A model generated the notes under the pieces. It did no database searches, was not told the DNA's origin, and worked only from the letters and a program-made list of their open reading frames with translations. 64,000 nt of DNA from Alloacidobacterium dinghuense (GTDB taxonomy: Bacteria; Acidobacteriota; Terriglobia; Terriglobales; Acidobacteriaceae), in contig NZ_CP060394.1 of the NCBI RefSeq assembly GCF_014274465.1, positions 6,076,001-6,140,000 on the forward strand. Direction: 5' to 3'. Both the position numbers and the translations under genes were made by a program. Positions 1-64,000 of this stretch are shown here, piece after piece. Numbering within the stretch: the stretch's first letter is position 1; every line of letters begins with the position of its first letter.

Positions 1-696
1 CGATACCCAATTCCTGAGAAATATTTTGCGGCGGGTGTAAGACGTTTCGGATTTCACGGTTTATCGTACGCATCGATCGTCCACGATCTCGGCAAGGATC
101 TCCCGTCCAAAGTCGTGATCGCTCATCTCGGCAACGGAGCCAGCCTTGCTGCGATTGCTGATGGCAAGTCGGTTGACACCAGCATGGGCCTCACGCCAAC
201 CGGTGGCATTCCGATGAGCACGCGGGCGGGCGATCTCGATCCCGGCGTTCCGCTCTTCCTCATTCGCAATCAGAAGCTGGATACGGACGCGCTAGAGACT
301 CTGCTGAATCACAATTCAGGCCTGAAGGCGCTCGGTGGAACGAATGACATGCGAGAGCTGCAAAAAGCCTCAGATAGCGGAGATAGCAAGGCTGCTCTCG
401 CCATTGAAATTTTCTGCCGATCGATCGCGAAGACCATCGCATCCTTCGCCGCCGTCCTTGGTGGCCTGGATCTTCTCGTCTTCGCCGGAGGAATCGGTGA
501 ACACAGTTCCACTGTGCGCGCCAGCGTTTGTGACCGCCTCGGATTCCTGGGAATCGCGCTCGACGCAGCACGCAACAACGCATCTTCAGCTGTGATTTCA
601 GCTGACTCCAGCAAAGTGCGCGTTCGCGTCATGTCAACCGAAGAAGAAAAACAGATTGCCCGCTATTGCCGCGTATTGCTCCAGGCGCATAGCTAG
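1..696 (+). CDS. ackA: Acetate kinase, 5'-truncated by the window edge
   Basis: This is the C-terminal 231 residues of an acetate/propionate kinase, which interconverts acetyl phosphate plus ADP with acetate plus ATP in the cytoplasm. The reading frame is open from base 1, so the start lies outside the window. Visible family motifs, in order, are RRFGFHG, the nucleotide-binding AHLGNGAS block, a DTSMGLTPTGG stretch, STRAGDLDPG, and the ATP-site FAGGIGEH near the C-terminus. In most family members the last motif reads GGIGEN, so the His is a small variation. The gene ends tail-to-tail with the minus-strand acyltransferase, with a 4-base overlap. Phosphotransacetylase or phosphoketolase partners, if present, would be upstream and out of view. 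Confidence 0.93.
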   Translation, partial: RYPIPEKYFAAGVRRFGFHGLSYASIVHDLGKDLPSKVVIAHLGNGASLAAIADGKSVDTSMGLTPTGGIPMSTRAGDLDPGVPLFLIRNQKLDTDALETLLNHNSGLKALGGTNDMRELQKASDSGDSKAALAIEIFCRSIAKTIASFAAVLGGLDLLVFAGGIGEHSSTVRASVCDRLGFLGIALDAARNNASSAVISADSSKVRVRVMSTEEEKQIARYCRVLLQAHS

Positions 697-1856
697 ATCT
701 TGATGAAGATCTTTTTTCTGTAGAGAATCAGCGCCGGAATAAAGCACACGGAAACGTAGCATAGAGAATAGAGCAACGACCCAAATGACGGGTCTGGAAC
801 ATGCGCAAAGATGTGCGAATAGATCACCTGACCCAGCGTATGGTGATTGCTGCCAACATGAACATCAGAGAGAAGCGCCGGCAGTAGTTCAGAGAACACA
901 TAGACCGCAATCGCATTCGATCCGAAAACAACCCACGGAAACGTCCAGCCACGCCTCCACTGCTTGATTTCAATGAGCCAGTAGCAAATCGACAAGCCAA
1001 GCAGCGACCATCCGGCAGCAAACAGAACGTAGGAACTCGTCCAGAGCTTCTTATTGATCGGGAACCAGTGACCCCAGATCTTTCCCAGGATCAGTCCGGC
1101 AATCGCGGCGGCGAACAGGCCAACGAACTTCGTGGAAGCGCTCTTCTTTGTGCGCAGCCAGATCGCCGTCAGCATGCCCAGCAGCGCCGTCCCGAGCGCA
1201 GGCAGGTTGCTCAGCAGTCCTTCCGGATCACGTGTCCCTTCATAGAGTCGGCCGGGAAAGATATGGCGGTCCAGATACGCAACCCAATTGGCATCCTTGT
1301 CGAGCAACGGAATATCGCGTGTCGGCAATCCATATCCCGGCACCGGCATCCAGCGCATGATGATCCAGTAACTCACGAGCGCAGCGACAAGAACGGTTAC
1401 CAGGGTCGCAACCTTGCTCTTTCCGCGGCTGTACAGATAAATAGCGCTGGCCACCAGCAGGCAGACAGCAAAGCGCTGAAGGACGCCATAGATCCGCAAT
1501 GTGGACAAATGGAAAAAAGGAAAGCCGTTTACGACGAGACCTAAAGCAAACAAAATGACGGAGCGTCGCACAGCATGCGAAAGCAGCGAAGCCTTCGATG
1601 CGCCTTTCGCAAGGCGCGATTCAAAGGAGAAAACCAGAGAAACACCGGCCACGAACAGGAAGGTGGGAAAGACCAGGTCGGTCGGTGTCCATCCGTTCCA
1701 AAGCGCATGTTTAAGAGGCCAGTAGGCGTACCGCTCATCGCCATTGTTGTTAACCAGAATCATGAACGCGATGGTGATACCGCGAAGCACATCGAGGGAA
1801 ATGAGCCGCGTCTGCACACCGGCAACGGAAGGACTTGTAACAGTAGTGGCCGTCAT
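693..1856 (-). CDS. Polytopic membrane acyltransferase, HGSNAT/NagX-like (COG4299, DUF5009 type)
   Basis: A 387-residue integral membrane protein with about ten hydrophobic segments. It carries the N-terminal signature of the heparan-alpha-glucosaminide N-acetyltransferase/NagX family: SLDVLRGITIAFMILVNN at the first helix, then GWTPTDLVFPTFLF at the second. Known relatives transfer acetyl groups from cytosolic acetyl-CoA to amino sugars across a membrane, or sit in GlcNAc-use clusters. The substrate here cannot be read from context, because its neighbours are acetate kinase and an antiporter. No clear Shine-Dalgarno sequence precedes the ATG. The family call is firm; the substrate is unknown. 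Confidence 0.85.
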   Translation of the reverse strand: MTATTVTSPSVAGVQTRLISLDVLRGITIAFMILVNNNGDERYAYWPLKHALWNGWTPTDLVFPTFLFVAGVSLVFSFESRLAKGASKASLLSHAVRRSVILFALGLVVNGFPFFHLSTLRIYGVLQRFAVCLLVASAIYLYSRGKSKVATLVTVLVAALVSYWIIMRWMPVPGYGLPTRDIPLLDKDANWVAYLDRHIFPGRLYEGTRDPEGLLSNLPALGTALLGMLTAIWLRTKKSASTKFVGLFAAAIAGLILGKIWGHWFPINKKLWTSSYVLFAAGWSLLGLSICYWLIEIKQWRRGWTFPWVVFGSNAIAVYVFSELLPALLSDVHVGSNHHTLGQVIYSHIFAHVPDPSFGSLLYSLCYVSVCFIPALILYRKKIFIKI

Positions 1857-1910
1857 AGTGGATATGACGGCTACTGTAACTCGTTAGAAGAAATTGCGAA
1901 AGTGGGGACC

Positions 1911-2069
1911 TTAGTTCAACCCGGACGCGCGGGGCCGCGGCTGACGGCGGTCAACCGCCTTGTTTCTTCCGCGAAAATTGAACTGCCTGGTATTCATCGA
2001 GCCCGTCGCCCATAAAGCCGCAATCACGCAGAGAAGAATCACACCGCCCACCACTCCAAGAATTGCCAT
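1911..2069 (-). CDS. Small single-helix membrane protein (52 aa), hypothetical
   Basis: A short ORF 64 bases downstream of the antiporter on the same strand. It has one hydrophobic helix (about residues 3-22, ILGVVGGVILLCVIAALW) followed by a strongly basic tail rich in Arg (RGRNKAVDRRQPRPR). I chose the ATG at 2069 because a purine-rich GGGCAGG lies about 5 bases upstream. A longer in-frame version would run back over the antiporter 3' end. The hydrophobic-then-basic layout looks like a real small membrane protein, possibly an accessory of the antiporter, but no family is recognised. Confidence 0.4.
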   Translation of the reverse strand: MAILGVVGGVILLCVIAALWATGSMNTRQFNFRGRNKAVDRRQPRPRASGLN

Positions 2070-2133
2070 AAACCTGCCCTTCTCTATGTTGGAAGGGATC
2101 AGGAGCAACATGGTTGCCGAAAGCCCCTTAGCC

Positions 2134-3744
2134 TCAAGCAGGTGGCGTTGTCGCAAATCGTTTATCCAACAGATCAATGTCCATAATGAGTTGCTGGTAG
2201 ACCACATCGTTGATCTGGCTTCTCGCCAGCAATTCACCAGCCGTGCGCCGTTCTATATCGCGCGCAGCGCGTGATATCTCGAGATAGCGGTGTGCCTGGG
2301 TAATCACCTCTTGTTTCGCCGTGTCCTGCGCATCTGTTAGGAGCGCGAGTCTGCGCTTGTAGTTCCTTTCCACAGCTTCGTAGACTTCCTTCTCGCGTGG
2401 CTTTTGCTCCTTTTCACGCTGCAGATATTCAAGCGCATTGTGAATCATCTTCTTCTGGGCAAATTGCTCTTCCGGATCTTCTTTTTCTCCCTGCGCGAGC
2501 CCCAGTTTGCGGATAACGAACGGGAACGAAAGCCCCTGGATGACAAGCGTTACCAGAATCACGCAGAAAGTGAAGAAGATGATGATATTGCGTGCCGGAA
2601 ATGGAGCGCCATTCCGCAGCGTTTCTGGTAGAGATACGGCAGCTGCCAGCGCGATGGCTCCACGCATGCCACCCCATCCGACAACGAAAGCATAGCGCCT
2701 GTCCACTGGACTCATCTTGATACCTGAGTGGATCTGTCGGAGCTTTTGCCCCACCCATGCTCCGGGAAGAACCCAGAGAAAACGCAGTGCAATCACAATC
2801 AGGCTCACAATCAGTCCGCCCGCAATCAATTGACCTATTCTCAAGCCTTCAATGCCCGCCAGCACAATGGAGATCTGCAGCCCAAGCAGTAGGAAGACGA
2901 CGCCATTGAGAACGAAGTCCACCGTATTCCATACCGCACGTGATTCGAGACGAGCGCCAAGGGAAAGCAGTTGGGCTCTCCGGTGGCCAAGGTACAAGCC
3001 ACAGGCAACGGTCGCCATTACGCCCGAAGTGTGCAACCGTTCCGCCAACAGGTAGACGATGTAAGGCGTCATCAGCGTCATCGTCAGCTCAATTTGTGTT
3101 GCCTCGATACGCAGAATCAGCCGCGAGTGAACCCACGCAATCGCGAGCCCGATCAACAATCCGCCAATTGAGAGATAGAGCAACTCGCCTACAGCCGCAC
3201 GAAATGAAGGTCCGTGACCATTCAGAATGATGTTCACCGTAAAGCTAAGAGCAAGCAGGCCACTGGCATCGTTGATAAGGCTCTCGGCTTCTAGAATGTG
3301 CACGATGCGCTGCGGCAGGCCAAGCTTCTGGGCAATGCTGCTCGCAGCAAGCGCGTCTGTCGTGGAAACAACAGCGCCCAGCACCAGGCCTGCCTGCAAC
3401 GTAAGTTGCCGGAACAGCAAGTGAGTAACAACTCCAACGCCGATCACCGTAAATGCCACCAGCCCGAATGCAAGCGACAGGATGATGAAGCTGTTCTCCC
3501 TGAAATCGCGCCAGGAGGAGTTGTGCGCAGCCGCAAAGACCAGAGGCGGCAGGACCACCAGGAAAACAAAATCAGGCCGCAGAGCGATATCCGGCACCGG
3601 GGGCAGGAAGCTAAGCACAAATCCGCCCAGCACAAACACTATCGGATATGGCTGCCCGATTCGTCGCGCCAGTACAGCCAGGCCGACCACAAAGAGCAGC
3701 AACAGCAGCATCAACAGTTCGAGGTGATGGATGTTAACCGTCAT
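2134..3744 (-). CDS. Na+/H+ antiporter, CPA1 (NhaP/NHE-like) family
   Basis: A 536-residue monovalent cation/proton antiporter. The first ~400 residues form about 12 transmembrane helices. The ion-binding elements typical of the CPA1 fold are visible: STTDALAASS (about residue 127) in the discontinuous helix and ESLINDASG (about 154), equivalent to the Asn-Asp pair of electroneutral exchangers. A WGGMRGAIALA segment matches a conserved later helix. The last ~120 residues are hydrophilic and charged (KEDPEEQ..., EREKEQKPREKE), predicted to be a cytosolic helical regulatory tail. Its role would be pH and Na+ homeostasis. It lies 52 bases upstream of the next gene on its far side and is followed by a small basic membrane peptide. 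Confidence 0.9.
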   Translation of the reverse strand: MTVNIHHLELLMLLLLLFVVGLAVLARRIGQPYPIVFVLGGFVLSFLPPVPDIALRPDFVFLVVLPPLVFAAAHNSSWRDFRENSFIILSLAFGLVAFTVIGVGVVTHLLFRQLTLQAGLVLGAVVSTTDALAASSIAQKLGLPQRIVHILEAESLINDASGLLALSFTVNIILNGHGPSFRAAVGELLYLSIGGLLIGLAIAWVHSRLILRIEATQIELTMTLMTPYIVYLLAERLHTSGVMATVACGLYLGHRRAQLLSLGARLESRAVWNTVDFVLNGVVFLLLGLQISIVLAGIEGLRIGQLIAGGLIVSLIVIALRFLWVLPGAWVGQKLRQIHSGIKMSPVDRRYAFVVGWGGMRGAIALAAAVSLPETLRNGAPFPARNIIIFFTFCVILVTLVIQGLSFPFVIRKLGLAQGEKEDPEEQFAQKKMIHNALEYLQREKEQKPREKEVYEAVERNYKRRLALLTDAQDTAKQEVITQAHRYLEISRAARDIERRTAGELLARSQINDVVYQQLIMDIDLLDKRFATTPPA

Positions 3745-3796
3745 TGAGACTCAAACTATCAAATCCGTCTTCAGATAGCTGCACGCTTGCAGCGAT

Positions 3797-6364
3797 CTAC
3801 TTGAGCATCGCGCGCAAAGTATTCTCCAGCTGGGACGTAATTTCATCTGCTTGTAAACCCTTATCGATTTGCATCGATCGCCCCACACGAATTGATAACT
3901 TGCCTGAGCGGAACCATCGCTTTCTGCTCTGCTTCAATTCGCCAAGACCAAGCAGCGCCACGGGCACAACTTCAGCATCGGATTCTTGTACCAGCAACCC
4001 GATGCCCGGTCGAAAATGAGCCAGAAGCCCGCCGGAACGATGTCCCTCCGGAAAAATCATAATGTTATATCCGCGATCGAGAGCCTTGCCCATGTGAGCA
4101 AAGCTATCGCGAAATCCGATGCTGCTTGGAAGCGGGAACACATTAAACAGCCCAGTGATTAGCCAATAAGCGACTGGAAAGAGTCCATTCAAGAACCATG
4201 ATCCCTGCCCGCGAGCATGGCGAAAATCATCCAGTATCTCAGCCGCCATAGCAACCGCGACGCGCCGGCGCACTTTGCCCGGCAGAGCATACAACACCAG
4301 CGCCGCATCATACGCAGTGATGTGATTGGCGATGATAAGAAATGGCGCATCCGGCCATGTCATATTCGGAAGCCGCTCAACCTTAGGGCTGGCAAGAAAC
4401 CAGACCAGAGGCCGCAAGGCGCATTCCAGGAAAACAATACGCGCGGCCCTCATGGGCAATGACCACGGCCAACGTGGATAAACCGCTCGCTCACACGTCG
4501 TATTACTCTCACTGGCGACAGCAGGTGATGTGACACCTGGCTCCATCTCGGCCGCAGCACCTCTCAATCCCAGGCTCCGTCGCAAATCGCCAAGCGTCTC
4601 TATGCGCGCCATGGTTGCATCGTCAAGTGCGACTCCCATGCGACGTTCCAGCTCACCCTGCAGTTGCACCCGGCCCAGGCTATCGAGATGCAGGTCTTCA
4701 TCAAGACGGGCCTCGTCGCCAGCCGTTGCGGTAGGCAAGCGCGCTATATTCGAAATCAAGTCAGCGAGCGCATCGTGATTTGTATCGGTAGAAGTTACAG
4801 TTGACGCAAAGGCATGCGCTGCTGCCCATTCCGCTACTTTGCCCCGCTGAATCTTGCCGGTTGAAGTCCGTGGAAAATCCAACTCAGGCCAAATCCGCCA
4901 GTAGCGAATCCGCTGGTATTCCGAAAGTCCCGCGCTTGCGTGCCGGACTGCCTTTGCCGCTTCCTCCTCCGATCCCCGAAAAAGCAACACCGTCATCGCT
5001 TCATTGCCGCTCGGAGTTTCCAGCGGCACGACAACCGAGGCACGCACCCCATCCTGCTTGTCAAGAACAGCCTCAACATCTTCCGGATGAATATTCAAGC
5101 CCGAAGAAGTAACGATGACCTGACTCCTTCGACCGAGAAACTGAAGCTGTCCCTGTGCGTCGCTGCGAGCGAGATCGCCTGTTGCCAGCCAGTCGTCAGG
5201 GGCTTGCTGCATCTTTCCACGCTGCCATGTCGAGGTAGAAATCATATCGCCGCGGACAAGAATCTCGCCGTCATCGCTGATCCGGACCTCGCGCCCCGGT
5301 AGCGGCTTGCCGATTGTTCCCTTGCCGATCTTGAACGGATGATTCAGCGTTACGAGAGCAGTCGTTTCCGTCATGCCATACCCTTGAATCAGCGCAAATC
5401 CAATCGTGCTCCAGAAACTTTCAAGATCAGCAGGCAGCGAAGCGCCACCACACACAAAGGCCCAGAACTTCAACCCCAGAAGTCTGTGGACCTTGCGGAA
5501 GCGCCACCATCTGCTCCAGACCGATTCACCCTGCGCCTTCTGTATCTGTGTTTTTAGCTCTGGATCATCCGCCAACAAGTGCGATCGCAATAGATCCAAT
5601 ACGCGCGGTACTGCCACGAGAACCGAGATTCGTTCGCTCCGCGTGAGGTCGATCAACCGTTGCGCCTGCAAACGCGATTCGAAATGAACTTCAGCCCCAA
5701 GCAGCACCGGAAGCCACAGCCCCATAAACTGCCCGAAGACATGGCTGAGGGGGAGCGTATGCAGAAATCTCAATGGATGAAAGAGCCGTTCATAGCGCAG
5801 GTACTTCTGCATCTCCCGTTCAATCGGAGCAACGCTGGCCAGCACGTTTCGGTGGGTATGAACGACGCCTTTCGGTTCCATGGTTGTACCGGATGTGAAG
5901 ATGACCTGCAGCGGCGTATCCAGACTCAGCGAGCCTTCGCTCGCCTTCCCATCTGGTTCCGGTGGCAGCGCACTCTTAATTTCATCGAGCACAATCTTGG
6001 GGACGATCTCCGACAAAGAGCCGACCAACGGTTGATCCCCGACAATGAGTTTTGGAGAAGTCTCAGCGACGACTCGCCTGGCGAAGTCAATCCCGCCGCC
6101 TGCATCCAGCGGTACAACTAAAACGCCTCGCAGAACACAACCGAAGAACACGCCTATCCACTCCGCGCTGTTCTGCCCCCAAAGCAACACGCGCTCTCCC
6201 ATATGGACATCACGCCGCTGCAACTCCGTCGCAAATCGTTCGGCAAGCGAAGCAATGTCTGCATAGCTTGCACGCAACCGGCGATTGCCACGATACGTAA
6301 CAATCGCAGTAGCATTTCCTAGTCGGCGAAAATCATCGACGAGTGTGGCGAGGTGCGGGCGCAT
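3797..6364 (-). CDS. Three-domain fusion: AMP-forming acyl-CoA/acyl-ACP ligase, acyl carrier domain, 1-acyl-glycerol-phosphate acyltransferase (PlsC)
   Basis: An 855-residue protein combining three activities. Residues ~1-515 are an adenylate-forming ligase, with the P-loop FTSGTTMEPKG, GYGMTETTA, the ATP-binding GDLARSD and the catalytic-lysine region PRTSTGKIQRGK. Next is a short carrier domain with the phosphopantetheine-site pattern LDSLGRVQL. The C-terminal ~230 residues are a PlsC-type acyltransferase with the H-x4-D motif (NHITAYD) and FPEGHRSGG. Together they could activate a fatty acid, hold it on the internal carrier and transfer it to a lysophospholipid, as Aas does with separate ACP. 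The start at 6364 is preferred: GGAG lies 5 bases upstream and the upstream ribonuclease stops 1 base away. A start at 6415 would overlap that gene. Confidence 0.88.
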   Translation of the reverse strand: MRPHLATLVDDFRRLGNATAIVTYRGNRRLRASYADIASLAERFATELQRRDVHMGERVLLWGQNSAEWIGVFFGCVLRGVLVVPLDAGGGIDFARRVVAETSPKLIVGDQPLVGSLSEIVPKIVLDEIKSALPPEPDGKASEGSLSLDTPLQVIFTSGTTMEPKGVVHTHRNVLASVAPIEREMQKYLRYERLFHPLRFLHTLPLSHVFGQFMGLWLPVLLGAEVHFESRLQAQRLIDLTRSERISVLVAVPRVLDLLRSHLLADDPELKTQIQKAQGESVWSRWWRFRKVHRLLGLKFWAFVCGGASLPADLESFWSTIGFALIQGYGMTETTALVTLNHPFKIGKGTIGKPLPGREVRISDDGEILVRGDMISTSTWQRGKMQQAPDDWLATGDLARSDAQGQLQFLGRRSQVIVTSSGLNIHPEDVEAVLDKQDGVRASVVVPLETPSGNEAMTVLLFRGSEEEAAKAVRHASAGLSEYQRIRYWRIWPELDFPRTSTGKIQRGKVAEWAAAHAFASTVTSTDTNHDALADLISNIARLPTATAGDEARLDEDLHLDSLGRVQLQGELERRMGVALDDATMARIETLGDLRRSLGLRGAAAEMEPGVTSPAVASESNTTCERAVYPRWPWSLPMRAARIVFLECALRPLVWFLASPKVERLPNMTWPDAPFLIIANHITAYDAALVLYALPGKVRRRVAVAMAAEILDDFRHARGQGSWFLNGLFPVAYWLITGLFNVFPLPSSIGFRDSFAHMGKALDRGYNIMIFPEGHRSGGLLAHFRPGIGLLVQESDAEVVPVALLGLGELKQSRKRWFRSGKLSIRVGRSMQIDKGLQADEITSQLENTLRAMLK

Positions 6365-6365
6365 G

Positions 6366-7829
6366 CTAGCTCCGAGCGAAGTCGATGTATCCCCGTTCGG
6401 GATCGGTATGTACAAGTGTTACATTCAGCTTGTCACCGACATCCACGCCCTTCTGCCCCCGAACCAGCATGCCTTCTACGTGCGGATGGGTAGTTCTCAC
6501 GAAAGAGCCGTGCTCGTTGACACCTGTAACGATTGCTGTAAATGATTGCCCGATGCGGCTTCGCATCACAACCGCAGCAATGCGCTTTCCCATCTCACGC
6601 TCCACTTTGCGCGCGGCATCTTCCTGTTTTGTACATTGCTGCGCGATCGCAGCAAGCTCGTCATCGGAATAGGGTGAGCGCCGCTTCGCGAGCATCGCCT
6701 TGATCAGGCGTTGCGTTACCAGATCCGCATAGCGACGGTTCGGTGCCGTTGAATGCGTGTAATCCTGAACAGCGAGTCCGAAGTGTCCCGGCGCAGTTTC
6801 GCCAACCCGCTCCAGCACATATTCACCCGAGCCGAGCAGCTTCACCACCGTCAGCGACAAATCCGGAAAGTGATCTGGATCAACGGCACGGCGGTCGCAA
6901 AGGAAATCCTGCAGAGCCTTGGAGTCAGGCTCGCCCGGGAGCTTCGTACCGAATTGCGCAGCCACCTCCACAATGCGGTCCCAGCGCTTCGGCGTCTTCA
7001 CCACGCGTCGAATCGAAGAGAACCCTGCCCGCTCAAGGCTCCGGGCGACCACTTCATTGGCCGCAATCATGAAGTCTTCAATCAGATCGTTGGCCGGCGT
7101 CTTCTGTTGTGTCTCAATATCGACAGGCTTTCCGTCCGTCATCAACGGATGGGTTTCTATCGTTTGAAGATTGAGCGCTCCGCGGCGATAGCGTTCCTTC
7201 CGTAGCACCTGGGCAACGCGATTCTGCAGCAAGAGCTGTTTCTGCAGTTCACTTGAACTCGCCACTTTCGGCGGGGCGTTGCTGCCGGAATTCAGCCAGG
7301 CTCCAACCGATGGATAAGCAAGCTGCGCATGATTTCTTACGGAAGCCCGATAGATATTGTGTTCGCCAACGCAGCCTTCGCCATCCACGGAAAATTCGTA
7401 CACAACCCCCAATCGCTCCTGGTCTTCAAGAAGGGAAGTGAGACCGGTCGAAAGCTCATCCGGCAGCATGGAAAAGTTATGCACGCCGGTGTAGACAGTC
7501 GTTGTCTGGTCAGAGGCATGCTTATCGATGGCCGAACCTGCCGGTACAAATGCATCCACATCCGCAATCGCAATCTGGATGCGAACAGGCCCATCTTCCG
7601 CCTCTTGCGCGAACTCAATCTGATCGAGATCTCGCGAAGTATCGTTATCAATCGATGACCACAGCAACTGACGGAGATCCCGCGCAGCTTGCGGATGGTG
7701 ATCTGGCGCGTGTGACTCCAGTGACTGAAGCTCCTTTCGAACCGCAGCGGAAAAATCTGGATGAAAACCGTGCTCCAGCATGGACTGGCGCGCCAAAGCC
7801 TGCAAGTTGACCTGATGGTTATCGTTCAT
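6366..7829 (-). CDS. RNB-domain 3'-5' exoribonuclease (RNase II/R family, short form)
   Basis: A 487-residue processive exoribonuclease of the RNase II/R family. The Mg-binding acidic block is at about residues 60-73 (IDNDTSRDLDQIEF). Downstream are the conserved IEDFMIAANEVVA segment and the APNRRYADLVTQR motif. The C-terminal ~70 residues (FTAIVTGVNEHGSFVR ...) form an S1-like OB fold. RNase R is usually near 750-800 residues, so this form lacks the N-terminal cold-shock domains. The stop is one base from the start of the acyltransferase fusion, so the two are probably cotranscribed. It is transcribed divergently from the FNT channel across 97 bases. Confidence 0.87.
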   Translation of the reverse strand: MNDNHQVNLQALARQSMLEHGFHPDFSAAVRKELQSLESHAPDHHPQAARDLRQLLWSSIDNDTSRDLDQIEFAQEAEDGPVRIQIAIADVDAFVPAGSAIDKHASDQTTTVYTGVHNFSMLPDELSTGLTSLLEDQERLGVVYEFSVDGEGCVGEHNIYRASVRNHAQLAYPSVGAWLNSGSNAPPKVASSSELQKQLLLQNRVAQVLRKERYRRGALNLQTIETHPLMTDGKPVDIETQQKTPANDLIEDFMIAANEVVARSLERAGFSSIRRVVKTPKRWDRIVEVAAQFGTKLPGEPDSKALQDFLCDRRAVDPDHFPDLSLTVVKLLGSGEYVLERVGETAPGHFGLAVQDYTHSTAPNRRYADLVTQRLIKAMLAKRRSPYSDDELAAIAQQCTKQEDAARKVEREMGKRIAAVVMRSRIGQSFTAIVTGVNEHGSFVRTTHPHVEGMLVRGQKGVDVGDKLNVTLVHTDPERGYIDFARS

Positions 7830-7926
7830 GAACTCCAGTCCAAGGTACAGACATCAGATGCGTTTTCGCAAAACTAGGGTGGGACTGCTGGCATCGTCTT
7901 GTCCAGGTTCGGCTTCCAACTAAGTC

Positions 7927-8748
7927 ATGCCGTTGCCCAAGATCAAACTGCACGTGGCATCCGATGACGCCTCCGCCTCCGTGCAACGTGATCTGGATCG
8001 CCCCACCGCGTCCGAAATCTATCAGCAGGTCGCCAAGAACGCGAAACGCGAACTCTCGCGGACCAATCTCGCCCTGGCAGTTTCAGGAATCGTCGGAGGG
8101 CTCACAATGGGGCTAACGGGTCTCAGCGTCGCTCTCGTAAGGGCGCAGCTTGGCGCCGGCTCCGTCGCTCAATTCATAGCCACCTGCTTCTATCCGATGG
8201 GATTTATGGCCGTCATCTTAGGACGTGGTCAGCTCTTCACGGAAAACACATTGTATCCGGTCGCGCTCATGCTCACCGAGCGCCGCCACTTCTGGAGCAC
8301 CATGCGGTTGTGGAGCGTTGTATTTTCCGCGAACGTAATTGGCGCGCTGCTATTTGCCATGTTGGCTGTGCGAACGGGCGCATTGCGAAGTGAATACGCT
8401 GACGCTCTGGCGCAACTTGGCGTCGAAGCCGCGCGTTATCCGGCAAGCCACATTTTCTGGAGCGGCGTTGTCGGTGGATGGATCATCGCCATGGTTGCGT
8501 GGCTTGTTAGCGGCAGCCACTCCATTACAGGTTCGGTCATGCTCATCTGGACCCTTACTTTTGTCGTGGGTCTCGGACATTTCGCACACTGCATCGCCGC
8601 CAGCGGCGAGATTCTTGCAGCAGTGCTGCATGGGCAGCTAAACGCGTCGCGCTACTTCCTCTGGCTTGGCCCAGCCGTGCTCGGCAACATCACAGGAGGC
8701 GTGCTGCTCGTGACTCTGCTTGAGTACGGCCAGGTCAACCTGGAGTAA
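7927..8748 (+). CDS. Formate/nitrite transporter (FNT) family channel
   Basis: A 273-residue member of the pentameric FNT channel family. About 45 hydrophilic residues precede six transmembrane helices. Conserved features are GGLTMGLTGLSVAL in the first re-entrant helix, GRGQLFTENTLYPV, and GHFAHCIAASGE in the fifth helix, where the central His gates the pore. Family members move formate, nitrite, hydrosulfide or acetate-like anions. No formate enzyme is adjacent, so the anion cannot be named. No good Shine-Dalgarno sequence precedes the ATG. A 21-codon ORF (7858-7923) ends three bases before it and could couple translation, but this is weak. Confidence 0.88.
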   Translation: MPLPKIKLHVASDDASASVQRDLDRPTASEIYQQVAKNAKRELSRTNLALAVSGIVGGLTMGLTGLSVALVRAQLGAGSVAQFIATCFYPMGFMAVILGRGQLFTENTLYPVALMLTERRHFWSTMRLWSVVFSANVIGALLFAMLAVRTGALRSEYADALAQLGVEAARYPASHIFWSGVVGGWIIAMVAWLVSGSHSITGSVMLIWTLTFVVGLGHFAHCIAASGEILAAVLHGQLNASRYFLWLGPAVLGNITGGVLLVTLLEYGQVNLE

Positions 8749-8752
8749 GGAA

Positions 8753-9433
8753 TTACGCCGTCTTTCCCTGGCGTTCTTTCAGTTCACGCAGCAGACCTTC
8801 AATCTGCTCCTCACGTTCCAGCGCAGCCAGGCGGTCTTCGAGCGTGTCGCCGCCAAGCAGTTCATTGTTGGCCGCATTCTCTGATTCCGCACCCGCTACA
8901 CGAAGTCGCATGCGGTCGATCCCGGTGGCATTGCCACGGCCATTTTGCCCTTCGACTATCTTCTGCCGCACCTGATTTGCCCTGTTGACGACACGAGCAC
9001 GCCGATGCTGCGCAATCAGCATTTCGCATCGGCTGCGCGTCTCCGTCAGCTTCTGCTCCAGCTTTCGCAACGCAGTGCGCAGAGAATCGGCTTCGGTCGA
9101 TTGATCTTCAATCTGTTGAGCGAAGCCGTGAGCCATCTGTTCATGACTCAAGGCGCGTTCAAGAGCCGCGCGGGCAAGGTCGTCCTTGCTCTTGCTCACC
9201 GCCAGTTCGGCTTTCTTGTGCCACTCCTCGGCAGATTCGTCATGCTCTTTCTTCTTCTTTTCCAGCAGATGTTGGTCGGCAATAGCAATTGCCACCTGAG
9301 TCTTCACCTGAAGCAGCTGGTTCTCCATATCGAGCACGAGTTGCTTCAACATCTTCTCCGGATCTTCCGCTTTATCGATCAGGTCATTTACATTCGCGCG
9401 CAGCAAAGCTGAAACGCGTTCCAGGAGTGCCAT
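8753..9433 (-). CDS. pspA: PspA/IM30 family membrane-stress protein
   Basis: A 226-residue, almost wholly helical protein of the PspA/IM30 (ESCRT-III-like) family, which coats and stabilises damaged inner membrane. The N-terminus (ALLERVSALLRANVNDLIDKAEDPE) is the amphipathic helix and helix-1 signature including the family's EDPEKMLKQ. Long coiled-coil helices follow, and the C-terminal EREEQIEGLLRELKER helix is typical. A strong Shine-Dalgarno AAGGAGGA stands 6-7 bases before the ATG. It is the last gene of the XRE-NfeD-flotillin-PspA series and is separated from flotillin by a large hairpin that may tune its level. Confidence 0.93.
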   Translation of the reverse strand: MALLERVSALLRANVNDLIDKAEDPEKMLKQLVLDMENQLLQVKTQVAIAIADQHLLEKKKKEHDESAEEWHKKAELAVSKSKDDLARAALERALSHEQMAHGFAQQIEDQSTEADSLRTALRKLEQKLTETRSRCEMLIAQHRRARVVNRANQVRQKIVEGQNGRGNATGIDRMRLRVAGAESENAANNELLGGDTLEDRLAALEREEQIEGLLRELKERQGKTA

Positions 9434-9461
9434 ATCTTCCTCCTTATTTGAAAAAGTAAGT

Positions 9462-9528
9462 GGGCGGAGTTCGGGGTCCCCATCGATAGGTCTTCGTCGA
9501 TGGGGTGAGAAGCCTGTGAGCTCCGCCC
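9462..9528 (-). other. Nested intercistronic hairpin between flotillin and pspA
   Basis: The gap between the flotillin stop and pspA contains two nested perfect inverted repeats. The outer arms GGGCGGAG/CTCCGCCC are at 9462-9469 and 9521-9528. The inner arms CCCCATCGA/TCGATGGGG are at 9478-9486 and 9497-9505. There is no U-run after either arm, so it is not an intrinsic terminator. An RNA processing or stabilising element within the operon transcript is the more natural reading. It ends about 30 bases before the pspA start. Confidence 0.6.
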
Positions 9529-9540
9529 GGATTCAAAGCG

Positions 9541-10965
9541 TTACTTGCCATCGACTGTCGCCGACCCGTTCGGGCGCGTACGCATGCTCTTCACGTTGCT
9601 CATCAGTTCATGCATGTCCATGCCCGAAAGGGCCTCAAACAGCGCCGGCACCTGGGCGGCAATCTTCGTAATGTCGCCCGTAAGTTTGTTCACCCCCGCC
9701 GCAGGCTCATTTCCGGTAGATACGATCGTGATCTTGTCTACCTTCGCCAGAGGCTCAGACATCGCCCGCACCACGTCAGCCATATTGCTGATCAGCCGGT
9801 CGACCACCGCAGCCTGGTTCCAGTCCTGGTAAGCCTCGGCCTTCACGTTCATTGCCTTGGCCTCAGCCTCACCCTTCTGGAAGATGACCGCAGCCTCAGC
9901 TTCGCCTTGTGCGCGAATCGCAGAAGCCCTGCCCTCAGCCTCGATCGTCAGGCGAGATTTCTCAGCAGAGGCAAGATTCTCAACTCGCTGGCGTTCAATC
10001 TCCGCCTGCTTCAACACGGTCGCGATCAGCTCCTTCTCATGGCGCAAAATCTCAGCTTCCTGCACCTTGATCTGCTGCTCTTTCTCCACCTGCTCAACCT
10101 TCACCTGCTCGGCGATGACTTGCTGCTGCATGACATTGGTCTGCAACTCATAGGCCTTGTCCGCCTGCGCCTGCTGCTTGCGGCTTTGCTCAGAAAACTG
10201 CGCTTTCTGGATGTCGAGATTGCGTTGAGCCTCTGCCTGCTTGGCGAGCGATGCAGTTTCTGCAATCACGCGCTCCTGGTCGGCAGCAGCTTTGGCAATC
10301 GCCGCTTCACGCAGGGCATTCGCTCTCCGAATCGCCGTGTCGCGTTCTGCTTCCGCCGCGGCCACATCAGCGTCGCGGCGAATACGGACAATGTCAGGAC
10401 GTCCCATGTTGGTGATGTATTCGTTCTTGTCGCGAACTTCCTTGATCGTGAACGACACAACTTCGAGGCCCATCTTGCTTATGTCGTCGGCGCAGGTCGA
10501 GCGCATGCGGTCTCCCACCATCTCCGGCTCTTTTACGATCTGCTCGACCGTAAGCTGGCCGATGATTCCGCGCAGGTGGCCTTCCATCACCAGGCGAATC
10601 AAGCCCTCGCGCTGCGGTGGCGTCTTGGTCAAAAACTGCTCCGCGGCGGTAAGAATCGATTCCTGATCGGATCGCACCTTAATCTGCGCAACAGCTTCGA
10701 CCGTGACCGCCACGCCTTGCTTGGTATAGAGATCCTGTTGCGGAGCCACATCGAACGACATCAGTTCCAATGAAAGCTCGCGGCAGTTCTCGACCATCGG
10801 AAAGATAACCGTTCCGTGACCCTTGATCACGCGCGGTCCGCGAAATCCGTAGACAATGAGCGCCTCGTTCGGACCGGCCTTGCGAAACATCTTCGCCAGC
10901 AGGCCCGTCAAAACGATGATCGCCAATAAACTCAACCCAACAATGATGATGACTGTGTTTGTCAT
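9541..10965 (-). CDS. Flotillin/SPFH-domain protein (YqiK/FloT-like)
   Basis: A 474-residue flotillin. One N-terminal transmembrane helix (NTVIIIVGLSLLAIIVLTG) is followed by an SPFH/band-7 domain (roughly residues 30-190). A long Ala/Glu/Gln-rich coiled coil (about 190-390) and a short C-terminal tail with MDMHELMSNVKSM complete it. Flotillins scaffold ordered membrane microdomains and normally work with an NfeD partner, which is the gene just upstream. I prefer the ATG at 10965, with AAAGGA about 12 bases upstream. An in-frame GTG at 10986 would add seven residues. Confidence 0.9.
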   Translation of the reverse strand: MTNTVIIIVGLSLLAIIVLTGLLAKMFRKAGPNEALIVYGFRGPRVIKGHGTVIFPMVENCRELSLELMSFDVAPQQDLYTKQGVAVTVEAVAQIKVRSDQESILTAAEQFLTKTPPQREGLIRLVMEGHLRGIIGQLTVEQIVKEPEMVGDRMRSTCADDISKMGLEVVSFTIKEVRDKNEYITNMGRPDIVRIRRDADVAAAEAERDTAIRRANALREAAIAKAAADQERVIAETASLAKQAEAQRNLDIQKAQFSEQSRKQQAQADKAYELQTNVMQQQVIAEQVKVEQVEKEQQIKVQEAEILRHEKELIATVLKQAEIERQRVENLASAEKSRLTIEAEGRASAIRAQGEAEAAVIFQKGEAEAKAMNVKAEAYQDWNQAAVVDRLISNMADVVRAMSEPLAKVDKITIVSTGNEPAAGVNKLTGDITKIAAQVPALFEALSGMDMHELMSNVKSMRTRPNGSATVDGK

Positions 10966-11031
10966 AGTGATCCCAGTCCTTTCCACTGGGAAAACCGTGT
11001 TAGTTAAGCATTCAAACCACGCCTCTGGGCC

Positions 11032-11625
11032 TTACCTGAAATCGCCTGCAACTTCATCCCAGCGGCGCACCCAGGCGATGCCCTGCTCATAGCGCATCAC
11101 CACTACTTCCGTATCGCGGGGGATTGGTAATCCGTTTTCGCTGCGCGCAGCGGCAAACCGCCGCGCTCCATTCTGCGAGAACAGAATCTCGCCGGTGCCG
11201 TGATCGCGGATCGCCCCGCTCACGCGGCCCACCATGCCGATCGTCGCCGTCTCCTCTGCCGTTAGCGCGTGCTCATGCGGCGCCAACACATGCGCCATGA
11301 ACCAGAACAGCACCGACGCACCCGCAATTCCAGCAACCGTAGACAGCAGCAGTACCATCGGGACAACAAACCCGCCGTACCGCTCCAGCAGATAGCCGGC
11401 TCCGCCAAACCAGCAGAGGAAGATCACCAGCGTGAATCCGTTGATCGGACTGACAGCGTTTTGATTCACGCCATGACCGGTTCCTGCATGCACATGCCCT
11501 GCCTTGCCGAGATGGTTCAGATGCATGTGGCCGATGTGAAAATGCGAGAAGCCGCCTACGAATGCAATCGCGCTGAGACAAAGGCCCAGGGCAAAGCAAA
11601 ACAGGTAGAAACCTTCCCACGTCAT
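11032..11625 (-). CDS. NfeD-like membrane protein with His-rich loop and OB-fold tail
   Basis: A 197-residue protein with three hydrophobic helices in the first ~125 residues and a soluble OB-fold-like C-terminus (MVGRVSGAIRDHGTGEILFS to the end). This is the layout of short NfeD proteins (YuaF type) that partner flotillins. Between helices 1 and 2 lies an unusual loop with eight His residues at 28, 30, 33, 35, 38, 44, 46 and 51, suggestive of metal binding. I chose the ATG at 11625 because it overlaps the stop of the XRE regulator by four bases (ATGA). The longer ORF start lies inside that gene. NfeD identity rests on topology and context rather than a diagnostic motif. Confidence 0.72.
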   Translation of the reverse strand: MTWEGFYLFCFALGLCLSAIAFVGGFSHFHIGHMHLNHLGKAGHVHAGTGHGVNQNAVSPINGFTLVIFLCWFGGAGYLLERYGGFVVPMVLLLSTVAGIAGASVLFWFMAHVLAPHEHALTAEETATIGMVGRVSGAIRDHGTGEILFSQNGARRFAAARSENGLPIPRDTEVVVMRYEQGIAWVRRWDEVAGDFR

Positions 11626-12155
11626 TTCTGACTCTCCTTTCCGGGCAGCTTTTTCGCCGCCCGTTCCTTGGCGCGGGGCGTCACCACGCGCTCCGGTCGC
11701 AGCACCTCCAGCAGCCGTTCCACCAGGCCCGGGGTTTCCATAACGGCTTCCAGCAGCAGGAGGCACTGCCGTGTGTTCTTATGCCGCGCCAGCGCCAGCA
11801 ACGACTGGCGCAGCGCAGGATCGCGACGGAATCGCTCGGCGCCGCTCACCAGCCACAAATCCAGCTTGTCTTCGAGCGTGCGCGCGTCGCTCAGCAACTC
11901 GGGGTGGTAGCCATCCGGATCGTCCACCAGGTAGCCCGGATGCACCTTGAAGAACTTTGCCAGCAGTTGCCGCGTTGTGTTCGTCAGGTGCGGACGCGCG
12001 CCGCTCTCGATCTGCGACAGGTACGACTGGCTCATCGAAGTCCCAAGTTCTGCACGAATCGCCTTCATCAGTTCCTGCTGCGTCATGGCCCGATTCAGAC
12101 CACGAAGATTGCCTTCCACCTCGCGCAGGTAACGGATTTTCTCGCCGAGCTTCAT
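11622..12155 (-). CDS. XRE/HTH-3 family transcriptional regulator, likely autoregulator of the flotillin/PspA operon
   Basis: A 177-residue regulator. Residues ~1-75 hold a Cro/CI helix-turn-helix, with MTQQELMKAI as helix 2 and SQSYLSQIESGARPHLTN as recognition helix and wing. About 100 helical residues follow, probably for dimerisation or sensing, with a basic Lys/Arg tail. The start at 12155 is chosen because an upstream in-frame ATG (12200) would place two operator-like palindromes and the promoter inside the coding sequence. The next gene overlaps by ATGA, so they are translationally coupled. It is the first gene of the envelope-stress operon. Confidence 0.85.
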   Translation of the reverse strand: MKLGEKIRYLREVEGNLRGLNRAMTQQELMKAIRAELGTSMSQSYLSQIESGARPHLTNTTRQLLAKFFKVHPGYLVDDPDGYHPELLSDARTLEDKLDLWLVSGAERFRRDPALRQSLLALARHKNTRQCLLLLEAVMETPGLVERLLEVLRPERVVTPRAKERAAKKLPGKESQK

Positions 12156-12200
12156 ATCGCAATCCGCAATAACAATATCGCTGATTGCGATATTAAGCAA
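12155..12200 (-). promoter_or_regulatory. Promoter with two XRE-type operators upstream of the envelope-stress operon
   Basis: On the minus strand a -35-like TTGCTT (12195-12200) and -10-like TATTGT (12172-12177) are 17 bases apart. A perfect dyad with 8-base arms, AATATCGC-N5-GCGATATT (12174-12194), fills the spacer and overlaps the -10. A second dyad, TATCGC-N5-GCAATA with one mismatch (12155-12171), covers the start of the transcript and abuts the regulator's ATG. The arms share the half-site TATCGC and the same 5-base spacing. Binding of both would block the promoter, as expected for negative autoregulation. Confidence 0.75.
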
Positions 12201-12254
12201 GAGAAATCGGCAGGCCTTCTGTGAACACCCGGTAACTGGCTGAAAAAACGGAGG

Positions 12255-13156
12255 TTATTGCAAGAGTTTTTTGACTCGCTCGATCAATCCCAGGGCATCG
12301 ATCGGCGCGCGCGCTTTGACGTCGTTATCGAAATAGGCATACACATCGCGCTTGCTGGCTGCGCTTGGTGGAATGGAACTGATCTCCGCATCATCGGAAG
12401 ATTCACCGCCGCGCGCCCAGGTCGCGATGCGCGCAGCCCATTCATCCAAAGCATCGTCACTATAGCCGCTGGCGTAGAGTTCCTCCGAGCCATGCAATCG
12501 GCAATACACAAAATCAGAGGTCACATCGAAAATGCGTGGCCACTCCACGGCATCCGCACATACGATCGCGACTTCATACTTACGCAACAACTCAATAAAT
12601 TCAGGCGTGGCAAAACTCTTGTGGCGAATCTCGATCGCATGACGAAGCTTTTCTTTAGCAATGGCTTCAGTCACAGCTCGATCTTTCATCCACGGATCGT
12701 GACTCTTCGCCATCATGGCTGCCTGCATCGTGTCTCGCGGCAACAGCGCGCAGAACGCTTTCATCACATCGCGATCAAACTTGAAACTCGGCGGCAGCTG
12801 CCAGAGAATCGGCCCGAGTTTCTCGCCGAGATTCAACAAACCCGAAGCGAAAAAATTCGCTAGCGGAACCTCAACATCTCGCAGCTTCCGGTCATGCGTG
12901 ATAAAGCGAGTCGCTTTGACGAAAACACGAAATCGTCAGGCGTTTCTGCTGCCCATCGCGCAAAGGAAGCGGGCCGTTGCAGCGAATAGAAGGTCCCGTT
13001 GATTTCAATCGACGGAAATTTCCCGGCAGCGAATCGAAGCTCCTCTTTCTGCGGAAGCCGTTCCGGATAGAAGACACCGCGCCACCGTTCGTAGGTCCAT
13101 CCTGAAATGCCGATGCGAACCGTGCCGTGCATTTCCCCTGCTATGCCAATCGTCAT
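12255..13156 (-). pseudogene. DUF72 (YecE-like) gene interrupted by a single-base frameshift
   Basis: Two minus-strand ORFs together make one DUF72 protein. The N-terminal part (from 13156) has RIGISGWTYERWRGVFYPE and FPSIEINGTFYS. It then runs out of frame near 12925-12930 and stops at 12860. The conserved continuation (KATRFITH, LRDVEVPLANFF, LNLGEKLGPILWQLPPSF) is open in another frame right across the break and continues to 12255. Adding one base after the TTTTC at about 12926-12930 restores FVFS-VKATRFITH exactly. DUF72 proteins are TIM-barrel-like and of uncertain function. It is either a real recent mutation or a sequencing error in a short T-run. Confidence 0.82.
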
Positions 13157-13272
13157 GCTATGGTTGCCCCGCAGATCACTATTTCTTTTTGTAACTGCGG
13201 ACATACTAAAACATGCCCACACCGCATCTGAAGAAGACGTACGAAGCACGTTCTCTTCTGAGGAGCAGAAAT

Positions 13273-13839
13273 ATGAACAGGAGCAAGAGGTACAAATTCC
13301 TAACCGGCTCGGTTGCGATTCTGGCGGGTGCCTTGGTAGTTTCCGGTTGCAACAACAAACCCACGCATCCGGATGAGAAGTCGGCCGTGACGAATGCGCT
13401 CGGTTCCAACAGTCTCAGCAGCGTTAGCGTTTCACAAGATCAGGACAAAGGCGTAATGACGCTCACCGGCGACGTTGCGTCCGCGGATCAGAAGTCGCAG
13501 GCTGAGGCTCTCGTAAAACAAGCCGCTCCGGACTACACAGTCGCCAACGAGATTGGTGTACGGCCCAGCGGTGCAGAGAGCCAGGCGAAGGCAGTCGACT
13601 CCAATCTGGATAGCGCAATCGAAGACAACTTCAAGGCGTCGTTAAAAGCCAACAAACATCTTGACGACCAGAGCATCGACTATTCCGCAAAGAACGGAAC
13701 CCTCCTTCTGAAAGGCAGCGTAAAGACGGCTGCTCAGAAGACTGAAGCAGGCAAGCTGGCAAAGGAAGTCCCCAATGTCCAGCAGGTAGTCAATGAAATT
13801 GAGGTTAAGCCGGGCAAACACTCGACTACACAGTCGTAA
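13273..13839 (+). CDS. Lipoprotein with two BON domains
   Basis: A 188-residue exported lipoprotein. The signal peptide (basic RSKRYK, hydrophobic AILAGALVV) ends in a lipobox, VSGC, at about residue 25. Two BON domains follow, one at ~35-105 (GVMTLTGDVASADQKSQAEALVK) and one at ~120-185 (GTLLLKGSVKTAAQKTEAGKLAK, then VPNVQQVVNEIEV). BON domains bind phospholipid or peptidoglycan surfaces in osmotically induced proteins such as OsmY. The ATG at 13273 has AGGAG 8 bases upstream; earlier in-frame codons lack one. A strong terminator follows 15 bases after the stop. Confidence 0.85.
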   Translation: MNRSKRYKFLTGSVAILAGALVVSGCNNKPTHPDEKSAVTNALGSNSLSSVSVSQDQDKGVMTLTGDVASADQKSQAEALVKQAAPDYTVANEIGVRPSGAESQAKAVDSNLDSAIEDNFKASLKANKHLDDQSIDYSAKNGTLLLKGSVKTAAQKTEAGKLAKEVPNVQQVVNEIEVKPGKHSTTQS

Positions 13840-13854
13840 GCTGTAAGCCACGGC

Positions 13855-13887
13855 GCGGGAGCCTTCATGGCTCCCGCTTTGTTTTTT
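13855..13887 (+). terminator. Intrinsic terminator after the BON lipoprotein
   Basis: A perfect 9-base stem GCGGGAGCC/GGCTCCCGC with a TTCAT loop is followed by TTTGTTTTTT, about 15 bases after the stop codon. Confidence 0.9.
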
Positions 13888-13951
13888 GATCGCTCCTTTC
13901 CCTCCTGTAGCATCAGAAGCAGGCAAGAAAACCTTCATCACAGGACGCGAC

Positions 13952-14719
13952 ATGCGCCGCTTACAGGGGCACACTGCGATCGTTACAGGAGCAGGCTCAG
14001 GCATAGGGCAGGGCATCGCGAAACGCTTTGCCGCAGAAGGCGCGAACATCGTAATCAACTACATTGCTCCCCTTGAGGGCGCGCAGAGCACATTGCATAT
14101 GGTCGAGGCTGCTGGCTCTCAAGGCCTTATCGTGAAGGCCGATGTGTCGAAGCCGAACGAAATCGAGCGGCTGATCAACCAGGCATGGGCAGGATTCGGC
14201 TCAGTCAACATCCTCATCAACAATGCTGGCATCGGATTCGAGCCAGCATTTCTGGAAGCGAAAGAAGAAGATTTCTACCGCGTCATCGACGTAAACCTCA
14301 AAGCGCCCTTCTTCGTCACCCAGGCGTTCGCTCGCAAGCTGTCTGCCGAGAAAAAGCCTGGTCGCGTCGTCAATATCAGTTCCATCCATGAAGACATCGT
14401 CCTCCCCGGCCACACTTCGTACTGTGCCAGCAAAGGCGGCCTGCGCATGTTGATGCGCAATCTGGCCGTTGAACTGGCCGCGCTCGGAATCACCGTCAAT
14501 AACATTGCTCCTGGAGCAATCGACACGCCGATGAGCAGGCCGCTTCTCGAAAACAAACCAAGACGCGATACTCTGCTCACGCAACTTCCCCTCAATCGCA
14601 TCGGCACTACGGAGGACGTAGCCGCTCTTGCACTGTTCCTCGCTTCCGACGAAGCAAGCTACGTCACCGGAGCCACCTACTATATAGATGGCGGCCTCTC
14701 GGCCTACTACAACGAATAA
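13952..14719 (+). CDS. SDR-family oxidoreductase, glucose 1-dehydrogenase-like
   Basis: A 255-residue classical short-chain dehydrogenase. The cofactor motif TGAGSGIG is at residues 12-19, followed by NNAG near residue 90. The catalytic Ser-Tyr-Lys set lies in NISS ... TSYCASKGG at about 145-162. The C-terminal TGATYYIDGGLSAYYN resembles bacterial glucose 1-dehydrogenases, so a sugar or polyol substrate is likely but not proven. The start at 13952 has AGGA 8 bases upstream, whereas an upstream TTG in frame overlaps the terminator. TreZ begins 20 bases after the stop, suggesting cotranscription. Confidence 0.87.
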   Translation: MRRLQGHTAIVTGAGSGIGQGIAKRFAAEGANIVINYIAPLEGAQSTLHMVEAAGSQGLIVKADVSKPNEIERLINQAWAGFGSVNILINNAGIGFEPAFLEAKEEDFYRVIDVNLKAPFFVTQAFARKLSAEKKPGRVVNISSIHEDIVLPGHTSYCASKGGLRMLMRNLAVELAALGITVNNIAPGAIDTPMSRPLLENKPRRDTLLTQLPLNRIGTTEDVAALALFLASDEASYVTGATYYIDGGLSAYYNE

Positions 14720-14739
14720 ATACGGGGAAGAAACCAACG

Positions 14740-16470
<1,731 letters not shown>

Positions 16471-16506
16471 ACACAGCGCAAGGGATGTTGTAGGCTGGTT
16501 CTGCCC

Positions 16507-17340
16507 ATGAACACGCTCGAATTTTCAGGTTGGATCTTCTGCAGTTCCATTCTGGCTGGCCTCCTCGGTGCGCTGACGGGCCTCGGCGGTGGCGTCGTCG
16601 TCGTTCCGGTGCTCACGGTTCTCTTTCACGTCGATATTCGCTATGCCATCGGCGCTTCCCTGGTGTCCGTCATCGCCACGTCGTCCGGAGCGGCCGCGGC
16701 CTATGTCCGCGAAGGCTTTTCCAACGTCCGCATCGGCATGTTCCTTGAGATCGCAACCACGCTCGGCGCGTTGGTTGGAGCCTACCTCACAGGGATCGTT
16801 TCCACTCACGCGATCGGAATTATCTTCGGAGCAGTGCTCTTCTACTCTGCATACGAATCATTGCGTACTCACCCCGACGAAACGCATCGCGAACCGAATG
16901 CCCTTGCCCTGAAGCTAAATCTGCAAGGCAGCTATCCCACCTCGCATGGACCAGAAAACTACGTAGCACAGAATGTCCCCGGAGGCTTCAGCTTGATGTT
17001 TGTCGCCGGAGCCTTGTCCGGCCTCCTCGGCATCGGCTCCGGAGCAGTCAAGGTTCTGGCCATGGATCGCGCCATGCGCCTGCCCTTCAAAGTGTCGACA
17101 ACCACCAGCAATTTCATGATCGGAGTCACAGCCGCGGCGAGCGCTGGAATTTATCTCAGTCGCGGTTACATATCGCCCGGACTCGCCATGCCGGTGATGC
17201 TGGGCGTCCTGATCGGATCGCTTGTGGGTTCACGCCTTCTTGTAAAAGCAAAGGTAAAGACGCTGCGGCTGCTCTTCGCCAGTGTCATCGTCGTGTTAGG
17301 CATCGAAATGATCTACAACAGCATGACAGGCAGGCTCTGA
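16507..17340 (+). CDS. TauE/SafE-family sulfite/sulfonate (anion) permease
   Basis: A 277-residue membrane protein with about eight helices in two homologous halves. The repeat signatures are GALTGLGGGVVVVPVL in the first half and GALSGLLGIGSGAVKV in the second, as in TauE/SafE exporters. Its stop overlaps the start of the DUF1634 gene (TGATG), so the two are translationally coupled, a common pairing. It is convergent with the sulfite reductase/siroheme operon, which makes transport of sulfite or a related sulfur anion a reasonable inference. The substrate itself is not visible in sequence. Confidence 0.85.
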   Translation: MNTLEFSGWIFCSSILAGLLGALTGLGGGVVVVPVLTVLFHVDIRYAIGASLVSVIATSSGAAAAYVREGFSNVRIGMFLEIATTLGALVGAYLTGIVSTHAIGIIFGAVLFYSAYESLRTHPDETHREPNALALKLNLQGSYPTSHGPENYVAQNVPGGFSLMFVAGALSGLLGIGSGAVKVLAMDRAMRLPFKVSTTTSNFMIGVTAAASAGIYLSRGYISPGLAMPVMLGVLIGSLVGSRLLVKAKVKTLRLLFASVIVVLGIEMIYNSMTGRL

Positions 17341-17708
17341 TGATGAACGATCAGAAAATGGAAATCGCCATCGGCCAGATCCTTCGCGCAGGAGTATTCC
17401 TTGCCGCCGCCATTGTCTTCATCGGAGGAGTCCTGTATCTAAATCAGACGCGCGGTCCTCGTCATGACTACGCTACATTTCAGGGAGAGGCGATCGCATT
17501 GCGCAGCCCGGTGGGAGTCGTGAAGCAGGCATTCAGCGGAAACAGCTACGCCATCATTCAGCTTGGTCTTCTCGTGCTGATCGCAACGCCCGTCGCCCGC
17601 GTCTTATTTGCAGCTTTCGGCTTTTTGCTCGAGAAAGACCGGCTCTACGTTGTCGTCAGTCTCCTCGTTTTTGCGGTGCTGATGTATAGCCTCGTCTTCG
17701 ATCACTGA
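17340..17708 (+). CDS. DUF1634 small membrane protein
   Basis: A 122-residue protein with three hydrophobic helices (AGVFLAAAIVFIGGVLYL, YAIIQLGLLVLIATPVARVLF, LYVVVSLLVFAVLMYSLVF). This is the layout of DUF1634 proteins, which recur directly downstream of TauE/SafE permeases. An ATG at 17340 overlaps the permease stop; a second ATG follows immediately at 17343. It is probably an accessory subunit of the permease. Its 3' end overlaps the convergent siroheme-synthase gene by seven bases. Confidence 0.8.
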   Translation: MMNDQKMEIAIGQILRAGVFLAAAIVFIGGVLYLNQTRGPRHDYATFQGEAIALRSPVGVVKQAFSGNSYAIIQLGLLVLIATPVARVLFAAFGFLLEKDRLYVVVSLLVFAVLMYSLVFDH

Positions 17709-18331
17709 TGTGCGAGCGCGTCTTTCGCCTGCAACGCCAATCTTCTTGATGGGCAATGGTCCGCGCTGCATACCGGCCGGTGGGCCAGCTCATGCAGCAG
17801 CAGCTTTCGTGATTCACCCGGCGGCAAGACAGCAAGCACTTCCCGGCGCAGTTCACCAAGATCGTCCAGCCAGGGCCCCAGATCCTCCGGCAGCTGCTCG
17901 TCAATTTCCTTGCGCAATCGCTGCGCCAGGGCCGGGCTCTCGCCTTCGGTAGAAATCGCAATCTGCAACCGCCCGCGTCTCACAACTGACGGGAAATAGA
18001 AATCGCAGTTCGGCGGATCATCCACCGCGTTGCAGAGAATATTGCGATCCACAGCATCCCTGTAGACAGCCGCATTCACTTCCAGTGAATCAGTCGCTGC
18101 CACGACGAGAAACATTCCGTCTAAGTCCGCCGCTGCGTATTCGCGCCGATGCCAGGTGAACAGGCCAACGTTGGCCGAAGCGATCAGATCGGGCTTGGCT
18201 TCGGGAGAAACGACGGTGACGTCAGCCCCCGCCGCCAGCAGACTATGGATCTTCGATTCAGCAATTTCACCCGCGCCAACCACCAGGCAGCGGCGATCCT
18301 GCAGCTTCAGAAAAATAGGAAAGAGACTCAT
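17702..18331 (-). CDS. Precorrin-2 dehydrogenase / sirohydrochlorin ferrochelatase (CysG N-terminal domain, Met8-like)
   Basis: A 209-residue protein equivalent to the N-terminal part of CysG. It oxidises precorrin-2 with NAD and inserts iron to make siroheme. The NAD-binding motif VVGAGEIAESKI is at about residues 18-29, VVAATDSLEVN near 77-87, and CNAVDDPPNCDFYFPS contains the conserved active-site Asp region. The last ~25 residues hold two Cys in CSADHC, a non-conserved extension. It overlaps the upstream sulfite/nitrite reductase by ATGA. This makes sense because that enzyme needs siroheme, so cofactor and apoenzyme are made from one message. Confidence 0.9.
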   Translation of the reverse strand: MSLFPIFLKLQDRRCLVVGAGEIAESKIHSLLAAGADVTVVSPEAKPDLIASANVGLFTWHRREYAAADLDGMFLVVAATDSLEVNAAVYRDAVDRNILCNAVDDPPNCDFYFPSVVRRGRLQIAISTEGESPALAQRLRKEIDEQLPEDLGPWLDDLGELRREVLAVLPPGESRKLLLHELAHRPVCSADHCPSRRLALQAKDALAHQ

Positions 18332-20025
18332 TCTGCAACTCCATGTGGAACTGGCGCCAGCGGCAAATCTCTCTCGACTGCCTCGATATAGTCGCCAGAT
18401 AAGCGATTGCGCAGTTCCTCTTCCGTGTGTCGTCCGAAGTAGGTCCGCAGATTATCACCCGGCTCCCGTTCTGCTAGATAAGTCCGCAACAATCGCTCCA
18501 ATGCAGCCGGAACCTCCGTAGCAGGTACGCGATAACCAACAGGACGCGCTACCGCCGCATGCCTGCCAACCGCGCCGCCCACGCAGAAATAGTAGGCATC
18601 TACCAGTTTGCCGTTGTGCTTGATCTTCTTGCCTTCAAGCCCGATATCGGCGATCCAGTGCTGTCCGCACCCGTTCGGACAGCCCGTTACATGCAGTTTC
18701 AGCTGTTCATTGAATTGCGGGACGCGTTCTTCGAGTTCGTCCACGAGCCAGCGCGCAAAACCTTTGGTCTCCGTAATCGCAAGCTTGCAGAACTCCGTGC
18801 CGGTGCAGGCAATTGCGCCGCGCCAGAAGGTCGAGCCTTCAACCCGCAAGCCAATCTTGTGAATCTCACGCGCCAGCTCTCCCGCTTCTTCAGTCGGCAC
18901 GTTAACGAAGATCAGATTCTGCATGACCGTTGTGCGCAACTCGCCTGTACCGTAGCGTTCCGCAAGCTCCGCGGCTGCCGCCAACTGATCGCCCGTGAGC
19001 CGTCCGCGCAGCACCGATGCGCCCACATAGCTGAATCCACGCTGCCTTTGCCGATGAATGCCCACGTGATCGCGCAGAATGTCTTCCGGTGCATGCTCGT
19101 CAACGCCCCGATCAAGCCTGTACCCAAGACGTGATTCCAACTCGCGCAGAAAACTCTCCGCCGTCCATCCCTCACGCATGAAGAGATACTTCAGCCGCGC
19201 CCGATCCCGGCTCTCGCGCAATCCTTGCTGATCGCGGAAAATCTCCGTCACTCTTCGTGCCACATCCAGCGCTTGTTCCGGCTTGATAAACGCGTCGAGC
19301 CTTATCGCCAGATGCGGTTCATTGGAAAGGCCACCACCCACGCGCAGCGAATACCCAACCTCGTTGCCGCGACGAACTCCTGTCAGCGCAACGTCATTAA
19401 TTTCAGGATAGTTGCACCACACCGAGCAGCCGGAAACGGACATCTTGAACTTGCGCGGCAGATTATAAAACTCAGGATTTGCCGTGAGTTGATGCGCAAC
19501 TTCTACCGCGAGTGGGGAAGCATCCAGAATCTCATCGTGCGCAATTCCCGCCAGCGGGCAGCCGGTAACATTACGCACCACGTCACCGCAAGCGCCCTTT
19601 GGTGAAAGCCCGACCACAGTCAGCTGGTCCACAATTTCCGGCAGCGATTCAATCGTCAGCCAATGCAGTTGAATATTCTGCCGGACAGTGATATCGGCCA
19701 GGTTCCGCGCATGCTTTTTCGTAATGTCGGCAATTACGCGCAGTTGATCGGAACGCAGAATCCCGTTCGGAATGCCGACGCGCATCATGAAGTACTCGGT
19801 GGCCAGACCTTCGCCGCCTTTGCCGCCCACGGCGCCCACGCCATCGCCCTGCGTGTACACGCCCCACCACTTGAAGTAGGCTGAAGCCCACTCCGGCACC
19901 ACGCTCGCCCGTCCCTGGCGGGCAAACTCGCGCACTTCGTTGAACGCCTCCCACGGATTCTTCTCGCGCTTCAGGCGTTCTATCTTCTGTGCTTTGGTTT
20001 CTTTTGGTGCAGCAGTGTCGGTCAT
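18328..20025 (-). CDS. Ferredoxin-type sulfite/nitrite reductase (siroheme and 4Fe-4S)
   Basis: A 565-residue hemoprotein that performs a six-electron reduction of sulfite to sulfide or nitrite to ammonia. Two nitrite/sulfite-reductase ferredoxin-like half domains and two siroheme/4Fe-4S domains alternate. The cluster and siroheme ligands are C407-x5-C413 (ACTGTEFC) and C449-x3-C453 (TGCPNGCG). An NVTGCP motif is near residue 152 and a VSGCSVWCNYPEIN segment near 198. Sequence alone does not separate the two activities. The Cys-rich leader peptide upstream, the siroheme synthase downstream and the convergent TauE permease favour assimilatory sulfite reduction for cysteine synthesis. Confidence 0.9.
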   Translation of the reverse strand: MTDTAAPKETKAQKIERLKREKNPWEAFNEVREFARQGRASVVPEWASAYFKWWGVYTQGDGVGAVGGKGGEGLATEYFMMRVGIPNGILRSDQLRVIADITKKHARNLADITVRQNIQLHWLTIESLPEIVDQLTVVGLSPKGACGDVVRNVTGCPLAGIAHDEILDASPLAVEVAHQLTANPEFYNLPRKFKMSVSGCSVWCNYPEINDVALTGVRRGNEVGYSLRVGGGLSNEPHLAIRLDAFIKPEQALDVARRVTEIFRDQQGLRESRDRARLKYLFMREGWTAESFLRELESRLGYRLDRGVDEHAPEDILRDHVGIHRQRQRGFSYVGASVLRGRLTGDQLAAAAELAERYGTGELRTTVMQNLIFVNVPTEEAGELAREIHKIGLRVEGSTFWRGAIACTGTEFCKLAITETKGFARWLVDELEERVPQFNEQLKLHVTGCPNGCGQHWIADIGLEGKKIKHNGKLVDAYYFCVGGAVGRHAAVARPVGYRVPATEVPAALERLLRTYLAEREPGDNLRTYFGRHTEEELRNRLSGDYIEAVERDLPLAPVPHGVAE

Positions 20026-20045
20026 CGCGTTTCCCTGTTCTGGAG

Positions 20046-20088
20046 AAATAAAAAACCCGCGTCAGTCTGAGCTGATACGCGGGCTTTA
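20046..20088 (-). terminator. Intrinsic terminator and overlapping antiterminator arm in the sulfite-reductase leader
   Basis: On the minus strand CCCGCGT (20077-20083) pairs with ACGCGGG (20056-20062), and TTTTTTATTT follows (20046-20055), 20 bases before the reductase start. The segment TAAAGCCCG (20080-20088) overlaps the 5' stem. It can instead pair with CGGACTTTG (20130-20138) in the last codons of the leader ORF, eight pairs including one G-U plus one A-C mismatch. The two structures exclude each other. That is the design of a transcription attenuator rather than a plain terminator of the receptor gene upstream. Confidence 0.72.
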
Positions 20089-20120
20089 TGTGAAACCTGA
20101 AACTTAGCTGTTAGCTGAGG

Positions 20121-20192
20121 TCATTCACTCAAAGTCCGGCGCACGCAGATACAACATCCGCAACAGAGCACCGGAATAGTCGAGTGAGACAT
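20121..20192 (-). CDS. Polycysteine leader peptide (23 aa) of the sulfite-reductase operon
   Basis: A 23-codon ORF from ATG at 20192 to TGA at 20121. Its centre reads LCCGCCIC, placing five Cys in seven codons (residues 10, 11, 13, 14, 16). A candidate promoter predicts transcription starting at the A of the ATG, so it is likely leaderless. It lies between the receptor gene and the terminator ahead of sulfite reductase. Scarce Cys-tRNA would stall the ribosome on the Cys run, leaving the last codons free to form the antiterminator. Polycysteine leaderless ORFs that attenuate sulfur operons are known in mycobacteria; a case here is inference from sequence. Confidence 0.72.
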   Translation of the reverse strand: MSHSTIPVLCCGCCICVRRTLSE

Positions 20193-20198
20193 AGATAA

Positions 20199-20227
20199 AG
20201 GGTAGCGGTTTGGCAGAGCCGAGTCAA
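20199..20227 (-). promoter_or_regulatory. Candidate promoter of the cysteine leader / sulfite-reductase operon
   Basis: TTGACT (20222-20227) and TACCCT (20199-20204) are separated by exactly 17 bases. The seventh base after the -10 is the A of the leader ATG. The -35 matches consensus at 5 of 6 positions, the -10 at only 3 of 6. Confidence 0.5.
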
Positions 20228-20252
20228 GAAGAGACTGCCTCTGCCGCCATAT

Positions 20253-23165
20253 TTAGAAGTTGAAGGCAGCTTCCAGAAAGATGCTGCGGTTGCCTGCCGT
20301 CGGCGGCCCAAAGAAGCCTCCCGCCAGCGATTGTGATTTATCAAAGAAGGGCGACAACAGCGTGCCGTTCGGTGTGCCAAGATTCTGATGGTTCAGGATG
20401 TTAGCTCCGAAAGCCGTCAGCGTCAGGTTGTACTTGCGCGACACCGAAGCGTCCAGCCTTCCCGGACCACCCGTATTGCCGCTCAAGCCCGAAAAGCCAC
20501 GTCCACGTCCACCGCCGCCGCCACCCGGGCCGCCGCCACCTGGCCCGGGCCCCTCAATCTTCGGCCCAAGGCCAATCACCTTGGCAACACGCATATTCAG
20601 ATTGATATTCGACGGTCCTGTGCCATATCCATAAGGAACAATCCGCTCATTCGTCCCAAGCGGATTTGTATTCAGGCAGCCGAACCGCGTCTCCACAACT
20701 CCCGCCTCGCTGCAACTCGCCGCAAATGTGGGACGCGCATTGAACTGGTTGTTCGCCGTCAGATCATTGCCGATCGTCAGGTTATACGGCGTTCCAGAGT
20801 TATACCCGAGGAACGGTGAGAACGACAGCGCCCACGGAGCCTGGAAATTTCCTAGAATGATGAACCGGTTGTGTATGTCAAAGGCCGAGCGCCCATAATC
20901 GAGCTTCGGATCGTGCGCGTTCGAAAGAAATGAGTTTACCCCGCCCGTGTTGCTGCGCGCATTGTTGTACACATAGAACCCGAAAAAGCTGAGCCGCCGG
21001 AAGCGCGCCCTGCCGCTGGCAATCAACTGGCTCTGCCGGTAAAAACCGCCCGATTGATACGTGTACAGGTTCTCGCTCGGCGGTGCCAGATTCACAGCGT
21101 CCGCATACGTCCCGCTGGACGCGTCCCAGAACGGAGCGCTAATGTTGTTTGTCCAATATTGGTGTACCCCTTGGCTGTAAAGATAGGTCACGTTGGCAGT
21201 CGCATTTTTCGTAATCTGCCGATCGAGGCCGATGGCGCCTTGCATATCCACAGCAGCGCGGAAATGCGAGTCGATCTGGTAGTACGTCGGCGCAGGATTC
21301 GTATTAGGCTGGTTCGAATCAAACGACTGAATCACAATCTGCTGGTTCGAGACCCCGCCATTGACCGGCACATTGTGATGAATCGTATAGATCACAAAAG
21401 GCGTGCTGCCGCCGCCACCAAAGCTATTCGCGACACCCCAGCGCTGATAGAACCATCCGTAACCCGCGCGCAGCACCGTCTTGGCTGGCTTCTTACCACC
21501 GCCGTCGAGCGCGTATGCAAACGAGAGCCGTGGAGCCCAGCTATTGATGTCGTGGATATAGTTCTGCGCCTCCCAACGTAGCCCGTAGCTCAGCGTAAAG
21601 CGCGGATTGATCTTCCAGTCATCCTGATAAAACAGGCCGGAATCAAACAGCGTGGCGCGCGCCGTGTACGCGTTGTTGTTCACCACCGTGTATTGAAACC
21701 TCTGTGGCTGGTTGTTCAAGTAGTCCGTAAGCGACTGGTAGGTGTACAGTCCGTTCGTTCCCGCGTTGGTATAGTTGGCGTCGCGCGTAGCCCGCAATCT
21801 CGCGCCAAAGTTCAGCGAGTGCGCTCCTTCAGCCGCCGTGAAGTAATCCTGCAATTCGAAATAGTCCTGGTTATCGCGCAGCGTCCCGTTATTACTACCG
21901 CCCGAAGTAAAGGCTCCCTGCACAGAAATCGTCGGATCAGTCGAAAGCGGGGTCTGCTGTGCCCGCGTGCGCGTGTACTCAAAGCGCATATCGTTCACGA
22001 CCCTAGGACTCATCACCCAGCTGTTGCTGATCTGAATTTCATTTTCGATATTGTGCGTGTTGTATCCAACCGTCGGCAGGCTGGTCGTCCCGATACCCGC
22101 GTTTGACTGTGTGTTGCGCGTAAAGTCGTAGCGAACCGTCAAGGTGTCCGCCTGGCCCAACTGGATGTCAAAGCGCGGTGCAATATCAATGCGGGTGCTC
22201 GGATTACTAACGGTGGTATTCAAATACTGAGGATTATTCGGATCAGTCGTCGTCGCTGGATTCACTGCATCCACCACGCTCACGTTCTGAATATTGCGCC
22301 CAAAGGCATTCAGGAAAAACGAGGTGTTCTTTGTGAGCGATGCGCCGATATTCCCGTTCAGAAAATAAGTGTAGTAATCCGGAAACGGAATCTTCGGCTG
22401 TCCCGGCTGCAGGTTCGAATTCAGAATTGGGTTCGCCGCGTTAAAGGCCGAAGTCGTCCCGCGCACATTGATGCTTCCATGCAGTTTGTCCGTACCAGGC
22501 TTGGTCAGAATTTCAATGCGCCCATAGCCGAGCCGGTCATACTGCGCAGAAAACGGATTCTGGTTCACGCGAATTTCGCGGATCGACGACTTTGGTGGAA
22601 GCTGCCCGCCGGTAAATCCATCGATATAAATCTGACCGCCATTTGGTCCCGCCGAAGGCCCGGCCAGCGCCTGCAACTCATTCTGCAGTTCATCGGGATC
22701 GTCTGACAGCGCATCCAAATCCTTGCCTTTCAGCACAACCGCATTGGCGTTGCTGTCCGGGCTTGTATCGACCGTCGTGCTCTCGGCCTGCACCTGCACC
22801 TGCTGCTGCTCAACTGCGATCGCCAGCGGCACGTCGAACTGCTTCGTCTGTCCTGCGCCAACCGAGATAGCTTTCGAATTCGACGAAGCAAAGCCCTGCG
22901 CATTCGCGATGACGATATACGTGCCCGGTGTCAGATTGTTGACCTGATACGTGCCGCCCGCATTCGACGTCACCGTGGCAACGGTGTGACCATCCGGCGT
23001 CGTCAGGCTTACATTCGCATTTGGAATCACTGCGCCCGATGGGTCAGTCACCTGTCCGCGCACAGAACCTTTCGCCGCCTGCGCCAATAACCGGCTCGCG
23101 GAAGCAAGACTCAACAGCAGAACCAGCAAGATAGAAAAATAGCGTATTAGAACTCTTTGCTTCAC
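20253..23165 (-). CDS. TonB-dependent receptor, Oar-like, carboxypeptidase-regulatory N-terminus
   Basis: A 970-residue outer-membrane protein. A signal peptide (FSILLVLLLSLASASRLLA) precedes a carboxypeptidase-regulatory-like beta-sandwich (GSVRGQVTDPSGAVIPNANV, residues ~33-115). A plug-like region (~130-260, with GQIYIDGFTGGQLPPKSSI) and a long beta-barrel follow, ending in the aromatic-terminal AAFNF. A glycine-rich insert (GPGGGGPGGGGGGRGRG) sits near residue 875, where most relatives have a short turn. Such receptors import large nutrients in Acidobacteriota. The substrate is unknown. It is 41 bases downstream of the DUF5666 gene, probably in one operon. Confidence 0.9.
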   Translation of the reverse strand: MKQRVLIRYFSILLVLLLSLASASRLLAQAAKGSVRGQVTDPSGAVIPNANVSLTTPDGHTVATVTSNAGGTYQVNNLTPGTYIVIANAQGFASSNSKAISVGAGQTKQFDVPLAIAVEQQQVQVQAESTTVDTSPDSNANAVVLKGKDLDALSDDPDELQNELQALAGPSAGPNGGQIYIDGFTGGQLPPKSSIREIRVNQNPFSAQYDRLGYGRIEILTKPGTDKLHGSINVRGTTSAFNAANPILNSNLQPGQPKIPFPDYYTYFLNGNIGASLTKNTSFFLNAFGRNIQNVSVVDAVNPATTTDPNNPQYLNTTVSNPSTRIDIAPRFDIQLGQADTLTVRYDFTRNTQSNAGIGTTSLPTVGYNTHNIENEIQISNSWVMSPRVVNDMRFEYTRTRAQQTPLSTDPTISVQGAFTSGGSNNGTLRDNQDYFELQDYFTAAEGAHSLNFGARLRATRDANYTNAGTNGLYTYQSLTDYLNNQPQRFQYTVVNNNAYTARATLFDSGLFYQDDWKINPRFTLSYGLRWEAQNYIHDINSWAPRLSFAYALDGGGKKPAKTVLRAGYGWFYQRWGVANSFGGGGSTPFVIYTIHHNVPVNGGVSNQQIVIQSFDSNQPNTNPAPTYYQIDSHFRAAVDMQGAIGLDRQITKNATANVTYLYSQGVHQYWTNNISAPFWDASSGTYADAVNLAPPSENLYTYQSGGFYRQSQLIASGRARFRRLSFFGFYVYNNARSNTGGVNSFLSNAHDPKLDYGRSAFDIHNRFIILGNFQAPWALSFSPFLGYNSGTPYNLTIGNDLTANNQFNARPTFAASCSEAGVVETRFGCLNTNPLGTNERIVPYGYGTGPSNINLNMRVAKVIGLGPKIEGPGPGGGGPGGGGGGRGRGFSGLSGNTGGPGRLDASVSRKYNLTLTAFGANILNHQNLGTPNGTLLSPFFDKSQSLAGGFFGPPTAGNRSIFLEAAFNF

Positions 23166-23206
23166 AAATTCTCCAAGAGTTTCAACGATTAGACGTAAAG
23201 TTGTGC

Positions 23207-24376
23207 TTACTGTTGCGCGGCCGCCGCGGAATCCCCGCCGCCGCCGAGACTCCAGGAAGAAGAAAATAGGCTCTGGCTTGCTTTGGTCGAAGCCTGGAGC
23301 ATGGGTTCAACACCGGCAAGCAGCGTGATCGCCGTAGCCGTGTCGCTTGCGCCTTCGGTTGCGACAATCATCACCGCGTCGCCAGGATGCAGATCGGTAA
23401 GCTGCACACTCGGCGCGCGTTGCAGCATCTGCGAAAGATCTCCACGCTGGCCGCCTGCTCTGCCGCTGCCCATTCCGCCGCCATTGCCCGCAACAGGCTG
23501 CGCGCTGGCGGAAACCGGCTGTTCGCTGCCGCCCGATGCACCCTTAAACCGTGCTGCAATTCCTTGTGCCATCTCGGGCGCGAGTTTGTGCAATTGCGAA
23601 TCCGGCGTGAAGCGAACCACAACCGGCTTCTTGGTAATGAGATCGGTGACCGTCAACGTTTGTCCGGCAGTATTCACGCTCGCTACCATCGCAGCAATAT
23701 TCCGGAACGAGCCAGCGACAATCTCATCCGCATTGACTTCAGTCCCGTCAGTATTACGATCACCGCGTGCCCGCAATTGGTCGCCCGGTTTGATCTGGTC
23801 GAGCGAAGAAACTTTGGCATCATCGAATTTCACCGAATCCGGCGCATACCGTCGCACAATCGTCTTCGGCGTCGTGTGAATCGTATAAGTCCGCGACCCG
23901 GCCGTGACCACAACCGTTCCGGCTGCTGCATCAACAGACTTCACAATCCCGCCCAAGCCGCGCTTCTGCCAGTCCTCGCGGTCCTGCTGCTGCTTCTGCG
24001 CGATGTCACTCTTCTTCATCGCGATCACAGCCTGCGCGGAATACGTATTCTCCGCGGACCCGGGAGTCGCCCGCACCAGCACCCGGTCGCCAATCGTCAG
24101 ATCCTGAGCCTTGATCGGCGTCGCGCTGCTCAAATCCTTCTGCCCCGGCTCCGTGCGCACAATGCGCGTTGCATCGCTGACCGTAATTGTGGAGACGACA
24201 CCTGCATCGGACTTGATTGTGATCGCATCGCCGCTCACAGCCGTCACCGTTCCCAGCAGCCGCGCCGTCGATGCCGGGGCTGTCTGGCTCGCTTCCGCAA
24301 GTGCCGGAAAACTAACGGCGGTTAACCCGGCCGATGCCAGTAAGCTGAGCGCGAGCGATGTCTTCACAAAGGGCAT
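23207..24376 (-). CDS. Exported DUF5666-type repeat protein, paired with a TonB receptor
   Basis: A 389-residue secreted protein. The start at 24376 gives a standard signal peptide (basic PFVK, hydrophobic LALSLLASAGLTAV, cleavage near FPALAEA). Several small beta units of ~60-70 residues follow, with the recurring pattern 'G-T/V-V-x-A/S-V ... I/V-T-V ... T-x-I/V-V-R' (LLGTVTAVSGDAITI, LGGIVKSVDAAAGTVVV, IAAMVASVNTAGQTLTV). This is the DUF5666 style. A Gly/Arg-rich stretch (NGGGMGSGRAGGQRG) and a low-complexity C-terminus follow. Its function is unknown. The conserved-looking adjacency to the receptor suggests a periplasmic or surface role with it. Confidence 0.68.
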   Translation of the reverse strand: MPFVKTSLALSLLASAGLTAVSFPALAEASQTAPASTARLLGTVTAVSGDAITIKSDAGVVSTITVSDATRIVRTEPGQKDLSSATPIKAQDLTIGDRVLVRATPGSAENTYSAQAVIAMKKSDIAQKQQQDREDWQKRGLGGIVKSVDAAAGTVVVTAGSRTYTIHTTPKTIVRRYAPDSVKFDDAKVSSLDQIKPGDQLRARGDRNTDGTEVNADEIVAGSFRNIAAMVASVNTAGQTLTVTDLITKKPVVVRFTPDSQLHKLAPEMAQGIAARFKGASGGSEQPVSASAQPVAGNGGGMGSGRAGGQRGDLSQMLQRAPSVQLTDLHPGDAVMIVATEGASDTATAITLLAGVEPMLQASTKASQSLFSSSWSLGGGGDSAAAAQQ

Positions 24377-24480
24377 AAGTAGATAGATGTCAATATCTTT
24401 CAGGAAGAGATCTTCTTCGGGGCCTAAACGACAGACGTGAGCCCACATTTGAAAGTTTCAAGCCTGATTCTAGCGTGAGC

Positions 24481-24488
24481 AACCGGTT
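24481..24488. promoter_or_regulatory. LacI-type operator-like palindrome AACCGGTT
   Basis: An 8-base perfect palindrome AACCGGTT lies in GCAACCGGTTAC, between the DUF5666 gene and the sugar MFS gene. This is the CG-centred form bound by LacI/GalR regulators. It is 160 bases before the chosen MFS start. The regulator is not adjacent. Confidence 0.35.
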
Positions 24489-24647
24489 ACATGGCCCAAA
24501 ATCTGTGTCCCGGCATTGTTTCCAGTGTTTGCCACGCGCCAGCCGTTGCCCGGTGAGTTTATGATCAGCGTTGGCCTTAGTGCAGCCTGCATCTCAGGCA
24601 GACAGGGCCAGCACAGATTGCGTCATTTTGAGGGGTTTGGAAACGGC

Positions 24648-25949
24648 ATGGCGATCACAAACGTAAGCAGCTCTTCGGTCACAACCCACGCTCCCGGTGG
24701 AACCAACAGAAGTGCCATGGCGATGGTCACCACGCTCTTCTTCATGTGGGGCTTTCTTACTTCGCTCAATGACATCCTCATCCCGCATCTCAAGTCCATC
24801 TTTTCTCTCAACTACGCAGAAGCCATGCTCGTGCAGTTCGTCTTCTTTTGCGCCTACGCCGCTTTCGGGATCCCCTCAGGCAAAGTCGTCGAATGGATCG
24901 GCTATCAGCGGACCATGGTCGCTGGCCTCTTCACCATGTGCGTCGGAGCGCTGCTCTTCATCCCCGCCGCCAGCGTCCCTTCGTTCGCGCTTTTCCTCGC
25001 AGCACTGATCGTGCTCGCTGCGGGCATAACAGCGCTGCAAGTGGCAGCGAACCCGTATGTGTCCGTTCTCGGGCCGGCTGAGACCGCATCCAGCCGCCTG
25101 AATCTGACGCAGGCGTTCAATTCGCTGGGCACTGTCATCGGTCCGCTTCTCGGCGGTCTGCTGATTCTCGGCAAGGCAGCAAAGCACACAGAGGACGTAA
25201 GCACGCTCTCTCCGCAGGAACTCCACCTTTACCGTCTGCAGGAAGCAGCAACCGTCAAGTTCCCCTATGTGGCCATCGCTCTCGCGCTCGTCATCCTCGG
25301 TTTGGCCATCGCTCTCTTCAAGTTCCCACGTCTCGACGCGACCAAAGACTACCGTCCAATGGGCGACAAGAAAGACAGCATGTGGCGTCATCGCCACGTC
25401 GTTCTCGGCGCTGTAGGAATCTTCGTCTACGTCGGTGCAGAAGTCGCGATCGGCAGCTTCCTCATCAACTACTTCGGTCAAAAGGAAATCGGCGGCCTCA
25501 CCCCGCTCGCAGCCTCAGCCCTCGTGCCTTTCTATTGGGGAGGCGCGATGATCGGCCGCTTCATCGGCTCAGCCATTCTGCAAAAGGTGCAGACGGGAAA
25601 GCTGCTGGCGCTTTGCGCCGTTGTCGCCGCCCTACTGGTCATTACCTCCATGCTCACCTTCGGCCACGTCGCCATCTGGAGCATCCTGCTCGTCGGCCTC
25701 TTCAACTCCATCATGTTCCCCAGCATCTTCACCCTGGGCATCGCCGAAATGGGCCCGCTCACCGGCGAGGCCTCCGGTCTTCTAGTCACCGCCATCGTCG
25801 GCGGAGCCATCATTCCCGAAATTCAAGGCATCCTCGCCGACCACATCGGCATTCACCACGCCTTCGTCCTGCCCATCCTTTGCTACCTCTTCATCGCCTA
25901 CTACGGACTGAAGGGCTCAAAAGTACTCTCCTCTGAGTCAACGTATTAA
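24648..25949 (+). CDS. Sugar MFS permease, FHS family (FucP/GluP-like)
   Basis: A 433-residue sugar:proton symporter with 12 predicted helices. FHS-family features are FFMWGFLTSLNDILIPHLK in the first helix (the Asn-Asp pair is typical of fucose/glucose permeases) and VQVAANPYV-like LQVAANPYVSVLGP in the fourth-fifth helix region. LTQAFNSLGTVIGPLLGG follows. The start at 24648 is chosen because the preceding in-frame residues are hydrophilic and uncharacteristic; GGAAACGGC precedes the ATG. It probably feeds the isomerase and Gfo/Idh/MocA enzymes downstream. Confidence 0.88.
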   Translation: MAITNVSSSSVTTHAPGGTNRSAMAMVTTLFFMWGFLTSLNDILIPHLKSIFSLNYAEAMLVQFVFFCAYAAFGIPSGKVVEWIGYQRTMVAGLFTMCVGALLFIPAASVPSFALFLAALIVLAAGITALQVAANPYVSVLGPAETASSRLNLTQAFNSLGTVIGPLLGGLLILGKAAKHTEDVSTLSPQELHLYRLQEAATVKFPYVAIALALVILGLAIALFKFPRLDATKDYRPMGDKKDSMWRHRHVVLGAVGIFVYVGAEVAIGSFLINYFGQKEIGGLTPLAASALVPFYWGGAMIGRFIGSAILQKVQTGKLLALCAVVAALLVITSMLTFGHVAIWSILLVGLFNSIMFPSIFTLGIAEMGPLTGEASGLLVTAIVGGAIIPEIQGILADHIGIHHAFVLPILCYLFIAYYGLKGSKVLSSESTY

Positions 25950-26282
25950 GCTAGCCGGGTGCCCCATCCTTTCGCGCAGTTTGCGAAAGGGTGGGAGAGC
26001 ACGCGGAGCCGAAGGACCTGCTTCTTCTTTGCTGTAGCACGGAAAAGGGTGCCCCATCCTATGCGAAGCATAGGGTGGGAAAGCAACACCTCCAACCAGC
26101 CATCATTCTGAGCGCGCAATCCGCGCAGCCTGTCCTGAGCGGAGTCGAAGGAAGAATCCCCACGGTGCGAACACGCCACAACAGCGAAGAACACTCAGCC
26201 ATCCGCGAAGTGACTACCCACAAGACCACCACCCTTGATACCCTTGCGCAATGGAATCGTTGCCACCGGAGAACGACACGCA
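25950..26282. repeat. Intergenic repeat block with two GGGTGCCCC stem-loops (copies A and B)
   Basis: This 333-base gap contains no gene. Copy A (25957-26000) starts eight bases after the MFS stop and pairs CCCATCCTTTCGC with GCGAAAGGGTGGG. Copy B (26047-26082) keeps the flanks GGGTGCCCCATCC and GGGTGGGA but has the different stem ATGC/GCAT. Between them is a GAAGGACCTGCTTCT-to-GCACG module that also precedes copies D and E. After B come TCATTCTGAGCGCGC and CCTGAGCGGAGTCGAAGG modules. All copies are in the same orientation as the genes. Confidence 0.8.
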
Positions 26283-27206
26283 ATGAACCGAAGAGAATTT
26301 CTAAGTGCCGCAGCAGCCACCGTGGCAACAAGTAGCCTCGGATTCGCCGAAACCCAGAGCGAACTCAAGCCCATGGCCCTCGGCCTGCTCATCAAGCCGG
26401 CCGACGGCCCGGAAGCCACCATCTCCCGCGTCAAGAACATGGGTTTCACCAACTGCTTCTTCTCACTCGACGCCTACATCGATAAATACACACCGGCATT
26501 AGCCGACGAGCTAGGCGGCCTGCTCAAGAAGTACGATGTCGTCGCGACGACAGCCGAAGTCGTAGGCCCCGGCCGCCTCGTCTGGGACTTTGAAGACGGC
26601 CCGTCAACAATCGGCCTCGTCCCCCGCCAAAGCCGCTCCGCCCGCATCGACGCCCTCAAGCAAACATCAGACTTCGCCAAGCTCCTCGGCATCGGCCAAA
26701 TCCAGACGCACTGCGGCTTCATCCCCGAAAACCCGCGCGACCCGCTTTACGACGAAGCCGTTCTCGCCATTCAGGAACTAGCAAAGCACTGCGCTAGAAA
26801 CGGCCAGCGCTTCCTCATGGAAACTGGACAGGAAACGCCCACTACCATGGCGCGCGCCATCCAGGACGTGAACCAGCCGAACCTGGGCGTCGGCCTCGAC
26901 ACAGCCAACCTCATCCTCTACGGTAAAGCGAATCCGGTCGACGCCGTCGACATCATCGGCCCGCACGTCCACGCCATCCACGCAAAAGACGGCAAGTGGC
27001 CCACCGACCCCATGAAGCTAGGCGAAGAAGTTCTCATCGGCCAGGGTCTCGTCAACTTCGAAGCCGTCCTCACCAAGCTCCACAATCTCGGCTACACCGG
27101 AGCGGTCACCATCGAGCGCGAAACCGAAGGTCCGCAGCAAATCGAAGACGTAAAGAACGAAAAAATCTACCTCGAAAAGATCATCGCCAAAATCCAGAAC
27201 AGCTGA
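26283..27206 (+). CDS. Tat-exported sugar phosphate isomerase/epimerase-like TIM-barrel protein
   Basis: A 307-residue AP-endonuclease-2/xylose-isomerase-like TIM barrel. A twin-arginine signal (NRREFLSAAAATVATSS) precedes the barrel. Metal-site-like motifs are QTHCGFIPENP (about 140), FLMETGQET (about 178), GVGLDTANLILY (about 206) and VHAIHAKDG (about 232). Members epimerise or isomerise sugars, inositols or 3-keto-sugars. An exported form is common in Acidobacteriota and Planctomycetota. With the MFS permease and the Gfo/Idh/MocA oxidoreductase on either side, it suggests a periplasmic sugar-oxidation route of unknown substrate. The ATG at 26283 follows immediately after the repeat region. 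Confidence 0.83.
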   Translation: MNRREFLSAAAATVATSSLGFAETQSELKPMALGLLIKPADGPEATISRVKNMGFTNCFFSLDAYIDKYTPALADELGGLLKKYDVVATTAEVVGPGRLVWDFEDGPSTIGLVPRQSRSARIDALKQTSDFAKLLGIGQIQTHCGFIPENPRDPLYDEAVLAIQELAKHCARNGQRFLMETGQETPTTMARAIQDVNQPNLGVGLDTANLILYGKANPVDAVDIIGPHVHAIHAKDGKWPTDPMKLGEEVLIGQGLVNFEAVLTKLHNLGYTGAVTIERETEGPQQIEDVKNEKIYLEKIIAKIQNS

Positions 27207-27226
27207 TGAGCTCAGCGAGAAATCTC

Positions 27227-27386
27227 GGGTGCCCCATCCTTTCGCGCAGTTTGCGAAAGGGTGGGATACCACAACAGTTAACAGTGGCACTCAGGGTAGA
27301 AGGGCCGCCCCTTGAGGGCGGTGAAATAAGAAATCGAAAATCAAGGGGCTTCAGCCCCGGGCTTTCCAAACAGGAGCACGACGAAG
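27227..27386. repeat. Intergenic repeats: stem-loop copy C plus GGGCTTCAGCCC module
   Basis: Copy C of the GGGTGCCCC stem-loop (27227-27266) starts 20 bases after the isomerase stop. It is followed by AGGGTAGAAGGGCCGCCCCTTGAGGGCGG and a CAAGGGGCTTCAGCCCC palindrome (27303-27357). The latter resembles the module at 30800-30855. Confidence 0.72.
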
Positions 27387-28664
27387 ATGGACAGAAGAAA
27401 ATTCCTAACCGGAACCGCCGCAGCCTCAGGCCTCATGTTCTTAAAGCCCAAAACGGCCTTCGGCTACCAAGCCAACTCCGCCGTCCGCTACGCGCTGCTC
27501 GGATGCGGCAACCGCGGCACCTCCGTCGCCACCTCCTTCGCGAAGAACACCAGCGCCCGCATCGTAGCCATCGCCGACATCTTCCCCGACCAACTCGAAA
27601 AAGGCAAAGCCTACTTCGACGATCTCAACAAGTCTCTCGGCTACGCCGGCCCCGAACACCAGTTCCGCGGCTACAAAGCCTACGAAGAACTCGCCGCCTC
27701 GAAAGATGTTGACGCTGTCCAGATCTCAACGCCTCCGTACTTCCACGTCGAGCACCTCGAAGCCATGGTCAAAGGCGGCAAACACGCCTACTGCGAAAAA
27801 CCCGTTGGCGTCGACATCCCGCAGACCATGCGCGCCCTCGAAATCGCCAAGCTCGCCGACGGCAAAGTCAGCGTCGACGTAGGCTTCCAGATCCGCAGCG
27901 CGCCGCCCTTCGTCGAAATCGTCCGCCGCATCCACAACGGCGACCTCGGCAAAATCGCCAGCGTCGCCGCGCACTACAACGCGCCGCCCGCAGTCGAGCA
28001 CGACTACCCCAGCGCCTCCGCCGACGAGCAGCGCCTCCGCAACTGGCTCTGGTATCGCAATCTCTCCGGAGACATCCTCCTCGAACAAAACATCCACGTC
28101 ATCGACATCTGCAACTGGGCGCTGCAAGGCCACCCCGTCAAAGCGCAAGCCACCGGAGGCCGCAGCGTCATCCAGCACGCGGGCGATACATGGGACAACT
28201 ACCAGGTCATCCTCACCTACCCGGAAGAAGTCCATGTGAGCTTCTCATCCACGCAATTCTGCCCGGGCAAATGGTTCGACGTCTCCGAGCGCATCTTCGG
28301 GGCGAAAGGCATCGCCGAACTGCCCTACTCCGGCCCCCTGCGCATCATCGGCGACAACTCATGGACATGGACCGACAGTAGCGCCGGCGGCAAAGAAGTA
28401 GACCAACAACCTACCGGCTCCTTCGCCGCCAACGGAGCCTTCAGCGACAACCTCGCCCAGGCCGACTCCGAAAAAGACAAGGGCTTCATCGAAAGCATTA
28501 CCTCCGGCAAATTCCACAACCAGATCGCCGCCGGCGTAGAAAGCGCCCGCAGCTGCATGCTCGGCCGGATGGCCGGCTATACCAAGCGCGAAGTCACCTG
28601 GGACGAACTCCTCGCCAACCACGAAGAATACAAACTAGACATCAACATGACCCAGTTCACCTAA
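27387..28664 (+). CDS. Tat-exported Gfo/Idh/MocA-family oxidoreductase
   Basis: A 425-residue NAD(P)-dependent oxidoreductase. A twin-arginine signal (DRRKFLTGTAAASGLMF) precedes the Rossmann fold with LLGCGNRGTSVA at about residues 37-48. The family's EKP motif (CEKPVGVD, about 133) follows. The C-terminal alpha/beta domain includes NIHVIDICNWALQGHP. These enzymes oxidise or reduce sugars, inositols and amino sugars; secreted forms carry a tightly bound cofactor. The ATG has AGGAGC upstream in ACAGGAGCACGACGAAG. It is the last gene of the sugar cluster with the MFS permease and epimerase. Confidence 0.87.
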   Translation: MDRRKFLTGTAAASGLMFLKPKTAFGYQANSAVRYALLGCGNRGTSVATSFAKNTSARIVAIADIFPDQLEKGKAYFDDLNKSLGYAGPEHQFRGYKAYEELAASKDVDAVQISTPPYFHVEHLEAMVKGGKHAYCEKPVGVDIPQTMRALEIAKLADGKVSVDVGFQIRSAPPFVEIVRRIHNGDLGKIASVAAHYNAPPAVEHDYPSASADEQRLRNWLWYRNLSGDILLEQNIHVIDICNWALQGHPVKAQATGGRSVIQHAGDTWDNYQVILTYPEEVHVSFSSTQFCPGKWFDVSERIFGAKGIAELPYSGPLRIIGDNSWTWTDSSAGGKEVDQQPTGSFAANGAFSDNLAQADSEKDKGFIESITSGKFHNQIAAGVESARSCMLGRMAGYTKREVTWDELLANHEEYKLDINMTQFT

Positions 28665-28686
28665 CGCGCGCCAGCTCCCACAACGC

Positions 28687-28835
28687 GCTGTCATCCTGAG
28701 GGCGAAGCCGAAGGATCTGCTTCTCGCCTCGATCAGCACGTAACCCGGGTGCCCCATCCTTTCGCGCATTTGCGAAAGGGTGGGAAAGCAAGCCCCCAAC
28801 CCAGCGTCATTCTGAGCGCGCGAAAGAATCCAGCG
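28687..28835. repeat. Composite intergenic repeat containing stem-loop copy D
   Basis: Order of parts: TCATCCTGAGGGCGAAGCCG, then AAGGATCTGCTTCT, then a spacer ending ATCAGCACG. The stem-loop GGGTGCCCCATCCTTTCGC...GCGAAAGGGTGGGA (28747-28785) follows. AAGCAA and TCATTCTGAGCGCGCG close the unit. The same order of parts surrounds copy B, so this is a longer dispersed unit of about 150 bases. Confidence 0.72.
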
Positions 28836-28883
28836 AGGAGCCAGACACCACACAATCAACCTTCAGCCAAACCAAAAAACCAT

Positions 28884-28940
28884 TTAACCAAACGGTTGAC
28901 AGATAGATAAATCGAGCATAGCATTCAACCAAATGGTTAA
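28884..28940 (+). promoter_or_regulatory. ArsR promoter flanked by twin operators, likely leaderless
   Basis: TTGACA (28896-28901) and TAGCAT (28919-28924) are 17 bases apart. The ATG of the ArsR gene lies 9 bases after the -10, so the transcript is probably leaderless or nearly so. Two 16-base sites sharing TYAACCAAAYGGTTRA are at 28884-28899, overlapping the -35, and 28925-28940, covering the start codon. They lie 41 bases apart, about four helical turns. This fits repression by the ArsR product. Confidence 0.72.
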
Positions 28941-29262
28941 CTCTGCGGCAAAGCTGGACTCCATCTTCCACGCCCTCTCCGACCCGACGCGCCGCTCCAT
29001 CCTCCGCGCCGTGTCAACCCGCGAAAGAACCGTGGGAGAAATCGCCAGGCCTTATCGCGTCTCGCTCGCCGCAGTTTCCAAACACCTCAAGGTGCTCGAA
29101 TCCGCAAACCTCATCCATCGCGAAAAGCGAGGCAGCTTTCAGGTCGTGCGCCTCAACGCCCAGGCCCTCAAGACCGCCGAAGAGTGGCTGTCTTACTACG
29201 AACAGTTCTGGAACCGGAGACTCGATGCTCTCCAAACCTACTTTGAAGGAGAAAAGAAATGA
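28933..29262 (+). CDS. ArsR-family winged-helix repressor
   Basis: A 109-residue ArsR/SmtB-type regulator. The winged helix-turn-helix is visible as LDSIFHALSDPTRRSILRAV and VGEIARPYRVSLAAVSKHLKVLESANLI, followed by the wing REKRGSFQVVRL. It lacks the Cys metal-sensing pattern of true arsenic sensors. It belongs with the ArsR-like repressors that precede AHSA1/SRPBCC genes. The start codon is embedded in an operator palindrome. The stop overlaps the next start by ATGA, so the two are translationally coupled. Confidence 0.9.
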   Translation: MVNSAAKLDSIFHALSDPTRRSILRAVSTRERTVGEIARPYRVSLAAVSKHLKVLESANLIHREKRGSFQVVRLNAQALKTAEEWLSYYEQFWNRRLDALQTYFEGEKK

Positions 29263-29699
29263 GCGACCCTCTCAGCCTGCAAGTCAAACGCGTCATCAAA
29301 GCCTCGCCCGCAGATCTCTTCGAGGCCTGGACCCAGCCCGCGCTCATGCAGAAGTGGTACGCGCCCTTACCCGCGAAAGTAACTGCCGCGACCTCCGACT
29401 TGCGAGTCGGCGGAGCCTACCGCATCGATGTCCTGACCGGATCGGACCCGATCCACGTAGAAGGCGTCTACAAACAGATCATCCCCAATCAACTGCTCTC
29501 CTACACCTGGACCCCATGCACCGGCGGCCCCGGCTACGAAACCCTCGTCACCGTCGAATTCAAGCCGGCAAATAGCGGCACCGAAGTCATCATCACCCAC
29601 GAAGGCTTCAAAGAAACCGAAACAAGAAGCAGACATGAATACGGCTGGAACGGCTGCCTCGACAACCTGGCGAAAATCACCGAAACAGTTACGGCGTGA
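29259..29699 (+). CDS. SRPBCC / AHSA1-type domain protein
   Basis: A 146-residue START/Bet v1-like fold protein. The typical opening VKRVIKASPADLFEAWTQPALMQKWYAP is followed by GGAYRID, VEGVYKQIIPNQLLSYTW, the strand motif TLVTVEFKPANSGTEVIITHEGF and the C-terminal GWNGCLDNLAKI helix. Such proteins bind hydrophobic ligands; the ligand here is unknown. It is coupled to the ArsR repressor by an ATGA overlap. This is a common two-gene arrangement in which the repressor controls itself and the binding protein. Confidence 0.88.
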   Translation: MSDPLSLQVKRVIKASPADLFEAWTQPALMQKWYAPLPAKVTAATSDLRVGGAYRIDVLTGSDPIHVEGVYKQIIPNQLLSYTWTPCTGGPGYETLVTVEFKPANSGTEVIITHEGFKETETRSRHEYGWNGCLDNLAKITETVTA

Positions 29700-29730
29700 G
29701 AACAAGCAAGACGTTCTGTCGGAAACAAAG

Positions 29731-29850
29731 TTGTCATCCTGAGCGAACCTTGAACGAAGTGAAGGGGGAGTCGAAGGACCTGCTTTTGTATCGGTCAGCA
29801 CGAAAACGGGTGCCCCATCCTTTCGCACAGTTTGCGAAAGGGTGGGAGAG
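29731..29850. repeat. Composite intergenic repeat containing stem-loop copy E
   Basis: TCATCCTGAGCGAACC, a short duplication-like insert (TTGAACGAAGTGAAGG), GTCGAAGGACCTGCTTTTG and GTCAGCACGAAAAC precede stem-loop copy E (29807-29846). The parts and order match the upstream half of the 28.7 kb unit. Confidence 0.72.
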
Positions 29851-29927
29851 CACAACTCTTTCAAACGCGCATCTCCTGAGCTTGTCGCAGGCTACACGAA
29901 CCGGAAGGAAGAAACGAAACTCAACTG

Positions 29928-30479
29928 TTACCCCTCCAACTTCTCCGCCATCTCCATTAGCTTTCGCACCGTATTCCAGTTCCGTCCCGTCCCCAGAACC
30001 TTCAGCGCCCGGTCGACCGCTGGCAACGACAGCTTCGATTTCCCCTGTCCATCCGGAAAGTAGATATACAGCTCGCGCGCCTCCAGCCGCAGCTCCTCTT
30101 GCTCGATCTTCACAGTAAAAACTTTCTTCCGCGCCACGTCATCAGGAGCGCTGCCCAAAAACCAAACCAGCAGTTTGCTAGGTTCAATCTCTTGCCGTCC
30201 CGCAAACGGATTCCGCACCACCACCCCGCGCATTTCCTCAGCCGTCCGCAAAACGACCTCCGGCCGGAAGCCGAAGCCTTTCTCAATCCCATCGCCAATC
30301 CGCTTGGCAATTTTCCGCAGATCCCGCTCCTTCGTTCGAAACACAACATTCCCGCTCTGAATAAAAGTCGCCACGTCCTCAAACTTCAGCGACTCATAGA
30401 GCGCCCGTAGCGCCTCCATCTTGATAATCTTCTGCCCGCCCAGGTTCACGCCCCGCAGCATCGAAATCACGACCGTCAT
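29928..30479 (-). CDS. DUF1697 family protein
   Basis: A 183-residue cytosolic protein of the DUF1697 family. The N-terminal VISMLRGVNLGGQKIIKMEAL and the following LKFEDVATFIQSGNVVFRT are the hallmark segments. VVLRTAEEMRGVV and the C-terminal LGTGRNWNTVRKLMEMAEKL complete the pattern. The biochemical function of the family is not established. It stands alone on the minus strand between repeat blocks, with no operon partner visible. Confidence 0.88.
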   Translation of the reverse strand: MTVVISMLRGVNLGGQKIIKMEALRALYESLKFEDVATFIQSGNVVFRTKERDLRKIAKRIGDGIEKGFGFRPEVVLRTAEEMRGVVVRNPFAGRQEIEPSKLLVWFLGSAPDDVARKKVFTVKIEQEELRLEARELYIYFPDGQGKSKLSLPAVDRALKVLGTGRNWNTVRKLMEMAEKLEG

Positions 30480-30539
30480 AACGCATCGAGTGTAATCCGC
30501 GCACAGAAAACTTCCTACGCCTCTTCAATTTCGTCGAGA

Positions 30540-30640
30540 ATGGGGCATGAGCGCGGCCGCCCCATCGAGAAAACCGTCTTCATCAGCTACCGCCGCACCA
30601 ACGCCTTCGGCGCTGTGTCAAGCCCCTCAAACCAAATAAT
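30540..30640 (+). pseudogene. Remnant of a TIR-domain gene (N-terminus only)
   Basis: An ORF starts with RPIEKTVFISYRRTNAFGA, closely matching the first beta-strand and helix start of bacterial TIR domains ((K)VFISYRRxN). It then breaks immediately into sequence with no TIR character, running into a repeat-like segment and a terminator. The rest of the domain is absent within the window. I read this as the stump of a TIR gene cut by insertion of intergenic repeat DNA. The match is short, so the call is tentative. Confidence 0.45.
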
Positions 30641-30730
30641 TCCTCTAAGTCACACATTCCAAAGCGAAGAAAGCAAGGCGGGCTTGGCGTACTATTTCGC
30701 CGAAACTGCTAAACTGGAAATAGAGAGAAA

Positions 30731-30767
30731 AAAGCCCGCCGAGACCCGGCGGGCTTTCGTGTTTTTT
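30731..30767. terminator. Strong bidirectional hairpin / intrinsic terminator
   Basis: AAAGCCCGCC (30731-30740) and GGCGGGCTTT (30748-30757) form a perfect 10-base stem with a 7-base loop, followed by CGTGTTTTTT. A-rich sequence on the other side would let it work on both strands. It closes the repeat-like segment beginning near the TIR stump. Confidence 0.75.
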
Positions 30768-30799
30768 GGGAAGAGCCGATTTAAGGGCGCAAAAGCGCA

Positions 30800-31077
30800 G
30801 GGTAGAAGCACCGGGCTTTAGCCCGGTGAATCAGGACCCAGAGCCGAGGGGGCTTTCCCATCGCTTGACCCCTAACCCAAATTGTCAGACGAATTTAGCA
30901 AAAACATAGGGGGACCCCCCAAACTGGGACAGGGCCAGGAAAACGGGTGCCCCATCCTGCCTTCGCGCGTTGTTCGCGAAGGTAGGGTGGGTCGAACCAG
31001 AACGCGCAAAGCGCACCCTATAAAGTTCCGTAACCACTAACAAAAAGACGAATTTACGAAAAAACATACCGGGGGAG
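30800..31077. repeat. Mosaic of intergenic repeats ahead of the Cys/His-motif gene
   Basis: No gene is seen here. In order there are: CAGGGTAGAAGCACCGGGCTTTAGCCCGG (about 30799-30827), similar to 27.3 kb; a first AGACGAATTTAGCAAAAACATA plus GGGGGA copy (30887-30914); stem-loop copy F (30945-30992), with the enlarged stem GCCTTCGCG/CGCGAAGG; and a second AGACGAATTTACGAAAAAACATA-CC-GGGGGA copy (31046-31077) just before the next ATG. Confidence 0.72.
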
Positions 31078-31083
31078 TCGCCC

Positions 31084-32025
31084 ATGTACAACGAATGTCG
31101 CCACATCTTCACCAGCGGAAAGAAATGCCAGTCACCCGCGCTCAAAGATCAAAACAAAGACCAGAACTTCTGCTACTTCCACTCCAATACCCGCAAGCGC
31201 CCGACTCCGAAGGATCAACCCTACGACCCCTACACCGAACCCAAAGAAACCGCCCACGACCTTACCCCGCTCGAAGACGCCGACGCCATCCAACTCGCAT
31301 TGTCCGACGTGGTCCTGGCCCTCGCCGCCAATCGCCTCGATTCCCGCCGCGCCCGCATCCTCATCTACGGCCTGCAGGTAGCCTCGCAAAACATCCGTCA
31401 CCGCGAAGGCATGGCCGTGAAAGAACAGGCCCCAACCCTAACAGTCCGAGAGACCCACGAGCACGAAGACGGAACCCTCATCGGCCCGCCCCAGCAGACC
31501 CCCGACCCGGAAGAAGCCGCAGCCAGAAAGCGCCCGCCCAGCCTCGGCGAAATCCTGCTGCGCCAAGCCGAAGCCATGAAAGCCGAACGCGATGCCAGAA
31601 GAGCGCGAGGCGAAGAAATAGAACCCGTCAGCTACACGCTCTCCGATCTCTACGCCGTCGCCGAAGGTAACTCAACCTCGGCTCCGCGAAAGCTCAAACG
31701 CCCGCCGAGCCACCGGAGACGAAAGCACAATACTGGTTGTCGGAATCCCATAGGGCAGCAGCCGCTCGATCACCCGCTCCAACTCCGCAATCGACGCAGC
31801 CGTGACCTGCAGAAAGAAGGCGTCGCCCCCGGTCACGTGATGGCATTCCTGGACCTCGGGCAGCTCTTTCACAAACTTGAGAAATGGGTGATACCGCGGC
31901 CCATCGCAGGTCATGCGCACCATGGCCAGAATCGGCAACCCCAGCGCCTCGCGATCCACATCAACGGAATAGCCCCGGATGATCCCGGCATCCTCCATGC
32001 GCCGCAGCCGCTCCGCCGTAGCTGA
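31084..32025 (+). CDS. Hypothetical protein with N-terminal Cys/His motif; 3' half runs antisense to the Lrp gene
   Basis: A 313-residue ORF. The N-terminus has a zinc-site-like array C5-x9-C15-x14-C30-x2-H33 (CRHIFTSGKKC ... FCYFH), a pattern I associate with multicopy acidobacterial hypotheticals. A helical segment (EDADAIQLALSDVVLALAANRLDSRRA) follows, then a charged region up to about residue 197. From 31672 the frame runs antisense through the Lrp gene for 354 bases, where composition becomes Arg/His/Pro-rich. I think the true product is about 197 residues that lost its own stop. Function is unknown. It is preceded by a duplicated AGACGAATTTA element. Confidence 0.5.
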   Translation: MYNECRHIFTSGKKCQSPALKDQNKDQNFCYFHSNTRKRPTPKDQPYDPYTEPKETAHDLTPLEDADAIQLALSDVVLALAANRLDSRRARILIYGLQVASQNIRHREGMAVKEQAPTLTVRETHEHEDGTLIGPPQQTPDPEEAAARKRPPSLGEILLRQAEAMKAERDARRARGEEIEPVSYTLSDLYAVAEGNSTSAPRKLKRPPSHRRRKHNTGCRNPIGQQPLDHPLQLRNRRSRDLQKEGVAPGHVMAFLDLGQLFHKLEKWVIPRPIAGHAHHGQNRQPQRLAIHINGIAPDDPGILHAPQPLRRS

Positions 32026-32151
32026 GGCCGACAGCCCGATCCGCCGCCCCAGGTCAGCAAATGACGCCCGAGCATCCCGCTGCAACTCGGCAAGCAATTT
32101 TCTGCTGTAATCATCAAGAATTTCCGCTGAATCCATCGATGTTAGCTCCAA
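31672..32151 (-). CDS. Lrp/AsnC-family transcriptional regulator
   Basis: A 159-residue Lrp/AsnC protein. The N-terminal helix-turn-helix is LDDYSRKLLAELQRDARASFADLGRRIGLSASATAERLRRMEDAGII. The linker strand IRGYSVDVDREALG and the ligand-binding RAM domain (VQECHHVTGGDAFFLQVTAASIAELERVI) follow. It is divergent from hutH across 87 bases containing a palindrome. It therefore probably senses an amino acid, perhaps histidine or glutamate, and controls the hut genes. An internal ATG at 32136 is an alternative start. Confidence 0.9.
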   Translation of the reverse strand: MELTSMDSAEILDDYSRKLLAELQRDARASFADLGRRIGLSASATAERLRRMEDAGIIRGYSVDVDREALGLPILAMVRMTCDGPRYHPFLKFVKELPEVQECHHVTGGDAFFLQVTAASIAELERVIERLLPYGIPTTSIVLSSPVARRAFELSRSRG

Positions 32152-32181
32152 AACAGAACTAAATCATTGTAATCGGCCTCA

Positions 32182-32195
32182 ATTTCCGTGGAAAT
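32182..32195. promoter_or_regulatory. Operator-like palindrome in the lrp-hutH divergent promoter region
   Basis: ATTTCC-GT-GGAAAT forms a perfect dyad with 6-base arms in the 87-base gap between the Lrp gene and the chosen hutH start. It is in a good position for the Lrp protein to control both genes. Confidence 0.4.
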
Positions 32196-32238
32196 GCCAT
32201 GTACGCGGCCGCATCCGCCTCGTTACCATCGCAAGATC

Positions 32239-33759
32239 ATGGAAGTTGGAGCAATCGCGCTTGCCGGACAAGCGCTCACCATCGAAGAAATCGCAGCCGT
32301 CGCCACGAACGGCCGCAAGGTTACCGTAGCCGCCGAAGCCTGGCCAAAGATCAATGCCAGCCGCGAAGTGGTCGAAAGAGTCGTAACCAGCGGCGAAACC
32401 GCCTACGGAATCAACACCGGCTTCGGCAAGCTAGCCGATGTCCGCATCTCGAACGGCGACCTCAAAGCCCTGCAGCGCAACCTGGTCCTGAGCCATGCCA
32501 GCGGGATCGGCGAGCCACTGCCTGAGCCCGAAACGCGCGCCATGCTGCTGCTCCGCGCCAACGTCCTCGCCAAAGGACACAGCGGTGTTCGCCCCATCGT
32601 CCTCGAAACGCTGGTCGCGCTGCTGAACGAGCGCATTCACCCCGTCATCCCCTCGCGCGGATCGGTCGGAGCCAGCGGCGACCTCGCGCCTCTGGCCCAC
32701 CTCGCGCTCGCCCTCATCGGCGAAGGCGAAGTGATCTACCAAGACAAGCGCGTCGGAGCCTGCTGCGCTCTGCGCGAAGCCGGAATCGCGCCGCTCACGC
32801 TCGAAGCCAAGGAAGGACTCGCGCTCCTCAACGGCACCCAGGCCATGGCCGCAACCGGAGCGCTCGCGCTCGACCGCGCCCTGCGCGTCACCCAGCTCCT
32901 CGACCTCGCCGGAGCCATGTCACTCGAAGCCCTGCGCGGCACGCCCACCGCCTTCGATGAGCGCATCCACGCCGCCCGCCCGCATCGCGGCCAGATCGCC
33001 GCCGCCGCGCACCTGCGCCGCCTGCTCGAAGACAGCGAAATCCGCGAATCGCACCGCCACAACGACCCCCGCGTGCAGGACGCCTACTGCCTCCGCTGCA
33101 TGCCACAAGTCCACGGAGCCGCTCGCGGCGCCCTCGCCCATGTCCGCGAAGTCATCGAAACCGAAGCCGGCTCGGCCACCGACAACCCGCTCATCTTCGC
33201 CGACGAAAACGACATCCTCTCGGGAGGCAACTTCCACGGCGCGCCGCTCGCCCTCGCCCTCGACTACGCCGCCATCGCTCTCACCGACCTGATGAGCATC
33301 AGCGAACGCCGCATCGACCGCCTCATCAATCCAGACATCAATGAAGGCCTTCCCCCATTCCTCTCCGACACGCCCGGAATCTCCTCCGGCCTGATGATCG
33401 CCCACGTCGCCGCCGCCGCGTTGCTCAATGAAGCCAAGGTCCTCTCGCATCCCGCCAGCGTTGACTCTGTACCGACCTCGGGAGGCAAGGAAGACCATGT
33501 CTCCATGGGCATGACGTCGGCCCTCAAGCTGCGCCAGATCGTCGAGAACGCCGAACACGTCCTCGCCATCGAGATGATGAGCGCTGCGCAAGGCCTCGAC
33601 TACCGCCAGCCGCTCAAGCCCGCCCGCGAAGTGGAACGGGCCCGGCGAGTCGTCCGTACCTTCCTACCTCGCCTCGCCGAAGACCGTGTATTGTCAACCG
33701 ATATCGAGCGACTCGCCACCGAGATCCGAGTCGGCGCTTTCGACGCCTGGAAGAACTGA
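32239..33759 (+). CDS. hutH: Histidine ammonia-lyase
   Basis: A 506-residue enzyme converting L-histidine to urocanate and ammonia. The MIO prosthetic group forms from Ala-Ser-Gly in [14 protein letters not shown] (about residue 150). Other family motifs are [41 protein letters not shown] and SATDNPLIF. The MEVGAIAL start at 32239 is chosen over the longer in-frame ATG at 32188, which would extend over the operator-like palindrome. It heads the hutH-hutU-hutI cluster and faces the Lrp gene. A stem-loop repeat sits five bases after its stop. Confidence 0.95.
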
Positions 33760-33763
33760 CATT

Positions 33764-33793
33764 GGGTGCCCCACATCTCGAAGAGATGTGGGA
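33764..33793 (+). repeat. GGGTGCCCC stem-loop repeat, copy G, between hutH and hutU
   Basis: GGGTGCCCCACATCTC-GAA-GAGATGTGGGA lies five bases after the hutH stop and 16 before the hutU start. The flanks match other copies but the stem is wholly different (CACATCTC/GAGATGTG), still perfectly self-complementary. It is the only copy inside an apparent operon. Confidence 0.75.
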
Positions 33794-33809
33794 TTTGAAG
33801 GAGAGCAAC

Positions 33810-35477
33810 ATGCTGGAAGCAACCACCGAAGTCATCCGCGCCCCACGCGGCACAAGCCTCAACACCAAAGGCTGGCAGCAGGAAGCCGCGCTGCGCATGC
33901 TGATGAACAACCTCGACCCCGACGTCGCTGAGCGCCCCGATGACCTCGTCGTCTACGGTGGAACCGGCAAAGCCGCGCGCAACTGGGAATGCTTCCACGC
34001 CATCGTCCGCGCCCTCAAGAGCCTCGAGAATGACGAGACGCTGCTCATCCAATCCGGCAAGCCGGTTGGCATCCTGCGCACGCACGAAGCCGCGCCGCGC
34101 GTGCTGCTCGCCAATTCCAACCTTGTCGGCAAATGGTCGAACTGGGAGCACTTCCACGAACTCGAACGTAAGGGCCTGATGATGTACGGCCAGATGACTG
34201 CCGGCTCCTGGATCTACATCGGCAGCCAGGGCATCGTGCAGGGAACCTACGAGACTTTCGCCGAAGCTGGACGCCGCCACTTCGGCTCGCTCGACGGCAA
34301 GTTCGTCGTCTCGGCCGGAATGGGCGGCATGGGTGGGGCCCAGCCTCTGGCCGCAACGATGAACGGCGCCCGCTTCCTCGGCATCGACGTAGACGCAGCG
34401 CGCATCGAAAAGCGCCTGGCAAGCGGCTACTGCGACCACATTGCCAGGACGCTCGACGAAGCCTTGGCCATCCTCCACGCAGCCAGGCGCGACGGCAAAG
34501 CCATCTCCGTCGGCCTCGTCGCCAATGCAGCCGACGTGCTGCCCGAATTGATCCGCCGTAATATCGTCCCCGATGTACTCACCGACCAGACCAGCGCGCA
34601 TGACCCGCTGAACGGCTACGTCCCCAACTGCATGACCTTGAAAGAAGCCCTCGGCCTGCGCCAGCACAACCCCGAAGAATACACACGCCAGTCGATGCGA
34701 ACGATGGGCGAGCACGTGAAAGCCATGCTGGAGTTGAAGCACATGGGCGCAGTCACCTTCGACTACGGCAACAACATTCGCACGCAGGCGAAGCTCGTCG
34801 GAGTCGAAGACGCCTACGAGATTCCCGGCTTTGTGCCTGAGTACATCCGCCCGCTCTTCTGCGAAGGCAAAGGCCCATTCCGCTGGGTCGCGCTCTCCGG
34901 CGACCCGAGGGACATCTACCGCACTGACGAGCTAGTCCTCGAACTCTTTCCCGAAGACGCAAGCCTCCATCGCTGGATCGAACTGGCCCAAAAGCGCATT
35001 CACTTCCAGGGACTGCCGGCCCGTATTTGCTGGCTCGGTTATGGACAACGCGCCAAGTTCGGCGTCGCCATGAACGAGTTGGTGCGCAAAGGTGAGATCA
35101 GCGCTCCCATCGTCATCGGGCGCGATCACCTTGACGCAGGTTCGGTAGCATCTCCCTACCGTGAAACCGAAGGCATGCTAGACGGTTCCGACGCCGTCGC
35201 CGACTGGCCACTGCTGAACGCCCTCGTTAACACCGCGGCCGGCGCATCTTGGGTAAGCATCCACAACGGCGGTGGCGTGGGCATCGGCTATTCGCATCAC
35301 GCCGGAATGGTTGTCGTCGCCGACGGATCTGACCTCGCTGCGCAGCGCCTGGAACGCGTCCTCACGACCGACCCTGGGACAGGCGTGCTGCGTCACGTCG
35401 ACGCTGGTTACGAACAGGCAATCCAGTTTGCAAAAAATAAAGGAGTTCGCGTACCAATGCGCGAAGATCGCGCGTGA
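33810..35477 (+). CDS. hutU: Urocanate hydratase
   Basis: A 555-residue NAD-dependent enzyme hydrating urocanate to 4-imidazolone-5-propionate. Family signatures include [57 protein letters not shown] and the C-terminal [19 protein letters not shown]. The ATG at 33810 has a perfect AAGGAG six bases upstream. An upstream in-frame ATG would include the repeat. The length is normal for the family. It is the second hut gene; its stop overlaps the hutI start. Confidence 0.96.
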
Positions 35478-36724
35478 GCCAATTCTCGTCGCTTCTCATC
35501 ACGAATTGCTCACAGCTTGTAACGCTTGCAGGACCATCCCGGCCGCGCCTCGGCCTCGAGATGAGAGATCTTGGAATCGTGGACGACGGCGCCATGCTCG
35601 TACGGGATAGACGCATCGCCGCTGTCGGCGCGCGAAATGAGATCGAACCTGCAGCCACTGACGATACTGAGGTGATTGACGTAGGTGGCCGCGTGGTCAT
35701 GCCGGGCTTCGTCGACGCGCACACGCATCTGGTCTTTGCGGGCAACCGAGCCGAAGAATTCGAGATGCGATGCGCAGGCATGACCTACCAGCAGATCGCA
35801 GAGCGCGGCGGTGGGATCCGCTCCACCGTTCGAAGCACACGCGAAGCGACGGAAGGAGAGCTGGTGACTGCAGGGCAGAAACACGCCCGCTGGTTTCTGC
35901 AAGGTGGAACCACGACGGTTGAAGCAAAGTCCGGATACGGCCTGACGGTCCACGATGAGTTGAAGCTGCTGCGTGCAATCCGCCGCGTTTCAGAAACGAC
36001 TTCGCTGCGTTGCGTACCGACATTTCTCGGCGCTCACGAGATTCCGGATGAATACAAAACGCAAGCAGACAAGTATGTCGACCTGATTGTGGACGAGATG
36101 CTCCCAGTCGTCGCCAAAGAAAATCTCGCTGAGTTCTGCGACGTCTTCTGCGAGTCGAAGGTTTTCAGCGTAACGCAGGCAGATCGGGTGCTCTCTGCGG
36201 CGAAGCGTCTTGGACTGGGCTTGCGCGTACATGCTGACCAATTCACCTCAAGCGGTGCCATCGATCTTGCTGCAACGCTCGGAGCGAAAACGGTTGATCA
36301 TCTGGAGCAGACCACACGGGATTCCATCGCCGTTATGAAGAAGTTGGATGTTCAGCCGGTACTGCTGCCGGGTTCGGTCTACGCCATCGGCTCGCAGAAA
36401 TATGCTCCCGCGCGAGCCATGATCGAAGCCGGATTGCCGGTCGTGATCGCAACAGATTTCAATCCGGGTTCGTCACCCACGACTTCGATGACAATGATTC
36501 TGTCGCTCGCCTGCACGCAAATGAAAATGACTCCTGCGGAAGCTGTCACGGCGTCGACGATCAATGCCGCATGGAGTCTCAATCGTGCACACGAGATCGG
36601 TAGCCTCGAACCGGGCAGGATCGCTGATTTTGTGATCCACGATGCAGAAGACTATCGGGAATTAGCGTACTTTTTTGGGAATCATCGACCGCATGCCGTC
36701 TTTGCGGCGGGTGTCAGAGTTTGA
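35474..36724 (+). CDS. hutI: Imidazolonepropionase
   Basis: A 416-residue amidohydrolase that opens imidazolonepropionate to N-formimino-glutamate, the third step of histidine use. The metal site is shown by [13 protein letters not shown] (about residue 80), HADQFTSSG (about 253) and [11 protein letters not shown] (about 328). [10 protein letters not shown] is also conserved. It starts with GTG overlapping the hutU stop by four bases (GTGA), so translation is coupled. No hutG, hutF or FTCD-type gene for the final step is in the window. The candidate ilvA promoter begins at its stop codon. Confidence 0.95.
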
Positions 36725-36748
36725 CGTCACGTCTCTCGCTCTGATACT
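36721..36748 (+). promoter_or_regulatory. Candidate promoter of the isoleucine leader/ilvA unit
   Basis: TTGACG (36721-36726, overlapping the hutI stop) and GATACT (36743-36748) are 16 bases apart. They predict transcription starting about 8-10 bases before the leader ATG. The leader ORF lacks a Shine-Dalgarno sequence. Confidence 0.4.
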
Positions 36749-36763
36749 GATAAGTCAATCGCC

Positions 36764-36883
36764 ATGGAATTCAACAACGTGCATCGCGGAATTTTTGTTC
36801 CTGTTCAGCAGGCACGCACGGTTGCGATTTCCATTTGCATTAGCATGATTCGAATTATTTTCGAACAACATGCGGGTGCGTAA
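36764..36883 (+). CDS. Isoleucine-rich leader peptide (39 aa) of ilvA
   Basis: A 39-codon ORF between hutI and ilvA. Codons 22-32 read ISICISMIRII, six Ile in eleven codons, with further Ile at 10 and Val at 6, 12, 14 and 20. The last codons (GCG GGT GCG) carry the antiterminator segment TGCGGGTG, only two bases before the TAA. The downstream gene makes the first committed intermediate of isoleucine. Position, composition and the attached terminator fit an ilv-type leader peptide. Translation with a very short 5' leader is likely. Confidence 0.78.
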   Translation: MEFNNVHRGIFVPVQQARTVAISICISMIRIIFEQHAGA

Positions 36884-36943
36884 GGCGACGAGAGTTTAAG
36901 AGAAACACAAAGCCACCACCCGCAACGGGTTGGTGGCTTTTTT
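36815..36943 (+). promoter_or_regulatory. Transcription attenuator of ilvA (regions 1-4)
   Basis: Four mutually exclusive segments are visible. Region 1 CGCAC (36815-36819) can pair with GTGCG (36876-36880). Region 2 TGCGGGTG (36871-36878) pairs perfectly over 8 bases with region 3 CACCCGCA (36917-36924). Region 3 is part of the terminator AGCCACCACCCG/CGGG(T)TGGTGGCT (36911-36938), followed by TTTTTT (36938-36943). A ribosome on the leader stop would cover region 2 and let the terminator form. A ribosome stalled at the Ile codons would leave region 2 free, giving antitermination. Confidence 0.82.
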
Positions 36944-36969
36944 GTTTCGGCCAGAAGGATGTCAGATCA

Positions 36970-38181
36970 ATGAGTGTGTCACTACAGGATGTACGGGCAG
37001 CCCGAGCGCGGATTCGCGATTTCATTTATCGTTCACCCGCTCAGCGCTCCGCAGCGCTGTCGGAGATGACTGGACAGCAGGTATTTCTCAAACTCGACAA
37101 CCTGCAGCGAACCGGAGCCTTCAAGGAACGCGGAGCGCTGAACAAAATTCTTACGCTGTCAGACTCCGAAAAATCGCGGGGCGTCATCGCGGCCAGCGCG
37201 GGCAATCACGCGCAGGCTGTTGCATTTCATGCAATGCAGCACGGCATTAAGGCACGCATTGTGATGCCGTTGATGACGCCTCTGGTCAAGGTCTCTTCCA
37301 CCGCGGCATTCGGCGCTGAAGTCGTGCTCCACGGAACCAATTATGATGAGGCTTGTACGGAAGCTCTGCGGCAAGGGGATGTCGAAGAGATGACCTTTCT
37401 ACATCCATTCGACGACGCCGAGGTCATCGCAGGGCAGGGAACGATCGGACTGGAGTTGCTGGAACAGGTGGATGCCCTTGAGGCTGTCGTTGTACCCATC
37501 GGTGGTGGCGGACTAATCAGCGGCGTAGCCTGTGCCATCAAAGAAAGCAATCCGAAGATTCGTGTCGTTGGTGTACAGACCGAGCGGCTGCCTTCCATGC
37601 TTCGCGCGGCTGAGGCAGGCAAGCCGGTTACAGTGCCTGCTGAAGCAACGATTGCCGATGGTATCGCCGTACGACGCGCGGGAGAGCAGACCTTAGGCCT
37701 CGTGCAGCGATATGTCGACGAAATTGTTACGGTAGACGAAGAAGAAATCGCTAAGGCCATTCTGATTTTGCTGGAGCGCGAGAAGACGCTGGCGGAAGGT
37801 GCGGGCGCTGTCGGGCTGGCTGCGCTTTTGCAGCGAAAAACATCGCTCAATGGCCGGCGCACAGCGGTTCTGGTGGGCGGCGGCAATATTGATGTCAGCC
37901 TGCTGGCAAAAATCATCGAGCGTGGTCTGGTGAAGGATGGACGGCGTACCCGCCTGCGCATTCATTTAACTGACAGGCCTGGCGCGCTGCATCAGCTCAC
38001 AAAAATTCTTGCCGATGTGCGAGCAAATATTGTGCAGACGTCGCATGACCGCGCGTACTACGGCGTGAACCTGGGTGATACCGTCATCGACTTTACGCTC
38101 GAAACACGCGGATATGAGCACATCCGCGAAATAGCGGATGTGCTGACCGCTGCCGGCTATCGCCACGAGAGGATTGAGTAG
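36970..38181 (+). CDS. ilvA: Threonine ammonia-lyase (threonine dehydratase) with C-terminal ACT domain
   Basis: A 403-residue PLP enzyme deaminating threonine to 2-oxobutyrate. The PLP lysine is K52 in RTGAFKERGALN. ASAGNHAQAVAF binds the substrate carboxylate, and GGGGLISGVA is the glycine-rich phosphate loop. Residues ~325-403 form one ACT-like domain (IHLTDRPGALHQLTKILADVRANI), for allosteric control. The length and single ACT domain are those of the shorter IlvA/TdcB type. The Ile leader and attenuator upstream argue for a biosynthetic role. AAGGA lies about 10 bases before the ATG. Confidence 0.92.
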   Translation: MSVSLQDVRAARARIRDFIYRSPAQRSAALSEMTGQQVFLKLDNLQRTGAFKERGALNKILTLSDSEKSRGVIAASAGNHAQAVAFHAMQHGIKARIVMPLMTPLVKVSSTAAFGAEVVLHGTNYDEACTEALRQGDVEEMTFLHPFDDAEVIAGQGTIGLELLEQVDALEAVVVPIGGGGLISGVACAIKESNPKIRVVGVQTERLPSMLRAAEAGKPVTVPAEATIADGIAVRRAGEQTLGLVQRYVDEIVTVDEEEIAKAILILLEREKTLAEGAGAVGLAALLQRKTSLNGRRTAVLVGGGNIDVSLLAKIIERGLVKDGRRTRLRIHLTDRPGALHQLTKILADVRANIVQTSHDRAYYGVNLGDTVIDFTLETRGYEHIREIADVLTAAGYRHERIE

Positions 38182-38193
38182 GGAGAGCGACGT

Positions 38194-39204
38194 CTACCGT
38201 TTGGTCGCCGGTTTTGGCCCAGTTGACTGGCGCACAATCAAACTTGTCTCAATCGGATATTGAGCTCCTTTGGCTGCGCCGGATTGATAGGTGTTGTAAA
38301 GCGCTCGGAAGGCCATCTTGGCTATTTCCTGTCTTGACAGGCGCACCGTAGTAAGCGGGGGCTTAGTGAAAGAGCTAAGCTCAATGTCATCGAACCCGAT
38401 GATCGAGATATCTTTAGGGATTTCCAGGCCGCGCTCGGAAATCGCTACCATTGCCCCGATCGCTGTCATGTCGTTGGAGGTAAGCACCGCAGTCGGACGC
38501 ACCTTGAGATCAAGCAGGCGACACATTGCTTCGTATCCGCCGTCGGTGCGATGATTGCCTTCCTCCATAAAGTGAGGATCGAGCTTGATGCGATTTCGCT
38601 CCAAACAATGGATGAATGCCCGCTTACGGATGCGCGCCGAGGTAAGTGAGACAGGACCAGCGATAAAGCTGATAGCTCTGTGTCCCAGGCTGGTCAAGTG
38701 TTCGACAGCGGCATCAATGCCCACGGCGTAATCAACCAGAATGTTGCTCACGCCCTTCTGCGGTATAGCAGTATCGAGGAAGGCCAGAGGTATACGGCGA
38801 ACTGCCAGCTCCTCGACCAAGTGCTCTGTCATTTCGGATGTCATGATCGCCACGCCGTCTACCTTGCGCTGCAGCATGCGGCTCACGCAGACTTCCATGC
38901 GGTGCGGATCATAGTTAGTGTTTGCAATCAACACTTCCTGCCCGTGCTGTACTGCGATCTCTTCAAAGCTCTTCACCAGCTCCGGGAAGAAGGGGTTGGT
39001 GAGATCGGAAATAATCAGCCCGTACAGGCTGCTGCGACCTGATCCCAGAGCGCGCGCGTAAGTGTTGGGATAAAACTTGAGCGTTTCGATGGCCCGGCGT
39101 ACGCGTTCGGCTGTCTCCGGAGTGACCTTATCGGAGCCGTTGATAGTGCGGGATACGGTAGCGGTTGAGACCTTGGCGAGCTTGGCAACCTCTTTAATGT
39201 TCAT
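38194..39204 (-). CDS. LacI-family transcriptional regulator
   Basis: A 336-residue LacI/GalR repressor. The helix-turn-helix and hinge are MNIKEVAKLAKVSTATVSRT and YARALGSGRSS, followed by a periplasmic-binding-protein-like sensor domain (LYGLIISDLTNPFFPELVKS to the end). It starts at the ATG at 39204, the usual first residue of the headpiece; an upstream in-frame start would add eight residues. It is divergent from the GH5-like lipoprotein. A CG-centred palindrome in the gap suggests it represses that gene and itself in response to a sugar. Confidence 0.92.
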   Translation of the reverse strand: MNIKEVAKLAKVSTATVSRTINGSDKVTPETAERVRRAIETLKFYPNTYARALGSGRSSLYGLIISDLTNPFFPELVKSFEEIAVQHGQEVLIANTNYDPHRMEVCVSRMLQRKVDGVAIMTSEMTEHLVEELAVRRIPLAFLDTAIPQKGVSNILVDYAVGIDAAVEHLTSLGHRAISFIAGPVSLTSARIRKRAFIHCLERNRIKLDPHFMEEGNHRTDGGYEAMCRLLDLKVRPTAVLTSNDMTAIGAMVAISERGLEIPKDISIIGFDDIELSSFTKPPLTTVRLSRQEIAKMAFRALYNTYQSGAAKGAQYPIETSLIVRQSTGPKPATKR

Positions 39205-39339
39205 ACGATCCCGGAAGTCTGAAAGCAAAAAGAAGGAAAATCATGAAAGCTCAATTGCAATTTAGCAGGCGCCACCACTTCCGAAAAAGCAATAAACTCT
39301 GTGACGATATGGATAGTACCCTAAAGCGGGAAAGAGTGT

Positions 39340-39347
39340 AAGCGCTT
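39340..39347. promoter_or_regulatory. LacI-type operator AAGCGCTT upstream of the glycoside hydrolase
   Basis: TGTAAGCGCTTCCG contains the perfect CG-centred palindrome AAGCGCTT, the classical LacI/CcpA-type core. It lies 30 bases before the TTG start of the hydrolase and in the gap shared with the LacI gene. Confidence 0.6.
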
Positions 39348-39376
39348 CCGTTTATGATTCCAGTCAGGAGTAGACG

Positions 39377-40522
39377 TTGCGGTATCGTTTGAGACTTGTC
39401 GGACTATTGGCACTTTGCCTCGGCCTTGCGTTCGCAGGCTGCGCTCCGGCCCAGCGATGGCCGGAGCCAAAAGCGAACGAATGGTATGCGCGGCAAGCTT
39501 GGCCTGTCGGTAGTAATTTCATTCCTGCTGATGCGATCAATCAGCTGGAGATGTGGCAGGCCGATACCTTCGACCCACAGGAAATCGACAAAGAACTGGG
39601 ATGGGCGCAGGGCATCGGCATGAATACGATGCGCGTCTTCCTCCATGACTTGCTCTGGCAGCAGGACTCAACAGGTTTCCGGCAGCGAATCGATACTTTT
39701 CTCACCATCGCTGGTAAACACCACATCAAGCCGATCTTTGTTCTGTTCGATTCCTGTTGGGATCCGAATCCCAAACTCGGTCCACAGCACCCGCCAATTC
39801 CCGGAGTCCACAACTCCGGATGGGTGCAGAGCCCCGGTGAAAAGGCGCTGCGCGACGCGTCACAATATCCTCGCCTCAAAGCTTACGTTCAGGGGGTAGT
39901 CGGAGCCTTCGCCAACGACAACCGAATCCTTGCATGGGACCTGTGGAACGAGCCGAGCAACGGCAACGACAGTTCCTACGGCAAAGATGATCCGCGGAAC
40001 AAGAGCCAGCTGGTATTGGCTTTGTTGCCTCAGGTATTTTCCTGGGCGCGGGAAGAGCATCCATCGCAGCCACTCACCAGCGGTGTCTGGACCGGCGACT
40101 GGTCGTCTCTCGACAAGATGGACGCGATTTCCCGCGTCCAGATTGAACAATCGGATGTTGTCTCGTTCCACAACTACGGCTGGCCCGAAGAGTTCGAACA
40201 GCGCATTCAGTGGCTCACGCAGTTCCATCGCCCTCTCATTTGCACCGAATATATGGCGCGCGGTGCGGGCAGCACCTTCGACACCATCCTGCCCATTGCG
40301 AAGAGGTATCGCGTAGCTGCCATTAACTGGGGATTTGTCGCCGGCAAAACACAAACCTATCTGCCGTGGGATTCCTGGCAACGACCATACGTTCTCCAGC
40401 AGCCGACCGTCTGGTTCCACGATATTTTCCACGCCGATGGCAAGCCCTACCGCGAGCGTGAAGTGGATCTGATCCGGCAACTCATGAGCTCACCGGCTCC
40501 AACTTCAGGCGGAGACGAATAA
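39377..40522 (+). CDS. Lipoprotein glycoside hydrolase, GH5/cellulase-like
   Basis: A 381-residue secreted lipoprotein with a (beta/alpha)8 clan-A glycosidase domain. The signal peptide ends at lipobox LAFAGC (Cys22). The proton-donor motif is WDLWNEPSN (Glu192) and the nucleophile motif ICTEYMARG (Glu291), both in the right order and spacing for GH5/GH39-like enzymes. VSFHNYGWPEEF precedes the nucleophile. The exact glycan is unknown. It starts with TTG, with AGGAG six bases upstream. The LacI-type operator and divergent LacI gene suggest sugar-induced expression. Confidence 0.82.
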   Translation: MRYRLRLVGLLALCLGLAFAGCAPAQRWPEPKANEWYARQAWPVGSNFIPADAINQLEMWQADTFDPQEIDKELGWAQGIGMNTMRVFLHDLLWQQDSTGFRQRIDTFLTIAGKHHIKPIFVLFDSCWDPNPKLGPQHPPIPGVHNSGWVQSPGEKALRDASQYPRLKAYVQGVVGAFANDNRILAWDLWNEPSNGNDSSYGKDDPRNKSQLVLALLPQVFSWAREEHPSQPLTSGVWTGDWSSLDKMDAISRVQIEQSDVVSFHNYGWPEEFEQRIQWLTQFHRPLICTEYMARGAGSTFDTILPIAKRYRVAAINWGFVAGKTQTYLPWDSWQRPYVLQQPTVWFHDIFHADGKPYREREVDLIRQLMSSPAPTSGGDE

Positions 40523-40548
40523 CTCTGCGAATCTGCTATATTCAGCCC

Positions 40549-42435
40549 GTGTCCCGTTGTAAAGAAAAGTGCTCCTTGTGCAAAGGCAGCTTTGCGGCCC
40601 TTTTGTTCCTCTTCTCTTTCGCAATCTCGTCCACTAATGGACAAACCCCTCCGCCTCCGCAGGCTCCAATGGGAGGCAACAGTACCGGAGGCGTTCATGC
40701 GCCGGTCCATGATGCCGAAAATCGCCCGATTACCGCTGGAGGATTTGTAGACAGCGGCCCCGTCATCTTTCAGGACATCAGCAAGCAGGCGGGTCTGACA
40801 ACCTGGCATCACCAGATGGGGATTCCGGAGAAGCAATTCATCATTGAGACGAATGGCTCTGGAGTAGGTCTGATCGACTATGACAATGACGGATGGCTCG
40901 ACATCTATCTTGTGAACGGTTCGACCTACGAAGCCGAACAGGGCAAAGCGACTGCACCTCATGCCGCGCTCTTCCACAACAATCACGACGGCACATTTAC
41001 GAATGTGGCTGAGAAGGCGGGCGTTACAAATGACCGCTGGGGTTTTGGGGTAGCCATCGGGGATTTTGACAACGACGGATGGCCCGATATTTTTGTGGGA
41101 AACTTCGGCAAGAATCGCCTCTACCGCAACAATCACGACGGAACATTCACTGACGTTGCGGAGAAGGCCGGCGTCACGCTTGGCAATTGGTCCACAGGCG
41201 CCACATTCGGTGACTACGATGGAGATGGGAAACTTGACCTGTTTGTTCCCGGATACATCCATTACGACTTCAATAATCCTCCGGTCCCAGGCACCAAGTC
41301 CGTTTCCTTTTCGGGATGCCAGTTCCGCGGCGTGTCCACCATGTGCGGCCCACGAGGCCTTCAAGGCGAGCATGATCATCTCTTCCACAACAATGGAGAT
41401 GGAACGTTCGCTGATGTGAGCGAGAAGGCCGGCGTCACTGATCCAAATGCCTACTACGGCTTTTCGTCCATCTTTGTCGATCTGAACAACGACGGCAAAG
41501 TCGATCTCATCGTCGCTGACGATTCCACGCCCAACTATCTCTACATCAACAAGGGCAATGGCACCTTCGAAGACGCCAGCTATGCCTCAGGATTCGCTCT
41601 GAATCAGGATGGCCGCGAGATCGCGGGCATGGGTATCGCGGTCGGCGACTATCAGAACAATGGGCTGCTCGACATTGTCGCCACTGACTTTTCGGATGAC
41701 TACAAGGTTCTCTATCACAACGACGGTGATGCCAATTTCACCGACGTGAGCTATCACGCCGGAATCGCTCAAGAAGGCATTCCCTTCCTCGGATGGGGTG
41801 TGGGCTTCCTTGATTACGACAACGACGGATGGAAAGACATCCTCATGGTCAATGGACATGTCTATCCGCAAGTCGACAAGTACGATTGGGGCACCAGCTT
41901 CGCCGAGCGTCCGCTGCTCTATCACAACCTTAAGAACCAGAAATTCGAGTATGTTCCACCGGTAAAAGGTACAGGCTTGGCAGACGTGATCCCTGGTCGT
42001 GGGGCGGCATTCGGCGACCTCTTTAACGATGGCAAGATTGATGTCGTCATCAATGTGCTGGATAGCACGCCCGTCCTACTTCGCAATGTGAATGCTGATA
42101 CGCACCACTGGGTGGAACTGAAGCTGATCGGTGGCCCCAAGAGTCCCCGCGATGCGGTGGGCACAGCCGTCTATCTAACCGCAGGTGGAATCAAGCGACG
42201 CGACGACGTGCTGAGCGGCGGAAGCTATTTGTCATCGAACGATCAGCGCGTCCACTTTGGCCTGGGCGATACGGCCAAGGTCGATCAGGTTGAGATTCAC
42301 TGGCCAAGCGGATTTGTCGAGAAGTTAAGCCTGCCAAACATCGACCGCATTTACACCGTTCAGGAAGGCAAAGGAATCGTGGATGAGTTGTGCGTCGCAT
42401 GTGATAAGTCCGGCAAAGAGTCAAAGACGAAATGA
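40549..42435 (+). CDS. Secreted FG-GAP/VCBS repeat protein with C-terminal ASPIC/UnbV domain (first of a pair)
   Basis: A 628-residue exported protein. The signal segment is AALLFLFSFAISSTNG. At least six FG-GAP/VCBS repeats with the Ca-binding pattern D-x-D-x-D-G follow (GLIDYDNDGWLDIYLVN, IGDFDNDGWPDIFVGN, FGDYDGDGKLDLF, VDLNNDGKVDLI, LDYDNDGWKDILM), building a beta-propeller. The ASPIC/UnbV domain is at about 510-610 (VELKLIGG ... YLSSNDQRVHFGLG ... VEIHWPSG). GTG start. The next gene overlaps by ATGA and encodes a paralogue. Function is unknown; such proteins are surface-associated and often sit near TonB receptors. Confidence 0.88.
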   Translation: MSRCKEKCSLCKGSFAALLFLFSFAISSTNGQTPPPPQAPMGGNSTGGVHAPVHDAENRPITAGGFVDSGPVIFQDISKQAGLTTWHHQMGIPEKQFIIETNGSGVGLIDYDNDGWLDIYLVNGSTYEAEQGKATAPHAALFHNNHDGTFTNVAEKAGVTNDRWGFGVAIGDFDNDGWPDIFVGNFGKNRLYRNNHDGTFTDVAEKAGVTLGNWSTGATFGDYDGDGKLDLFVPGYIHYDFNNPPVPGTKSVSFSGCQFRGVSTMCGPRGLQGEHDHLFHNNGDGTFADVSEKAGVTDPNAYYGFSSIFVDLNNDGKVDLIVADDSTPNYLYINKGNGTFEDASYASGFALNQDGREIAGMGIAVGDYQNNGLLDIVATDFSDDYKVLYHNDGDANFTDVSYHAGIAQEGIPFLGWGVGFLDYDNDGWKDILMVNGHVYPQVDKYDWGTSFAERPLLYHNLKNQKFEYVPPVKGTGLADVIPGRGAAFGDLFNDGKIDVVINVLDSTPVLLRNVNADTHHWVELKLIGGPKSPRDAVGTAVYLTAGGIKRRDDVLSGGSYLSSNDQRVHFGLGDTAKVDQVEIHWPSGFVEKLSLPNIDRIYTVQEGKGIVDELCVACDKSGKESKTK

Positions 42436-44150
42436 TGTGGTTTCGCCGGAATCAACGCAGGGTCAGCACCATTGCCAGTCTCATCGTGTCGTTTTTGCTG
42501 TGCCCAGTCAGTCATAGTCAGACGTCTGCGGAACCAAAGCCGGTTCCTGGTAACTTTGTCGAAGTGACAGACGCGGTCGGAGTTCACTTCCAGCATCAAG
42601 CTCCGCATACTTCAAAGAAATATCTGATCGAGACGATGGGATCGGGCGTCGCACTTTTCGATTATGACAATGACGGCCGTCTCGATCTGTTCCTCGTAAA
42701 CGGTGCGCCTTTCAGCGACCCCACGCCAAAGGGAACAATTCCTCAGAAGACAGGACCCGAGTATTGGAATCGGCTCTATCACCAGAAGGCCGACGGAACG
42801 TTTGAAGATGTTACTGAGAAGGCTGGTCTTCAGGGTGTCGGTTATGGCATGGGTGTCGCCGTCGGCGACTACGATAACGATGGCCGTGAAGACCTGTATG
42901 TCACGGCATACGGTGGAAACAAGCTTTACCACAACAACGGAGATGGCACTTTTGCGGATGTGACTGCCAAGGCCGGTGTCGCGGGCAGCGGTTGGTCAAC
43001 GAGTGCAGCATGGGTCGACCTCGACAACGATGGGCGGCTGGACCTGGTGGTCCTTCGCTATATCCAGTGGGATTGGGACGACCTGTGGTGCGGTGAGCAT
43101 CGCGAAGGGTATCGCGGATACTGTCATCCCGATGTCTTCCAGCCCATCTCGATGCTGGTCTATCACAACAACGGCGACGGAACGTTTACAGAGGAGGCGC
43201 ACAAACTCGGACTCGACAAGCCCGCCAAGGCTTTGGGCATCGCCATCGCTGATTACGATCACGATGGCCATCCGGACATCTTCGTTGCCAACGACTCGAT
43301 GGTCGAGTTCCTCTTCCATAACAACGGAGATGGCACTTTTGAAGAGGTTGGTCTCGATTCAGAGGTCGCGGTGGATGGCGAAGGCCGCACATACGCAGGC
43401 ATGGGCGTCGACTTCTCCGACTACAACAATGACGGCCTGCCCGACATTGTTGTAACGAACCTGGCGAACCAGAAGTATGCGCTGTATCAGAACAGCGGCG
43501 ACGGTGCATTCACCTATTCAAGTTACACATCGGGCATCGGCGGCATGACGTTGCTGCATTCCGGCTGGGGCATTCGTTTTCTCGACTACGACAATGACGG
43601 GCGTAAAGACATGCTGATTGCTCAGGGGCACGATCTCGACACAATCGAGAAGACCTTTCCGCAGCTTCACTATCGCGAGCCCCTGCTTTTGGCATGGAAT
43701 GTCAACGGCGCCAAGTTTGTCGATGTCTCGGCGATGTCGGGTGATGTCTTCACAAAGCGCTGGGTTGGGCGCGGGATGGCGATCGGCGACATCAATAATG
43801 ACGGGTTGCTCGATGCAGTTGTGACCGAGAATGGCGGTCCGGCGCACGTCCTGCTTAACAAGACAAAGACCAGCAATCACTGGCTTGGCATCAAGCTCAT
43901 CGGCCACAAGAGCAATCGCGACGGCATCGGCGCGGTGATCAAGATTACGACCTCTGCCGGGCCTCAGTGGCAGACGGTGACGACGAGCGTTGGCTATCTT
44001 TCATCGAGCGACCCGCGTGCGCACTTCGGGTTGGGCAAGGACGTATCGGCCCAGAGCGTTGAAATCCGCTGGCCGAGCGGCATTGTTCAAACGCTCAAGG
44101 ACGTGAAAGGTGATCAGTACGTGACCGTCGACGAGGCGGCCTCTAAATAG
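42432..44150 (+). CDS. Secreted FG-GAP/VCBS repeat protein with ASPIC/UnbV domain (second of a pair)
   Basis: A 572-residue paralogue of the preceding protein. A signal peptide (ASLIVSFLLCPVSHS) precedes FG-GAP repeats with the same DYDNDGR/DLDNDGR calcium loops (ALFDYDNDGRLDLFLVN, VGDYDNDGREDLYVTAY, WVDLDNDGRLDLVVL, IADYDHDGHPDIFVAN). The C-terminal ASPIC/UnbV domain (LGIKLIGHKSNRDGIGAVIK ... RAHFGLG ... VEIRWPSG) follows. It overlaps the first gene by four bases, so they are coexpressed. The overall repeat order is parallel, indicating tandem duplication followed by divergence. It converges with the glycosyltransferase, with an 8-base overlap. Confidence 0.88.
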   Translation: MMWFRRNQRRVSTIASLIVSFLLCPVSHSQTSAEPKPVPGNFVEVTDAVGVHFQHQAPHTSKKYLIETMGSGVALFDYDNDGRLDLFLVNGAPFSDPTPKGTIPQKTGPEYWNRLYHQKADGTFEDVTEKAGLQGVGYGMGVAVGDYDNDGREDLYVTAYGGNKLYHNNGDGTFADVTAKAGVAGSGWSTSAAWVDLDNDGRLDLVVLRYIQWDWDDLWCGEHREGYRGYCHPDVFQPISMLVYHNNGDGTFTEEAHKLGLDKPAKALGIAIADYDHDGHPDIFVANDSMVEFLFHNNGDGTFEEVGLDSEVAVDGEGRTYAGMGVDFSDYNNDGLPDIVVTNLANQKYALYQNSGDGAFTYSSYTSGIGGMTLLHSGWGIRFLDYDNDGRKDMLIAQGHDLDTIEKTFPQLHYREPLLLAWNVNGAKFVDVSAMSGDVFTKRWVGRGMAIGDINNDGLLDAVVTENGGPAHVLLNKTKTSNHWLGIKLIGHKSNRDGIGAVIKITTSAGPQWQTVTTSVGYLSSSDPRAHFGLGKDVSAQSVEIRWPSGIVQTLKDVKGDQYVTVDEAASK

Positions 44151-45204
44151 CCGATCGCGTCTCGATCCCGTCGAGTTTGAGCAGCACACGCTTCAACTGC
44201 GTGTCGTTGTCATAGCCTGAGGTTATGGCGCGTTCTCGTCCGCGACTGGCGATTGATGCGCGTTCCGATGCATGATCGAGATAGTAGCGGGCTTTGTCAG
44301 CACATTCTTCCACAGTCGAGAAGAAGACGGCTTCCTCGTCTTCTTTGAATGCAGCGAGATGCGCAGCTGTCCGCTCTGCGAGAAGAAACGATCCGCAGGC
44401 CGTGATCTCGAAGGCCTTGTGCGCCACATCGTCTTCATTCGAATGGGTTACGAAGGCCAGGTTGATCTTTGACCGCCAGATGTTTTCCCGATAGGCGTCC
44501 GAAGTCAGGAGTCCGCCGGTCACGTACTTCTCAATCTGTTGCTGGTTCAGGCCGCGTTCCCAACGTGGGCCGGTGATCAGAACCGGGAGCCGATGTTTTT
44601 CGGCCAGTGTCATCAGGAACTCTGCCCGGTCGTCGAAGGGGCTGCCGGTAAAGGATACTTCGCGGTGTCGCTGAGCATCTGTCCATTCAGCTGGCGGCGG
44701 AAAGTTCTGCTGCGGATCGTGGCTGAACTGGAGTTCAATGTACGGCAGATTCCAACCCTGGTAGCGGATGACATCGGCTTTGCGAAAAAGACAATTCAGG
44801 TCAAAGTACCGATACGCACGGAGGAACTGCATCCAGCAGCCATCATTTCGCGGCCCGAAGGGATTGTCCTGGTTGTAGCAAACGGTTGTTGCGCCGGTGG
44901 ACTTGATCTCTTGAATCGTCTCCGGTGTGAAAAACAACGGCTTGTCGAACCAGACGACATCGGGCCTTTCTCTATGCACCATTTTGAGCAGGTCGCGGTT
45001 TACCCCGGAAACCAGCGGCCCGACCGGGTAGTAGTAGCGAAGCTTGGCCAGAATGCGCGACTGAGGAAGGGAAGCAGCGGGGGTAAATGTTACGACTTCC
45101 TGGCCGAGCCGCTTCATCGCTTCCACGCGATGGACCGATGTTCCCGCGAACTCGAGATTGGCTACATAGAGGATTTTTCGTCGGGTCGGGGTGTGGTCGT
45201 CCAT
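44143..45204 (-). CDS. CgeB-type family 1-like glycosyltransferase
   Basis: A 353-residue cytosolic glycosyltransferase with a GT-B fold. The N-terminal half opens with RKILYVANLEFAGTSVHRVEAM. The donor-binding C-terminal half has VSFTGSPFDDRAEFL, INLAFVTHSNEDDVAHKAFEITACGSFLLAE and EEAVFFSTVEECADKARYYLDH, the CgeB/Glyco_trans_1_2 pattern (KxFEIxAcG). The acceptor is unknown, perhaps exopolysaccharide or a glycoprotein. It stands alone on the minus strand, converging with the ASPIC pair and preceded by a 536-base gap. Confidence 0.85.
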   Translation of the reverse strand: MDDHTPTRRKILYVANLEFAGTSVHRVEAMKRLGQEVVTFTPAASLPQSRILAKLRYYYPVGPLVSGVNRDLLKMVHRERPDVVWFDKPLFFTPETIQEIKSTGATTVCYNQDNPFGPRNDGCWMQFLRAYRYFDLNCLFRKADVIRYQGWNLPYIELQFSHDPQQNFPPPAEWTDAQRHREVSFTGSPFDDRAEFLMTLAEKHRLPVLITGPRWERGLNQQQIEKYVTGGLLTSDAYRENIWRSKINLAFVTHSNEDDVAHKAFEITACGSFLLAERTAAHLAAFKEDEEAVFFSTVEECADKARYYLDHASERASIASRGRERAITSGYDNDTQLKRVLLKLDGIETRSAI

Positions 45205-45741
45205 GTGTAATGGGTGGCGGTTGTCGGGTTTGCTACCCCTCCCCCGTTTTTTGCTAAATTCTTGAAAATGCTGGCTTTACGAAAATAGCTTGTCTCGTAA
45301 CCCATTCATTCTAAGGAATTTATTTGCAAATTATTGATTCTTAACGAGATGCCTGCGGATGAATCTTTGGGAACTGCGCTCTATTTCTATTGTAGCAATT
45401 TAAGGGGAAATTCCCTGCAGAGCCAGCTGTCCTCTATCTCATAGAGGATAAGTAAGTTAGACGTTGCCGATCGAGTCGACCCTCTTGACAAGAAAAAAGA
45501 ACGCTCGCGAACTCGTCACAGCGCTGGCTGGGAGAATGGAAGGACGCGTATCGGTGGAATCGGCGCTACGAAATCTAATTCTTGCCGCGCCCGAGAAAAA
45601 GCCGTGAGAAGGCCCGGCAGCACGGCATGTAACTGCTTCATTTGATTTCGGTAACGGCCTGTCTTACAAGGGATTCGATTCGACTCAATCCTCTTCCGGG
45701 ACCCGTTCGGGGTATGGCATGATTTTGGCCGGAGGTGTCAT
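45205..45741. other. 536-base intergenic region with a short hairpin and a weak small ORF
   Basis: A/T-rich sequence after the glycosyltransferase start contains a perfect 8-base hairpin TCCTCTAT-CTC-ATAGAGGA (45430-45448) without a T-run. An ORF from TTG 45464 to TGA 45607 (47 codons; ELVTALAGRMEGRVSVESAL then KKP) has plausible amphipathic composition but no Shine-Dalgarno sequence. I do not claim it as a gene. Nothing else was recognised. Confidence 0.4.
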
Positions 45742-46299
45742 TTGAGCAAGAGACTTTGGTTTTTATTTGCCGCAGTAATGGCCGTTCCTGTTGTTCTACA
45801 CGGACAAACGCCGACTGCTCCACCAGCGAATCCGATTACCGCCAGCGAAAAAGGCCTCTATGGGTATGTGAGCAACGCGGTCATTGGCGCGGCTCAGAAA
45901 ATGCCGGAAGAGAACTACTCGTTCAAACCAGTGCCGGAAGTTCGGAGTTTTGGCCAACTGGTCGGTCATGAGGCCGAGGAAAATTACTTCTTCTGCTCGC
46001 TGGCCACGGGTGCAGAGAATCCTGGGAAGGGCATAGAAAAAACGAAGACCTCAAAGGCCGATCTGGTAGCCGCGCTCAAGGACGCCGTTGCGTATTGCAA
46101 TACAGCGTTTGAAGGCATGACCGATGCCAAGGGCGCTCAGATGACGAAATTCATGAACTTCGACATAGCGAAGATCACGTTGCTTTCGCTCAATACCGCG
46201 CATACGGACGAGCACTATGGAAACATGGTGACCTATTTGCGAATCAAGGGAATTGTGCCGCCGACCAGCGAAAATCCGCCTGCCCAAGCGCCGAAGTAA
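45742..46299 (+). CDS. Exported DinB-like protein
   Basis: A 185-residue DinB/YfiT-like four-helix-bundle protein with a signal peptide (KRLWFLFAAVMAVPVVLHG, cleavage near QTPTA). The core helices show KMPEENYSFKPVPEVRSFGQLVGHEAEENYFF, where the conserved His and Glu are metal ligands, and LNTAHTDEHYGNMVTYLRIKGIVPP with the two further His. These match the three-His metal site of the family. DinB proteins are normally cytosolic metal-dependent enzymes or thiol transferases; secreted versions are frequent in Acidobacteriota. TTG start preceded by GGAGGTGTCAT. Confidence 0.85.
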   Translation: MSKRLWFLFAAVMAVPVVLHGQTPTAPPANPITASEKGLYGYVSNAVIGAAQKMPEENYSFKPVPEVRSFGQLVGHEAEENYFFCSLATGAENPGKGIEKTKTSKADLVAALKDAVAYCNTAFEGMTDAKGAQMTKFMNFDIAKITLLSLNTAHTDEHYGNMVTYLRIKGIVPPTSENPPAQAPK

Positions 46300-46491
46300 A
46301 GTAAACGTCGGGAGTTGGCGACCTCAAACCTCATCGTGGTTGTGCTTGCGCCTGCTATTTACGGCACCTCCACGAGAGGGCTTTCATTCCTTCGAAAACG
46401 CTCGTCTCCGGAACCAATAACCTGCGACTGAACATCCAGATTCGCCAGCGGGTTATCGAACTTAAACCCAAACAAACACCGCTTTCCGCGG

Positions 46492-47544
46492 TCACTCGCG
46501 CCTGAGTGGAAGCGCACTTCGAACAATATGGGGCTGACTCAGCTTCGAGAGGAAAGCTTCCACGGCGTGCAAGCACTCCATTTCATTCGACAGGAAGACG
46601 AAATGATTTCCATTGGGGATGGTGATGACATAGGCTACGGGCACACCACTTTCAACTGATTTCTCCTGCCTCTCTGTCATGGCTGCTAATGCGGTGGAAT
46701 AAGCCTTTGCATCGGACCGCACCGACACATCGGCACTTGCATCAACCCAGGTTCCCAGGCTATGCGGATTGGCGAAAATGAAAAGAGAGGGAACGGGAAT
46801 CCTGGTGTACTTTTGTCCCCCTGAAATCAACTTCATAAGCATCGCGCCACCGGGAGGATTGCGAAAATCCCCGACGCTTCCGTCCGGATTGGTTTGCCTC
46901 ACCTCGTGAAGCTCTCCTTCTGGAAATTCGAACCCATTCATGCGGTCATCGTAGCTTTGCAATGCCCTGAAGCTGGCCAGGTCGGCTGCGCTGGGGGGTG
47001 GGGGTTGAGGTGGCTTCAGCTTCATCATGTCGGCAATTGCGGCTCCCTTTCCGTCGTCGAATGCGTAGGAATAGCCAGCATCGAGGTAGACAACGCCTGC
47101 AATCCGATCTGGATACAGGTTTGCCATCCAACTTAGTTCTGCGCCGGCGATAGAGTGTCCTACCAGGATCGGCTTATCGAGTTTAAGGGCATCGATTACG
47201 GCGAGAACGTCCTTGCCCAGCCGTTCACCTGCGTCGGTCGCGTCTGCAAAACCAGAAGCACCGAACCCGCGCCGGGTAATCCCGTAAACATGATTGTGAG
47301 TCGTGAGCTTGGGCGCGAAGTCGTCAAACATATGCGCAGTGTCTCCGCCTCCTGCCAGCAGCACCACTGGTGCGCCGGAACCGCCCCAGTCCAGCACTTC
47401 CAGCCGAACACCGTCGCTAACCGTCACGAACCGGACTGCATGCGGTGAAGGATCTTTCCACGTGGTGCCGTTTTGCGAATGAAGAGGCGTTATGAAAGAA
47501 ATCAGCAAAGCAGTGCCAGCGAGCAGGAAATGGCGTCGGAGCAT
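46492..47544 (-). CDS. Exported alpha/beta hydrolase
   Basis: A 350-residue alpha/beta-fold hydrolase with a signal peptide (RRHFLLAGTALLISFITPLHS). The nucleophile elbow is GHSIAG with Ser131. The oxyanion region LLAGGGDTAHMFDDFAPKL, the GITRRGFGASG strand and the C-terminal catalytic His in IPNGNHFVFLSNE are visible. YLDAGYSYAFDDG is probably the acidic region. The substrate is unknown; esterase or epoxide-hydrolase-like activity is possible. It shares a gap with the DinB gene and has no clear operon partners. Confidence 0.87.
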   Translation of the reverse strand: MLRRHFLLAGTALLISFITPLHSQNGTTWKDPSPHAVRFVTVSDGVRLEVLDWGGSGAPVVLLAGGGDTAHMFDDFAPKLTTHNHVYGITRRGFGASGFADATDAGERLGKDVLAVIDALKLDKPILVGHSIAGAELSWMANLYPDRIAGVVYLDAGYSYAFDDGKGAAIADMMKLKPPQPPPPSAADLASFRALQSYDDRMNGFEFPEGELHEVRQTNPDGSVGDFRNPPGGAMLMKLISGGQKYTRIPVPSLFIFANPHSLGTWVDASADVSVRSDAKAYSTALAAMTERQEKSVESGVPVAYVITIPNGNHFVFLSNEMECLHAVEAFLSKLSQPHIVRSALPLRRE

Positions 47545-47698
47545 GAGGGTGTCAGCCTCCTAAGCATTCGGATACGCACGTGACCCTCGGAAGTTCCCTG
47601 TCTTCGCTGATGGCTTCAGGACGTGGTCAGCGCGATCTAAAAAGAATCTTCGACAAATCGAACATGTAAGTCTCCCACTTTGAGTTATCGCCTGGGCT

Positions 47699-49084
47699 TC
47701 ACCTAGCCGGAATGGGCCATCCTGCGGTCCGTTCGCTCATGAGGAGATCGTAAAAGTCGTAGCTTTCGTTTTCCTTGCCGGCTAAATGGCGATTGGCGGC
47801 TGAGAGCGCGAGGCTCTGACTCCCCTCGTCAAGTGGCAGGATGCTCTCCGGGCCGCATGGGGTTGGCGGCGGGGCGTTTACTTTGGCCAACGATGGTGGG
47901 TGGAAGTTGGGATTTTCGAAGTCGAGGGCATAGGCGAGGTTGGCGACGTCATTGGAAGCATCACGGCGGGTGAGCGGCGCGAGACCGAAGCGCCATTCGA
48001 TGAGCTTGAGGACGGAAGTGTGGTCGTAGACGAGCGAATTCACCCTTGGAGTGGTGGGATTGCCGCTGCTGAAGGGAGAGGCGACCACTACCGGAACCCG
48101 ACAGCCGAGCAGGGTCTTGCCGTCCACGATGTCAGAGTCGACGTCGTTGGGCGCGGCGGCGCGCGGTGGAGGGACGGTGTCGTAGAAGCCTCCCCACTCG
48201 TCGCGATTCACGATCAGCACGGTGCTCTTCCAGTTTGGGCTGTCCTTCAGCGCTTTGTAGACGCGGCTGAGAAAGGCTTCGCCGGAGCGGATGTCGGCAT
48301 GCGGGTGGTCGTCGTTGCCGAGGCCATCGTCGAGAAGGGTGTAGCGGGGATCCAGGAACGAAACCGAGGGTAAATTGCCGAAGAAGGCGTCGAGCAGGAA
48401 GTCGTCATAGACGCGGGGGATGTCGATATACTTGAGCCCCCACAGCGCGAGGAAGGGAACGTTAGAAAAATAGTAGCGGCAACTGACTCCAGCGTTTTGC
48501 AGGCTGTCGAAGATGGTAGGCAGGCTCGAAAGATCTACGGTGTTAGAGATGCGATCGGTCTGCGCCGCGTAGGAGAAGATCCGATTCGGAAAAGTTGGCC
48601 CGAGGATTGAGGCGAAGTAGTTGTCGAGAGTGGTGAAATTGCGGGCGAAGCCGCTGAGGAAGGGGAGCTGGTCCTCGGTATAGTAACCGATGCAGAAATT
48701 GTCGTTGGTGGTGGTGCGGAGCCAGCCGTCCATTTTGCCGCCGTCGACTTCGGAGCGGCCGCCCGTGTAGGAGTGGTCCGGATCGGGATGAGAGCAGCCG
48801 ACGAAATCAGTGAGCTGATAGGTGGGATGGCTGATGCCCTGACCGTCGGTGTACGCGAGGCCGGCCTGGGCGCCGTTGGCGCCGGGAAGCCAGCCGAGCA
48901 GGTGGTCGAAGCTGCGGTTCTCCATCATAACGACAACGATGTGTTCGATTCCAGAGCTTCCTGGAGCAGGGAGCGGTGTCGACGAGGCGGAGACGCGGGG
49001 CATCCGAGCTACGGCAGGCGTAAGCCCGGCAGCGGCGGATGCGGTGGCGGCGTTGCGCAGGAAGTCTCTGCGGTTGATGCTCAT
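47699..49084 (-). CDS. Tat-exported phosphoesterase (phospholipase C / acid phosphatase AcpA-like)
   Basis: A 461-residue member of the alkaline-phosphatase-superfamily phosphoesterases that includes phospholipase C and AcpA. The twin-arginine signal NRRDFLRNAATASAAAG is at the N-terminus. Family motifs are IEHIVVVMMENRSFDHLLGWL (metal Glu-Asn), DNYFASILGPTFPNRIFSYA (catalytic Thr/Ser region), DDHPHADIRSGEAFLSRVYK and VLIVNRDEWGGFYDTVPPPR (metal Asp/Glu). It would release phosphate from phospholipids or phosphomonoesters outside the cytoplasm. It is monocistronic on the minus strand. Confidence 0.88.
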   Translation of the reverse strand: MSINRRDFLRNAATASAAAGLTPAVARMPRVSASSTPLPAPGSSGIEHIVVVMMENRSFDHLLGWLPGANGAQAGLAYTDGQGISHPTYQLTDFVGCSHPDPDHSYTGGRSEVDGGKMDGWLRTTTNDNFCIGYYTEDQLPFLSGFARNFTTLDNYFASILGPTFPNRIFSYAAQTDRISNTVDLSSLPTIFDSLQNAGVSCRYYFSNVPFLALWGLKYIDIPRVYDDFLLDAFFGNLPSVSFLDPRYTLLDDGLGNDDHPHADIRSGEAFLSRVYKALKDSPNWKSTVLIVNRDEWGGFYDTVPPPRAAAPNDVDSDIVDGKTLLGCRVPVVVASPFSSGNPTTPRVNSLVYDHTSVLKLIEWRFGLAPLTRRDASNDVANLAYALDFENPNFHPPSLAKVNAPPPTPCGPESILPLDEGSQSLALSAANRHLAGKENESYDFYDLLMSERTAGWPIPAR

Positions 49085-49270
49085 GGGGGATTACTCCTTG
49101 GCGACGTACCGATCACATGGTGTCAGGCGGATTCACCCGCACAACCAGTATGGGCAAGTTAACGGCGAAGTGGTTAATTGGGGATGAATAACAGATGGGA
49201 TGTATCCAGCACTCTCAGAGGCGTCCTGCGTGTGCGCTTTCCCCGGAATACTTAATTGTCGCGAACAATA

Positions 49271-49299
49271 GCAAGCACCGCGGAATCTGCGGTGCTTGC
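49271..49299 (-). terminator. Hairpin terminator after the 1130-aa TonB receptor
   Basis: GCAAGCACCGC (49271-49281) and GCGGTGCTTGC (49289-49299) form a perfect 11-base stem with a 7-base loop, 22 bases after the receptor stop. The minus-strand tail is only TATTGTT, so efficiency may be moderate. Confidence 0.7.
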
Positions 49300-49321
49300 T
49301 TGTGATTGTGGGAAGTATGGC

Positions 49322-52300
49322 TCAGAAGCTGTAGTGGAGCGACAGTTGGATCTGACGCGCCGGCGAGCGGACGCTGGTGATCTGGCCGAAGCTGGAGTGT
49401 CCTACTGTATTGTCGGGATTGCCATAGCTGGCAATGTTGAAGAGATTGAAGAAATCGGCGCGGAAGCCGACTGTCTGGCTTTCAGTGATGTGGAAGTCCT
49501 TGAAGGCGGAGCTATCGATCTGCTCGTACCCGGGAGCACGCTCACTGCCTACACTGGCGGTCCCGAACTCGTTATTTGCGGGATTTCCGTAGGCACAAAC
49601 GCCGTTATCAACTCCCTGCGTAACACAATTTGTTGCGGTCGGGACAGATGGATCGGTTCCCCACCAGTTGTTGATGCTGCGGTTTTGAATCTTGAATTTG
49701 CGGTACTGGTTCGCGCGTTCCTGGCCGTAGCTATTGGTGTTGCTGGAAACAGGCGAGTTTATGGTGACGGGGAAGCCGGAGTAGGCAATGACCGATCCGG
49801 AGAGCGACCAGCCGCCGACGAAGGTATCGACCACACGGTTTACGTGAGATCCGAATTGCTGTCCGCGGCCGAAGGGAAGTGCATAGACGCCAATTGCCGA
49901 CAAGGCATTGCGCACGTCCTGTCCGGCAGGGCCGTAGTCGGCGTGGCCGTTATAGCCATTCTGGAAGGCTCCATTCTGGCCGTTGACGTTCGGCACGCCA
50001 TAGTTTCCAGCGCTGTTCGTCATAGCGCGGGCATAAGTGTAGTTCACGGTGTACTCAAAGCCGCGGGTGGCGCGATGACGCAGCGTCGCCTGTCCGGCGT
50101 TGTAGTTCATCATGGCGTTTGATTCGGTGAGCAGCAGAGGGCCGCCCTGACCGACGAGGTTGAGATAGGGAGCCGTGGCGCCGGCATACGGAAGCTGGTT
50201 AGCGTTGCGGTAGTCGATGAGGTGCTGGCCGGTTTCGCCAACATAGCCAACGGACAGCGAAGTGCTCGGGTTCAATGCGTACTCGGTGGTCAGGCTGAAT
50301 TCCTGGATATAGGCCGGCTGAATGTTCTGCGGCCATGCGCCGTAACCCTGTCCGGCATAGTTGATGTCGCCGGGGTTGGAACTGAAGCCTTCCTCGACGG
50401 TATAGGGCGTGCCACCATTGCCTACCGTCGGCGCAAGCGCCAGCTTGTTGTTTGCCAGAACAAACGGCGGGCTGGAGGTGAGCCGCTGGTTGCCGGCGTT
50501 GCCTTCAAAGAAGCTGGAAGCGCCGTATCCGCCGCGGAGGACGAAACGGGGTGTTGCCTGCCAGGCGAATCCGATGCGCGGCATGATCTGCGTGTAGTTC
50601 GGTTGATAGCAAGCGCGGTTATTGCAAAGGCCCGAACCTGGTGCAGCGCCGGCGGGAATGCTGTGCGCGTAGATGACCTGACCGGTAGCGAGCAGAACGT
50701 TGGCTGTCTTGTTGTTGACCTCATACCAGGGCTGATCGAACTCGTAGCGGATGCCGAGGTTGAGGGTGAGATTGGGCATGATCTTCCAGTCGTCCTGGAA
50801 GAAGACGGCGGTGCGCCACTGGCGGTTGCCGACGAGACCATTAGGACCCGCGATTTCCGCCTGGCTTACGCGATCGAGCACGAAGTCGGCTGGTCCGTAA
50901 CCGGCGCCGTTGGTGACGCTGGGATCGGGATTTGAGGTGAAATTACCGTTGTAGTTGAAGGTTCCAAGGAAGCCGAAGTTGTCGGCGTTGAAGTAGTTCT
51001 GCTGATAGCGGATGGCCTCAACGCCCATGCTGAAGAAGTGCAGACCGTGCTGCCAGGTGAGGTTGTCGCCATAGCTGAAGGTGTTGTCACGGATCACCTG
51101 AATGTTTGCCGGCGAGCCGAGATAACTTGCGTTGTTGTTGAGGCTCTGTCCGGAGAAGCCGGGATAAATCTGTGTCCCAAAGGGAATGCCGACGACGTTA
51201 TTTCCAGTCAGGCCGAAGGCTCCTGTTGGGTCGGTGGGAATGCTGTTGTCCCAGCGGACGCGGGTAAATCCGATGCGGGCGGAGTTGACGATGTTGGGTG
51301 AGAAGATGTGCACCCAGTTCGCGCCGAAGAGCTTACTGGGATAAACGTTCTGTGGCGGGAAGCTGATGGGAAGCACCGCAACCTGGCCGTCAAAGGCGTC
51401 AGACTGTGCGTAGTAGCCGGTGATCTTGTCCGCATCGCGCGGGTCCCATTCCACTTTGAAGTCACCCTGATTGTTGACGATGAAGCTGCTCTGCGCTCCC
51501 TGATAGTTGTTCTGGAGTAGGTTGTCGGTTGGCGATGCATTGGGCAGAGGGTAGTACTGGGGATGCGCGGCGAGGTACTGAATGACCGGGTTCACAACCG
51601 GAATCTGGTTGTTGTTGTAAGGGGCAAAGTTGTTCTGCGTATTGTAGAGCTGGATTCCAGCCGGGAGCAGAGAAGAGAAATCACCCGCGCGCATGGCGCC
51701 GGTAAGGACGCTGGCCATGCCGGTGCCGCCGGTATGTTTGCGCACGCCTTCATAATCGGCAAAGAAGAAGAGCCTGTGGTGCAGGATGGGGCCACCGATC
51801 GTTCCGCCGAAGATGGTCTGCGTGTAGGGGTTCGTGGGAATAATGGGCACCTGATGCTTGTTGCCCCAACTGTTGGCGTCCAGGTTGTAGTTCTCAAGAA
51901 ATGCGTAGGCCGATCCGTGGAAGTGATCGCTTCCACTCCGGAGAACGCTGATCACGTCTCCACCGTTGACGTTGCCGTACTCGGCAGGCGCGTTGGCAGA
52001 AATGACGTTGATCTGCTGAATGGCGTCCGGCGCAGGGTTGTAGGCGATGAGGTTGTTCTGGCCCTCGTTCATGTCAATGCCGTCGAGGGTGTAGTTGTTC
52101 GCCTGATTGCGGTTGCCGTTGATGGACGCGATGCCGTTGTTGTAGGTGTTACGCTCGATGCCGTTGCTGCCGGTCATGCCGGTGGGATCGGTGTTGATGG
52201 CTCCAGGGACGTACAAGGTGATGCTTGAGAAGTTACGTCCGTTGAGCGGGACATTCTGAATTTCATTGGTAGAGAGAACCAGACCGCGCGAGCCATCCGT

Positions 52301-52714
52301 GGTGTTGAGAATGGGAGCGACATCGGCTTGGACGCTCACGGTTTGCGTGGTTGCGCCGACTTGCAGTTTGCCGTCGATCTTGACGCTCTGATTGATTTCA
52401 AGTTGAAACGGCGGATATTGCGCTGTGACAAATCCCGAGGCCGAGATGGAAACCTGATATTGGCCGATGGGGAGAAAGCGGATGGTATAGACGCCCGATT
52501 CGTTGGTCGTGGCCTGGGTTTGGATTCCAGTGGCGGTGTCGGTAGCGGTAACGTTGGCTCCGGAAACAATCGCGCCGCTCGGGTCGGTCACCGTTCCCGT
52601 GATGTTCCCGGTTACGGTCTGAGCAGGCGTATTTCTTGTAACGAAGAATGCGATGAGGAGCAGGAGGCTACAACAAAGCCGCCTGCGTAGAGGGGAGGGT
52701 ACTGGGTCGCACAT
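49322..52714 (-). CDS. TonB-dependent receptor, Oar-like (1130 aa)
   Basis: A 1130-residue outer-membrane receptor. A signal peptide (LLLIAFFVTRNTPAQ) is followed by a carboxypeptidase-regulatory domain (GNITGTVTDPSGAIVSGANV, ~33-120). A plug-like domain has VPLNGRNFSSITLYVPG, NGNRNQANNYTLDGIDMNEG and PAEYGNVNGGDVISVLRSGSD. A ~850-residue barrel with ILHHRLFFFADYEGVR and the terminal IQLSLHYSF follows. These are the standard motifs of acidobacterial Oar-like receptors. It is monocistronic with its own candidate promoter and a downstream hairpin. The substrate is unknown; the phosphoesterase and CocE esterase nearby may act on related material. Confidence 0.92.
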   Translation of the reverse strand: MCDPVPSPLRRRLCCSLLLLIAFFVTRNTPAQTVTGNITGTVTDPSGAIVSGANVTATDTATGIQTQATTNESGVYTIRFLPIGQYQVSISASGFVTAQYPPFQLEINQSVKIDGKLQVGATTQTVSVQADVAPILNTTDGSRGLVLSTNEIQNVPLNGRNFSSITLYVPGAINTDPTGMTGSNGIERNTYNNGIASINGNRNQANNYTLDGIDMNEGQNNLIAYNPAPDAIQQINVISANAPAEYGNVNGGDVISVLRSGSDHFHGSAYAFLENYNLDANSWGNKHQVPIIPTNPYTQTIFGGTIGGPILHHRLFFFADYEGVRKHTGGTGMASVLTGAMRAGDFSSLLPAGIQLYNTQNNFAPYNNNQIPVVNPVIQYLAAHPQYYPLPNASPTDNLLQNNYQGAQSSFIVNNQGDFKVEWDPRDADKITGYYAQSDAFDGQVAVLPISFPPQNVYPSKLFGANWVHIFSPNIVNSARIGFTRVRWDNSIPTDPTGAFGLTGNNVVGIPFGTQIYPGFSGQSLNNNASYLGSPANIQVIRDNTFSYGDNLTWQHGLHFFSMGVEAIRYQQNYFNADNFGFLGTFNYNGNFTSNPDPSVTNGAGYGPADFVLDRVSQAEIAGPNGLVGNRQWRTAVFFQDDWKIMPNLTLNLGIRYEFDQPWYEVNNKTANVLLATGQVIYAHSIPAGAAPGSGLCNNRACYQPNYTQIMPRIGFAWQATPRFVLRGGYGASSFFEGNAGNQRLTSSPPFVLANNKLALAPTVGNGGTPYTVEEGFSSNPGDINYAGQGYGAWPQNIQPAYIQEFSLTTEYALNPSTSLSVGYVGETGQHLIDYRNANQLPYAGATAPYLNLVGQGGPLLLTESNAMMNYNAGQATLRHRATRGFEYTVNYTYARAMTNSAGNYGVPNVNGQNGAFQNGYNGHADYGPAGQDVRNALSAIGVYALPFGRGQQFGSHVNRVVDTFVGGWSLSGSVIAYSGFPVTINSPVSSNTNSYGQERANQYRKFKIQNRSINNWWGTDPSVPTATNCVTQGVDNGVCAYGNPANNEFGTASVGSERAPGYEQIDSSAFKDFHITESQTVGFRADFFNLFNIASYGNPDNTVGHSSFGQITSVRSPARQIQLSLHYSF

Positions 52715-52783
52715 TTGAAATGTGTCCTTTCGTTGTGTTGCCTTTGGTGAAACAAGTTGGCCTCGTGGGTTTTATCTGGCTAA

Positions 52784-52813
52784 AGGTTAGTTATTTGAGT
52801 AACTGATCGTCAA
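52784..52813 (-). promoter_or_regulatory. Candidate promoter of the 1130-aa TonB receptor
   Basis: TTGACG (52808-52813) and TAACCT (52784-52789) on the minus strand are 18 bases apart. They predict a ~60-base 5' leader; GAAAGGA lies about 9 bases before the ATG. Confidence 0.35.
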
Positions 52814-52986
52814 ACAGGTGACATGGATTTGTGCTGGGAAACCCGAATATTTTCAACGCAATGAAAGCGTTTTCAGGGGATGCGGAGTAGCGGCAGCCCA
52901 TTCGGCGTTACACATTTTGCCAACAGATGACGCGCGCACCTTTGGCGTCCACCTTGAGAGCAGATTTTGATCGGGTTACGGCGGGG

Positions 52987-55179
52987 TTAGTTCTCGGCAG
53001 CGACGGGAAGAATGATGTGCGAGGGGTGCTCAGCCGATCCATAGATATGTTGGGTGGCGGATTTGTAGTCGGACGGCGCAGCGGTCATAATGTTGGGCAC
53101 GAATGTCTGCGGGTTGCGGTCATAAAGCGGAAACCATGTACTCTGCACCTGCACCATGATGCGATGGTCTTTGAGGAAGGCATGGTCCGCACCGTGGAGG
53201 CTGAACTTGAATTCTTCAGGATGATTCGCCGGGATCGGTTCCGGGCGTTCATAGCTTTTGCGGTAGCGACCGCGGAAGATCTCATCGACGATCATCAGCT
53301 GCGCTCCGGACATCTTCCCGAGCGAAGGATCGTCGGGGTAGACATCGATGACCTTCACGATCCAGTCGGAGTCTGTGCCGGAGGTGGAAGCAAAGAGATC
53401 TGCCACGATGTCTCCGGTGATCGTGACCGGCTGGTCAAGGACACTAGAAGTCCAGATGGCAACGTCGTTGCGCTTGCCCAAGAACTTTTGATCCTGCACG
53501 AGCCAGGTGTACCAGCCTGAGCCGGTCGGTGCGTAGGTGGCTTCAATGGGGCGCTTGCGGTAGGGAACCGGGTTTGCCGGATCAGAGGTGTAGGTAGTGA
53601 AGGCTGTCGCGTCGTTGCCTGCCGGTTTGGTGAAGCTGAGAGAACCGTCGGCGTCGAGATAGAGGTCTCTGGTCGTTACGCCTTCTTTTGGAGGCCACTG
53701 GTTGTAGTGCATCCAGCGGTTGGTTCCGGTCTGGAAGGATGCGGTGTCTTTGAGGTCGAACCCGCCTTCATCCTTTAAGTAGTGGGCGAAGAATGGCGCC
53801 TCGATCTGCGCGCGGAACTGATCTCCGGTAGACGCACCGAAGTTTACCTCGCCAAGAGAGCGTGTGGTGCGTGCCCATTGGCCATGATTCCAGGGGCCGA
53901 GCACAATGAAAACTTCTCCATTCTTGTCATGCGGTTCAAGCGCTGCGTATTCAGCCTGCGGTCCCCACATGTCTTCCTGATCCCACCAGCCGCCAACTTC
54001 GAGCGTGGGCACCGTCACTTTGGTGAGGTGGCTTTCAACCGCGCGGATCTGCCAGTAGTGATCGTAGCCGGGGTGGTCAATGAAGCCCTGCCAGGTAGGC
54101 AATACGCCGAATCCTGATTTTTTTATATCTCCGGAGAGCGAGCCGGCATCGAGGAAGAAGTCGTAAGCGTCTCCGTTGATCTTGCTGAAGGCATTTTCCT
54201 TGCTGGTTTCAAGGCCGATGGCGTAGTCGTATCCATAGCTCTGGCGCCAGGCTCCGTTATGGAAAAAGTCGTCGCCGATCCAAAGATCGGTCATGGGGGC
54301 TTGCGGCGAAATGGCCTTCACCGCGGGGTTCGCGTCGATGCCGGATTCGATGGCAAGAAAGCCGGGATAAGAGATACCCATCACGCCGACGCGGCCATTG
54401 TTATTGGCGACATTCTTCATGAGCCAGGCGACCGTGTCGTAGGCGTCCGTCGTCTCGTCAATGCCGTTCAGATCAGATGAGTTTGGATCATGATGGTCAA
54501 CGACGGGGCGGTTCATCACAAACTTGCCCTCTGACCCATAGCGGCCGCGAATGTCTTCCATCACAAAGATGTAGCCGCCCTGCGCAAGCTCCGTGTAGCG
54601 GGCATTGATGGAATTGGAATTGAACTCATCCACTCCATACGGCGTGCGCTGCATCAGGATCGGCAGTGGTTGATTCGTGTCGGTCGGACGCAGCATGACG
54701 GCGTGAAGACGAACGCCATCGCGCATCGGGATCATCGCTTCATGGCGATCATAAGAGCGAAAGTGGTTGTGCTGGGGCTGATCGCCGACGCGGGTGGCCT
54801 TCATTTCGTCTTTGCCAGCAATGCGCTTTACGCCGATGACTTTGCCGGCGGCGTCGCTCAGAAAGACATAGCGAGGGTTGTTGCTGGCGGGGGAGAAACT
54901 ATCTGTTCCGGTTGCGTGCAGGGGGGTATGCGGGATTCGGGTCGATTCGACCGCGAGTTGGCCGCCATCGGTGAAGAAAGAGAGTGTGATATCGGGCTCA
55001 TCGTCGAAGCGGTATTGGCCGGCATATTTGCCTAGAGTGGCTGCATCTGCTTTCGGAGTGGCTGCATCTGCTTTCGCCTGCGAAGCCGAAGCCCCATGGG
55101 CCGAGAAGGGAGCTTGCGTCAGCGGAAGCAGGATTAGAGCAGCGATAACACAGGTGCGGAAAATACAGCGGCTCGACAC
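52987..55179 (-). CDS. Exported CocE/NonD (X-Pro dipeptidyl-peptidase S15-like) hydrolase with N-terminal beta domain
   Basis: A 730-residue secreted hydrolase. The GTG start at 55179 has AAGGA seven bases upstream and directly precedes a signal peptide (CIFRTCVIAALILLPLTQA). The longer ORF upstream has no signal-like start. A 7-residue KADAAT repeat then leads into a ~75-residue beta domain (LGKYAGQYRFDDEPDITLSF, DUF3471-like). The CocE catalytic domain follows (MIPMRDGVRLHAVMLRP, RTPYG, GYIFVMEDIRGRYGSEG) with nucleophile motif MGISYPGFLA and a C-terminal jelly-roll. It is probably an esterase or aminopeptidase. Confidence 0.87.
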   Translation of the reverse strand: MSSRCIFRTCVIAALILLPLTQAPFSAHGASASQAKADAATPKADAATLGKYAGQYRFDDEPDITLSFFTDGGQLAVESTRIPHTPLHATGTDSFSPASNNPRYVFLSDAAGKVIGVKRIAGKDEMKATRVGDQPQHNHFRSYDRHEAMIPMRDGVRLHAVMLRPTDTNQPLPILMQRTPYGVDEFNSNSINARYTELAQGGYIFVMEDIRGRYGSEGKFVMNRPVVDHHDPNSSDLNGIDETTDAYDTVAWLMKNVANNNGRVGVMGISYPGFLAIESGIDANPAVKAISPQAPMTDLWIGDDFFHNGAWRQSYGYDYAIGLETSKENAFSKINGDAYDFFLDAGSLSGDIKKSGFGVLPTWQGFIDHPGYDHYWQIRAVESHLTKVTVPTLEVGGWWDQEDMWGPQAEYAALEPHDKNGEVFIVLGPWNHGQWARTTRSLGEVNFGASTGDQFRAQIEAPFFAHYLKDEGGFDLKDTASFQTGTNRWMHYNQWPPKEGVTTRDLYLDADGSLSFTKPAGNDATAFTTYTSDPANPVPYRKRPIEATYAPTGSGWYTWLVQDQKFLGKRNDVAIWTSSVLDQPVTITGDIVADLFASTSGTDSDWIVKVIDVYPDDPSLGKMSGAQLMIVDEIFRGRYRKSYERPEPIPANHPEEFKFSLHGADHAFLKDHRIMVQVQSTWFPLYDRNPQTFVPNIMTAAPSDYKSATQHIYGSAEHPSHIILPVAAEN

Positions 55180-55606
55180 AGTTCGATCCTTGGTTGCGTG
55201 GCTAAGGACAAAGGAGAAACATAGCAGACGGAGGCGTGAAGAGTTAGAGAAATTACACCGAGCTGAACATTTGTCATCGCGGCTGCGACGAATTGTGCCC
55301 GAACCGGGTGAACCGCAAATTCTGCATGGGCGTGGCGGACGTGGATTTTCAGCGCTTATGCGGAAGATAATTATTTTTGATGGGACATGGGAGAAGTTCA
55401 TATGGGTGTTTAATTTAGGTGGAATCCAATTTTTCATTCATAACCCAGTTCATTTTTGTGTGCTGCAAAACTCGAAGCGAAATTGATTGAAATCTTATGG
55501 GTCGCTGGCACACAATGGGAACCTTACCGCAATACAGATAGCAAGAACTACGAACTAAAAGACCGCTGCGTTAGGAGCGGTCCTGCTGCACTTCCTGGAG
55601 GAATCT
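55180..55606. other. 427-base divergent intergenic region with a leader hairpin
   Basis: Between the CocE gene and the next TonB receptor no gene is supported. A perfect 7-base stem GACCGCT/AGCGGTC (55561-55582) lies 24 bases before the receptor's GTG, just ahead of its GGAGGA ribosome-binding site. It could be a 5'-UTR stabilising hairpin. The upstream part is A/T-rich and promoter-like but no convincing pair was chosen. Confidence 0.45.
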
Positions 55607-58600
55607 GTGACCAAGCGACACGCATTCTGCGTTCTCCTACTTGTGCTTTCCCTGACTTCACTCACATTTGCCCAGACTGCGACAACATCTCTGCGCGGAA
55701 CCATCAAGGATCCAAGCGGTGCTGTCGTGCCTGGCGCGAGGATCACGTTGACGGACAATTCAACGGGCAAGCTTCTTCAAACCACATCCACGAGCGGTGG
55801 TGACTACCAGTTCAATCAGATTCCACCCGCTACATACACCATCAAGGTATCGGTGACAGGATTTGGCGACCAGTCAAAGGTTGCGGAATTGTTGGTGAAT
55901 CAGCCAGCGACAGTTGACTTTGCTCTATCCGTGCAGGCAAGCGCAGAAGTGATAAACGTTACCGCCGAGGCGCAGACGTTGAACACAACGGATGCGACGC
56001 TCGGTAACTCGGTGACGAATGCGACGATCCAGGCGCTGCCGAGCGAAGGCCGCAACGTGCCGGAGCTGCTCGCCCTGCAGCCCGGTGTTCTGTTTCTTGG
56101 GCATGACAATGATCAGACGACGGATAGCCGAAGCGGCGCGGTGAACGGAGGTCGATCCGACCAGGGTAACGTTACGCTCGATGGACTGGACGACAACGAT
56201 CAGGTAAACGGCTTCGCGTTTACCGGCGTTCTGCGCGAGACGCTGGATTCGGTGGAGGAGTTCCGCGTGACTACAAGCAATTCGAACGCCGATGCAGGAC
56301 GCTCTTCCGGGGCGCAGGTGAGCCTCGTTACAAAAACCGGCACGAACAAGTTTCATGGAAGCGCCTATGAGTATCACCGGCCCACGTTTACCGTCGCGAA
56401 CGATTGGTTCAACAAGCAGGCTCAATTGGCCAGTGGCGAACCGAATATCCCGGGCAAGCTGATTCGCAATACCTTCGGCGCCGCAGTGGGCGGCCCGATT
56501 ATCAAAGACAAGCTCTTCTTTTTCGGAAATTATGAAGGCCAGCGAACGGCAGAGAATATCCAGGTTACTCAGACCGTTCCGACGGCCAGTTATCGGGCAG
56601 GAAATCTTACCTATGTTGCTAATTCCAATCCGGTAACACTGACTCCGGCACAACTTGGACAGCTTGATGATTGCTCGGGGCCAAATGTTTGCCCTTGGGG
56701 TGCCGGTCCTGATCCCTATGCAGAGCAGTATTTTCAGCAATTCCCGCTGAATAACGGGTTTTCTCAAGGTGATGGCTACAACTACGGATCCTATACGTTC
56801 TCGTCCCCGGCACCGGCGACATTGAATACGTCGATTGCAAAGATCGACTGGGTGCCAAACGAAAAGCAGCGTGTCTTTTTCCGGGGAAATTTGCAAAAAG
56901 ATACGACTACGGGAACTGAGCAGTTTCCAGGTCAGCCAGCCCAGAGTTTTACCGACGACAACTCAAAGGGGTTTGCAATTGGCGATACATGGATGATCAG
57001 TTCCAACCTGGTGAACGACATCCGGTATGGTTACACGCGGCAGGGTTATAGCAATCGCGGGGTGGGCCAGGGGGACTATGTCGATTTTCGTTTCATGTCG
57101 ACTCTAACCGCAGAAACTCGAAGCACCGTCGTGGACGTGCCGGTCAACAACATTGTCGATAATTTGAGCTGGACCAAGGGAAACCATAGTGTTCAATTCG
57201 GCGGTAACTGGCGCCTGATCCATAACAACCGCGGATCGGATCAGAATTCTTACAACAACGCAAGCACGAACCCGTACTGGCTGGGTAACTTTCCGCCGAC
57301 TCCTGACAACATCGGGCTACCCGCAGTGGATGGGGGTTTCGGTAATTCGTATGAGATTGCCTACGACAATCTGATTGGCGCAGTGCCTTCGTTGACCCAG
57401 CAATCCAACTATCAGGTAACAAATGGCGGTGCATCCGGCAATCTCTTTCCGGATGGCACATTCATTAACCGTCATTTCAAGGCCAATGAGTTCGAGTACT
57501 ACGTACAGGATGCATGGCGTATCCGGCCTAACTTCACGCTGACGTTCGGTCTGCGGCACACGATCCTCCAAACTCCATACGAAACCAGCGGCCAACAGAT
57601 TGCCCCAACCATCGATACCCACGATTGGTTTATGCAGCGTGGCGTGGCAGCAGCGGCTGGACAGGCATATGAACAGGATCTGACATTCGCGCCAAATGGA
57701 CCTGTGTATCACCAGCCGGGCTATTGGCAGAAGTCAAAGAACAATATCGCTCCTCGCCTGGCTTTTGCGTGGGCGCCCGATAGCAAGACTTCGATTCGTG
57801 GCGGCTTCGGTATTTTCTACGATCACTACGGCGAATCCATCGTCAATTCTTTTGATCAGTTAGGCTCGTTCGGGTTGACGACCAGCCTCACAAACCCCGC
57901 TGGAACGCAGTTCACCAGCACGTCCCCCAGGTTCACAGGGAGGAGTACATTGCCGTCAATTCCGTTGCCGCCGGCTTCCAATCCCATCTCCTATCCTTAC
58001 CTCGTCCCGTCAAATTCATTCCTCATTACGTGGGGAGTGGACGATAAGTTGAAGACCCCCTACTCCGAATCCATAGATTTTTCGGTGCAGCGTGAGTTGC
58101 CGGGTGGCTTTACCGTCGACTTCGCATACGTTGGGCGGATGGGTCGCCATTTGCTGCAGCAACTCGATCTTGCAGAGCCGGTCGACCTTGTGGATACAAA
58201 AAGCGGGATCGACTACTTCACAGCAGGCTCACAGCTGTCAAAAATCGTCGATCAGAATGACGGCAACGGCCCTTACAGCGGCAACAACACCAACGTGAAC
58301 GTTCCGGCTATTCCCTATTTCGAAGATGTCTTTTCCTATATGGCCGGCTTTGACTATACAGGTGAAAGCGCGACGCAGGCCATCTACAACAATGAATGGG
58401 CGCCTAACCGCTATGGAGCGGGCGAGACCACGGCTTTGGCTGACATTGATTACTTCTGCTACAACGCCAGGCTCCAAAAGCCCTATAACTGCCCGACAAA
58501 TGCGGCTGGCAATCCGATGACGCGTTTCTGGCAGGACCAGTTCTCATCACTGTATGCGTGGTCTTCCATTGGCATGAGTTATTACAACGCGGGCCAGATT

Positions 58601-59389
58601 GTGCTGCGGCATCCTCTCAGCCATGGCCTCCAGTTTGATTTCAGCTATACCTACTCCCGCTCCATCGATATGGGTTCGGACACGGAACGTGCCAGCGAAC
58701 TCTATGTTGGTGGAAACGGAGCAGGGAGTGGTACCTCAGCGTTCAGCACCATTCTGAATAGCTGGAAACCCTACCTGAATCGCGGCGTTTCTGACTTTGA
58801 TACAACGCACCTAATTACCGTGGATTGGGTCTACCTCCTTCCGTTTGGCAGAGGGCAGCATTTTGCGGGAAATGTGAACGGGGTGGTGAATGCATTCATT
58901 GGCGGCTGGCAGTGGTCCGGTTTGAACCGCTGGACGACAGGGCTGCCGTTCACCATTCTCGCTCCAGGCTGGGCTACAAACTGGCAGATTGAAAGCGCAG
59001 GCGTGGTCACGGGCAACGTGAAGCTGCGCAAACATCTCGATTCAAATGGAGAACCGCAGGTCTTTGACGACCCTGATGCAATTAATAGTGGTGTGTCGAG
59101 CGGTGGCTCTCCCGTCCGGCTGCCGTATCCGGGTGAAGCAGGCGAGCGCAACAACTTCCGCGGCGATGGCATCTTCAATATCGATTCCGGCTTGTCAAAG
59201 ACATGGAAAATAACGGAAGGGCAGAACATAAAGTTCGCCTGGGAGGTATTCAACGTCACGAACTCAGTGCGCTTTGATACGAACCCATCGTTTCTAAACT
59301 CCTCAATTACAAGCGGCACGCTGGGAGTTTATAGCGCAACGTTGTCGGGGCCGAGAAAGATGCAGTTCTCGCTGCGATACAGCTTCTAA
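55607..59389 (+). CDS. TonB-dependent receptor, Oar-like (1260 aa)
   Basis: The largest of the three receptors in the window. A signal peptide (HAFCVLLLVLSLTSLTFA) and carboxypeptidase-regulatory domain (TSLRGTIKDPSGAVVPGARI) come first. Plug motifs (LPSEGRNVPELLALQPG, GGRSDQGNVTLDGLDDNDQ, SSGAQVSLVTKTGTNKFHG) and a long barrel follow, ending MQFSLRYSF. It starts with GTG, with GGAGGAATCT just upstream. Relatives are thought to take up oligomeric nutrients. It precedes secreted peptidases, so peptide-derived substrates are possible, but that is only context. Confidence 0.92.
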   Translation: MTKRHAFCVLLLVLSLTSLTFAQTATTSLRGTIKDPSGAVVPGARITLTDNSTGKLLQTTSTSGGDYQFNQIPPATYTIKVSVTGFGDQSKVAELLVNQPATVDFALSVQASAEVINVTAEAQTLNTTDATLGNSVTNATIQALPSEGRNVPELLALQPGVLFLGHDNDQTTDSRSGAVNGGRSDQGNVTLDGLDDNDQVNGFAFTGVLRETLDSVEEFRVTTSNSNADAGRSSGAQVSLVTKTGTNKFHGSAYEYHRPTFTVANDWFNKQAQLASGEPNIPGKLIRNTFGAAVGGPIIKDKLFFFGNYEGQRTAENIQVTQTVPTASYRAGNLTYVANSNPVTLTPAQLGQLDDCSGPNVCPWGAGPDPYAEQYFQQFPLNNGFSQGDGYNYGSYTFSSPAPATLNTSIAKIDWVPNEKQRVFFRGNLQKDTTTGTEQFPGQPAQSFTDDNSKGFAIGDTWMISSNLVNDIRYGYTRQGYSNRGVGQGDYVDFRFMSTLTAETRSTVVDVPVNNIVDNLSWTKGNHSVQFGGNWRLIHNNRGSDQNSYNNASTNPYWLGNFPPTPDNIGLPAVDGGFGNSYEIAYDNLIGAVPSLTQQSNYQVTNGGASGNLFPDGTFINRHFKANEFEYYVQDAWRIRPNFTLTFGLRHTILQTPYETSGQQIAPTIDTHDWFMQRGVAAAAGQAYEQDLTFAPNGPVYHQPGYWQKSKNNIAPRLAFAWAPDSKTSIRGGFGIFYDHYGESIVNSFDQLGSFGLTTSLTNPAGTQFTSTSPRFTGRSTLPSIPLPPASNPISYPYLVPSNSFLITWGVDDKLKTPYSESIDFSVQRELPGGFTVDFAYVGRMGRHLLQQLDLAEPVDLVDTKSGIDYFTAGSQLSKIVDQNDGNGPYSGNNTNVNVPAIPYFEDVFSYMAGFDYTGESATQAIYNNEWAPNRYGAGETTALADIDYFCYNARLQKPYNCPTNAAGNPMTRFWQDQFSSLYAWSSIGMSYYNAGQIVLRHPLSHGLQFDFSYTYSRSIDMGSDTERASELYVGGNGAGSGTSAFSTILNSWKPYLNRGVSDFDTTHLITVDWVYLLPFGRGQHFAGNVNGVVNAFIGGWQWSGLNRWTTGLPFTILAPGWATNWQIESAGVVTGNVKLRKHLDSNGEPQVFDDPDAINSGVSSGGSPVRLPYPGEAGERNNFRGDGIFNIDSGLSKTWKITEGQNIKFAWEVFNVTNSVRFDTNPSFLNSSITSGTLGVYSATLSGPRKMQFSLRYSF

Positions 59390-59408
59390 GCACCCGAAAG
59401 CCATCAAC

Positions 59409-59447
59409 AAGGCCCTATCTGTGTTGAGGAATAGGGCCTTTCCCTTT
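59409..59447 (+). terminator. Terminator between the TonB receptor and M20 peptidase
   Basis: AAGGCCCTAT (59409-59418) pairs perfectly with ATAGGGCCTT (59431-59440), followed by TCCCTTT. It separates the two convergent genes. Confidence 0.72.
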
Positions 59448-59471
59448 GCCTGTGAAGATTGCGATCAGGGT

Positions 59472-60908
59472 CTATTCGGAACCAAGCCCTTTCACCAACT
59501 GGTAGTAAAAATCGACACCCTTGTAGTACGAATCGATGGGCACGCGCTCGTCCTTTCCGTGGGCGCGAACATCGTTTGTCTCCAGTGCGATTCCTGAAAT
59601 GCCATAGGTCGGCATCCCGGCGGCGTTGGTGAAGACTCCATCGGAGGCTCCGGTCGCCATGGTTGGGATGACGGGAATGCCCGGCCACATCTTCGCCACG
59701 ATGGCTTCGAGCGGCTGCATGACTTCAGGCTTCAGGGCTGCGGGCGGTAATGCTTTGCGGTCGGGGGCGGTGTCGAAGGCATCGCCGGAGTTGTCGACGT
59801 AGCGCACCGTGATCTTTGGGTCGTTGAAGATTTGGATCAGATCCTGGCGCGTCTCTTCAAGCGAATGTCCAGGCAGGATGCGGCAGTTAACGTTGGCCTG
59901 CGCGGTCTGCGGCAGGGCATTGTTGGCGTGACCTCCAGAAAGACGAGTGGCCACGCACGTTGTGTGCATGATGGAGTTGTATTCCGGATTTTCAGACAGT
60001 CGTTGGATGGCAGCTTTGTCTGGAGAGGCACCGAGAATCGCCTTCATGTCCTCCGCCGTCTGCCCGGATTCGATGGTGCTCATCTTTTCAAAGTAAGCCC
60101 GCGTGATGGCGTTCAGCTCAAATGGAAACGTGTAATTCTGCAGGCGTTGCAATGCGTCGGCGATGTGATAGATAGCGTTGTCGGGCACGGGGAGCGAGCT
60201 GTGTCCACCAGGATTGGTAGCGGTGAGCTGGTAATCGCCGTAGAGCTTCTCCGTGGCGTCAACGTCCATGTTGGTGGGCTTACCATTCTGTACATCGACG
60301 CCGCCGCCGTCGGGATTCACGACATACTCGGCATCTATGAGATTGCGCTGATTCTTGATCAGCCAATCGACGCCGTTCGATTTGCCGCCTTCTTCATCCG
60401 CAGTGAGTGCGAGGATGAGATCGCGATCGGGCTTATAGCCTTCCTTCTTGAGGCGAATGAAGGTGGTGACGAGGATCGCGTCGCTCTCCTTCATGTCCTG
60501 TGTGCCGCGTCCGTAGTAGAAGCCATCCTTTTCGACAAACTTGAATGGATCAGTGGTCCAGTCTTCGCGGCGCGCTTCTACAACATCGAGATGGCCGATA
60601 AACAGGATAGGCTTTTTCTGGCCAGTTCCCTTGAAGCAAACGACGAGGTTCTTCTTGCGGTCGTTCGGGCCGCCGAGATACATATCGACCTTCGAGAAGC
60701 CGGCATCCAGGAAGCGCTGCTGCATGGCTTCCGATGCCGTCGTGACGTTGCCGACCGAGTCAGTGGTGTTGATCTCGATCAGCTGTTGAAACACATCGTG
60801 GGCAAGCTGGCGTGTTTGTTCGTCGACCTGGGCGGAGCAGTATTTTGGACTTAGGACAGATGTGAAAGCGCAGAGCGCAAGCAGGCTCAGCGCAGCGGAA
60901 CAGCGCAT
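59472..60908 (-). CDS. Exported M20-family metallopeptidase/carboxypeptidase
   Basis: A 478-residue secreted M20/M25/M40 zinc peptidase. The signal peptide is AALSLLALCAFTSVLS. The two-metal site is visible as FIGHLDVVE (His-Asp), GRGTQDMKES (bridging Asp), TADEEGG (catalytic Glu and metal Glu), NPDGGG and a C-terminal AHGKDERVP with the last metal His. The middle lid domain (TNPGGHSSLPVPDNAIYH) is present. The overall form resembles bacterial carboxypeptidases or acyl-lysine deacylases. It is divergent from the S9 peptidase across 140 bases, suggesting a shared peptide-use role. Confidence 0.9.
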   Translation of the reverse strand: MRCSAALSLLALCAFTSVLSPKYCSAQVDEQTRQLAHDVFQQLIEINTTDSVGNVTTASEAMQQRFLDAGFSKVDMYLGGPNDRKKNLVVCFKGTGQKKPILFIGHLDVVEARREDWTTDPFKFVEKDGFYYGRGTQDMKESDAILVTTFIRLKKEGYKPDRDLILALTADEEGGKSNGVDWLIKNQRNLIDAEYVVNPDGGGVDVQNGKPTNMDVDATEKLYGDYQLTATNPGGHSSLPVPDNAIYHIADALQRLQNYTFPFELNAITRAYFEKMSTIESGQTAEDMKAILGASPDKAAIQRLSENPEYNSIMHTTCVATRLSGGHANNALPQTAQANVNCRILPGHSLEETRQDLIQIFNDPKITVRYVDNSGDAFDTAPDRKALPPAALKPEVMQPLEAIVAKMWPGIPVIPTMATGASDGVFTNAAGMPTYGISGIALETNDVRAHGKDERVPIDSYYKGVDFYYQLVKGLGSE

Positions 60909-61048
60909 GTATTTCCCCTTTCCAGTAAAGTCAAAAAGTAACAGATTGCATGGCTCGTTTGCGAAAGAAAGCGCATGCGGGAATTGTTTGGAGACGCGTG
61001 CAGGCGGATGTTATCGTCAACCAGAAAATAAGTTTCTGCAAAAGGTAG

Positions 61049-63145
61049 ATGAGAGTGAAGAAATTTGCTGTCGCCTTGTTTTTTCTCTGCGGATCGCTGT
61101 GTGGCCAAGCGCAGAAATCAAAACCACCCATCACGCTCGATGAGTTCATGAACTCGACGGAAGTCCGGATGGCGAGAATCGCTCCGGACGGACAGGCGGC
61201 AGTGATCTGGACTTCGTCGCCTGACTGGCAGCACGACCGCTTCCGCGATGATCTGTGGCTCTGGCGGCAGAAGACGGGAACAACTGTGCAGCTGACGCAG
61301 TCAGGCTACGATTCAGCTCCCGCATGGTCTCCGGATGGCAAGTACATCGCGTTTATCTCGTCACGCGCTCTTGCCGATGAGGACAGCGAGGCGAAAGACG
61401 ACGACAAGGAAGGCACGGAGAGGGTGTGGCTGATTGCCGTGGCCGGTGGCGAGGCATTTCCGCTCTACACGGAAAAGCTGGATGCGCATGCGCTCGCCTG
61501 GTCAGCGGACGGTTCCAGGATTTTCTTCTCCGTGCAGCAGCCGCTCACCAAGGCGCAGGAGGACGCTCGCAAAGAGGAATGGAAAGATGTGATCCGGTGG
61601 CGCGAGCAGGAGCGGGGCGACACGCTGCTGGCGATTCCGGTGCAGGACGCCATTGCCGAAGCGCAGAAGATTCCAGGACCGAAGGCATCCGCGAAGAAAG
61701 AAAAGGAAGACGAAGAGTCTCCATTGCCGAAACTGGCTAAGGTGTTGACAAAGAACGATCGCGAAATTTCTGAGATCGCTGCCGCTCCTCAGCAAATTGC
61801 ATTCGAAACTGAATCCGTCTCGCATCGCATGGAAGGGCCTGCGGCGAGCGAAATATTCCTGGTCAGCACGAATGGAGGCGACGCGAAGCAGTTGACCCAC
61901 AACCAGGCCGTAGAAAGCGGGTTGCGATGGGGGCCGGATGGGAAGCAACTCTACTTCAACGTGCGCGCCGCAGCAGGTTCGCTCGATGGCAAGTATCAGG
62001 ATGTTCAGGGACGTTTGTACGTGATCGATCCTGCGAGCGGAAAAGTGGGTCGGTTAGGCGCGGACTTCAAAGGATCGCTCGAAGAGTACACGCTTGGCTC
62101 AGATGGAACTGTAATCGCAGAGGGCATGACCGGGACGCAGCAACAGCTCTACAAAATTGAGGAGAGCAAGGCGGAAGCTCTGAGCGGAGTTGCAGGCAGC
62201 TACTCAGGAATAGATGCTGCGAAGCAAGGGCACAAGCTGGTGGTGCTGCATTCCACGATCAACGATCCAATGCAGGCCTTTGTCTCCGATAGTCCGGATC
62301 AGTTGGAGCAAGCCAAAGCAGTCACGAATTTCAATCCCATCTTCCGGGAACGAGCGCAGCCCGAGTGGACGACCTATAAGTGGAAATCGGATGACGGCAC
62401 CGAAGTTGAGGGAGTGTTGATCTATCCGCCGGGAAAGAAGGACGCGAAACATCTGCGCATGTTCACGCTGATCCACGGTGGTCCTGCCGATGCAGACGGC
62501 AACCACTTCGGTGCCGACTGGTACGATTGGGCGACCCTGGCAGCGACAAACGGGTGGCTCGTCTTCCGTCCAAATTATCGCGGATCGAGCGGCTACGGCG
62601 ATGAATTCATGTTGCAGATCGAGCCGCATCTTGTTTCGGTGCCAGGCAAGGATATTCTTGCGGGCGTGGATGCTCTGGTGAAAGATGGCATCGCCGATCC
62701 GAACCATCTGACCATTGGCGGATACAGCTACGGCGGCTACATGACGAACTGGCTGATCACGCAGACGACGCGCTTCAAGGCTGCCGTGACAGGCGCGGGC
62801 GCCGTTGAGCATGCGGCGAACTGGGGCAACGACGACGAGACCTACGACGATGCCTGGTATCTCGGCGGCCTTCCGTGGGAGAAGCCGGAGTTATATCAGT
62901 CAGAGGCCGCACTTTTTCAATTCGACAAGGTGAAGACCCCAACACACATCGTTGGCGGAAATGCTGATGTGCGTGTCAGCTTTCTTGAAGATATCCTGAT
63001 GGAGCGTGCCTTCCAGCAGATCAATGTGCCGCACACGTTTCTCGCGTTTCCCGGTGAAGGGCATGGATTGGATAAGAATCCCTGGCATGGCTACATTAAA
63101 GTGCGTGAAGAGTTGAAGTGGCTGGATAAATATGTCAATCAATAA
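61049..63145 (+). CDS. Exported S9-family (prolyl oligopeptidase/acylaminoacyl-peptidase-like) serine peptidase
   Basis: A 698-residue secreted peptidase. A signal peptide (KKFAVALFFLCGSLCGQA) precedes a beta-propeller with WSPDGKYIAFISSR-type blades (residues ~35-430). The catalytic domain has GGYSYGGYMTNW (nucleophile Ser), GGNADVRVS (Asp) and FPGEGHGLD (His). A Lys/Glu-rich insert (KASAKKEKEDEE) sits in the propeller. The nucleoside-hydrolase start lies inside its last codons (14-base overlap), so the two are cotranscribed. Confidence 0.9.
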   Translation: MRVKKFAVALFFLCGSLCGQAQKSKPPITLDEFMNSTEVRMARIAPDGQAAVIWTSSPDWQHDRFRDDLWLWRQKTGTTVQLTQSGYDSAPAWSPDGKYIAFISSRALADEDSEAKDDDKEGTERVWLIAVAGGEAFPLYTEKLDAHALAWSADGSRIFFSVQQPLTKAQEDARKEEWKDVIRWREQERGDTLLAIPVQDAIAEAQKIPGPKASAKKEKEDEESPLPKLAKVLTKNDREISEIAAAPQQIAFETESVSHRMEGPAASEIFLVSTNGGDAKQLTHNQAVESGLRWGPDGKQLYFNVRAAAGSLDGKYQDVQGRLYVIDPASGKVGRLGADFKGSLEEYTLGSDGTVIAEGMTGTQQQLYKIEESKAEALSGVAGSYSGIDAAKQGHKLVVLHSTINDPMQAFVSDSPDQLEQAKAVTNFNPIFRERAQPEWTTYKWKSDDGTEVEGVLIYPPGKKDAKHLRMFTLIHGGPADADGNHFGADWYDWATLAATNGWLVFRPNYRGSSGYGDEFMLQIEPHLVSVPGKDILAGVDALVKDGIADPNHLTIGGYSYGGYMTNWLITQTTRFKAAVTGAGAVEHAANWGNDDETYDDAWYLGGLPWEKPELYQSEAALFQFDKVKTPTHIVGGNADVRVSFLEDILMERAFQQINVPHTFLAFPGEGHGLDKNPWHGYIKVREELKWLDKYVNQ

Positions 63146-64000
63146 TCACTCAAAGACATGGATTGCCTGTTTCGCAGCATGGTTATTTGTTGCGAGTTGC
63201 CTGAGCGCATTCGCACAGCAACAAAAAGTCATCATCGATACCGATATTGGTGACGACATCGACGATGTTTTTGCTGTCGGTTTGGCATTGTCGAGTCCGG
63301 AGCTGAAGATTCTGGGTGTGAGCTCGGCGTGGGGCGATACCGAATTGCGCAGCCAGATGTTGGATCGCCTGCTTTGCGAGACAGGACGCAGTGATATTCC
63401 GGTTACGACTGGAGTGAAGACGCCGCGAAAGTCAATCTTTACGCAAGACGTATGGGCCAAGGCAGGTGTAACGCACGCGCATGGAGACGCCGTCGATTTT
63501 CTGCTCGATCAGGTGAGGAAGAATCCTGGAGAGATTACGCTGATCGCCATTGGCCCGCTCTCGAATATTGGCGCGGAGATCGACCGCGATCCTGAGACAT
63601 TCAAGAAGCTGAAGCGTGTCGTGCTTATGGGAGGATCGATTCGGCGTGGCTACGACGAATTCGGGACGCTCAGTCTAATACCGCGTCCGCCAGACGCGGA
63701 ATACAACATTGCGATGGATCCTGCTGCCGCTCAGAAGCTGGTGTGGTCAGGAGCTCCGATCTACATGATGCCGCTCGATTCTACACAGTTGAAATTCGAT
63801 GAAGTGAAGCGTGCGATGTTGACAACGGTAAGCACGCCGCTCACAGATTCGCTGCAGGTGCTCATCGCAGAATGGCAGCGGGGGACGCATCAGACGACGC
63901 CGACGATGTTTGACGCAGTGGCCGCCGCGTATGCGCTGAAGCCTGAATTGTGTCCTGCCACGCCTCTGCATATTGATGTCGATGACAAGGGTTTTACGCG
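63132..64000 (+). CDS. Exported nucleoside hydrolase (inosine-uridine type), 3'-truncated by the window edge
   Basis: 289 codons of an inosine-uridine-preferring nucleoside hydrolase cut off by the end of the window. A signal peptide (TWIACFAAWLFVASCLSAFA) is followed by the Ca-binding Asp cluster DTDIGDDIDDVFAVGLAL. IAIGPLSNIG, VLMGGSI and the EYNIAMDPAAAQKL motif complete the pattern. The family splits nucleosides into ribose and base; a secreted form suggests nucleoside scavenging. The ATG at 63132 overlaps the S9 peptidase by 14 bases in a different frame, indicating translational coupling. Confidence 0.9.
   Translation, partial: MSINNHSKTWIACFAAWLFVASCLSAFAQQQKVIIDTDIGDDIDDVFAVGLALSSPELKILGVSSAWGDTELRSQMLDRLLCETGRSDIPVTTGVKTPRKSIFTQDVWAKAGVTHAHGDAVDFLLDQVRKNPGEITLIAIGPLSNIGAEIDRDPETFKKLKRVVLMGGSIRRGYDEFGTLSLIPRPPDAEYNIAMDPAAAQKLVWSGAPIYMMPLDSTQLKFDEVKRAMLTTVSTPLTDSLQVLIAEWQRGTHQTTPTMFDAVAAAYALKPELCPATPLHIDVDDKGFT

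Follow-up and report, generated by a model that had tools for sequence, protein, structure and literature searches.

In Escherichia coli attenuators of the trp type, such as trpL and hisL, a leader ORF with sensor codons is followed by alternative 1:2, 2:3, and 3:4 hairpins and by an intrinsic terminator before the structural gene. Leaders built on cysteine codons have been described in several other bacteria, and the following statements on them reflect extracts of the papers cited. In mycobacteria, leaderless polycysteine short ORFs act as Cys-responsive translation attenuators (Canestrari et al. 2020, as reported in PMC9031893, PMC9094748, and PMC13236596). The element uORFC-8-2, located before cysS in Rhodobacterales, consists of a predicted Cys-codon uORF and a U-run terminator, and ribosome-mediated attenuation has been proposed for it (PMC8632094). 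Additionally, candidate Cys leaders before cys operons or cbs have been listed for Mycobacterium, Propionibacterium acnes, and Bifidobacterium longum (PMC1262725). Among the matches listed in our literature search, judged by titles and abstract openings, none reported a Cys attenuator in Acidobacteria; most subscription journals lie outside the literature covered.

The window analyzed in this study is a 64,000-nt stretch of the 6.27-Mb single-contig genome of the soil acidobacterium Alloacidobacterium dinghuense, whose nearest named relatives belong to the Acidobacteriaceae (Occallatibacter, Terracidiphilus, Granulicella, Edaphobacter, and Silvibacterium, plus MAGs). A leader, a terminator, and the sir operon were all found on the minus strand, with the following features.

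20222-20227, minus strand: -35 element TTGACT; TTGAC with a -10-like hexamer is frequent in the leaders of relatives
20199-20204, minus strand: -10 element TACCCT, separated from the -35 element by a 17-nt spacer and followed by six bases and the ATG at 20192
20121-20192, minus strand: leader ORF MSHSTIPVLCCGCCICVRRTLSE followed by a stop, 23 codons, probably leaderless, with Cys codons 10, 11, 13, 14, and 16
20125-20187, minus strand: 1:2 (anti-antiterminator) hairpin enclosing the Cys codons, with outer CACTC/GAGTG and inner CCGG/CCGG stems
20118-20148, minus strand: region 2, the antiterminator 5' strand, comprising codons ~16-23, the stop, and the first spacer bases
20072-20098, minus strand: region 3, the antiterminator 3' strand, including the terminator 5' arm
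20046-20087, minus strand: intrinsic terminator stem-loop and U-run (3:4), with the stem at about 20087-20053 and the U-run reaching 20046
18328-20025, minus strand: NirA/Sir-family siroheme Fe-S reductase gene (sir), the putatively regulated gene, with its ATG at 20025 and a product of 565 aa
17702-18331, minus strand: precorrin-2 dehydrogenase / CysG N-terminal-type siroheme synthase gene, by domain matches

The architecture of this region, its conservation, the competing pairings, and the co-variation of the antiterminator were established by computation, and we consider the sir leader to be, with a probability of roughly 0.88, a ribosome-mediated, Cys-responsive transcription attenuator of the trp type. 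It resembles the E. coli systems in its sensor-codon leader ORF, its 1:2, 2:3, and 3:4 hairpins, and the terminator before the gene. Unlike them, it would sense Cys, lacks a Shine-Dalgarno (SD) sequence, and has its ORF at the predicted +1; in contrast to the trp layout, region 2 lies mainly inside the last codons of the leader. With the mycobacterial ORFs, as the extracts describe them, it shares a short ORF with a (here predicted) leaderless start, contiguous Cys codons, and a position upstream of cysteine or sulfur genes; its intrinsic terminator and co-varying antiterminator set it apart from mycobacterial translation attenuation. The first stem holds the Cys codons and a U-run terminator is present, as in the published extract on uORFC-8-2, but that element has two tandem Cys codons, usually 14-15, and belongs to cysS in alphaproteobacteria, whereas the gene here is sir. 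The actinobacterial candidates, as given in PMC1262725, are short Cys-run ORFs like the sir leader, but they come without conserved terminator hairpins and Rho is weakly suggested. Control of this kind is already known; as far as the literature searched goes, the combination of a leaderless start, a trp-type switch, the host phylum, and the target set is new.

Every NCBIfam model match of the reductase (18328-20025) was below its curated cut-off. The enzyme is probably a sulfite reductase, based on its family, the siroheme partner gene, and the Cys signal; going by domain content alone, the 565-aa protein may be a nitrite reductase. The end of sir and the precorrin-2 dehydrogenase gene overlap by 4 nt, and the siroheme synthase gene (17702..18331) presumably forms one operon with sir. 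A gene encoding a TauE/SafE permease and a small ORF (window 16507-17708, plus strand) converge on the sir operon, and a second TauE gene closes the cysD operon elsewhere in the genome.

The initial annotation had proposed a TTGACT-N17-TACCCT promoter predicting a start at the A of the leader ATG, a 23-codon ORF containing CCGCCIC, a terminator with a U-run just before the reductase, and a pairing of the terminator 5' arm with leader codons 19-21. The promoter elements (20227-20199, ATG at 20192) and the ORF (20192-20121, minus strand) were found as described, with the A of the ATG being the 7th base after TACCCT and the Cys codons of MSHSTIPVLCCGCCICVRRTLSE arranged as CC-G-CC-I-C. The terminator is likewise present (stem at about 20087-20053, U-run ending 20 bases before the sir ATG), and the proposed pairing of its 5' arm is real and part of a longer predicted helix that includes approximately codons 16-23 and the spacer. 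The folding energy of the terminator stem was -16.5 or -18.7 kcal/mol, depending on which of two stem boundaries was applied, and a 33-nt spacer separates it from the leader stop. The RNA from the ATG to the U-run folded at -54.6 kcal/mol (z -4.3), and none of 200 shuffled sequences was as stable. The window contained 15 small ORFs with at least three Cys in seven codons, and the sir leader was the only one that combined a terminator with TTGAC at the promoter position. A generic consensus scan of the window for promoters and terminators reported neither element; according to our reading of the scanner rules, the promoter was missed because TACCCT shares only 3 of 6 bases with TATAAT, and the terminator because a bulge interrupts the stem.

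Conservation of the leader was analyzed by a reductase search of 150 genomes of the family, which yielded 100 sir upstream regions from 96 genomes among the matches listed (102 regions minus two distant paralogues). An ATG-initiated ORF of at most 45 codons within 330 nt and with at least three Cys in seven codons was found in 81 of these 100 regions, again among the matches listed; 63 regions had at least four Cys and 35 at least five. The corresponding frequencies were 2.6%, 0.3%, and 0% in dinucleotide shuffles (20 per region) and 1, 0, and 0 of 100 on the opposite strand. In a second set of named sir loci, drawn partly from the same genomes, 65 of 80 had a Cys-rich ORF when GTG starts and 360 nt were allowed. 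A terminator between leader and sir was accepted in 88 of the 100 regions among the matches listed. These 88 leaders remained after five regions without a candidate (L028, L089, L091, L099, and L100) and seven picks that were wrong or had no acceptable terminator (L020, L033, L036, L039, L045, L062, and L077) had been set aside, and they include one (L031) whose hairpin is probably wrong. By eye, L089 has kept the promoter and terminator with a leader ORF of a single Cys codon, possibly a decayed sensor.

Outside the family, the leader was absent from the sir loci of Rokubacteria (L215, L216, L217, L219, and L220) and Methylomirabilota (L206), whose reductases are 60-62% identical to that of the window, and from L218, labelled Acidobacteria, with a reductase of 62% identity. 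The leader seems to follow the acidobacterial family and not the enzyme, and in the Methylomirabilota and Rokubacteria the enzyme was perhaps transferred without its control. Two contigs labelled Opitutia and Verrucomicrobia (L155 and L181), possibly misassigned bins, carry an acidobacterial-type sir; one of them has a Cys-rich ORF and the other a TTGAC-promoted two-Cys ORF. Among 20 upstream regions of divergent reductases (31-43% identity) in other acidobacterial families, 16 had nothing at a threshold of at least two Cys and four had Cys-containing ORFs, one of them with TTGAC (L266). In addition, the distant reductase paralogue in the genome of A. dinghuense (L079) lacked the leader.

TTGAC with a -10-like hexamer at 16-18 nt was identified in 67 of the 88 leaders with an accepted terminator, and the gap between hexamer and start codon was 6-7 nt in 50 of the 88. 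TTGAC was present at positions -42 to -30 relative to the start in 65 of 88 leaders and for 3 of the 601 remaining ATGs of these regions; the comparison favours the leaders because their start codons were picked partly by promoter score. SD-like strings occurred in 3 leaders and were lacking in 85 of 88. These results fit a leaderless start of the ORF, which we regard as likely from the promoter position and the missing SD. In one subset of leaders (group B, defined below), the gap between the -10 element and the start codon was often 8-14 nt, and a few untranslated 5' bases are possible there. According to Table 2 of PMC3160421, leaderless genes average 13.3% in three Acidobacteria genomes.

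The window RNA was folded with a ribosome whose A-site occupied a given codon and with 9 nt beyond it masked. The naked RNA formed the 1:2 hairpin and the terminator. An A-site on codon 10 or 11 gave the antiterminator, in which codons 18-20 were the partner of the terminator 5' arm, and the terminator formed again once the A-site had reached codon 20, 23, or the stop (24). At codons 13, 14, or 16, the completed RNA kept the terminator and lost its outer pairs. Before the 3' arm was made, an A-site on codon 13 gave the antiterminator and one on codon 16 only its outer part.

The same folding before synthesis of the 3' arm was applied to all 88 leaders. The mean probability that the 5' arm was held upstream was 0.68 at the Cys stall; it was 0.23 with the ribosome at the stop, 0.45 for the RNA free of ribosomes, and 0.52 when the spacer was shuffled at the Cys stall (Wilcoxon p 2e-11 vs the shuffled spacer and 4e-15 vs the stop). 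A probability above 0.5 was reached at the Cys stall by 75 of the 88 leaders and at the stop by 2; with shuffled spacers, the mean was above 0.5 for 50 of the 88. At equilibrium, a terminator probability below 0.3 under the Cys stall together with one above 0.7 at the stop was obtained for the completed RNA of only 6 of 88 leaders; the window leader is one of them (0.81 free, 0.27 stalled, and 0.82 at the stop). Since so few leaders switch at equilibrium, the device must act during transcription, that is kinetically, in most relatives.

From these features we infer the transcription start, the ribosome stalling, and the sign of the response. RNA polymerase would start at the leader ATG, followed by a ribosome translating the 23-codon ORF. 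With ample charged tRNA-Cys, this ribosome would reach the stop and cover region 2, allowing the terminator to form before sir. When charged tRNA-Cys is scarce, stalling at codons 10-11 would leave region 2 free to pair with region 3, and this 2:3 pairing would let the polymerase continue into both sir and the siroheme gene. Without translation of the leader, the 1:2 hairpin would hold region 2 and the terminator would form.

The 2:3 pairing was evaluated by an exchange-of-partner test, in which the energy of the region 2:region 3 duplex is compared between native partners and partners swapped between species. Across the 88 leaders, the native duplexes averaged -22.9 kcal/mol and the exchanged ones -18.9 kcal/mol, a difference reached in 0 of 5,000 permutations in one run and in 0 of 10,000 in another. 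The same count of 0 of 10,000 was obtained for group A (CCGG/CCCGC type, n = 18, z -6.1), for group B (CTGG/CCAG type, n = 29, z -4.1), in which many peptides end in SSGAGRLLT or similar, and for the remaining leaders (n = 41, z -7.2); the leaders are related and not independent, so these permutation counts are not strict probabilities. The signal extended to the flanks outside the shared cores, with -10.7 vs -6.6 +- 0.8 in 13 group-A leaders (0 of 10,000) and 67 of 116 possible pairs outside CTGG/CCAG vs 55.9 +- 4.4 in the 29 group-B leaders (p about 0.01). When region 3 was slid by +12 nt, the duplex was nearly as stable (-22.3 vs -22.9), because region 2 resembles the terminator sequence that the slid segment overlaps.

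A plain MAFFT alignment of 13 leaders gave 66.7% paired cells vs 59.8% (1/500), 3 double-change pairs vs 2.4 (203/500), and covariation scores near the native one for slides of -2 and +1. Such column counts are too blunt because of the indels in the leaders, and the exchange-of-partner test was used instead. The CCGG/CCGG stem of the 1:2 hairpin was invariant in 13 of 13 aligned relatives and so carries no co-variation evidence; the 1:2 core and the terminator core hardly vary in this alignment, which speaks neither for nor against either stem.

The initial annotation had read the locus as a Cys-sensing attenuator acting on sir and the siroheme gene of an acidobacterium, by analogy with mycobacteria, and had suggested checking the Cys run and the stems in relatives. 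This comparison, with its 81 of 100 regions and its co-varying 2:3 pairing, did not refute the proposal, and a Cys-sensing attenuator remains the best reading. The terminator logic differs from the mycobacterial analogy, since the mycobacterial case is described as translation attenuation. A device working entirely in the mycobacterial manner, with the leaderless polycysteine ORF acting on translation or on Rho-dependent termination beside an incidental terminator, is the strongest competitor. The extracts on Mycobacterium smegmatis, in which leaderless Cys-run ORFs are attenuators of downstream translation (PMC9031893 and PMC13236596), and on actinobacterial Cys leaders that lack conserved terminator hairpins and for which Rho was suggested (PMC1262725), give it some precedent. 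We nevertheless consider it unlikely, given the intrinsic terminators in 88 of 100 regions among the matches listed, the co-variation of the terminator 5' arm with the last codons of the leader, and an SD-like AGGG of sir (20036-20033, minus strand) that lies outside the hairpins in the window.

A trp-type attenuator depends on Cys codons and RNA pairing, and a second alternative assigns the function to the peptide, as a metal, thiol, or Fe-S sensor or as an arrest peptide. The Cys residues are the conserved feature of these leaders (eight contiguous Cys codons are found in the relative L032), and CCxCC-like motifs could bind metal. Outside the Cys run, however, the peptides vary. Across the genus, region 2 is nearly the same at the nucleotide level but is translated in differing frames (RTLSE in the window, AGLLSE in L003, and FAGL in L004), indicating that the RNA is kept and the peptide is not. 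The choice of Cys codons is also shifted, with 320 UGU and 160 UGC in the leaders vs 77 and 775 (91% UGC) in the sir genes of 80 named loci, including non-acidobacterial ones. Such a bias would be expected for a stall site and not for an ordinary coding stretch. Together, these observations make a functional peptide very unlikely, and we predict that the sensor of the attenuator includes the UGU-biased Cys codons.

Leaders of the same design were also found elsewhere in the genome of A. dinghuense, as a divergent pair between cysD and an outer-membrane gene (L221). The leader MASTLCTFACRIECRCCCSISACRRGCKRCR, with TTGAC and a terminator, precedes a PAPS_reduct - GTPase - PAPS_reduct - TauE gene series, of which we read the first three, from Pfam matches and gene order, as probably CysD-, CysN-, and CysH-like. 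The leader MIRVWHIANCCCASNCCAGMCMHVN, also with TTGAC and a terminator, precedes the gene of a 1060-aa OMP_b-brl_4/CarboxypepD_reg protein.

L221:7232-10414, plus strand: outer-membrane gene, with its leader at about L221:6952-7029 (plus strand)

The cysD and outer-membrane leaders recurred in two more genomes from the genus, G070 (L108 and L272) and G119 (L109 and L271). In folding before the 3' arm was made, the terminator 5' arm of both leaders was paired upstream at the Cys stall and became free when the ribosome was at the stop. Once the RNA was complete, every ribosome position folded gave the terminator. Neither L282, which is the paralogue of the outer-membrane gene in A. dinghuense, nor any of the more remote homologues that were scanned was found to have such a leader. 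Judging from this architecture, a Cys attenuator quite probably controls the outer-membrane gene, and the arrangement suggests that the barrel protein is a receptor for a sulfur compound.

These divergent leaders also bear on a third explanation, according to which the gene directly upstream has the leader and terminator as its 3' end and sir has a separate promoter. That gene (20253-23165, minus strand, OMP_b-brl_4/CarboxypepD_reg) has the orientation of sir, and its end lies ~60 nt upstream of the leader ORF. Even so, the conserved promoter lies upstream of the leader, and a similar layout precedes the divergent cysD and outer-membrane genes. The distance from the U-run to the sir ATG is 20 nt in the window, and the median distance from the terminator stem end to the start of the sir match is 42 nt in the 88 leaders, which leaves little room for another promoter. 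Taken together, the 3'-end explanation is highly improbable. By eye, a C-terminus resembling that of the upstream gene occurs at the corresponding position in some relatives (e.g., L002, L019, and L029), and the gene has no Cys leader of its own within the window. Control of sir by a metabolite riboswitch or a T-box, which might be suspected from the length and structure of the 5' region of this sulfur gene, has a negligible probability, as what is conserved is the Cys-codon run and an Rfam search of 19500-20700 gave no family at gathering score (three hits with E up to 5, mir-289, Leu_leader, and terC, were far below).

The trp-type attenuator was also sought at other genes of cysteine metabolism. 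For cysK, none of the 10 PALP-family loci in the genome had a Cys ORF together with a promoter or terminator upstream on the gene strand. For cysS, a Cys ORF was found on the gene strand at none of 21 loci from the window genome and relatives, of which one or more are truncated by the end of a contig. The genome had no PF06426 match for serine acetyltransferase, and six weak, partial matches in relatives included one Cys ORF (L309) without promoter or terminator.

A survey of PAPS_reduct genes covered 56 loci from relatives and a sample of the phylum, using 900 nt upstream and requiring neither promoter nor terminator. An ORF with at least three Cys in seven codons was present at 19 of 56 loci on the gene strand vs 5 of 56 on the opposite strand (loci clipped by contig ends included), and three of the five opposite-strand matches are the divergent outer-membrane leader. 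Of the 19 matches, 7 belong to the family of the window, 6 to the other family of its order, and 6 to other families (f8, f10, f12, f17, f19, and f25); both TTGAC and a terminator were found in 3 of these last 6 leaders (L223, L237, and L238). These data are suggestive of Cys leaders at PAPS_reduct genes outside the order of the window. Other acidobacterial families also have long Cys runs before a gene of the PAPS-reductase family or before a divergent reductase (L226 and L266), with seven Cys in a row in L226.

In the sir leader, a leaderless polycysteine ORF would be combined with a trp-type terminator switch, each of which is known on its own, and such a device offers a direct way to test how a leaderless ribosome is coupled to RNA polymerase. 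Control of sulfate assimilation and an outer-membrane barrel protein by one amino-acid signal would be unexpected. We see an even chance that assimilatory sulfur metabolism is controlled throughout the Acidobacteriota by leaderless Cys-codon attenuators that have been built anew several times from unrelated sequences, at sir, at cysD-cysN-cysH, and even at an outer-membrane receptor. If so, uptake, sulfate reduction, and siroheme supply would follow a single signal, charged tRNA-Cys.
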